NCBI GenBank assembly: GCA_003554615.1
Contig: PWGX01000034.1
Span: forward strand, 1-36,069
Direction of reading: 5' to 3'
Length of the DNA: 36,069 nt
From: Syntrophomonadaceae bacterium
GTDB lineage: Bacteria; Bacillota; Dethiobacteria; DTU022
Made by a program: the position numbers and the translations under genes. This document shows positions 1 to 36,069 of the stretch, piece after piece (the stretch's first letter is position 1; each line of letters starts with the position of its first letter). Below the pieces are notes generated by a model that searched no databases, was not told the DNA's origin, and saw only the letters and a list, made by a program, of their open reading frames with translations.

Positions 1-21
1 ATTAGAAGAATTATAGAATAC

Positions 22-50
22 TTGAATGCTTGTCGAAATCTGTTTAAAAA
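22..50 (+). promoter_or_regulatory. Possible sigma-A promoter for the TRAP-TAXI operon
   Basis: TTGAAT at 22-27 and TAAAAA at 45-50 are separated by 17 bases, which suits a housekeeping promoter. It lies about 95 bases upstream of the receptor gene. The match is partial, and the rest of 1-144 shows nothing beyond the GAGGAGG ribosome binding site at 131-137. Confidence 0.3.
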
Positions 51-144
51 AGGAAAATAGCCTTAAGGGGGTGGCAAATGTAAATTAACAATTTAAACAG
101 TACCTGGTTTCACATTAAACAAAAATTAATGAGGAGGTTAAAAA

Positions 145-1170
145 GTGAACACTAGAAAAGCTTTAAGCTTGATGCTGGTTGTCTTTTTTGTGGTCAGTTT
201 GCTGATGGTGGTGGGCTGTGAGCCCGAAGCGGAGCCCGAGGATCCGGATGAAGAAGTTGTAGAACCCGAGCCCGAAGATCCGGAGCGTCCGGTCCGCTGG
301 ACACTGGCATCCGGCTGGGTGGCTGGAGTCTATTATCCTGTTTCCGGAGCAATGTCCCGCATTGCCTATGAAAATATGGATAATATCAGCCTGACTGCCG
401 AGTCCTCAGGTGCATCTGTTGCCAACGCCCGCCTGATCGGGACCAAGGACGCGGAGCTGGCTATTTTGCAAAATGATATTGCCTACTATGCCCAAAACGG
501 TATTCAAATGTTTGAAGGCGAAGGGATTCCGGAAATGAGAGGCTTCTTTACCCTTTACCCCGAGCACGTCCAGATTGTCGCCAGCGCCGATGCGGGGATT
601 GAAAACCCCGGAGACCTGGCCGGTAAATCCGTAGCCGTCGGCCCCCTGGGCAGCGGAACCGAAGCTAATACCGTGCAGATCCTGGAAGCATATGACCTGA
701 CTTTCGACGATCTTGGTACTGTTGAGCGCCTGACCGCCAGTGAAGCGGCCGACTTTTTGCGTGACGATCGTATTGATGCCGCTTTCTTTACCACAGGCCT
801 GGGCGCTGCCGCTATCGAAGAGGTAGCCATTGTAAAAGATGTGGTAATTGTCAGTATTGAAGAAGATAAAATTGACTGGTTGTTGGAAACCTACCCCTAT
901 TACTCTGACGAGGTTATTCCGGCTGAAACTTACAGCGGCGTTCCGGAAGCCCGGACGGTAGCCGTGCTGGCCATGGTGGTAGGCCATGCCGATCTCCCTG
1001 AAGATCTGGCCTATGAGTATACCAGCAACGTTTTCGAAAATATTGATACCATTCACGGCGCTCATGAAAGGGGAACCCTGATTACCCTGGATACCGCTCT
1101 TGACGGGATGCCAATTGAACTGCATCCCGGTGCCGAGCAATACTTCCAGGAGCAGGGGCTCTTAGACTAA
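145..1170 (+). CDS. TAXI-family TRAP transporter solute-binding lipoprotein
   Basis: This is the extracytoplasmic receptor of a TRAP-TAXI (secondary, ion-coupled) uptake system; family substrates are organic acids and similar small molecules, but the ligand here is unknown. The GTG start is supported by GAGGAGG at 131-137. Residues 1-25 form a lipoprotein signal ending in a lipobox-like V-V-G-C, so Cys25 should be lipidated and the protein anchored outside the membrane. Residues 26-49 are an unusually acidic, proline-rich linker of Glu, Asp and Pro. The mature domain has the TAXI pattern of a G-x-Y-Y-P segment near residue 60 and a periplasmic-binding fold with a D-L-A-G-K-S-V-A-V-G-P-x-G-S-G-T stretch near residue 160. 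A TRAP permease follows at once, which fixes the role. Length of 341 is normal. Confidence 0.9.
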   Translation: MNTRKALSLMLVVFFVVSLLMVVGCEPEAEPEDPDEEVVEPEPEDPERPVRWTLASGWVAGVYYPVSGAMSRIAYENMDNISLTAESSGASVANARLIGTKDAELAILQNDIAYYAQNGIQMFEGEGIPEMRGFFTLYPEHVQIVASADAGIENPGDLAGKSVAVGPLGSGTEANTVQILEAYDLTFDDLGTVERLTASEAADFLRDDRIDAAFFTTGLGAAAIEEVAIVKDVVIVSIEEDKIDWLLETYPYYSDEVIPAETYSGVPEARTVAVLAMVVGHADLPEDLAYEYTSNVFENIDTIHGAHERGTLITLDTALDGMPIELHPGAEQYFQEQGLLD

Positions 1171-1249
1171 AACAGTTTACTTGTCGAGGGTGCAGGGCTT
1201 ATAAACCCTGCACCTACTTTAATAATGGCTTCCAGTGAGGTGGGTTTAT

Positions 1250-3283
1250 TTGCAGGCAGACAATAAATTTGGAACCCCTGATCTTCCAGAAGAATTGGAA
1301 AAGTTTACGGAAGAAGGCATAACCAGGCAATTAGCCGGCAAAGCAGGACTCTTTATATTTGTAGTCGGAGCATTATGGGCTCTATTCCATTTTTATACGG
1401 CGGGAGCAGGCCAGCTTACAGCCAGCTTGCAGCGTTCAGCTCACCTGTCAGTAGCCCTGGCTCTTTGTTTTTTGTATTTCCCGTTTAACAAAAAAATAAA
1501 AGAGCAATATCATGAGCTTCCTTTTTACGATATTTTACTGGCCGTGGTCAGCTTTGCTTCAGTTTTTTATGTTTTTATATTTTACGAAGATCTGGCCCAC
1601 CGGGTTGGCCGTCCGATCCTGACAGATCTAATTTTTGGGGCCGCAGCCGTGCTGATGATCCTGGAAACGGCCAGGCGCGCTTTTGGTTTTGTCCTCCCGC
1701 TGGTGACAACAGTTTTTCTCTCCTATACTTACCTGGGCCCTTATCTCCCCGATCTTATTGCTCACCGGGGTTATGGCCTCAGGCGGGTAATTGATCACCT
1801 CTATTTAACAGGCGAGGGCATGTTTGGCATTCCCGTGGGTGTGGCGGCCTCCTTTGTTTTTATTTTTGTCATGTTCGGTTGTTTCTTCCAGGCCTCCGGT
1901 GCCGGAGGCTACCTGGTCCAGCTGGCTAATGCCATGCTGGGCAGGACGAGGGGAGGTCCGGCCAAAGCTGCCGTTGTGGGCAGCGGTTTCATGGGCAGTA
2001 TTGTCGGCAGTTCCGTGGCCAACACGGTGGTAACCGGTTCGATGACCATCCCGATGATGAAAAGGGCCGGTTACAAACCGGAGGTAGCCGGAGGAATTGA
2101 AACCGCAGCTTCCACTAACGGCCAGTTTTTACCTCCAATCATGGGCGCAGCTGCTTTCATCATGGCTGAATTTACCGGTATCCCCTATTACCAGATTATT
2201 ATTCATGCGGCACTGCCCGCGGTAATGAGTTATATAGCGTTGTTGATCATGGTTGACCTGGAAGCGGCAAAGACCGGCATAAAGGCGTTGCCCCGGGAAG
2301 AAATACCCCCTTTTATTTCCACCTTTTTTTCCGGAATCCATTTTTGGATCCCGGTAGCAGTCCTTGTTTATTACCTTTTATTTTTGCGTGTTACTCCCCT
2401 GACCGCGGGTTTCTACGGGATTGTAGCTATGCTTGTGGTGAGCTTTGCTGTTAAATTTCTCCATGCTTTAAAAGCTGTCCGCTCCGGGGTGAGTGAGCTT
2501 TCAGAGACCTTTATTCAGGCCATAAGAGCCATGGGTAAAGAGTTCATTGACGGCTTGGATGCTTCAGCTAAAAGCATGGCCGGAATTGGTGTTGCCTGTG
2601 CCTGCGCGGGTTTAATTGTTGGGGTAATCAGCCTAACCGGCCTGGGCCTGAGAATGACGATCTTTTTCTCGGTCCTTGCCGGAGACAGCCTGTTTATACT
2701 GCTGGTCATCTCTGCTGCAATGTCTATTGTGCTTGGTATGGGCCTTCCCACCACGGCTAAATATGTGATCATGGCTACCCTGGTTGCTCCGGCGGTCCTT
2801 TTCGTTGAGCCGGACCTGCCGGTGGTTGGCATCCACCTTTTTATTCTCTACTATGCCATCCTGGCGGATGATACGCCCCCGGTGGGAGTGGCAGCCTATT
2901 CTGCTGCAGCTGTGGCCCGATCTGAGCCGATCAGGACCGGGATCCAGGGCTTCAAGGTTGACATGGCCGCCTTTTTGCTGCCGTTTATGTTTATCTATAA
3001 TACAGAGTTTTTATTGATTGATACAACCTGGGATAGAGCGGCCTTGATTTCCTTAACTTCTCTTTTTGGCATGTATTGTTTCAGTGCGGTTATTCAGCGC
3101 TGGTTGTTTACAAAGCTCAGGATTTATGAACAGGTTATCTTGCTTGCTATTGCTATATCGATGATCTGGCCGACAGTCCTCACCGATATCATCGGAGTCA
3201 GCGTTTTTGTGGCAATCTATATTCTACAGAGAAGAAGAAAAGCCTTTGAAGAGGCGAGGGGGATTACACCTGCCGAGGTTTGA
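1250..3283 (+). CDS. TRAP transporter permease, DctQM-type fusion (TAXI-linked)
   Basis: This is the membrane component of the TRAP-TAXI importer, with small (DctQ-like) and large (DctM-like) subunits fused in one chain of about 680 residues. Many hydrophobic segments run from about residue 35 to the C-terminus. Family landmarks include the G-S-I-V-G-S-S-V-A-N-T-V segment, the M-G-L-P-T-T-A-K-Y motif and the D-D-T-P-P-V-G motif in the C-terminal third. A GTG at 1235 gives 682 residues, but I prefer TTG at 1250 because GAGGTGGG at 1237-1244 then sits at a good ribosome-binding distance. It is co-directional with the receptor gene upstream and the DUF1850 gene downstream, and probably shares their transcript. 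Confidence 0.9.
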   Translation: MQADNKFGTPDLPEELEKFTEEGITRQLAGKAGLFIFVVGALWALFHFYTAGAGQLTASLQRSAHLSVALALCFLYFPFNKKIKEQYHELPFYDILLAVVSFASVFYVFIFYEDLAHRVGRPILTDLIFGAAAVLMILETARRAFGFVLPLVTTVFLSYTYLGPYLPDLIAHRGYGLRRVIDHLYLTGEGMFGIPVGVAASFVFIFVMFGCFFQASGAGGYLVQLANAMLGRTRGGPAKAAVVGSGFMGSIVGSSVANTVVTGSMTIPMMKRAGYKPEVAGGIETAASTNGQFLPPIMGAAAFIMAEFTGIPYYQIIIHAALPAVMSYIALLIMVDLEAAKTGIKALPREEIPPFISTFFSGIHFWIPVAVLVYYLLFLRVTPLTAGFYGIVAMLVVSFAVKFLHALKAVRSGVSELSETFIQAIRAMGKEFIDGLDASAKSMAGIGVACACAGLIVGVISLTGLGLRMTIFFSVLAGDSLFILLVISAAMSIVLGMGLPTTAKYVIMATLVAPAVLFVEPDLPVVGIHLFILYYAILADDTPPVGVAAYSAAAVARSEPIRTGIQGFKVDMAAFLLPFMFIYNTEFLLIDTTWDRAALISLTSLFGMYCFSAVIQRWLFTKLRIYEQVILLAIAISMIWPTVLTDIIGVSVFVAIYILQRRRKAFEEARGITPAEV

Positions 3284-3313
3284 TGATGGCATATAGCTGG
3301 GCAGGTAACAGGA

Positions 3314-3832
3314 ATGGCTTTTATTAAAAATCAACAAGCACGACCGGGAACAGGCAGAAAATGGGCAACGCTTCTTTTTCTGTTCGTGGGCGTGCTTGTT
3401 ATTATATTACTGTTGTTATCTTATTTTTCCATGACGAAGCAGCAGCTTATCGTTGAAGCCCCCAGAGAGGACCGGGTTATCTACTCCATCCCCATAGAAT
3501 ATGGGGATGTTTTTGAAATGACCTATCTTCATTCTGTCAGTAAGCAGGCTGTGCAGGGAAGTTTCGAGGTAACAGAAACTGGAAAAATCAAACCTCTAAC
3601 CACGAAATTTGACTCTTTTGGCCCGGGCCTCCCTGAACTGGACAGTGCGGTTAATTATGATCTTCAAAATGGAAAGTTTGTTGTTTATCATGAAGAAGAT
3701 CCCAGGGAAGAAATCAGGTTGTTTGTTGCACCGCTAACAGATGACCGGCTTTTACTGGATGGTAAAGAATATCCGCTCACCACTCATTTTGAATCTCCCG
3801 CCCTGCTAAAGATTTATATCTCCCAGGAATAA
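3314..3832 (+). CDS. DUF1850 domain protein, TRAP-TAXI accessory
   Basis: A 172-residue protein with one N-terminal membrane segment (about residues 18-40) and an extracytoplasmic domain. The sequence Y-L-H-S-V-S-K-Q-A-V near residue 75 and a later P-G-L-P segment match the DUF1850 pattern. DUF1850 genes are commonly found next to TAXI-type TRAP permeases, as here, 31 bases after the permease gene. The biochemical role is not established; a part in assembly or regulation of the transporter is inference. The ribosome binding site before ATG 3314 is weak (AGG close to the start), which would suit translational coupling. Confidence 0.75.
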   Translation: MAFIKNQQARPGTGRKWATLLFLFVGVLVIILLLLSYFSMTKQQLIVEAPREDRVIYSIPIEYGDVFEMTYLHSVSKQAVQGSFEVTETGKIKPLTTKFDSFGPGLPELDSAVNYDLQNGKFVVYHEEDPREEIRLFVAPLTDDRLLLDGKEYPLTTHFESPALLKIYISQE

Positions 3833-3995
3833 ATTGGACTAAGCTATATAATCACTTAATTTCATGCTGAAATATTTTAGGCCTGAAAAATGTTTTTGTA
3901 TAAAACACTGCGCAGTTCTCTTTTCCGATCTGTAAAAATATGATAAACTTTATCTATTAAATTTCTTTCCAACCATAAATATTTAAGGAGACAAA

Positions 3996-6413
3996 ATGGC
4001 CGAAAGAGAAAATGTAGTGCCGGTTAATATTTATGATGAGGTCAAGGTATCTTTCCTTGACTATGCCATGAGCGTCATTGTCAGCAGGGCGCTCCCCGAT
4101 GTCCGTGACGGCTTAAAGCCGGTCCACAGGCGGATCCTTTATGCCATGTCGGAAATGGGCTCCACTCACGATAAGCCCTACCGCAAATCGGCCAGGATTG
4201 TTGGGGAAGTGCTGGGTAAATATCACCCCCACGGAGACGTGGCCCTTTATGATGCCCTGGTCAGGTTGGCCCAGGATTTTACCACCCGCTACCCGTTGGT
4301 TGACGGTCATGGTAATTTTGGCTCCCAGGATGGGGATTCTGCGGCGGCCATGCGTTACACGGAAGCCAGGCTTTCCGCCATAGCCGGCGAATTGCTTACG
4401 GACCTGCAAAAAGAAACTGTCGATTTCCGTCCTAACTTTGATGAAAGCTTGGAAGAACCGGTTGTGCTTCCTTCGCGATTCCCGAATTTATTGGCCAACG
4501 GCTCGGCCGGTATTGCGGTGGGCATGGCAACCAATATCCCTCCGCACAACTTAAATGAATTGATCGACGCAATCAGGCACCTGATTGCCTATCCGGAAGC
4601 TTCGGTACGGGATTTGCTGCAGTTCGTCAAGGGCCCGGATTTTCCAACCGGCGGTATTATTGTCGGGCACGAGGGAATTCATTCCGCCTATACGACCGGC
4701 CGCGGAATAATTAAAATCAGGGGACTGGTCCAGGTTGAAAAGAAAGATAAAGGGTGGAATCAGCTTGTGATCAGCGAGCTGCCCTACCAGCAAAACAAAG
4801 CCAGGCTGGTTGAAAGAATAGCTGAGATAGTAAAAGAACGTAAAATGGATGGGATTACCGATCTGCGTGATGAGTCCGACCGTTCCGGCGTCCGGGTTGT
4901 CGTTGAAGTTAAAAAAGATTACGATCCGCAGGTTATAATCAACCAGCTTTATCAGTATACTTCTCTCCAGCAGACATACGGGATCATCATGCTGGCTCTT
5001 GTAGACGGCCAACCCCAGGTTTTGGACTTAAAACAGATGCTGGTTCATTACCTGGAACATCAGAAAGACGTAATCAGGCGCCGGTCTCGTTATGACCTCA
5101 GGCGGGCCGAGGAGAGGCTGCACATAGTGGAAGGGTTATTAACCGCCCTTGATCGCCTTGATGAAGTGATCGCCCTGATCAGGGCCTCCAGGGATGTCGC
5201 CACTGCCCGCCAGGGGCTGATGGACATGCTTAACATCACAGAAAAACAGGCCCAGGCGATCCTGGATATGCGCCTGCAGCGTTTAACCCAGCTCGAGATA
5301 TCCAAGCTGGCGGAAGAAAAGCGGCAGCTGCTTGAAAAAATTGCTTATCTCAGGCGGGTATTGGAAGACGATGCCCTTGTGATGAAGATCATCGGCGATG
5401 AGTTGACTGTAATCCAGCAAAAGCATGGTGATAAAAGAAGGACCCAGATTGTGGCAGATGAGGGGGATGTGGTTTTAACCGACCTGATTTTCCAGGAAGA
5501 CGTGGTTGTTACTTTGACTGATCGCGGCTACATTAAACGCTTGCCTTTAAATACATACCGGAGCCAGCACCGGGGCGGAAGAGGGGTTCTTGGTATGCAG
5601 ACCCGGGAGAATGATCGTGTTGAACAGTGCCACGTGGCCTCAACTCACGATAAGCTGCTCTGTTTTAGCAACCGGGGCAAAGTATACTTGCTCCAGGTCC
5701 ATGAAGTGCCTGAATCTGGCAGGCAATCCCGGGGCACGGCCCTGATCAACCTGCTTCCTCTTGAAGGAAATGAATATATAACCGCTACATTGCCAATCGA
5801 TCAGTTCAGGGACGATCGTTTTCTGCTGATGGTGACAGTTCGTGGCATGATCAAGAAAACTTCACTGGGAGAATACAAGAATACTCGCAAGAGCGGGCTT
5901 ACCGCCCTTAACCTTGCTCCTGAAGATAAATTGATGGCGGTTAAGATGACTGACGGCCAAAAAGAAGTAATTGTCGGTACCAGTGCCGGTTTATTTGTCC
6001 GGTTTTCCGAAACCGAGGTCCGGCCAATGGGCAGGGCTGCAAGGGGCGTAAAAGCGATTACGCTCGGTCCTGAAGATAAAGTAGTCGGTGCGGATCTGGT
6101 TACAGAAGATCATCAGCTGCTGATTGCTTCAGCCAAGGGTTATGGGAAGCGAGTCCTGGTCAGTGAATTCAGCGCTCACAGGCGCGGGGGCAAGGGTATG
6201 ATCGGGATGAAAACAACCCGGCAGAGCGGCCCGCTGGCCGTATTTATTGTATTAACCGGAAACGAAGAAGAATTTATGATTGTCACCGCCCGGGGTGTTA
6301 TAATCCGGCAGAAACTGGAAGAAGTTTCCCTGTTGGGCCGTTATGCAAGGGGAGTTACCCTGATCAGGCTGGATAAGGATGATAGGCTCGTAAATCTGAT
6401 TAGCCTTGACTGA
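3996..6413 (+). CDS. gyrA: DNA gyrase subunit A
   Basis: This is the DNA-breaking subunit of a type IIA topoisomerase, which with GyrB introduces negative supercoils. The N-terminal domain carries the [17 protein letters not shown] segment (residues 30-46) and the catalytic tyrosine Tyr121 in A-A-A-M-R-Y-T-E. The C-terminal domain has blade repeats and a GyrA-box-like Q-H-R-G-G-R-G at residues 524-530, one residue off the usual Q-R-R-G-G-K-G, which favours gyrase over topoisomerase IV ParC. Length of 805 is normal. The start is supported by AAGGAG just upstream. No gyrB is in the window. The drug-contact position equal to E. coli Ser83 is Val82, while the Asp87 equivalent (Asp86) is kept. A ParC-type paralogue remains a minor alternative. 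Confidence 0.93.
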
Positions 6414-6442
6414 TTAGACTATATAGGAAGGATGTTTGGGCT

Positions 6443-7945
6443 TTGATTGAATCGAGGAAAATGAAAATTACTGATACTTCACTGCGGGATGCGCATCAGT
6501 CATTGCTGGCTACAAGGATGCGCATGGTGGAAATGGAGCCTGTCCTTGAGTTGATGGACCAGGTCGGATATTATTCGCTGGAAGTTTGGGGAGGGGCCAC
6601 TTTTGATTCTTGCATGCGCTACCTGGACGAAGATCCCTGGGAGCGTCTCCGGCAGCTGCGGAAAGGTTTGAAAAATACCAGGCTCCAGATGCTTTTGCGC
6701 GGCCAGAATATAGTCGGTTATCGCCATTACCCGGATGATGTTTTGGAGGAATTTATAAAAAAGGCAGTGGCCAATGGCATTGATATTATCAGGATCTTTG
6801 ATGCATTAAATGACCTGCGCAACATGGAAAAGTCTATTCAGGTAACCAAGCAGGAAGGTGCCCACGCCCAGGGCACAATCAGTTATACAATAAGCCCTTT
6901 GCACGATAATGATTACTTTGTGCAGCTTGGGCTGGACCTCAAAGAGCTGGGCTCAGACTCAATATGTATTAAGGATATGGCCGGGCTGATATCCCCCTTT
7001 AATTCCTATGAACTGGTTAAACGCCTTAAAGAGGAAGTCGGGCTGCCGGTGCAGCTGCACTGCCACTATACCAGCGGCATGGCGTCAATGGCCTATCTGA
7101 AGGCTGTGGAAGCAGGGGTGGATGTTATTGATACTGCAACCGCTCCTTTATCGATGGGGACAAGCCAACCGGCAACCGATACAATAGTTGCAGCTTTACA
7201 GAACAGTCCTTACGACACCGGTTTGGATTTGGAGCTTTTAACCAGGGTAAGCAACCATTTTGACGAAATAAGCTGTAATTATGAAATTCCCAGGAACGTA
7301 ATGGGTGTAGACACAAACGTATTAATTTACCAGATTCCCGGAGGGATGATTTCAAACCTTTCTTCACAGCTTGCGGAACAAAATGCTACCCATCTACTCA
7401 AGGATGTCCTGGAGGAAGTGCCAAAAGTGAGGGCCGATCTTGGCTATCATCCCCTGGTTACTCCGAGCAGCCAGATTGTTGGAACCCAGGCGGTGATTAA
7501 TGTGCTGACCGGGGAGCGTTACAAAATGGTACTCACCGAAGTAAAAAATTATATCCGCGGCCTGTACGGAAAACCCCCTGGCGAAACCAGCAAGGAGCTG
7601 CAAAAAATCGTTCTTAAAGAAGATAAACCCATTACCGGGCGCCCTGCTGATTTGCTGGAGCCCCAGCTGGAAAAAGCAAAAAAAGAGATCTCTGAGTACA
7701 TTGAACAGGAAGAAGACGTCCTTTCATATATAATATTCCCTAATGTTGCTCTTGATTTCTTTAAAAGGCGTAAAGGTGAACTGCCCCCGCTGGATTTGAA
7801 CAACAGCTGCAGCAATTTAAAGACTGCCGGTAAAGAAACGGGTGGAAAAAATACAAATAATGACCCCCAGCTTGATCAGATTTACAAGGTTGATGATAAC
7901 CTCTTCTGGAGTGACGGCGTTAATGTTGTTTATCCGGTAGCTTAG
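6443..7945 (+). CDS. Carboxyltransferase subunit (oxaloacetate decarboxylase alpha / pyruvate carboxylase B type) without biotin domain
   Basis: A TIM-barrel carboxyltransferase that moves a carboxyl group between biotin and pyruvate/oxaloacetate. Signature segments are I-T-D-T-S-L-R-D-A-H-Q-S-L near the start, E-V-W-G-G-A-T-F-D, C-I-K-D-M-A-G-L and the metal-binding L-H-C-H-Y-T-S-G-M. At 500 residues it ends with an acidic, Asn-rich tail and has no E-A-M-K-M biotinyl-lysine motif, so it needs a separate biotin carrier protein, as in the 5S subunit of transcarboxylase or split pyruvate carboxylases. The start is uncertain: TTG 6443 follows AGGAAGG by about 12 bases, while ATG 6461 would begin M-K-I-T-D-T, close to family N-termini. 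It lies 29 bases after gyrA. I leave the symbol blank because oadA and pycB cannot be separated here. Confidence 0.85.
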   Translation: MIESRKMKITDTSLRDAHQSLLATRMRMVEMEPVLELMDQVGYYSLEVWGGATFDSCMRYLDEDPWERLRQLRKGLKNTRLQMLLRGQNIVGYRHYPDDVLEEFIKKAVANGIDIIRIFDALNDLRNMEKSIQVTKQEGAHAQGTISYTISPLHDNDYFVQLGLDLKELGSDSICIKDMAGLISPFNSYELVKRLKEEVGLPVQLHCHYTSGMASMAYLKAVEAGVDVIDTATAPLSMGTSQPATDTIVAALQNSPYDTGLDLELLTRVSNHFDEISCNYEIPRNVMGVDTNVLIYQIPGGMISNLSSQLAEQNATHLLKDVLEEVPKVRADLGYHPLVTPSSQIVGTQAVINVLTGERYKMVLTEVKNYIRGLYGKPPGETSKELQKIVLKEDKPITGRPADLLEPQLEKAKKEISEYIEQEEDVLSYIIFPNVALDFFKRRKGELPPLDLNNSCSNLKTAGKETGGKNTNNDPQLDQIYKVDDNLFWSDGVNVVYPVA

Positions 7946-8037
7946 ATTTTATGAAAATAATAACCAGTGCTTCTAATCTGAGGTTAGGTGTTTCTAAAGG
8001 CCCGTAAATAAGAAAATCAAATTTAAGCCAGATCTTG

Positions 8038-8066
8038 TTGACACCCCGCTTACAGAGATCTATAAT
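8038..8066 (+). promoter_or_regulatory. Consensus sigma-A promoter of the ilv-leu operon
   Basis: TTGACA at 8038-8043 and TATAAT at 8061-8066 are exact consensus hexamers with the ideal 17-base spacer. Transcription should start near 8073, about 20 bases before the T-box stem I. Such a strong promoter fits control by attenuation downstream rather than at initiation. Confidence 0.88.
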
Positions 8067-8090
8067 ATTAAGCAATCTTTTACTTTAAAA

Positions 8091-8335
8091 GCTGTGAAGG
8101 ACAGGAGTAGGCACTATTCTTTTTCAGAGAGCCGGTGCTGCTGGAAACCGGTAAAGAGTATTGCTGAACGTCGGTCCGGAGCCGCCCGGCTGAACATCTA
8201 GTAGGCCGGACCGGGTTGATACCGTTACCACCATCGTAGAGGAAGGCACCTTTAACCTTTTTTAAAGGTCAGGTATAAAAAGGGTGGTACCGCGGAGGCA
8301 GTCCCTTCGCCCCTTTGGGCGGAGGGTTTTTTATA
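8091..8335 (+). promoter_or_regulatory. T-box leader, probably valine-responsive, upstream of ilvE
   Basis: A tRNA-sensing riboswitch. Stem I begins with the kink-turn region GTGAAGGACAGGAGTAG (8094-8110). GGAC at 8099-8102 pairs with GTCC at 8174-8177 below the specifier loop, whose 3' side reads U-GAAC-GUC-G; I read the specifier as GUC (valine) at 8170-8172. A stem III-like hairpin lies near 8248-8270, and the T-box core AGGGTGGTACCGCGG is at 8281-8295. The UGGU in the core would pair with an ACCA tRNA end, which suits a tRNA with discriminator A such as tRNA-Val. Uncharged tRNA binding should favour the antiterminator over the terminator at 8302-8332 and turn on the operon. Confidence 0.93.
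8302..8335 (+). terminator. T-box intrinsic terminator
   Basis: A GC-rich hairpin with arms CCCTTCGCCC (8303-8312) and GGGCGGAGGG (8317-8326) around a CTTT-type loop is followed by TTTTTT. It is the regulated terminator of the T-box leader. The upstream strand lies just after the T-box core and competes with antiterminator folding. Confidence 0.9.
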
Positions 8336-8370
8336 TTCATAAACATACTTAATAACAAGGGGTAATGAAT

Positions 8371-9246
8371 ATGAACCGTATTATTTTTATGAACGGTCAA
8401 ATGGTGTCGGAAGAAAAGGCGGTAGTATCTGTTTTTGATCACGGTTTTCTTTACGGGGATGGTGTTTTTGAAGGGATCAGGGCTTATAGCGGTCGAATTT
8501 TTAAACTGGAAGAACATATCCAGAGGCTGTTTGAATCCGCCCACTCAATCATGCTGCCCATACCTTATGATCACCACCAGATAATCAGGGCGGTTGTAGA
8601 CACGGTTAATGCAAACAATTTGAAAGATGCTTATATCCGGGTGGTAATATCCCGCGGGGCTGGTGACCTGGGGTTGGATCCGCAAAAATGTAAAAGTTCC
8701 CAGGTTGTAATCATTGCTGATAAAATTAAGCTCTTTCCGGAAGAGTTGTACGAGGAAGGTTTAAGCGTTGTGACTGTAGCTACCCGCCGCAACAACGCCG
8801 ATGCCCTTGATCCAAAAATCAAATCTTTGAACTATCTCAACAATGTTTTAGTTAAAATTGAAGCCAACCGGGCGGGGGTGTTGGAAGCGGTTATGATGAC
8901 CGCTCAGGGCTATATATGTGAAGGGTCCGGCGACAACATTTTTATTTACCGCAAGGGGAAACTATTAACGCCACCGCCTTACCTGGGTATCCTGGAAGGA
9001 ATTACCAGAGATGTGATCATCCAGCTGGCTCGCCAGGAGGGGATCCAGGTTGTGGAGGAACCTTTTACCCGCCATGATCTTTATGTGGCAGATGAGTGTT
9101 TCCTGACCGGAACGGCGGCGGAAGTTATCCCGGTTACCGAAGCGGACAGTAGAAGCATCGGCAGTGGAAAGCCGGGCCATATTACCCGCCGCCTGATGGA
9201 AGAATTCCGGGCTATGACTTTGAAAGAAGGGGTTCCCCTCAGCTAG
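8371..9246 (+). CDS. ilvE: Branched-chain amino acid aminotransferase
   Basis: A PLP enzyme of fold type IV that makes valine, isoleucine and leucine from their 2-oxo acids using glutamate. Family marks are F-D-H-G-F-L-Y-G-D-G-V-F-E-G near residue 23, R-G-x-G-D-L-G-L-D-P, the PLP lysine Lys151 in P-K-I-K-S-L-N-Y-L-N-N, and C-E-G-S-G-D-N-I-F. I chose ATG 8371 (291 residues) over ATG 8365 because AAGGGG at 8357-8362 is then 8 bases away. It is the first gene after the T-box leader and must be controlled by it. A D-amino-acid transaminase-like activity cannot be excluded from sequence alone, but the operon argues for IlvE. Confidence 0.92.
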   Translation: MNRIIFMNGQMVSEEKAVVSVFDHGFLYGDGVFEGIRAYSGRIFKLEEHIQRLFESAHSIMLPIPYDHHQIIRAVVDTVNANNLKDAYIRVVISRGAGDLGLDPQKCKSSQVVIIADKIKLFPEELYEEGLSVVTVATRRNNADALDPKIKSLNYLNNVLVKIEANRAGVLEAVMMTAQGYICEGSGDNIFIYRKGKLLTPPPYLGILEGITRDVIIQLARQEGIQVVEEPFTRHDLYVADECFLTGTAAEVIPVTEADSRSIGSGKPGHITRRLMEEFRAMTLKEGVPLS

Positions 9247-9378
9247 CTTGCCCGGAACGAAAAGCCGGGCCTAAAGACGGTCGTAAAAAACGTTTAATCG
9301 TCTTGTAAACATATAGGCGCCATATAAAATCGTTGTTATTTTTCTGTCTTGCAACCTTTGACCGACAGGAGGAAAATT

Positions 9379-11067
9379 ATGCGCAGTTATAAAGTTACCA
9401 GGGGCCTTGACCGGGCCCCGCACAGATCTCTGCTCGGTGCGGCCGGTTTTCATCCCCGTGAACTCGAACAACCACTGGTTGGCGTCGTTAATTCTGCCAA
9501 CGAGATAGTACCCGGGCATATACACTTAAATGATATAGCCGATGCCGTTAAAGCCGGGATTCGGATCGGCGGAGGAACGCCCATTGAGTTTTCCACCATT
9601 GCTATTTGTGACGGGATTGCCATGAATCACGCCGGCATGCACTATTCGCTGGCTTCCCGAGAAGTAGTGGCCGACAGCATTGAACTAATGGTGGAAGCAC
9701 ACTGTTTTGATGCGCTGGTGTTTATCACCAACTGCGACAAAATAACTCCCGGGATGATGATGGCAGCAGCAAGGCTTGATCTCCCGGCAATTATTATCAG
9801 TGGAGGGCCGATGCTGGCCGGAGAGCACCAGGGAGCTAAGATTGATCTAAGCAAGCTGTTTGAGGGTGTAGGAGCGGTCAGATCAGGAAGGATTTCTGAG
9901 CAGGAGCTTGAAGAGATGGCTTCCAAGGCCTGCCCGGGATGCGGATCATGTGCCGGTATGTTTACCGCCAATTCCATGAACTGCATGTCGGAAGCCCTGG
10001 GGATCGCTCTGCCTGGAAACGGGACCATACCGGCCATTAGTGCCGGACGGATCAGGCTGGCCAAGGAAACAGGAATGCAGGTGATGAACCTGCTTGACAG
10101 CGGGACCACCATAAAGCAGATTTTAACCCGGGAAGCATTTGAAAATGCCCTTGCCGTCGATATGGCCCTGGGCTGTTCAACCAATACCCTTTTACACCTG
10201 ACAGCCCTGGCCCATGAATGTGGGTTCAGGCTGGACCTGGACCAGGTTAACGTGGTCAGCGAGAGGACCCCCCAGCTGTGCCTGCTCAGCCCGGCAGGCC
10301 CGAACCATATTGAGGACCTGGATCGCTCCGGCGGAGTGCCTGCCGTAATGAAAGAATTAGAGAGTGCAGGCCTGCTTCATACAGATCTCGGCACAGTAAC
10401 CGGGAAAAAGGTGGGCGAAAACATTTCCGCATCAAAACCTGCCGATCAAACTGTGATTCACAGCATTAAAGATCCATATCGGCCCCAGGGCGGGCTGGCC
10501 GTCCTGTTCGGCTCACTGGCACCGGGAGGAGCGGTGGTAAAACAAGGTGCAGTTTCCGAAGCCATGCAGCGTTTTGAAGGTACAGCCAGGGTATTTGACA
10601 GTGAAGAACAAGCCGTTGAAGCAATCAACAACGAAGAAATTAAAGCAGGCAGCGTGGTTATAATCCGCTATGAAGGCCCACGCGGAGGCCCAGGGATGCG
10701 AGAAATGCTGGCTCCCACTTCAGTGCTGGCCGGGATGGAGCTGGATGACAAAGTGGCCCTGATTACCGATGGGCGGTTTTCGGGAGCAACCAGGGGAGCT
10801 TCCATCGGCCACGTTTCACCGGAAGCTGCAGCCGGGGGGCCGATCGCTTTTATTCGCGACGGTGATCTGATTTCTATCGATCTTCCCGCACGCAGGCTGG
10901 ATTTGAATTTATCCGATGCTGAGTTGGACAGGCGCCGTGATCAATGGCGCAAGCCGGAGCCGAAAATTAACCACGGCTACCTGAAGCGATATGCCGCCCA
11001 GGTATCTTCCGCCGGCCTGGGTGCTGTTTTAGGCGCAGTTTCAAACAAAGAGGCAGGTGATTGCTAA
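9379..11067 (+). CDS. ilvD: Dihydroxy-acid dehydratase
   Basis: Converts 2,3-dihydroxy-isovalerate (or 3-methylvalerate) to the 2-oxo acid, a common step of valine, isoleucine and leucine synthesis. It is an iron-sulfur dehydratase with conserved cysteines in [10 protein letters not shown] and [20 protein letters not shown]. The C-terminal R-G-G-P-G-M-R-E-M segment and G-R-F-S-G-A-T-R-G are also typical. ATG 9379 is chosen (562 residues, usual length) because AGGAGG at 9367-9372 precedes it by 6 bases; an in-frame TTG at 9349 lacks a ribosome binding site. A 132-base gap after ilvE holds a GC hairpin (9249-9270) without a T tract, so read-through from the T-box promoter is likely. The stop overlaps the ilvB start. 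Confidence 0.95.
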
Positions 11068-12761
11068 TGAAGAAAAAAATGATCAAAGGGTCGGCAATGA
11101 TTATTTCAGCATTGCAAAAAGAAGGGGTTGAGATTGTCTTCGGTTATCCGGGCGGAGCAGTCCTGCCTCTTTATGATCAGCTGTATGATTCCACATTAAG
11201 GCACCTGCTGGTTCGGCATGAACAGGCTGCCGCCCATGCCGCCGACGGTTATGCCAGGGTTACCGGTAAACCGGGGGTAGTTTTTGCCACCTCAGGGCCG
11301 GGAGCCACTAACCTGGTGACCGGGATTGCCAATGCTTACATGGATTCGGTGCCCCTGGTCCTGATCACAGGCCAGGTGCCGAGCGGTTTTATCGGTACCG
11401 ACGCTTTCCAGGAAGCCGACATAACCGGAATCACCCTCCCGGTGACCAAGCATAACTACCTGGTTAAGGACGCCAGGCAGCTCCCCGGTATTTTATCAGA
11501 AGCTTTTTACCTGGCTTCAACCGGGCGCCGGGGGCCGGTCCTGATCGACGTCCCCAAGGACGTTTTCGACCAGGAAGCACATTTTGATTATAATGTAGAA
11601 TGTGAGATACCCGGTTATAACCCAACCTATAAAGGGCATGCCGGCCAGATCAGCCGGGCGGTTAAAGCGATCAGGGATGCTAAAAGACCGGTTATTTTTG
11701 GCGGAGGCGGCCTGATCCGGTCTGGAGCATCAGCAGCCCTGGAAGAACTTGCCGAGCGGGCTAAAATCCCGGTGATCCTGTCCCTGATGGGCTTAGGTGC
11801 CTACCCGGGCGACAGGAGTTTGTTCCTGGGGATGCCCGGCATGCACGGCAGCATTACTGCCAACTATGCCCTCAGCGAAGCTGATCTGATCATTGCCACG
11901 GGAGTGCGTTTTGACGATCGGGTCACCGGCAAGCTGGAATCTTTTGCCAGCAACGCCAGGATAATTCACATTGATATCGACCCTGCCGAAATAGGTAAAA
12001 ACGTCAAAATTGATGTTCCTATTGTCGGGGACGTAAAAATGGTTTTAGAATCCATCTTGAAGAAACTCCAGTTCGGAGACACGGCCGAATGGTTAAAACA
12101 GATTGAAAACTGGCAAAAACAGAACCCGATGCCGGGCGGGCTCAAAAGCTCCGGCAGCGCTATGAAGCCGCAGCATGTGATCAGGGAGATCAGCAGGTTA
12201 TGCGATGAAAATACCATAGTTGCCACCGATGTAGGCCAGCACCAGATGTGGACCGCCCAGCATTTTATGGTTCGCAAACCCTGCAGCTTTCTGACCTCCG
12301 GAGGACTTGGAACGATGGGCTACGGATTTCCGGCTTCAATCGGTGCCAAGCTGGCTGCTCCCGACCAAAAGGTGGTTTGTATTACCGGCGACGGCAGCTT
12401 CCAGATGAATATCCAGGAACTGGCTACGGCTGTCAACAATCATCTTGATCTAACGATTGCCATAATAAATAATGGTTACCTGGGTATGGTCAGGCAGTGG
12501 CAGGATATTTTTTATGATAAACGCTACGCCCACACCCTGATGGAAGGGAACCCCGATTTTGTAAAGTTAGCCGAGGCTTACGGGGCTAAAGGGATGCGGG
12601 CCTGTGACGCAAAGGAAGCTACGGCGGCTATTGAGCAGGCCATGCAGGAGAAAGGGCCGGTTGTGATCGATTTTACAGTCGAGCCTGAAGAAAATGTTTA
12701 CCCGATGGTTGCACCAAACCGTCCCATAAATGATATCATAATCGGGGGTGATCGCTCGTGA
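11067..12761 (+). CDS. ilvB: Acetolactate synthase, large (catalytic) subunit
   Basis: A thiamine diphosphate enzyme that condenses two pyruvates (or pyruvate and 2-oxobutyrate) in the first common step of branched-chain amino acid synthesis. The ThDP-activating glutamate is in R-H-E-Q-A-A-A-H-A-A-D-G-Y-A. The ThDP/Mg motif G-D-G-S-F-Q-M-N ... N-N-G-Y-L-G-M-V-R-Q-W-Q lies in the C-terminal third. ATG 11067 overlaps the ilvD stop by one base (TAATG), giving 564 residues, the usual length. The ilvH regulatory subunit follows with a 4-base overlap, which argues for translational coupling and for the biosynthetic AHAS type rather than catabolic AlsS. Confidence 0.95.
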   Translation: MKKKMIKGSAMIISALQKEGVEIVFGYPGGAVLPLYDQLYDSTLRHLLVRHEQAAAHAADGYARVTGKPGVVFATSGPGATNLVTGIANAYMDSVPLVLITGQVPSGFIGTDAFQEADITGITLPVTKHNYLVKDARQLPGILSEAFYLASTGRRGPVLIDVPKDVFDQEAHFDYNVECEIPGYNPTYKGHAGQISRAVKAIRDAKRPVIFGGGGLIRSGASAALEELAERAKIPVILSLMGLGAYPGDRSLFLGMPGMHGSITANYALSEADLIIATGVRFDDRVTGKLESFASNARIIHIDIDPAEIGKNVKIDVPIVGDVKMVLESILKKLQFGDTAEWLKQIENWQKQNPMPGGLKSSGSAMKPQHVIREISRLCDENTIVATDVGQHQMWTAQHFMVRKPCSFLTSGGLGTMGYGFPASIGAKLAAPDQKVVCITGDGSFQMNIQELATAVNNHLDLTIAIINNGYLGMVRQWQDIFYDKRYAHTLMEGNPDFVKLAEAYGAKGMRACDAKEATAAIEQAMQEKGPVVIDFTVEPEENVYPMVAPNRPINDIIIGGDRS

Positions 12762-13252
12762 AGCATGTCCTGGCGGTCCTTGTTGAAGATAAACCCGGTG
12801 TCCTGACCAGGGTGGCCGGATTGTTCAGCAGGCGCGGTTTTAACATCGACAACATAGCAGTGGGTGAAACGGTAACCCCCGGGATTTCCCGGATGACTAT
12901 AACTGTTGAAGGTACGGAAACGCTAGTAGAACAGGTAATAAAACAGCTTCACAAGCTGGTAAATGTGATCAAGGTTAGCAACCTCTCCGAAGAACCGTCG
13001 GTAATGCGTGAGCTGATGCTGCTCAAGGTAAATGCTGAAGTTGGCAGCCGCAGTGATATTCAGCAGATCGTGGAAACATTTCGGGGTAAAGTGGTTGATG
13101 TGTCTCCGGATTCGATGATTATTGAGGTTACCGGCAATGAGGAGAAAATGGAAGCCATCAAACTGCTCCTCCAGCATTTTGGGATTAAAGAAATAGTCAG
13201 GACCGGCAAGATATCATTGCTGCGGGGTTCCAGGATAACCAGGGAAGGTTAA
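12758..13252 (+). CDS. ilvH: Acetolactate synthase, small (regulatory) subunit
   Basis: The regulatory subunit gives stability and valine feedback inhibition to IlvB. Residues 1-80 form an ACT domain beginning H-V-L-A-V-L-V-E-D-K-P-G-V-L-T-R-V-A-G-L-F with the usual R-R-G-F-N-I-D-N motif; the C-terminal half is the second domain found in family members. Length of 164 matches IlvH/IlvN of about 160. The GTG start overlaps the ilvB stop (GTGA). Confidence 0.94.
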   Translation: MKHVLAVLVEDKPGVLTRVAGLFSRRGFNIDNIAVGETVTPGISRMTITVEGTETLVEQVIKQLHKLVNVIKVSNLSEEPSVMRELMLLKVNAEVGSRSDIQQIVETFRGKVVDVSPDSMIIEVTGNEEKMEAIKLLLQHFGIKEIVRTGKISLLRGSRITREG

Positions 13253-13282
13253 TTAAGACAGAAAGAAGGCTGACAACAAACA

Positions 13283-14584
13283 ATGAGTACAGGAAACGGA
13301 TCTGAAATCGGTTCAACAGAATTCGGTTCAACGATGGTAGAAAAAATACTGGCTGCTAAAGCCGGTAAAGAAAAAGTTGTGCCCGGTAACCTGGTCAACA
13401 CAAAAATTGATTTGGCCCTGGGCAATGATATTACAGCCCCCGTGGCAATTAAAGAGTTTGGGCGATTTGAAGTGGATGAAGTATTTGACCCGGAAAAAAT
13501 CGTCCTGGTTCCGGATCACTTCACCCCCAACAAAGATATTGCTTCCGCCGAACAGGCCCTGCTGATAAGGAATTTTGCCGAAAAATATAAAATCAAACAT
13601 TATTATGAGATAGGCAGGATGGGCATCGAGCATGCCCTCCTCCCTGAACAGGGCTTGATCCGCCCGGGCGAGGTAATCATCGGGGCGGATTCTCACACCT
13701 GCACCTACGGTGCCCTGGGCGCTTTTGCCACCGGGGTGGGCAGTACCGACCTGGCCGCGGCAATGGTTATAGGTGAAGCCTGGTTTAAAGTCCCCGCTAC
13801 AATGCGTTTTGAATATAGGGGTTCACTGCCCGAGTGGGTTGGCGGAAAAGATCTCATTTTATTTACTATTGGACAGATCGGGGTTAGCGGGGCCCGTTAC
13901 CGGGCCATGGAATTTGCCGGGACGGCCATTTCTCAACTTTCCATGGACGGGCGTTTAACCATGGCCAACATGGCAATTGAAGCGGGGGGTAAATGCGGCT
14001 ACATTCAACCGGACCAGGTTACCTTCGATTACCTGAAAGACCGGATGACCGTGCCTTACGAAGCGGTCTACAGCGATCAGGATGCTTTATACGAGCAGGT
14101 TTTTGAGTACGATATCTCAAGGTTAGAGCCGCAAATTGCTTTTCCTCCCTCACCTGATAATGTTTATCCTGTTTCTGAGGCAAAAGGAATAGATCTGCAG
14201 CAGGTAGTGATCGGTTCCTGCACTAATGGGAGAATCGAAGATTTACGAATTGCCGCTGCTGTAATTAAAAAGAAAAAAGTCCACCCCGGGGTCAGGATGC
14301 TGGTTATACCGGCCACGCAGCAAATTTACCGCCAGGCCCTGGAAGAAGGCCTGCTGTCTATTTTTGTTGATGCAGAGGCGGCGGTCAGCACTCCCACCTG
14401 CGGCCCCTGCCTCGGGGGACATATGGGTATTTTGGCCCGCGGTGAGAAAGCCCTGGCCACTACAAACCGCAACTTTGTCGGCAGGATGGGCCATCCGGAA
14501 AGCGAAGTTTACCTGTCCGGCCCCGCAGTGGCTGCAGCGTCTGCCGTAGCCGGAAAAATTGTCCATCCGGAGGAGGTTATCTAA
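13283..14584 (+). CDS. leuC: 3-isopropylmalate dehydratase, large subunit
   Basis: With LeuD it isomerises 2-isopropylmalate to 3-isopropylmalate in leucine synthesis. It is an aconitase-fold [4Fe-4S] protein; cluster cysteines are seen in G-S-C-T-N-G-R and in T-C-G-P-C-L-G-G. The D-S-H-T-C-T-Y-G segment is also conserved. At 433 residues it belongs to the shorter LeuC/homoaconitase-like clade rather than the 465-residue enterobacterial type, so homoaconitase is a formal alternative; the operon argues for leucine synthesis. The first 17 residues are Gly/Ser/Thr-rich and not part of the conserved fold; ATG 13334 is an alternative start without a clear ribosome binding site. AGAAGG at 13264-13269 is a distant match for ATG 13283. 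Confidence 0.92.
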   Translation: MSTGNGSEIGSTEFGSTMVEKILAAKAGKEKVVPGNLVNTKIDLALGNDITAPVAIKEFGRFEVDEVFDPEKIVLVPDHFTPNKDIASAEQALLIRNFAEKYKIKHYYEIGRMGIEHALLPEQGLIRPGEVIIGADSHTCTYGALGAFATGVGSTDLAAAMVIGEAWFKVPATMRFEYRGSLPEWVGGKDLILFTIGQIGVSGARYRAMEFAGTAISQLSMDGRLTMANMAIEAGGKCGYIQPDQVTFDYLKDRMTVPYEAVYSDQDALYEQVFEYDISRLEPQIAFPPSPDNVYPVSEAKGIDLQQVVIGSCTNGRIEDLRIAAAVIKKKKVHPGVRMLVIPATQQIYRQALEEGLLSIFVDAEAAVSTPTCGPCLGGHMGILARGEKALATTNRNFVGRMGHPESEVYLSGPAVAAASAVAGKIVHPEEVI

Positions 14585-15087
14585 TGATATTTGAAGGAAA
14601 AGCATGGGTTTTTGGCGACAATATAGATACCGATGCGATCATTGCCGCCCGTTACCTGAGTACATCTGAGCCCGCAGAACTGGCGAAACACTTGATGGAA
14701 GATATCAAACCTGATTTCCCAGGCCTGGTCAGCCCCGGCGACATCCTGGTGGGCGGCGAAAATTTTGGCTGCGGCAGCTCCCGCGAACATGCTCCCCTGG
14801 CCATAAAAGGAGCCGGGGTTTCATGCGTGATAGCCAGAATCTTTGCCCGCATATTTTACCGCAATGCTATTAACATTGGGCTGCCGATCATGGAATGCCA
14901 TGAAGATTTGGCCGGTATTGAATCGGGATCAGACCGGCTCCGGGTGGATCTCGAGCAGGGAACCATAACCCAACTCCAAACCGGGCATGTTTATAAAGCG
15001 GAACCATTTCCCCCTTTTATGCAGGAGATTATAAACCGGGGAGGCCTGGTTGAATACGTGAAAGCCAGGGTTAATCCCGCAGGATAG
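14584..15087 (+). CDS. leuD: 3-isopropylmalate dehydratase, small subunit
   Basis: The swivel-domain partner of LeuC. The conserved [10 protein letters not shown] segment lies near residue 60, and the [13 protein letters not shown] start is typical of the short archaeal/clostridial LeuD type (167 residues). GAGGAGG at 14571-14577 precedes ATG, which overlaps the leuC stop (TAATG). It is the last recognised gene of the T-box operon. Confidence 0.94.
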
Positions 15088-15096
15088 CCTCATTGA

Positions 15097-15117
15097 AGCC
15101 TCATTGAAGGCTCTTTT
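15097..15117 (+). terminator. Weak terminator after leuD
   Basis: AGCCT (15097-15101) and AGGCT (15108-15112) form a short hairpin followed by CTTTTCT. It is the only candidate end for the ilv-leu transcript, and the short stem makes termination likely to be partial. The GCCTCATTGAA unit is repeated twice here, giving an alternative 5' arm. Confidence 0.4.
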
Positions 15118-15133
15118 CTATTTGCATTTTTTT

Positions 15134-15142
15134 TGCGATAAT
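15134..15142 (+). promoter_or_regulatory. Possible extended -10 promoter for the EF-G-like gene
   Basis: TGCGATAAT matches the extended -10 form (TG-N-TATAAT with one mismatch). No good -35 box is found 17 bases upstream. The distance to the ATG at 15226 leaves a leader of about 80 bases ending in GAGGAGG. Confidence 0.4.
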
Positions 15143-15225
15143 GGTAGGGTGTATACATCGAAAAGTGGTTAATAATATATCTACCGCTTATTAACGCGAG
15201 CGGGTGATATTGAGGAGGTCTATAC

Positions 15226-17313
15226 ATGAAGAAGTACAACAGCGAAAATATTCGCAATGTGGCATTAATATCCCACGGCAGTGCCGGCAAAACATCTCTT
15301 ACCGAAGCGCTGCTTTTTACGTCAGGGACCATTAACCGCCAGGGAAAGATTGAGTCGGGCAATACCACCACTGATTATGACCCCGATGAAATTAAAAAGC
15401 AGGTAACCATAAATGTGGGCCTGGCTCCCCTGGAATGGGACGGTATCAAGATCAACCTGCTTGATACTCCGGGTTATTTTGATTTTATTGGTGATGTCCT
15501 TGGCGCTCTGCGAGCGGCCGACAGCGTTGTGGCTGTTGTTTGCGCGGTGTCGGGTGTCGAAGTTGGCACTGAAAAGGTATGGGGTTATGCCGATGACTAT
15601 AACCTGCCCCGCCTGGTGGCAATCAACAAGCTGGATCGTGAAAATGCCGATTTTGAGGAGACCCTGGAACAAATCAGGACTAATTTCGGTCATAATGTCG
15701 CTCCCCTTCAAATGCCGATCGGCCAGGAAGCAGATTTTAAAGGAGTCGTTGACCTGGTCAGGCAGAAGGCGATTATGTTTTCTGATGACGGGATGAAAAC
15801 AACCGAGGAAGATGTGCCGGCAGATCTTAAGGACCAGGCCCAGGAAATGAGGGAAAAGCTGGTTGAAGCGATTGCCGAAGCCGATGACAGCCTCCTGGAA
15901 AAATACCTGGAAGGTGAAGAACTGACCGATGATGAAATTAATGAGGGCCTGCGTCAGGGAGTTTTAACCGGAAAAACGATTCCCGTTCTTTGCTGTGCCG
16001 CTACGAAGAATTTCGGAACTCAGCCGCTGCTTGATTTTATCAAGCGTTATCTCCCCACTCCCCTGGACCAGGAAGAGGCTAAAGGGTATATTCCCGGAAG
16101 CAAAGATGAAGTGACCCGGAACCTGAGCAATGATGAATCGATGTCTGCCTTTGTGTTCAAAACCCTGGCCGACCCCTATGTAGGGCGAATTAACTATTTT
16201 AGGGTTTTTTCCGGCAACATCCAACCGGACAGCCAGATTTACAATGCAACTCAGGACATAACCGAACGGTTTGGCCAGGTTTTCTCCATGCGGGGCAAAA
16301 ACCAGATCTCCATGGAAGAAGTGGTGGCCGGAGATATTGCCTGCGTGGCCAAACTGCAGAGCACAATTACCGGCGATACCCTTTGTGACAAAAGCAATCC
16401 GATTGTCTTTCCTGCCCTTGATTTCCCGGAACCAGTAATCTCGTTTGCCGTTGAGCCGAAGACCAAGGGCGATGAAGACAAGGTCGGCAGCGGGCTGTCC
16501 CGTTTTCTGGAAGAAGACCCGACCTTCAGGGTGGAAAGAAAAGTTGAAACTAAACAAACAGTTATATCCGGGATGGGCGAACTCCACCTGGATATTATCG
16601 TGAACCGCCTTTCCCAAAAATTTGGAGTGGCCGTGGAACTGTCTACTCCTAAAGTCCCGTACAAAGAGACAGTCAAGGGGCAGGCCAAGGTGGAAGGTAA
16701 ACATAAGAAGCAGTCCGGTGGCCGCGGGCAGTTTGGACATGTCTATCTAGAGCTGGAACCTGCTGAGCCGGGAGATGGCCTGGTCTTTGAAAATAAGATT
16801 TTCGGCGGAGCGGTTCCAAAACAGTATGTTCCGGCTGTTGAAAAAGGGATTATTGAAGCCATGGAAGAAGGTGTGGTTGCCGGTTACCCGGTTGTGGACG
16901 TTATGGTCAGGCTGGTTGACGGATCTTATCACACTGTAGACTCTTCAGAAATGGCCTTTAAGGTTGCCGGGGCCCAGGCTTTTCGCAAAGGGATGGACCA
17001 GGCCGGAGCCGTACTGCTGGAACCGATTATGAACGTGGAAGTTCTTGTCCCGGAAACTTTCATGGGCGATATAATGGGCGATCTAAATAGCAAACGGGGA
17101 CGGATCCAGGGCATGGAGCCGGAAGGCAACATGCAAAAAATCCGGGCCCAGGTCCCGATGGCTGAAATGTTCAAATATTCAATAGACCTCCGTTCAATGA
17201 CCCAGGGTCGAGGGTTTTTCAGCATTGAGTTTTCACATTATGAAGAAGTACCTAATAACGTGGCGGAACAAATTATTGCCGATGGCCAGGCAGATAAAGA
17301 AGAAGAAGCTTAA
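15226..17313 (+). CDS. Elongation factor G-like GTPase (FusA2/EF-G-2 type)
   Basis: A translational GTPase with the five-domain EF-G layout and normal length (695). The P-loop is S-H-G-S-A-G-K-T (residues 16-23), G4 is N-K-L-D and G5 is C-C-A-A. Differences from housekeeping EF-G are clear: the switch I R-G-I-T-I motif reads K-Q-V-T-I (58-62), and the catalytic histidine of D-T-P-G-H is tyrosine (Tyr84 in D-T-P-G-Y-F-D-F). These are features of the EF-G-2 subfamily, whose role is less clear than that of EF-G. It stands alone rather than in a str operon, which supports a paralogue. GAGGAGG just upstream supports the ATG. Confidence 0.85.
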   Translation: MKKYNSENIRNVALISHGSAGKTSLTEALLFTSGTINRQGKIESGNTTTDYDPDEIKKQVTINVGLAPLEWDGIKINLLDTPGYFDFIGDVLGALRAADSVVAVVCAVSGVEVGTEKVWGYADDYNLPRLVAINKLDRENADFEETLEQIRTNFGHNVAPLQMPIGQEADFKGVVDLVRQKAIMFSDDGMKTTEEDVPADLKDQAQEMREKLVEAIAEADDSLLEKYLEGEELTDDEINEGLRQGVLTGKTIPVLCCAATKNFGTQPLLDFIKRYLPTPLDQEEAKGYIPGSKDEVTRNLSNDESMSAFVFKTLADPYVGRINYFRVFSGNIQPDSQIYNATQDITERFGQVFSMRGKNQISMEEVVAGDIACVAKLQSTITGDTLCDKSNPIVFPALDFPEPVISFAVEPKTKGDEDKVGSGLSRFLEEDPTFRVERKVETKQTVISGMGELHLDIIVNRLSQKFGVAVELSTPKVPYKETVKGQAKVEGKHKKQSGGRGQFGHVYLELEPAEPGDGLVFENKIFGGAVPKQYVPAVEKGIIEAMEEGVVAGYPVVDVMVRLVDGSYHTVDSSEMAFKVAGAQAFRKGMDQAGAVLLEPIMNVEVLVPETFMGDIMGDLNSKRGRIQGMEPEGNMQKIRAQVPMAEMFKYSIDLRSMTQGRGFFSIEFSHYEEVPNNVAEQIIADGQADKEEEA

Positions 17314-17356
17314 CCTGCCACCGGCCCAGACAATTAAGATATATAATAAAGCAAAA

Positions 17357-17385
17357 AAGGCGGCCTCAAGGGCCGCCTTCTCAGT
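17357..17385. terminator. Bidirectional hairpin terminator between convergent genes
   Basis: AAGGCGGCC (17357-17365) and GGCCGCCTT (17371-17379) form a perfect 9-bp stem. On the minus strand the stem is followed by TTTTTTGC, a good terminator for the ATP-grasp gene; on the plus strand it is followed only by CTCAGTTTG, so termination of the EF-G-like gene is probably weaker. Confidence 0.75.
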
Positions 17386-17467
17386 TTGTGCCCGGCACGG
17401 GTGTTAACCTGGCGCTGAAACTTCTATTAGGGGCGTCCACTTGGCCGCCGCCCCGATCCTGACTCTA

Positions 17468-18673
17468 CTAAGTTCTGCTCTTAATTATACGCCGTAGTTT
17501 GTCAAAAACCTTGTTCAAAAGCAGTTTGGCAAATGAAAAAAGGGGCTTAATATCATCTGCAGCCCAGATGGCATGGGCTTTATGGTGAACAAGCCAGGGG
17601 CGAATAACCTGGGCCAGGGTGAGCTGTTTTGATTTCAGGTAAGCAGAAACACTGATCGCATCTTCATAGGCATGCCAGAATGCCCACGGCCGGTTTTCCC
17701 GGAGATGGTATTCCGGCAGTGGATCACCCACCAAATCCCGGTACATAACGTATGTAAACTCGAGGCCGCATTTGTCTAACAGCACATTCAAAGTGCTCAA
17801 GCGGGCATTTATTTCGATCAGGTAAAACTTGCCGGTTTGGGGGTGTTTTTTAAATTCGATTTCCCCGTATCCGCGATATTCGAGGCGCTCAATATAATCT
17901 GTTCCCAGCTCCACCAGCTCCTGCTCGTGCCGGTGGTGGGTTAAAGTTGACGAGCCAAAATTAATGGGAAACTGGCGCAGTTTTTGAGCTGTCATAGTAT
18001 GGGTGATCCGGCCCTGGCGGTTTGCATAAAAATCAAAGACATACATTTGATCATCAAATCCGGGCACTACTTCCTGGACCATTACCTCAAGGCCGCTGGA
18101 ACGGGCAGTTTCGAGGGTTTTTAATAACTGGGCTCTGTTGTCGGTAAACAGGCATTTTTGGCGGAAAATCTTGACGAATTCATGGGAAAGGGCCGGCTTA
18201 ACGATACAGGGGTAAGGCATGGTTTCGGCAACATAGTTTAAATCAACCCCCTCATCGACTATGGTGGTACGGGGAGTGTGGAAGTTGTATTTTTCAGCCA
18301 GGGTGCTTAGTCCGTTTTTGTCGATAATTTGTTCCAGTAATCCTGTAGGGTTATCCGGAAAAAGATAACAGCGCTCCAGTTCTTTTGCATAACGTGAGAT
18401 TAACAGGGCATAGCTGTCGGCGCTGGCCATTAAAACAGGTTTATGATCAAATTTACGGCCCAGATCACATAAAAAGTCAGCCAGGCCCTCTTGATCAAGG
18501 TTGATGTTTGGTCCCAGTATTTTTTGGGTCACGTAGCGTGAGGATAGGGCGTATGCGGATGGAAAGTAATAGTCAAGGGCATAAACGGGAACACCCCTGC
18601 GACCCAGGGTGCGGATAGCACCCAGCGCCGTATAAAAATTAGCTCCCAACATAACAACTGCCGGCGTATGCAT
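17468..18673 (-). CDS. ATP-grasp carboxylate-amine ligase family protein
   Basis: A 401-residue ATP-grasp enzyme expected to activate a carboxylate with ATP and join it to an amine or thiol; the substrate is unknown. After an N-terminal preATP-grasp domain (L-G-A-N-F-Y-T-A-L-G near residue 9), the nucleotide-binding lysine is seen in P-C-I-V-K-P-A. Mg-binding residues lie in Y-G-E-I-E-F and Y-L-I-E-I-N-A-R-L. The C-terminal 70 residues are basic and less typical. It is divergent from ddl, sharing an intergenic region of about 190 bases, so a role in cell-wall precursor or peptide ligation (for example D-aspartate ligase-like) is a reasonable inference, not shown. A TATAAT -10 box on the minus strand is at 18724-18729. 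Confidence 0.75.
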   Translation of the reverse strand: MHTPAVVMLGANFYTALGAIRTLGRRGVPVYALDYYFPSAYALSSRYVTQKILGPNINLDQEGLADFLCDLGRKFDHKPVLMASADSYALLISRYAKELERCYLFPDNPTGLLEQIIDKNGLSTLAEKYNFHTPRTTIVDEGVDLNYVAETMPYPCIVKPALSHEFVKIFRQKCLFTDNRAQLLKTLETARSSGLEVMVQEVVPGFDDQMYVFDFYANRQGRITHTMTAQKLRQFPINFGSSTLTHHRHEQELVELGTDYIERLEYRGYGEIEFKKHPQTGKFYLIEINARLSTLNVLLDKCGLEFTYVMYRDLVGDPLPEYHLRENRPWAFWHAYEDAISVSAYLKSKQLTLAQVIRPWLVHHKAHAIWAADDIKPLFSFAKLLLNKVFDKLRRIIKSRT

Positions 18674-18797
18674 GCTGTGTTCGTGCCCTCGCTTCCAATA
18701 AGAGAACTCTCTTCCAATTCATGATTATAACGTACCTGGTCATGATTTAGTGCTTTTTCTTAAAATATTGCTCTCTACTATGACTTCCAGGGTGTGA

Positions 18798-18803
18798 TAT
18801 AAT
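18798..18803 (+). promoter_or_regulatory. Probable -10 element for ddl
   Basis: TATAAT at 18798-18803, preceded by a TG-containing stretch, lies about 57 bases before the ddl ATG. The -35 region is poor. A mirrored TATAAT on the minus strand at 18724-18729 would serve the divergent ATP-grasp gene. Confidence 0.5.
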
Positions 18804-18859
18804 CATAATGTATAAATTATCAGGCAAAGTATGCCCGCAATGGGGAGTTGTTAGCCATT

Positions 18860-19966
18860 ATGAAACGCAAAAAGGTGGCGGTTGTATTCGGCGGGCGTTC
18901 CGGAGAGCATGTTGTTTCTCTTCGCTCCGCCGCATCAATCATGGAGGCAATTGACAAGGAAAAGTATGAAATTGTCCCAATTGGTATTACCAGGGAGGGA
19001 TCCTGGTTGACCGGCCCGGATGCCTGGCTGGCACTGTGGGAAAACCGCCCACCCCGGGAGGCTACGTCAGCAGTAATCTTAACTGATCCAAACCGCCCCG
19101 GGCTGCTTGTGCAGTCGGCAATCTCCCCTTCAGAGTGGATGCACCACCCCCTTGATCTGGTTTTCCCCGTCCTGCACGGCACGTATGGCGAAGACGGAAC
19201 CATCCAGGGGTTATTTGAAATGGCCGGCATACCTTATGTTGGTTCCGGCGTCCTGGCTTCAAGTGTAGCCATGGACAAGGTAATTATGAAAAACCTGTTT
19301 AAAGATAACGGCCTGCCGGTAGCTCCGTTTATCTTTTTTTACCGCTGGGACTGGACCGGCAATGAGCACCACTGGACTGGCCGGGTTAAAGAAGAAATTG
19401 GTTTGCCCTGCTTTGTTAAACCGGCCAACCTGGGATCTAGCGTTGGCATAACCAAGGTCCGAACTGAAGACAAACTAGGTGCTGCCGTTGAAGAAGCGTT
19501 GCTGTATGATGAAAAGGTAATCATTGAGACTTTTTTGGAGGGCAGGGAAATTGAATGCAGTGTTCTGGGCGATATAAATCCAGCGACTTCCCGCCCGGGG
19601 GAAGTAGTTCCCTGCAATGAATTTTATGATTACCGGGCCAAATATATTGATGATCGGTCTGAACTGGTAATACCGGTAGAATTGGGGGAAAAGCTAGAAG
19701 CCATGGTCAGGGATTACTCTGCAAAGGCTTTTAAAGCTGTCGAGGCCAGCGGATTAGCAAGGGTAGACTTTTTTGTCAATACGCTAACCGAAACTGTAAC
19801 TTTAATAGAAATCAACACTATTCCCGGTTTTACCAGCATAAGCATGTACCCAAAACTTTGGGAGGCCAGCGGCGTCAGGTATGACGAACTGGTGAGCAAA
19901 CTGCTGGAATTTGCAGAAAGCCGTTTTCAGCGCCGCCGGGCTTTAATGGTTTCACCGCCTGAATAG
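18860..19966 (+). CDS. ddl: D-alanine--D-alanine ligase
   Basis: An ATP-grasp ligase that makes the D-Ala-D-Ala dipeptide for peptidoglycan. Seen are F-G-G-R-S-G-E-H near the N-terminus, H-G-T-Y-G-E-D-G-T-I-Q-G, K-P-A-N-L-G-S-S-V-G and the metal site E-I-N-T-I-P-G-F. The omega-loop reads F-Y-D-Y-R-A-K-Y, with tyrosines typical of D-Ala-D-Ala ligases rather than the vancomycin-resistance D-Ala-D-Lac type. ATG 18860 gives 368 residues; GGGGAG at 18842-18847 is a little far, and an in-frame TTG at 18848 is too close to it. Length is typical of clostridial Ddl. Confidence 0.94.
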   Translation: MKRKKVAVVFGGRSGEHVVSLRSAASIMEAIDKEKYEIVPIGITREGSWLTGPDAWLALWENRPPREATSAVILTDPNRPGLLVQSAISPSEWMHHPLDLVFPVLHGTYGEDGTIQGLFEMAGIPYVGSGVLASSVAMDKVIMKNLFKDNGLPVAPFIFFYRWDWTGNEHHWTGRVKEEIGLPCFVKPANLGSSVGITKVRTEDKLGAAVEEALLYDEKVIIETFLEGREIECSVLGDINPATSRPGEVVPCNEFYDYRAKYIDDRSELVIPVELGEKLEAMVRDYSAKAFKAVEASGLARVDFFVNTLTETVTLIEINTIPGFTSISMYPKLWEASGVRYDELVSKLLEFAESRFQRRRALMVSPPE

Positions 19967-19999
19967 TTAACGGGCGGGTAATGAAAACACCATAATGGG

Positions 20000-20695
20000 G
20001 TGAGTGCTATTAATATTAAAGAAGAGCGACAGCAATCCTTTTTTGATATAATGAGCGGCCGGGACGCTTCTCCATCGGAACCGGAACAGGCAGGCCTTGC
20101 TGCTTCCGGAAATGATAAAGAAGCGGAACTGGACCAGCTTAAGGAAGAAGCTCTTTCCTGCAGGCGCTGTTCTTTGAGGCAGGGCTGCCGCCAGGTTGTA
20201 TTTGGAGTAGGAAACCCCAATGCCCGCCTGATGCTGGTTGGAGAAGGACCCGGCAGTGATGAAGATCGGCAGGGGGAGCCTTTTGTCGGCCGCGCCGGAC
20301 AGTTGTTGAACCGGATATTGCAGGCAGCAAAGATGAATCGAGATGATGTTTATATAGCCAATGTTGTCAAATGCCGCCCCCCCAACAACAGGTTACCGGT
20401 GCAGCCGGAAATAGATGCCTGCCTGCCTTACCTGCAAAAGCAAATCGAGCTGATAGACCCGGAATTAGTAATTTGCCTTGGATCCCTTGCCACTAAGAGC
20501 TTGATCGACAAAAATGCCAGTATAACGCGATCCCGGGGATGCTGGCGGAAAATTGGGAGCCGGCGGTACATGGCTACATTTCACCCTGCCGCCCTGCTCA
20601 GGGATCCCGGAAAAAAGAAACTGGTATGGGATGATTTTAAGGAAGTGATAAAAGCTTATAATAACCCCGATAACGGAGGGTCAGTCAATGAGTAA
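20000..20695 (+). CDS. Uracil-DNA glycosylase, family 4 (iron-sulfur)
   Basis: Removes uracil from DNA in base excision repair. Motif G-E-G-P-G-S-D-E-D near residue 78 and the C-terminal F-H-P-A-A-L-L-R are family 4 marks, as is the F-V-G-R-A-G-Q-L-L segment. Candidate [4Fe-4S] cysteines are C-R-R-C, V-K-C-R-P-P and the Cys in D-A-C-L-P-Y-L. The first 45 residues are a charged extension not in the fold. The GTG start has GGGG just before it. The 3' end overlaps the response regulator gene by 8 bases, so they are probably co-transcribed. Confidence 0.92.
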   Translation: MSAINIKEERQQSFFDIMSGRDASPSEPEQAGLAASGNDKEAELDQLKEEALSCRRCSLRQGCRQVVFGVGNPNARLMLVGEGPGSDEDRQGEPFVGRAGQLLNRILQAAKMNRDDVYIANVVKCRPPNNRLPVQPEIDACLPYLQKQIELIDPELVICLGSLATKSLIDKNASITRSRGCWRKIGSRRYMATFHPAALLRDPGKKKLVWDDFKEVIKAYNNPDNGGSVNE

Positions 20696-21380
20696 CGAAC
20701 TGGTTTTGATTGTTGACGACGAAAAGACGCTGGTCAAGGCTTTAACTTTTAACCTGGAAAAAGAAGGGTTCAAGGTTGAGGCGGCTTATGACGGTGAGGA
20801 AGCTTTGGAGAAAGTTTTTTCTTTGAAACCGGACGTAGTGGTGCTGGACTTAATGTTACCTGAAGTCGATGGTTTTGAAGTCTGCCGCCGGATCAGGAAG
20901 AAGCTGGATGTGCCAATAATTATGCTTACAGCGCGCAGCGAAGATATTGACAAGGTCCTTGGCCTGGAACTCGGCGCCGATGATTACCTGACCAAGCCTT
21001 TCAATTCTAGAGAGCTTGTAGCCCGGATTAAGGCAATACTAAGGCGCAGCACAACTACGGAAGAAGAATCAAAAAAACAAATCCAAATCGGCAAGCTCCA
21101 AATCGACCTGTTGCAGCACCGGGTGCGCCTCGGGGAGAAAGAGATCAGTTTAACTTCAAAAGAATTTGCCCTGCTCAGTTTCCTGGCTGTTAATGCCGGC
21201 AATGTCTATTCCCGTGAGCAGCTTTTAGCCCAGGTATGGGGTTATGATTACTATGGCGATGTCCGGACTGTGGATGTTCATATCAGACACCTGAGGGAAA
21301 AAATAGAAACCGATCCGGCCAACCCGGAGTATATTATTACTGTTTGGGGTACGGGTTATAAACTCAGGGAGGACCTTTGA
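20688..21380 (+). CDS. OmpR/PhoB-family response regulator (WalR/PhoP-like)
   Basis: A two-domain DNA-binding regulator of 230 residues. The receiver domain has the acidic pair Asp10/Asp11, the phosphorylation site Asp54 in V-V-V-L-D-L-M-L-P and the T-K-P-F lysine motif. A winged-helix output domain fills the C-terminal half, ending V-D-V-H-I-R-H-L-R-E-K-I ... V-W-G-T-G-Y-K. The receiver is close in feel to WalR (YycF). GGAGG lies 8-10 bases before ATG. The stop overlaps the kinase start, so the partner is clear. Confidence 0.94.
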   Translation: MSNELVLIVDDEKTLVKALTFNLEKEGFKVEAAYDGEEALEKVFSLKPDVVVLDLMLPEVDGFEVCRRIRKKLDVPIIMLTARSEDIDKVLGLELGADDYLTKPFNSRELVARIKAILRRSTTTEEESKKQIQIGKLQIDLLQHRVRLGEKEISLTSKEFALLSFLAVNAGNVYSREQLLAQVWGYDYYGDVRTVDVHIRHLREKIETDPANPEYIITVWGTGYKLREDL

Positions 21381-22792
21381 TGCCGAGGTTTTACAGTATC
21401 CGCTTTCGCCTGACCGCCGTATTCCTGGCAATTATCCTGGCTGTTATGTTGATTATCAGCCTCTTTTTGTACTCAACCCTGGAACGCTATCATATGAATA
21501 ACTTGCTGGAACACCTTCAGCGGACCGGTTTCCTGGCCTCTGAATTCCTGGTTGGACACCTGCGGGGCCAGATAGATACCGTGCGCCTTAGTTCCCTGGC
21601 GGAGAATATCAGCCGCCAGGCCGGCGCCAGGGTGGTGTTCATCGATGACCAGGGGACCGTAGTCGGAGATTCGGTTCGGGTCGGCGGTCTTTTAAATCAA
21701 ACCCTTGAACATGAAGATGTAAATACAGCTCTTGTTGGTGAAGTAAGCAGCAGTGTTACCTACAGCGAACGGATAGGCCATCAGATAAAGCAGATGGCCA
21801 TACCGGTTAAAGAAGAAAACGGCGACATAATCGGGGTGATCTTTCTTTCCACCTCGCTTGAAGACGTCTATCAAACCCTTGCCGACATCCGTTTGTTTTT
21901 GTTTTTATCAACGGTTCTGGCTATGGCGATCGTCGGGGGCGGCTCTGTTGCCCTGGCCCGCCGCTTCACCGGTCCGCTGGAAGAACTCACTAATGCAGCC
22001 AGGAAAATGTCGGAAGGAAACCTTGATCAGCACATTGAATTCACTTCGGGCGATGAAATCGGCCGCCTGGCGGATCAATTCAATGTCATGGCCAAGCGGC
22101 TTAACTATTATACCAATAACCTGAAAAAATTTGCCGCAGATGTGGCCCATGAAGTCCGCACTCCGTTAACGACAATGAGCCTTCTAACCAAGGCCCTTAA
22201 AGAACATGATATGGATCCCCAACAGCAAAAAGAATTTGTTGAAGATCTTGACAATGAACTCGATCGCTTAGTTCAGCTGGTTAATGATTTGCTTGAACTG
22301 TCCAAGCTGGAAAAGAACCAGGTTGAATACGAAGAGGTTACCATGAACTTTCTGCTCAGGGATATGATCAGGGAGCACAAGTATCGCTTCAGTCAGGCCG
22401 GCCTGGACCTGATTGATTTTATCCCTGATGAGATGCTTAAAGTTTCAGCCGTATCGATGCAGCTGCGCCAGGTTGTTTCCAACCTGCTCGACAATGCCCT
22501 CAACTATACTCCTGCGGGAGGTTCGGTTACGGTATCTTTATTTCAGGAAGGCGATGAAGTAATCACCAAGATTGAGGATACCGGAAGCGGCATCCCCAAG
22601 GAAGATCAAAGCTTCATCTTTGAACGTTTTTACCGTGTTGACAAAGCCCGATCCAGGGAAGTCGGAGGGACCGGCCTGGGTCTGGCCATTGTCAGTGAAA
22701 TTGTGGCCAAACACAACGGACGAGTGTGGGTGGAAAGCGAAGAAGGCCGGGGAAGCAGTTTTTATTTTGCCCTTCCCGCTGTTAAAAACTAG
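21380..22792 (+). CDS. Membrane sensor histidine kinase (HAMP-HisKA-HATPase)
   Basis: Partner kinase of the preceding regulator, 470 residues. Two membrane segments (about residues 10-30 and 172-196) enclose an extracytoplasmic sensor of about 140 residues, resembling a Cache/PAS-like domain. A HAMP linker follows, then HisKA with phospho-acceptor His257 in V-A-H-E-V-R-T-P-L, and an ATPase domain with N-L-L-D-N-A-L-N-Y, E-D-T-G-S-G-I-P and G-G-T-G-L-G-L. There is no cytoplasmic PAS domain, unlike Bacillus WalK. ATG 21380 overlaps the regulator stop (TGATG), with AGGGAGGA upstream. The signal is unknown. Confidence 0.93.
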   Translation: MPRFYSIRFRLTAVFLAIILAVMLIISLFLYSTLERYHMNNLLEHLQRTGFLASEFLVGHLRGQIDTVRLSSLAENISRQAGARVVFIDDQGTVVGDSVRVGGLLNQTLEHEDVNTALVGEVSSSVTYSERIGHQIKQMAIPVKEENGDIIGVIFLSTSLEDVYQTLADIRLFLFLSTVLAMAIVGGGSVALARRFTGPLEELTNAARKMSEGNLDQHIEFTSGDEIGRLADQFNVMAKRLNYYTNNLKKFAADVAHEVRTPLTTMSLLTKALKEHDMDPQQQKEFVEDLDNELDRLVQLVNDLLELSKLEKNQVEYEEVTMNFLLRDMIREHKYRFSQAGLDLIDFIPDEMLKVSAVSMQLRQVVSNLLDNALNYTPAGGSVTVSLFQEGDEVITKIEDTGSGIPKEDQSFIFERFYRVDKARSREVGGTGLGLAIVSEIVAKHNGRVWVESEEGRGSSFYFALPAVKN

Positions 22793-22911
22793 AATTGTTA
22801 TAGAAACTTAACCGGGTTTCAATAATTTTTAAAGATTTTGGTTTTCGATAAGAGCCATTGTTATGATACAATACTTTACACTCTGGTTTTGATTTCCGGG
22901 GGTGTTATTTG

Positions 22912-24957
22912 ATGAAGAAGATGCAGCCTTTTTATTATATGATTGCCCTGGCCGGCATATTTATGCTAGCCGGTGCATATCTATTAATTATGCAGCTGTT
23001 GCCTGCTCCTGAACAAACAGGGGTGACGGTTGAACCTCAAAGCCCCGACGAAGGAGGGGCATTATATGATCTCTGGTTTACCAGCGCAGAAATATATGAT
23101 CTTAGTATTGACCATAATTTAACCGGAATACTTTTTAGCACTGATGAAAAAATGGTCAGTCTCCTGGATCAAGAACGTAAATTGCGCTGGGATAAAAGCT
23201 TTTCGACGGCCCCGAAACAGGCCAAGCTATCTTCCGGCGGGAATTATGTGGTTACCGGAACGGAAGGAGGGCTGCTCTACTTTACTTCAACCGACCAGGA
23301 ATTTTCCTGGGAAAAGGAGGGCCTGCCCGTAAGACATATCGCAATAGCCCCCAATGCCAACTGGGTGGCTGCTGCCCGTTCTGAAGAAAGTAATGAAAAT
23401 CACCAGATTGAATTTTACAGCCGCGATGGAGAGAAAAAGTGGGCCCTTGAAAGCGGGCCGCTTAAAAATCTGTTTCTTTCAAGTGAATACCTTGAACAGG
23501 CCAGTATATTCTACACCCACATGCAGGGCGATCAACCTGTTTTTACTGCGGTTAATCTTGATGGGGAAGAACTCTGGTCGTATGAAAACAAGCACCTTGC
23601 CGCAATCTCCAGGCATGGCAGCCGCATGGCGGCGGCAGATGGCAAAAACCTGACGGTTTACGATTCCCAGGGGCAGCCTTTATGGGAAATTGAGCTTCCT
23701 TTTGAACCTCAAACCGTTTTGTTTAATCCCCAAAATTATAACCGGATCCTGGTTTATGGAAATCAGGAAGGCGCAGAAGATAATTTGTATTACTATGACC
23801 TTACTGACGGCATGTTGTGGAATAAACGGGTCGCCGATGGATCGCTTTTTTCATTTACTGCCGATGGCCAGTATATCGTTTGCAGCTCATGGCGCCATTA
23901 CCGGGAAGATTACACCCATATGAAAATATTGGATCGGCAGGGAAACGAGGTTAACAGCTGGGAAGTGGCCATGCGGGTGGAAAAACTGCTGAAATCTGGA
24001 CACCCCCATTTAGTCGTGGTTAGTGGTGAAGATGGCTATATTGATTTGATTAACCTGGAGCCGCTCCTGGCTGAAACTGAAAATGACATAGCAACTGTGT
24101 CCATCTATAACCCGGTTTCTACCGAACAAAAAACAGATGAGATAAAAGTCCCTCTTTATTTTATTGATGAAAACTCCAATTTGGTTCCTGTTACCAGGTC
24201 GATCAGCGATGCAGACAACCCGATCCAGGCTGCTTTGGAAGAATTGATCCGCGGTCCCGCCCGGGGCAGTGCCCTTTACAGGACAATTCCCCAAAAAGAT
24301 GCCTCCATTGATGCTGATTTTTCTGAAGAACAAGGCCTGCTCAAGCTTGAAATTTCTCCTGAACTGGCCGAGTTAAGCGGCGGCGCCCAGAGCACTACTG
24401 CTCTTGATTCACTGCTGCTTACAATAAGCTCTTTCTCTGAAGTCGAAGAGATTATGTTAATGGTCGACGGAGAATCCCTTGAAACTTTTGGAGAAGATTT
24501 AGAACTAAGTCAACCCCTCAGCCCTTACCGCTGGGATAAGCCGGTCTATAAGCCGGTCATGAGCGGGAACCGCTACTACTTGAAGGTACAGGAAGCAGCC
24601 CTGGAAAACGGAGAAGAAGCCGATTTGCAGGATCTTGTAGAGCAGACCCTTCTGGCCTGCCGGGCTCTTCCGTTTGTACCTTCCACCCTTGAACTAATTG
24701 ATCTGAGAATTTCTCGGGAGCAAATCCAAATCAACCTGGCCGATTCGTTTAAGCGAATTTTTCCAGAGAAAATCGGTGAACAGAAAAAGCTGCAATCTGA
24801 ATTGGTTTTGGATGCCCTGTTTATGACCGTGTTTGAAAACAACAGGGTGCAAAGAGTTGAAGTCCTGGTGGAAGGCGAAGAATGGGATCCTCCTGCCGGT
24901 TATCCTTCCCTGGGCCGCTTTCATCATCGCCCTTACTTTGTTAACCCGGAACAGTAA
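22912..24957 (+). CDS. Membrane-anchored beta-propeller plus GerMN domain protein
   Basis: A 681-residue extracytoplasmic protein with an N-terminal uncleaved-looking membrane anchor (residues 6-30). Residues about 45-390 show repeated W- and D-G-containing beta units (for example Q-E-F-S-W-E-K, K-K-W-A-L-E, E-E-L-W-S-Y, Q-P-L-W-E-I) typical of a PQQ/WD-like propeller. Residues about 410-540 form a GerMN domain (V-P-L-Y-F-I-D-E-N-S-N-L-V-P-V, L-I-R-G-P, V-D-G-E-S); residues 545-681 look like a second, diverged GerMN copy. ATG 22912 follows GGGGGTG. It lies 116 bases after the sensor kinase; actinobacterial LpqB has the same two domain types and sits after the MtrAB two-component system. Function is inferred only: a modulator of the kinase or envelope/spore factor. 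Confidence 0.75.
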   Translation: MKKMQPFYYMIALAGIFMLAGAYLLIMQLLPAPEQTGVTVEPQSPDEGGALYDLWFTSAEIYDLSIDHNLTGILFSTDEKMVSLLDQERKLRWDKSFSTAPKQAKLSSGGNYVVTGTEGGLLYFTSTDQEFSWEKEGLPVRHIAIAPNANWVAAARSEESNENHQIEFYSRDGEKKWALESGPLKNLFLSSEYLEQASIFYTHMQGDQPVFTAVNLDGEELWSYENKHLAAISRHGSRMAAADGKNLTVYDSQGQPLWEIELPFEPQTVLFNPQNYNRILVYGNQEGAEDNLYYYDLTDGMLWNKRVADGSLFSFTADGQYIVCSSWRHYREDYTHMKILDRQGNEVNSWEVAMRVEKLLKSGHPHLVVVSGEDGYIDLINLEPLLAETENDIATVSIYNPVSTEQKTDEIKVPLYFIDENSNLVPVTRSISDADNPIQAALEELIRGPARGSALYRTIPQKDASIDADFSEEQGLLKLEISPELAELSGGAQSTTALDSLLLTISSFSEVEEIMLMVDGESLETFGEDLELSQPLSPYRWDKPVYKPVMSGNRYYLKVQEAALENGEEADLQDLVEQTLLACRALPFVPSTLELIDLRISREQIQINLADSFKRIFPEKIGEQKKLQSELVLDALFMTVFENNRVQRVEVLVEGEEWDPPAGYPSLGRFHHRPYFVNPEQ

Positions 24958-24967
24958 GGAAAAATAT

Positions 24968-24996
24968 TTGTCAATTACTCTTCTTTAAGCTAAAAT
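24968..24996 (+). promoter_or_regulatory. Sigma-A promoter for argS
   Basis: TTGTCA at 24968-24973 and TAAAAT at 24991-24996 have the ideal 17-base spacing and lie about 28 bases before the argS ATG. No T-box is present in this short leader. Confidence 0.7.
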
Positions 24997-25024
24997 AATG
25001 GATAAAGTGCCAAGGAGATAACAT

Positions 25025-26734
25025 ATGCAGAAGCTTAGAGAAGAAATCGGAAAAGTCTTAGCGCCGCTTGTCGAAATGGAAGCAAGCCAGGTCCTGGAGT
25101 TGCTGGAAGTTCCACCGGAACCGGAATACGGAGATCTGGCTTTCCCCTGTTTTACACTTGCCAAAAAAATGAAAAAGTCTCCCCCGGCGATTGCCAAAGA
25201 ACTGGGCGATAAATTGTCCGGCCAAAAAGGCCGGCTCTGGGAAAAGGCCGAGCCCAGGGGACCATACCTCAATTTTTATATAGCCCCGAAAAACTACAGT
25301 TTCGAAGTGTTGAAAAAAGTTTGGGAAGAAGAAGAGCAGTTCGGGCACACAAATATTGGCAATGGGCAAAATGTTACTATCGACTACTCTTCTCCCAATA
25401 TAGCCAAACCGTTTGGTGTCGGTCATATCCGCTCCACGGTGATCGGGCATTCTCTTTACCTTATTTACAGGGCCCTTGGTTATAGCAGTATTGGTATAAA
25501 CCATCTTGGAGACTGGGGTACCCAGTTTGGCAAACTGATCGTGGCCTTCAAGCACTGGGGCGAAGAGGGCAAACTAAAAGAAGATCCCGTGGATTACCTG
25601 TACCGGCTATATGTTCAGTTTCATCAGGAAGTTGAAGAAAACCCTGATCTGGACGACGAAGCCCGGTCCTGGTTCAAGAGGCTGGAAAGTGGAGATCAAG
25701 AAGCGGTTTCTTACTGGGAACACTTCAGGAAACTCAGCCTGGAAGCCTATGCTTCGATTTACAGCAGGCTGGGGATAGAGTTTGAGTATTACCACGGTGA
25801 AAGCCATTATAACCAGATGCTGGATCGGGTTATCAACCTGGTCCAGGAACAGGGGATTGCCAAAGAAAGCGAAGGGGCATTAATAGTCGACCTGGAACAA
25901 TATGATCTTCCCCCGGTGATGCTTCGGAAAAAGGACGGCGCGACCCTCTATATTACCCGGGATCTGGCAGCGGCAATTTACCGGAAGGAAACTTTTGACT
26001 TTGCCCGTTCGCTTTACGTTGTTGGAGCAGAGCAGACCCTGCACTTCCAGCAGCTTTTTAAAGTCCTGGAACTGCTCGGGTTTGAATGGGCGTCTAACTG
26101 TGTCCACGTGCCTTTTGGCATGATTCGCTTTAAAGAAGGCCGCATGTCTACCAGGGCCGGTAAAATAATTTTGCTGGAAGAAGTCCTGGATCGGGCGGTT
26201 GAAATGGCCCGCGAGATTATCGAAGAGAAGAACCCCGACCTGGAAAATAAAGACAGCGCCGCTGAAGCAGTGGGCCTGGGGGCAGTTCGTTTTGGAGACT
26301 TAAGCAACGACCGGGTTAAAAACATTGAATTTGACTGGGAAAAAGTGCTGGACTTTTCAGGAGAAACGGCGGCCTATATCCAGTATGCCCATGCCAGGAT
26401 TTGCAGTATTATCCGCAAAGCGGGTTCCGATTTACCTGCCTGGGATGATAACGCCGCTTCCCTATTGGAAAAGGAAGAAGAAATTACCCTGGTTAAGACC
26501 CTGGCCCAGTTGCCTGAAAAGATTTTTGATTCGGCTGAAAGCTATAAACCCTCTATCCTGGCCCGCTACCTGATCGATGTGGCCCGGGAATTTAATCGTT
26601 TTTACCATAATTGCCCTGTCCTGAGCAGCGAGCCGGGAGTACAGCAAGCCCGGTTGCTATTGATCAATGCTACCAGGCAGGTGCTGGCTAATGGACTGGG
26701 CCTGCTAGGGATTGTTGCTCCGGAAGAAATGTAA
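25025..26734 (+). CDS. argS: Arginyl-tRNA synthetase
   Basis: Class I aminoacyl-tRNA synthetase charging tRNA-Arg. The HIGH-type signature is in F-G-V-G-H-I-R-S-T; the KMSKS-type loop reads G-R-M-S-T-R-A-G, the variant usual for ArgRS. The N-terminal ArgRS additional domain and the C-terminal helical anticodon-binding (DALR) domain are both present; 569 residues is a normal length. AAGGAGAT precedes ATG by about 7 bases. serS follows after 21 bases, so the pair is likely one transcript. Confidence 0.96.
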   Translation: MQKLREEIGKVLAPLVEMEASQVLELLEVPPEPEYGDLAFPCFTLAKKMKKSPPAIAKELGDKLSGQKGRLWEKAEPRGPYLNFYIAPKNYSFEVLKKVWEEEEQFGHTNIGNGQNVTIDYSSPNIAKPFGVGHIRSTVIGHSLYLIYRALGYSSIGINHLGDWGTQFGKLIVAFKHWGEEGKLKEDPVDYLYRLYVQFHQEVEENPDLDDEARSWFKRLESGDQEAVSYWEHFRKLSLEAYASIYSRLGIEFEYYHGESHYNQMLDRVINLVQEQGIAKESEGALIVDLEQYDLPPVMLRKKDGATLYITRDLAAAIYRKETFDFARSLYVVGAEQTLHFQQLFKVLELLGFEWASNCVHVPFGMIRFKEGRMSTRAGKIILLEEVLDRAVEMAREIIEEKNPDLENKDSAAEAVGLGAVRFGDLSNDRVKNIEFDWEKVLDFSGETAAYIQYAHARICSIIRKAGSDLPAWDDNAASLLEKEEEITLVKTLAQLPEKIFDSAESYKPSILARYLIDVAREFNRFYHNCPVLSSEPGVQQARLLLINATRQVLANGLGLLGIVAPEEM

Positions 26735-26755
26735 CAGTTTAGGGGAGGTTAAATT

Positions 26756-28033
26756 ATGCTGGATTTAAAATTTGTCCGGGAGAACCCGGACCTTGTTCGT
26801 CAGGCGATGGAACTCAAGGGCGAAGACGCTGACCTCGACGGCCTGCTGGCGAAAGATGGTGAACGGCGCAGCCTGCTTAAAGAAGTGGAAGAGCTTAAAC
26901 AAATTCGCAACCGGGTTTCCAAGGAAATTGGGCAGGCCGGCGGAGATAGTGAAGCGGTTGAAGCCAAAAAAGCGGAAATGCGTGAAGGGTCGGCCAAAAT
27001 TAAGGAGCTTGATGAACAGCTTCGCCAAATTGACAGCGAGATGGAGCAGCTACTGCTTAACCTTCCCAACCTTCCCGATCCTGTCGTGCCCCGGGGCAGC
27101 GATGAATCAGATAATGTTGAAGTGCGCTCCTGGGGAAGCCGCCCGGAGTTTGACTTTACGCCCCTGGCTCACTGGGATATTGGAGCCCACCTTGATATTA
27201 TTGATTTCCCAAGGGCCGGCAAAATAACCGGCAGCCGCTTTGCCCTCTATTACGGGGCCGGGGCCAGGCTTGAACGGGCTCTGTTTAATTTTATGCTCGA
27301 CCTGCATACAGCAGAACATGGTTACCGGGAAGTTTTCCCCCCTTTCCTGGTCAATGCGGCAAGCATGACCGGAACCGGCCAGCTGCCCAAATTTGCCGAA
27401 GATGCCTTCCGGGTTGAAGGGACCGATTTGTACCTGATTCCCACTGCGGAAGTGCCTGTTACCAACCTGCACCGGGACGAGATCCTTGATGCCGAACAGC
27501 TCCCCTTATACTACTGCGCCTACAGTGCCTGTTTCAGGGCTGAAGCCGGAGCTCACGGCCGGGATACCCGGGGCCTGATCCGCCAGCACCAGTTTAACAA
27601 GGTGGAGTTGGTCAAATTTGTCCGCCCGGAAGAATCCATGAACGAACTGGAGTCTTTGACCCGTGATGCTGAAAAAGTCCTGCAGCTCTTGGAGCTGCCT
27701 TACCGGGTCATGTTAATGTGCAGTGGGGATCTTGGTTTTGCCCCCGCCAAAAAATATGACCTGGAAGTGTGGTTGCCGGCTGCCGGCACTTACCGCGAAA
27801 TATCCTCCTGCAGTAACTTCACCGATTTTCAAGCCCGCCGGGCTGGAATCAGGTACCGGCCGGAAACCGGTAAAAAAGCGCAGTTTGTCCACACCCTGAA
27901 TGGTTCGGGGGTGGCAATAGGCAGGACGGTAGCCTCCATTCTTGAAAATTACCAGCAGAAGGACGGGAGCGTTGTTATTCCAAAAGTCCTGCGCCCCTAC
28001 TTTGACGGCCGGGAGTGCATCACAGCAGGTTAA
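26756..28033 (+). CDS. serS: Seryl-tRNA synthetase
   Basis: Class II synthetase charging tRNA-Ser (and tRNA-Sec, relevant to the selenoprotein gene in this window). The N-terminal 110 residues are charged, forming the long coiled-coil arm. Motif 2 is seen in C-F-R-A-E-A-G and R-G-L-I-R-Q-H-Q-F, and motif 3 in the C-terminal G-S-G-V-A-I-G-R segment. AGGGGAGG at 26741-26748 supports ATG. Length of 425 is normal. Confidence 0.96.
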
Positions 28034-28270
28034 TGTTTTTAATAAATTCTATACAGCTGGAACTAATTAAAAGAAGAACCGGTTACAGATGGTCGAAAAA
28101 CGTAAAGGTATAAGTACGTGTGTTTGCATTATATGCTCCTCCCCGGGCGGGAAAAGCCCCCAACCCGGTAGTAGATCCTTTTCTATGGCAATTCGGCTGT
28201 TTTCCTTAATTGAAATTGCAAGGCAAGTTACAAGGAGCAATTACAGTAATCAGAAAGGAGAAGAAAACCA

Positions 28271-29383
28271 ATGGCTCACTCAGTTATGGTTTTTGGTGTC
28301 GGAGAAGTCGGCGGTCATATTTTAGAGTTTTTAGCAAGGACATCCGGTATCAAAAAAATTATTGCCCTCGATATCAACGAAAAGAAGGCCCTGGCAAAAC
28401 TTGCCTGCGTCAGATATGGTGCTATGTTTGAAGGATACTACCCGGAAATGGAACTGGTAGTCGGAGATGTTTTTGATGTTGATAACACCAGTCGAATTCT
28501 AAGAAAAATTAAACCGGATTTAATTATAAACACCGCTTCTTTGCAGTCCTGGTGGGTAATCACAGAGCTTCATCCATCAACATTTAAGCGATTGCATGAA
28601 GCCCGGCTCGGGCCCTGGCTACCGATGCATCTGGCCCCGACGATGAATGTTATGAAAGCGGTAAAAAACTCCGGTGTTTCAACAAAAGTGGTCAGTATCC
28701 CCTTTCCAGATGCAGTCAACCCGGTTTTGGATTCCATAAATCTTGCTCCCACAGTAGGGGCGGGAAACGTAGATGAACTCGTACCGCCTTTACAATACTA
28801 TGTTTCTAAAAAATATCAAGTCTCCCCCAAAGCTGTTCAAGTTTGTGTAATCGGACATCATTATCACAATGCTGCCGTATTGGAAGATAGAAAATTAGAT
28901 GCCCCTTTTTACGTAAAAGTTATGCTTGATAACAAAGATATTACCAGTCAGATTCCTGTTGAGGAAGCTCTAATGGAAGCAACGAAGATTTATCCTGGAG
29001 GTAAAAGCGACAGCTCGATCATCGCCTCTTCTACACTAAAAAACGCTCTTGCCATCTTAAAAGACTCTGATTTATGGACTAATGCACCAGGTCCTTCCGG
29101 CCTTCCGGGAGGTTATCCCGTAAGACTTGATGCCTCCGGAGCTCATATTGCCCTTCCTGAGGGAGTTACTTTGGAGGAGGCCGTTTCCATCAATAAAGAA
29201 GCCCAGAAATATGATGGTATCGAATCTATTGAAAAGGATGGAACTGTAATATTTTCGGATAACTCTTACTTGATTATGAAAGAGATGTTGGGCTATGACT
29301 GTAAATCTTTAAGCATTAAAGATGTAGAAGAAGCTGCAAAAAATTTAAAAGAAGCATTTAACAGATTAAAAAATAATATGTAA
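28271..29383 (+). CDS. Saccharopine dehydrogenase-like NAD(P)-binding protein
   Basis: A 370-residue protein with an N-terminal Rossmann nucleotide-binding motif F-G-V-G-E-V-G-G (residues 8-15) and an acidic D-I-N at the end of the second strand, which suggests an NAD-type pocket. The central part has S-L-Q-S-W-W and H-H-Y-H-N-A segments I do not recognise. It most resembles saccharopine/homospermidine-type dehydrogenases in its N-terminal half; the substrate is unknown. AAAGGAG at 28255-28261 precedes ATG. It stands alone, with 237 bases before it in which I see only GC-rich short hairpins (28140-28165) and no clear promoter. Confidence 0.6.
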   Translation: MAHSVMVFGVGEVGGHILEFLARTSGIKKIIALDINEKKALAKLACVRYGAMFEGYYPEMELVVGDVFDVDNTSRILRKIKPDLIINTASLQSWWVITELHPSTFKRLHEARLGPWLPMHLAPTMNVMKAVKNSGVSTKVVSIPFPDAVNPVLDSINLAPTVGAGNVDELVPPLQYYVSKKYQVSPKAVQVCVIGHHYHNAAVLEDRKLDAPFYVKVMLDNKDITSQIPVEEALMEATKIYPGGKSDSSIIASSTLKNALAILKDSDLWTNAPGPSGLPGGYPVRLDASGAHIALPEGVTLEEAVSINKEAQKYDGIESIEKDGTVIFSDNSYLIMKEMLGYDCKSLSIKDVEEAAKNLKEAFNRLKNNM

Positions 29384-29406
29384 CAATCCTGAATTGAAGA
29401 TTGTTA
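29381..29406. terminator. Weak hairpin between convergent genes
   Basis: TAACAATC (29381-29388) and GATTGTTA (29399-29406) form an 8-bp AT-rich stem that includes the stop codon. No T tract follows directly on the plus strand; on the minus strand a TTTTTT run comes about 10 bases later. It may serve both the dehydrogenase-like gene and spoVS. Confidence 0.35.
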
Positions 29407-29462
29407 TCCTCTCAACATTCGCCGATGCCCACTGAAATCATTTCGAACAAGCCTAAAATTTT

Positions 29463-29729
29463 TTATCGAGGCTCGACCAATAATTTTATAGCCGTTCTTT
29501 CCTCTTCCCCAATTTTGACATCTTGAAAGCCAGGGATACAAACAAGATCAATGCCTGCGGGAGCTACAAATCCCCTAGCAATAGCTATAGCTTTAATTGC
29601 CTGATTCAAAGCCCCTGCCCCTATTGATTGCACTTCGGCTTTACCATCTTTTCTAATTGTTCCAGCTATTGCACCTGCTAACGAATTTGGATTGGTCTTT
29701 GCAGATACTTTTAATGTTTCCATTACCAT
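29463..29729 (-). CDS. spoVS: Stage V sporulation protein S
   Basis: A small Alba-like protein needed for normal spore coat assembly and core dehydration in Bacillus; its molecular action is not settled. The sequence is very conserved: L-K-V-S-A-K-T-N-P-N-S near the start, I-G-A-G-A-L-N-Q-A-I-K-A-I-A-I-A-R-G-F in the middle and E-E-R-T-A-I-K-L-L-V-E-P-R at the end. The length of 88 (or 86 from the second ATG) is normal. AGGAGG lies just upstream. Its presence supports a spore-forming host or one derived from spore formers. Confidence 0.95.
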   Translation of the reverse strand: MVMETLKVSAKTNPNSLAGAIAGTIRKDGKAEVQSIGAGALNQAIKAIAIARGFVAPAGIDLVCIPGFQDVKIGEEERTAIKLLVEPR

Positions 29730-29894
29730 TAGTTCCTCCTATTTATTGTGAGTACTTATTTGATAGCTGTGATGATATTGATTAGGATAAGAAAAAATAG
29801 CTTGCTTAGTGTTTAAATGATTGCTGTATCTCAGGTTTGTTTATACTATGGCATTGGTGAATGGTAGCTTAGAGTTTACAACCATTATATTCAT

Positions 29895-30137
29895 CTACTC
29901 TTTTACCAGCCTGTTAATACAATCTGTGCAAACAATGCGGTTGCCAGAGTGCTTCAAATTCTTTGTGTTGCCACAAAACAGGCAGACAGGTTCATATTTT
30001 TTAAGAATAATATTATCTTCATCTACGTAAATTTCCATATCATCTTTAATATTAATTCCCATTGGGCGGCGTAATTCTATAGGGATTGCTATTTTGCCCA
30101 AATCGTTTACTTTTCTTACGATCCCGGTTGCTTTCAA
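29895..30137 (-). CDS. AbrB/SpoVT-type transition regulator with zinc-ribbon tail
   Basis: An 80-residue swapped-hairpin DNA-binding protein. It opens K-A-T-G-I-V-R-K-V-N-D-L-G-K-I-A-I-P-I-E-L-R-R, the AbrB signature, and ends with C-L-F-C ... C-T-D-C, a four-cysteine tail as in clostridial AbrB-like regulators. I place the start at TTG 30137 because AAGGAGG at 30146-30152 is then 8 bases away and the product begins M-K-A-T-G like its family; an upstream TTG at 30155 overlaps that ribosome binding site. Probable role is control of growth-transition genes. It sits upstream of spoVS on the same strand with about 165 bases between. Confidence 0.88.
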   Translation of the reverse strand: MKATGIVRKVNDLGKIAIPIELRRPMGINIKDDMEIYVDEDNIILKKYEPVCLFCGNTKNLKHSGNRIVCTDCINRLVKE

Positions 30138-30716
30138 AATCAATGCCTCCTTCAAACAAAATGAAGATAAGCTGGTGTGCAGCTACTTTATCAGTAAATG
30201 GTAGTGAAAGTCAACAATTATTATATTAATTACTTAAATATTCCAATCTATTATAAGGGTGAGCTAATTTTAAACGGCTTCTAGGGGGTTTTTATGATAA
30301 AGTGGACATAAACATTTGGAGGGAGTGTGTTGATGCGATCGCCTTGAATATTGATGTATATACTACTGGCAGTAGTATTCAAAGGGTATAGCTTAATCAA
30401 TTATTTGTTAAATTAAGTAGTTGCATCATAAATTTTTGACTGATGAAATAAGGACAGAGATAGTGGAGTTCTAGGATTTGATGATATCAGGAATTATCAT
30501 AAGATTATTAAGGCATTGGTCGAGACTGATAGAATTATGGGGGAGATTGATGTTGTTATTGCGGGAGCATATATAAAATGTAACTTTTAGGAACGGTTGA
30601 AGTTATTTCACATTAAACAGACAAAATAGCTGATCTATACATTATTTTCCCGTAATGAGCAGGATATACGCTTTGTAGTTAGAAAGCAAAACCTTATTTT
30701 TAAGAGGAGGTTTATC
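30138..30716. other. Gene-poor interval with possible decayed coding remnants
   Basis: No intact gene is seen in this stretch. Two short plus-strand frames look more protein-like than their setting: 30302-30391 (30 codons, containing I-D-V-Y-T-T-G-S-S, reminiscent of the I-D-I-Y-I-T-G-S-N segment of DUF4143-type ATPases) and 30447-30590 (47 codons before a stop, not recognised). Both lack an identifiable start and neighbouring domains, so they may be remnants or chance. Confidence 0.3.
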
Positions 30717-31427
30717 ATGGGAAAAGACCTTAGCACTGAACAGGAGCAAAAGAAAATCTACGAAAAGCTGGCTTATACCGTCGTCAAAAATTTAAACCGC
30801 AAGTACATTAATGCCTGGTACGCGCCGACTAAGAAAGAAGCCCTCTCCATCGTCATGGAATTGATCACAGAAGGAGTGACTGTAGGAACTGCTGACTCAA
30901 CTACCTTGCTCCAAGTAGGAGTTCTATCCGAGATTAAAGAACGAGGGTGCAACGAGATAATCAACCCCTTCATGAGGGATGAGAAGGGACAATTTGTAGT
31001 AGATGAAGAGGAAAGACATAATTTGATGAGAAAAGTGTTTTTCACTGACGTATATGTGATAGGTACAAATATCGTTACTTTGGATGGGAAGCTGGTCAAT
31101 ACCGATGGCAATGGCAACAGGGTAGCGGCGATGATTTTCGGTCCTAAAAAGGTTATCATTATTGCCGGCGCAAATAAAATCGTGAAAGACCTGGATGGAG
31201 CGTTCAAAAGAATCCGGGAAGTGTGCGCACCGGTAAATGCTACTAGACATGCTCTCAAGCATCACCGTCCGGAGTTCTATGAACTCCCTTGTGTCAAAAC
31301 AGGAACCTGTACGGACTGCAATAGCCCAGTGAGCATATGCCACCATACTACTATCATTGACGGAGTGGCTGAGAAAAGGCGAGGACATATCAATGTGGTT
31401 ATAATAGGAGAGTGCCTGGGAATCTAA
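30717..31427 (+). CDS. LUD-domain (DUF162) protein, lactate-utilisation family
   Basis: A 236-residue LUD-domain protein related to LutC/YkgG and to the small stand-alone LUD proteins of anaerobes. It has V-G-T-A-D-S-T-T, N-I-V-T-L-D-G-K-L-V-N-T-D-G-x-G-N-R-V and a C-terminal cysteine cluster C-V-K-T-G-T-C-T-D-C-N-S-P-V-S-I-C that may bind an iron-sulfur cluster or zinc. No lutA or lutB neighbour is present, so lactate use cannot be inferred from context. AGAGGAGG directly upstream makes the ATG start secure. Confidence 0.82.
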   Translation: MGKDLSTEQEQKKIYEKLAYTVVKNLNRKYINAWYAPTKKEALSIVMELITEGVTVGTADSTTLLQVGVLSEIKERGCNEIINPFMRDEKGQFVVDEEERHNLMRKVFFTDVYVIGTNIVTLDGKLVNTDGNGNRVAAMIFGPKKVIIIAGANKIVKDLDGAFKRIREVCAPVNATRHALKHHRPEFYELPCVKTGTCTDCNSPVSICHHTTIIDGVAEKRRGHINVVIIGECLGI

Positions 31428-31450
31428 TTCGGGCAAAAGGGATATAGTGG

Positions 31451-31564
31451 GTAGTAGCGGCAGAAATCGCAGGATCAGAAGAGACTGGAGCCCGTGCAGT
31501 ATTAGAGATAGCAGCTAATGGAATATTTATCACCATTGGAGAAGATGAAGAAGATTATGGATAA
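31451..31564 (+). pseudogene. Possible 3' remnant of an unrecognised gene
   Basis: A 37-codon open frame ending at TAA 31562-31564 reads like real protein (A-A-E-I-A-G-S-E-E-T-G-A-R-A-V-L-E-I-A-A-N-G). An in-frame TAG is at 31445-31447 and no start or ribosome binding site precedes it. I do not recognise the family. It may be the tail of a deleted gene. Confidence 0.3.
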
Positions 31565-31692
31565 CTCATTTTATATAATTCAATAGCCACAGCTTATACT
31601 TCTTGAATTGGACAAAAGGGTTTATGTCATAAAAATAGAATAATTTAACCTGACAGCTCAGAAGTATTATGAGTTAAAAGGGTGAGTGTATC

Positions 31693-32271
31693 ATGTTATT
31701 AAAAGAACGCATCATTGCTGTTAACCTTGATGGTGTTTGTACTGATTCATATGGACGGATGAGGGAAATAGCTGCTGAATGGTTTGGGCTTGATGTTTCT
31801 GAACTGACTTCTGAAGTAACATATGGATTGCCGGAATGGGGCTTGAATATCACAGAAGAGTATAAGGCTTTACATTATTTTGCTATTACTAAAAGAAAAT
31901 TATTCTCTACATGTAATATACTCCCCCAAGCAGATTATTATTTGAAGCTGTTATCTGATAAGGGAGTTAAAATTATACCTTACAGGTTCTACAGCGACAG
32001 TTTGGATCAAATGGTTGTTCTTCATACATTTGATTGGCTTTATAAAAATAGAATTCCATATACTGATTTATGTTTTGTCAATGGAAATGTGAAAGTTGGA
32101 GCAGATATTTATATAGATAATAATCCCAAAAACGTAATTAAGCTTCGTAGGGAAGGTTTATACACAATTTTCTTCGCTAACGGCGTAAATGAATATATCA
32201 AGAAGCCAAGGGCTGAAACATGGGAGGAAATTTATCAAATCATAGAAGAAAAATATGGTATTAAAAGTTAG
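31693..32271 (+). CDS. HAD-like protein with altered catalytic motif
   Basis: A 192-residue protein resembling the 5'-nucleotidase (NT5C) branch of the HAD superfamily. Motif I, normally D-x-D-G-V, reads N-L-D-G-V, so the nucleophile is Asn11 while the acid/base Asp13 is kept. The last motif, normally D-x-Y-I-D-D, reads D-I-Y-I-D-N-N-P. Loss of the nucleophile suggests the protein does not act as a normal phosphatase; it may bind a phosphorylated ligand or use other chemistry. GGGTGAG precedes ATG. Base composition is AT-rich like its surroundings. Function is unknown. Confidence 0.65.
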   Translation: MLLKERIIAVNLDGVCTDSYGRMREIAAEWFGLDVSELTSEVTYGLPEWGLNITEEYKALHYFAITKRKLFSTCNILPQADYYLKLLSDKGVKIIPYRFYSDSLDQMVVLHTFDWLYKNRIPYTDLCFVNGNVKVGADIYIDNNPKNVIKLRREGLYTIFFANGVNEYIKKPRAETWEEIYQIIEEKYGIKS

Positions 32272-32484
32272 CTTGAAACAGATAAAAATAAAAGCTAAAC
32301 CTGAATATTAAAGTGAACTGGGGAGACCTAAAGATGAACTGGGGCAAGAAACAATCAAGTATTAATAATTATTGTTGCTAGTGGGAAAAAACAAACCTAA
32401 AAATACTTCTGTATACGGACTAACTGCTAACTGTTAAATAACAATAATGGTTGCTAAATCATACGCGAAAGGAAATATCTTAAC

Positions 32485-33399
32485 ATGGGCGGACTTTTTG
32501 CATTGTTGGCATCTCTTGGTTACTCGTCATTTAATATTTTAAATCGTAAAGGGATGATGAATAATAACTCCGGGAATGTATGGGATATCCGTTTAATTGG
32601 CTCGTTTTCGACTTTGAGTATTTTTTGTTTAGGAGTTGCTATATTAGCATTTTTCGATATTAACGTCATACTAGATTTCAAGCATTTAAATGTGCAGGCT
32701 GTATTACTACTTTTACTATCTGGAATATCAGGTGCGTTTGTGGGTGCCCTTTTTATTACTATGGCTATTTCTCAGATTGGAGCATCACAGACCTCGGTTT
32801 TATATGGAGGTTCGAGCCCGCTCTTTGCTGTTTTGCTTTCAATTATCCTTCTTAATGAAATACCAGATTTAATCGGAATGGTTTCCGTCCTGGCGATTAT
32901 AGTTGGAATAGTTATAGTTGGATATCACGGTCAAGAAGGTACTGTAGTGCTTTTAGAAAAAACAAAACTCGCAGGAGGTATTATTGCTTTATCGGCTGGG
33001 TTATGCTTTGCATTGGCACATATGGCTAGGGGAATTGCTTTAAATTTAGGAGCAACTCCTAATACAGCATTTATAATTCCCAACACTATGTCCCTAATAA
33101 TTATAACGGTCTTTTTCTATAAGCAATCAAGGAGACTTAAAGATCTCAAAAGAATTAGTCGAACAAGCCTATACTGCTATATTGGGGGAGGACTCGGTAT
33201 TATCATAGGTGCCTATAGCACTTTAATAGCCTTCACCATGATCCCGGTGTGGCAAGCTGTTGCTATTTTGAGTATTCAACCGCTGTTAGTTTTATTTTTA
33301 TCATGGTTGTTTTTAAAGCAGGTAGATAAAATTAGTTATCGCCTGATTGTAGGTGCATGTCTGGTAACATTAGGGGTAGTAAGCCTGAATGTTTACTGA
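32485..33399 (+). CDS. EamA/DMT-family transporter
   Basis: A 304-residue integral membrane protein with about ten hydrophobic segments in two repeats, the EamA (drug/metabolite transporter) layout. The first half ends near residue 145; the repeat ends with a Q-P-L-L-V-L-F-L-S-W-L-F-L segment typical of the family. Substrates of this family range from amino acids to metabolites and cannot be told here. AAAGGA lies about 12 bases before ATG. The 213 bases upstream (32272-32484) and the 153 bases downstream show no feature I can support. Confidence 0.82.
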   Translation: MGGLFALLASLGYSSFNILNRKGMMNNNSGNVWDIRLIGSFSTLSIFCLGVAILAFFDINVILDFKHLNVQAVLLLLLSGISGAFVGALFITMAISQIGASQTSVLYGGSSPLFAVLLSIILLNEIPDLIGMVSVLAIIVGIVIVGYHGQEGTVVLLEKTKLAGGIIALSAGLCFALAHMARGIALNLGATPNTAFIIPNTMSLIIITVFFYKQSRRLKDLKRISRTSLYCYIGGGLGIIIGAYSTLIAFTMIPVWQAVAILSIQPLLVLFLSWLFLKQVDKISYRLIVGACLVTLGVVSLNVY

Positions 33400-33552
33400 T
33401 TATAACAATCATAGCAGTAAAGTAAGCGGTTTTAAAATATATTTCAAGATCAAGGCGTGAATATCTTAATATAATTCATTTTTTTAAAGTTTATATCTCC
33501 TTGCTTGGTAGTTTTATTATGCAATACACCCCTGTGCCCGTCCGGCAAGCTA

Positions 33553-33963
33553 TCATTTTGGAACTTCCCGGGACACCATAGTATCCAAGATTTCTGCAGC
33601 TTTAAGAATTACACGAAAACACTTTTCCTCTTCTGTCCGGTAATTTTCTTTCAAGTAATCACAATCTATACTGCCCATTGTTTCAACATAATCCTCCAAA
33701 AATTCTCGGGTGAGTTCCTTAATCCTGTCATTTTCATGTGCCCTATCCTGCACGTTCATTATACTCAACACCATTACTCCCGATATTAAGGCACCACAAG
33801 TCTTTTCAACTCCCATTCCTCCACCGAAACCGGCAGACATCTTTAGGGCGTTTTTTGTAAGATCTAAATTGTAGGTCTTGTTAGCGCCATAAAGAATTTT
33901 CTCTGCTCAGTTAAAGTCTATGTTTCCTTCTCCAAACCCTTGACGAATTAAATCAGCCAGCAT
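33553..33963 (-). CDS. Selenoprotein of the C_GCAxxG_C_C family (in-frame TGA read as Sec)
   Basis: The reading frame from ATG 33963 to the stop at 33553 is 136 residues if the in-frame TGA at 33907-33909 is read through. Upstream of TGA the frame gives Q-G-F-G-E-G-N-I-D-F-N; downstream it gives A-E-K-I-L-Y-G-A-N-K-T-Y-N-L, then F-G-G-G-M-G-V-E-K-T-C-G-A-L-I-S-G and two later cysteines (D-C-D-Y, K-C-F-R). The family normally has a cysteine in N-C-A-E at exactly the TGA position, so residue 19 should be selenocysteine. GAAGGTG precedes ATG by about 9 bases. The family is thought to be redox-active. Without recoding, a 95-residue piece from an internal ATG at 33840 would be called, lacking the first motif. 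A nonsense mutation is the alternative. Confidence 0.78.
33876..33895 (-). promoter_or_regulatory. Candidate bacterial SECIS stem-loop
   Basis: On the minus strand, 12-31 bases after the TGA, TCT-TTA and TAA-CA-AGA can form a short bulged stem with loop TGGCGC, whose second base is G. Position and loop fit the usual bacterial SECIS layout, but the stem is AT-rich and not strong. Thermodynamic folding and comparison with homologues are needed. Confidence 0.35.
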
Positions 33964-34005
33964 AAGAAGAAACACCTTCTTTCTAAAAATGGTTTGGTGA
34001 AATGG

Positions 34006-34036
34006 TTGCTTTATATTTTACTTCTTGTTTTATAAT
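34006..34036 (+). promoter_or_regulatory. Possible promoter for a short RNA
   Basis: TTGCTT at 34006-34011 and TATAAT at 34031-34036 are separated by 19 bases, a little long. The -10 is perfect. A 7-bp inverted repeat (ATATACA, CAAT spacer, TGTATAT) at 34053-34070 lies just downstream and could be an operator shared with the divergent selenoprotein gene. Confidence 0.4.
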
Positions 34037-34042
34037 GGAGGA

Positions 34043-34138
34043 ACCTGCCCTGATATACACAATTGTATATTAAAAAATAGATCATTAAACTAATCCAATA
34101 TAACCCCTCGGGGAGCAACTCCCTCCGGGGGCTATTTT
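34043..34138 (+). ncRNA. Candidate small RNA bounded by promoter and terminator
   Basis: Between the promoter above and a strong terminator there are only about 95 bases and no credible coding frame with a ribosome binding site and length. This makes a short non-coding RNA, or a leader to the right, possible. I do not recognise a family. Confidence 0.3.
34104..34138 (+). terminator. Strong intrinsic terminator
   Basis: CCCC (34104-34107) pairs with GGGG (34127-34130), enclosing the inner stem GGGAG/CTCCC (34111-34115 with 34119-34123) and a CAA loop, followed by CTATTTTTAT. Orientation is plus. No plus-strand gene ends nearby. Confidence 0.75.
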
Positions 34139-34900
34139 TATATTCACAGCAGGATAAATTTGATTTGTTAATTTTATAAGATCAGCGCCCTTAAAACATA
34201 TTTTCAAGGTCAGTTTTATTAAATTTAGTTCTTATTTTATCGACTGGAAACCATTACCATCCCGAAATAATCGGGTTGACACAGGCTAAAAGTATCATGA
34301 GGAAAGGAAGAGGGCACAGTGTTTAACTGTGCCCAATGCAATATATATAAAAGAGGGGGTCAACTTGCTTTAAGTATAAGGTCTGATGGTTACAAGAATA
34401 TTACAGGCAGATTATTTTTATATTACATGAGGTCTCAAGTGGATTGATAAATGCTGGTTCTGATTAATTCTATAATCAATCCTGACCACAAAACTTCCCA
34501 GATAGCTATAGAGTTTTTGATTTTGAAGGTCAATCTAATAGTCAGACCTTTATATACAGCAATCCACGAATAAAACAATATACAATGAAAAGTGTCGGTG
34601 TGTGTGAACTGTAATTTAATAAGCTACTCTTTACCGAAATGTTTTTCTACAATTGATGAGATAATGGTGATTAAGTTAATTATTAAAAGCCCTAATTATA
34701 GAAAAGGTCTTTTATTTAAATTGGTTTTAAAGATTTTGGAGATTCAAGCTGTAAATAGCAATAAAAGCTCGGAACCGGGGGTAGTGGGTTCTATAATCCT
34801 TTTTTACCAGATCATTTTCTACTTTTGTATCTTGCGGAAATTGACTTGTGTTGTTAAAATTGAAATATAAACAAATTTTAATAATTTATGGAAGCTAAGA
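34139..34900. other. Non-coding interval with nested hairpins
   Basis: No convincing gene is found. 34261-34364 holds several inverted repeats: CCCGA/TCGGG (34261-34275), a 9-bp perfect hairpin GGGCACAGT/ACTGTGCCC (34312-34334), and GTTGAC/GTCAAC (34275-34280 with 34359-34364) that could close the group. A 92-codon open frame at 34592-34870 has no ribosome binding site, no recognisable domain and low-complexity content, so it is not called. Confidence 0.4.
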
Positions 34901-34903
34901 TTT

Positions 34904-34976
34904 CCTGACCGTAGTTGGACGCTTGGTCAGGGGTGAGCGAGTAGCGTAACCGGCTATAATACTGAGCCGGATTTTT
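34904..34976 (+). promoter_or_regulatory. Structured leader with pseudoknot and terminator before the zinc-ribbon gene
   Basis: CCTGACC (34904-34910) and GGTCAGG (34925-34931) form a perfect 7-bp hairpin. Its loop contains ACGCT (34919-34923), complementary to AGCGT (34943-34947); a second AGCG is at 34936-34939. CCGGCT (34950-34955) and AGCCGG (34965-34970) then form a terminator followed by TTTTT, just before the AAGGAGGG ribosome binding site. This looks like an attenuator or riboswitch-type leader, or a short RNA with its own terminator. It matches no class I can name. Confidence 0.55.
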
Positions 34977-34998
34977 GTTTTATAAGGAGGGAATTCGT

Positions 34999-35190
34999 AT
35001 GGTGTCTGAATGGCTGTGCTCTCACTGTAACCGTAAATTTTACAGTATCGATGAAAAAAGGGATAAAGAGTATGTAAGTTGCGCCAGCTGCGGTGAGGAA
35101 GTTGCGAACCCTTATTTCGAGGGATGTCTGGCTCCTAAAAATGACAAATCAAATGGAACTCAATATCAGGACAAGCGATATATGCAATAA
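34999..35190 (+). CDS. Small zinc-ribbon protein
   Basis: A 63-residue protein with four cysteines as two C-x2-C pairs (Cys7/Cys10, Cys28/Cys31), a likely zinc ribbon, and a hydrophilic tail. AAGGAGGG at 34984-34991 supports ATG 34999 over an in-frame ATG at 34975 that lies inside the terminator T tract. The function is unknown; it could bind nucleic acid or another protein. Its control by the structured leader just upstream is inferred from position. Confidence 0.65.
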   Translation: MVSEWLCSHCNRKFYSIDEKRDKEYVSCASCGEEVANPYFEGCLAPKNDKSNGTQYQDKRYMQ

Positions 35191-35573
35191 GATATCTGTA
35201 AGAAATCCCGGATATGTTATTAGAGAGTTGGTTACTTCACTGCAAATTGCAAATCGTTACTGATAAACTTATTCAAAACCATATTATACCAATACAGTGC
35301 CGGTAAATGTGGCGGTATTATCTACAAGTCTTTCGGTAATTGGATACAATGGACAGGTATGATGATCCAGACATAGAAGATGTGGTAGAAGTGTGGGGGT
35401 TTAATTAATGTCTTGGATGAGCTAAAAAGAAGTTATGTAACCAACATTTGAGATAAGACAGAAAATCCATTGTATGAATATATACAAAAAAGAAAAATGT
35501 ATAAACAAAACAGGAACTATTAATCAAAAAGCGAATAAATATAGGCATAAAATATTTAGGAGGCTATAACAGA
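35191..35573. other. Gene-poor interval
   Basis: No intact gene, strong hairpin or clear promoter is seen. A few short open frames (for example around 35275-35360) look slightly protein-like but have no start signals and no recognisable family; they may be remnants. Confidence 0.3.
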
Positions 35574-35846
35574 ATGAATAAAGCAGAACTGGTTGATATG
35601 GTAGTAAAGAAAACGGATTTATCAAAAAAGGACAGTGAAAAAGCAGTAAAAGCTGTGTTTGACAGCATTACTGAGAGCCTTACTAAAGGCAAAAAGGTGC
35701 AGTTGGTTGGTTTCGGTAACTTTGAGGTCAGAAATCGTAAAGAACGTGAAGGACGCAATCCTGCTACAGGAGAAAAAATTAAAATTAAAGCTTTGAAGGT
35801 TCCTGCATTCAAACCAGGCAAGGCTTTGAAAGAAAAGGTTAAGTGA
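35574..35846 (+). CDS. hup: HU-family DNA-binding protein
   Basis: A histone-like, dimeric DNA-bending protein of 90 residues, the usual HU length. It begins M-N-K-A-E-L-V and carries the family signature [10 protein letters not shown] with the beta-arm segment G-R-N-P-A-T-G-E and the C-terminal [16 protein letters not shown] at 35558-35563 fixes the start. Confidence 0.95.
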
Positions 35847-36003
35847 TGCTAGGGGCATAAAAGGATGCTCTGGTGGTTATATATTTACTGTTGGTACCTG
35901 ATAAAAACAAGTATGCATGAGGTTTTTATAGCCCTTGGAGCCTGCATTTCCGCAATTTTATACCTATGATCCCGAAAAACCCTTATAAATAGGGCAAAAA
36001 CGC

Positions 36004-36032
36004 TTGACTTTTCTCACCCATAGGTATAAAAT
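36004..36032 (+). promoter_or_regulatory. Sigma-A promoter at the right edge
   Basis: TTGACT (36004-36009) and TAAAAT (36027-36032) are spaced by 17 bases. The promoter lies under a palindromic operator and points to a gene starting near 36056. Confidence 0.7.
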
Positions 36033-36043
36033 ATACCTATGGG
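36017..36043. promoter_or_regulatory. Perfect 12-bp-arm palindrome, probable operator
   Basis: CCCATAGGTATA (36017-36028), spacer AAA, and TATACCTATGGG (36032-36043) form a perfect inverted repeat covering the -10 box and transcription start. A further copy of the half-site, TATACCTATG, is at 35959-35968. This is the layout of a repressor site, likely autoregulatory for the gene that starts next. Confidence 0.75.
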
Positions 36044-36055
36044 AGGCGATGCGTG

Positions 36056-36069
36056 ATGCCGCGTGGAAC
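36056..36069 (+). CDS. Start of a gene cut by the window edge
   Basis: GGGAGGCG at 36041-36048 is followed by ATG 36056 (or GTG 36053), giving M-P-R-G before the window ends. Product unknown; a small regulator acting on the palindrome above is only a guess from position. Confidence 0.4.

Follow-up and report, generated by a model that had tools for sequence, protein, structure and literature searches.

The window analysed here, a stretch of 36,069 nucleotides from a Syntrophomonadaceae bacterium (contig PWGX01000034.1), raised the question of whether an in-frame TGA on its minus strand ends a protein or is read as selenocysteine (Sec). The frame (33553-33963) starts with an ATG at 33963-33961 and runs through 18 codons, the TGA at 33909-33907 (codon 19) and 117 sense codons to a TGA stop at 33555-33553. 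The coordinates and codon counts given by the sequence-only reading, which had proposed a selenoprotein at this place, were exact. It had also expected a routine gene call to drop the first 41 residues together with the key one, and indeed the list of open reading frames held only a 95-aa tail from the ATG at 33840 (33553-33840, minus strand), the TGA being among the 41 codons lost. A probable ribosome-binding site region, AAGAAGGTG, was located 5' of the upstream ATG (33970-33985, minus strand) and was identical in the alignment with G001, a different species of the same genus. Protein-coding constraint was seen on each side of the TGA, with synonymous as well as non-synonymous codon changes both before and after it.

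The read-through product of 136 residues was compared with family profiles. It matched PF09719 with 88 bits (cut-off 27) and TIGR01909 with 95.4 bits (cut-off 47.4), each as one continuous match that covered residues 17 to about 130 and spanned the TGA. The same family match, with "1 TGA" inside, was returned by the genome-level six-frame searches. Positions 19 (the UGA), 56, 101 and 115 aligned with the four invariant cysteines of the family, the CGA motif included, and the residue after the CGAxx motif was Ser in place of G. The match to the C_GCAxxG_C_C family was of full length, with the first of its invariant Cys positions occupied by UGA; the window protein differed in that its subfamily is a Firmicutes one (Syntrophomonadaceae-like) and carries a KEKCFRVILKAAE block at the C-terminus. 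TIGR01909 bears the title "C-GCAxxG-C-C family (seleno)protein", and Sec-containing members, form 1 and form 2, have already been published (PMC13188914; PMC9312934), as the sequence-only reading had stated. The window protein was likened to these forms at the level of the family, not by the Sec column.

Further, homologues were aligned (49 sequences, UGA written as C). Six columns were invariant, namely C19, G49, C56, G57, C101 and C115, four of them Cys. The column of position 19 held Cys in 42 sequences and TGA in 7, while neither TAA nor TAG occurred there among the 49. It was therefore borne out that the TGA stands at the first conserved cysteine (N-U-A-E) and that Cys and Sec codons are exchanged at a presumed redox position. 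The seven TGA-form genomes (the window's own, G000, and G001, G091, G092, G397, G439 and G476) belong to three taxonomic families. G001 was found among 60 relatives, with one TGA in an otherwise open frame and a protein 95% identical in amino acids to that of the window. G091 and G092, of another family, were added when 98 genomes of the class were searched (77% and 72% identity, respectively). A profile search of 398 genomes of the phylum recovered relatives with the Cys form, about 50-60% identical, as well as another three TGA forms, all of family f129. In a maximum likelihood tree the seven UGA rows fell into two clades, G000/G001/G091/G092 and f129, as against 6.7 changes with shuffled labels. 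It was concluded that the gene very probably encodes a 136-residue C_GCAxxG_C_C selenoprotein in which the UGA at 33909-33907 is read as Sec.

The possible role of the protein was approached through its structure. An AlphaFold model built from the 49-row alignment was confident and mostly helical (pLDDT 94.6), while the model from a four-row alignment was poor (pLDDT 57.5). A Foldseek search of the confident model against the PDB gave no relative among the matches listed (best E 0.56). The family profile did match split-Soret cytochrome c (PDB 1h21) over residues 39-110 (E = 1e-4), and this match aligned Cys19 and the CGA motifs; however, it was weak and partial, and 1h21 was not among the 50 listed fold matches of the confident model, so the relationship was treated as a lead only. 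Split-Soret cytochrome c is an electron-transfer protein reported to hold "a novel iron centre" (wording of a title, Abreu et al. 2003, as cited in PMC5701242). A phmmer match to urocanate hydratase (E 0.023) was dropped, since it was not recovered by the family profile. The protein would be a thiol/selenol redox or metal-binding protein, most likely a helical one in which Sec19, the first of the four invariant Cys positions (Sec19, Cys56, Cys101 and Cys115), acts as a selenol partner of, or a ligand together with, the other cysteines. A redox role is the more usual role of Sec, and in our assessment, made by analogy only, a thiol/selenol redox pair would be clearly favoured over a metal site with a Sec ligand. 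A further reading would combine an Fe-S or other metal site at the four invariant positions, as the weak match to split-Soret cytochrome c hints, and Sec19 as a selenolate ligand of that cluster, with a SECIS that departs from the bacterial consensus; this combination was considered unlikely.

For the UGA to be read as Sec, a SECIS structure would be formed in the mRNA just 3' of it, its expected location being 33850-33906 on the minus strand. The published bacterial consensus requires a small apical loop that contains a G, at 16-37 nt beyond the UGA (PMC13188914). Folding and scans showed no consensus hairpin there, which is the weak point of the reading as Sec: a constrained hairpin scan after the UGA found none fitting the published consensus in either the window's own genome or G001, the z-scores of minimum free energy folds against shuffles were near 0 after the UGA of the window gene, and the RNAalifold consensus fold of the seven TGA genes was weak (-1.4 kcal/mol). 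Conservation at synonymous sites just after the TGA was not measurably higher (p about 0.4), and Rfam gave no SECIS support for the window gene. A clear hairpin with GG in the loop region, at about +15 to +31, was present in the f129 gene of G476. According to the published review, a subset of genuine selenoprotein genes fails the bacterial consensus (PMC13188914), and the window gene may have a SECIS of another shape.

It was also considered that an ordinary gene of the Cys form could have acquired the TGA by a recent nonsense mutation, or that the TGA is a sequencing error. A single change converts TGC or TGT to TGA, no SECIS could be demonstrated, and a sister MAG was found without the 5' half of the gene, all of which would fit a pseudogene. 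However, the same TGA in an open frame was kept in G001, G091 and G092 (72-95% identity) as well as in the three more distant genomes, and hence it is not a chance event; a sequencing error is untenable, as independent assemblies share the codon. A mutated or misread gene was accordingly judged highly improbable, and the reading as Sec was retained.

Decoding as Sec would be carried out by Sec-tRNA(Sec) and SelB. The sequence-only reading had proposed a check for selA, selB, selC and selD in the same genome, and the outcome was divided: none was found over the cut-offs in the window's own assembly, whereas selA, selB, selD and tRNA-Sec were present in genus-mates. The own assembly comprises 982,902 bases (0.98 Mb) and is 71% complete, while its congeners span 1.3-2.5 Mb; SelA, SelD, tRNA-Sec and a full SelB were the components searched for. 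Of the candidates for tRNA-Sec below the cut-off in this genome, two loci were checked and proved to be ordinary tRNAs, for Arg and Ser. In G001, selA, selB and selD lie together on one contig (C36, 30473-34903), and SelD itself carries one TGA. A tRNA-Sec scoring 72-74 bits was detected in 10 of 12 genomes, and ARAGORN reported tRNA-SeC(tca) in the two congener loci checked. A second UGA gene was found in the own genome at the end of contig C54 (32983-34330), cut by the contig end and adjoining an fdhE-like gene. It encodes a formate dehydrogenase alpha subunit with the canonical Sec site (DHCARLUHSTTVAGL), and, with its TGA at ARLUHS, it is a probable second selenoprotein. Because the genus-mates carry the sel genes and tRNA-Sec and the own genome holds this second UGA gene, the missing machinery is best read as incompleteness of the assembly; since the sel genes form one cluster, two assembly gaps suffice to account for all four absences. 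The formate dehydrogenase and SelD come from the same organisms as the window gene and, like it, have a UGA in frame where a redox residue stands, although the proteins are unrelated and a strong hairpin follows the UGA of SelD, in contrast to that of the window gene.

The distribution of SelB was examined in 22 genomes. SelB was over the cut-off in five of the six TGA-form genomes tested, the sixth being G092 (75% complete), while 9 of the 16 Cys-form genomes had no SelB, a difference in the right direction whose weight is limited by the relatedness of the genomes.

The same observations bear on the possibility that a tRNA of the suppressor type, with a UCA anticodon, decodes the UGA as Cys or some other residue. 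Some bacteria have a tRNA-Cys that reads UGA, or unusual tRNAs resembling tRNA-Sec, and the own assembly was without visible Sec machinery, as such a decoding would allow. Against this, the genus-mates possess a canonical tRNA-Sec (74 bits; anticodon tca) along with SelA, SelB and SelD, UGA serves as an ordinary stop elsewhere, including the end of the window gene, and the TGA form was seen only in SelB-bearing genomes, incomplete assemblies excepted. Decoding by a suppressor was thus rated very improbable, and Sec remained the preferred identity of residue 19. Finally, translation from Met42 (33840) of the 95-aa C-terminal part only, with the upstream frame as a relic, is the gene caller's choice but hardly credible, since the N-terminal 41 codons are kept as protein in TGA and Cys forms alike (e.g., G.FGE..DFN-U-AEKILYGAN), the lost part holds the invariant Cys/Sec column, and no clear ribosome-binding site precedes 33840.

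The surroundings of the gene were also compared. The convergent neighbour in the window is an EamA-family transporter gene (32485-33399, plus strand; Pfam EamA), and the neighbour in G001 is a universal stress protein gene. In G091 and G092, a nitroreductase-family gene lies directly upstream on the same strand (L104 3203-3718 and L105 3199-3714, respectively), and its product is a possible functional partner there. The gene context is uninformative on function. The segment 33562-34140 of the window, comprising the gene and about 180 bases of upstream non-coding sequence, was 96% identical to L106 7688-8263 of G001, while the immediate flanks could not be aligned; because of this, the gene and its upstream segment may have been transferred recently as a cassette. 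The sister MAG B1Sed10_67 (L072 4997-5213) retained the gene's 3' half alone, about 345 bases being missing, the UGA included, and a short GTTG was common to both sides of the junction; the loss is either a deletion or an assembly error.

Several other elements were observed in the window. A conserved intergenic element at 34430-34313 (minus strand) occurs in 15 copies in 11 of the 12 genomes of the genus and is absent from Rfam. It consists of TGTAAT repeats with an 11-bp period, a TATAAT-like -10 box, an invariant GTTGACCCCCTC and a terminator hairpin with a T-run. The element resembles a small RNA gene, so far undescribed, whose promoter is of the response-regulator type. Eight regions were examined, and most of them have the element between a BirA-like biotin repressor gene and a glutamate-dehydrogenase-like gene (named from sequence and not by family search). 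A cyclic di-GMP-II riboswitch aptamer (34881-34963, plus strand) lies in front of an ORF at 34975 that encodes 71 aa and is zinc-ribbon-like, and a T-box leader (8085-8317, plus strand) precedes an apparent branched-chain amino acid gene cluster.

Selenoproteins of the C_GCAxxG_C_C family were previously known, and the window gene adds one more member. With its UGA at a critical Cys site, its product almost certainly contains selenium and belongs to a redox family that was known before, and standard annotation, which otherwise shortens the gene by 41 residues, should be corrected. Because no consensus SECIS was found, the gene can serve for testing bacterial SECIS elements of a less typical kind. 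The family gains Firmicutes lineages in which UGA forms make up two clades, and the finding shows at which of the four invariant Cys positions Sec can stand, which suggests that the reactive residue is the one at that position.
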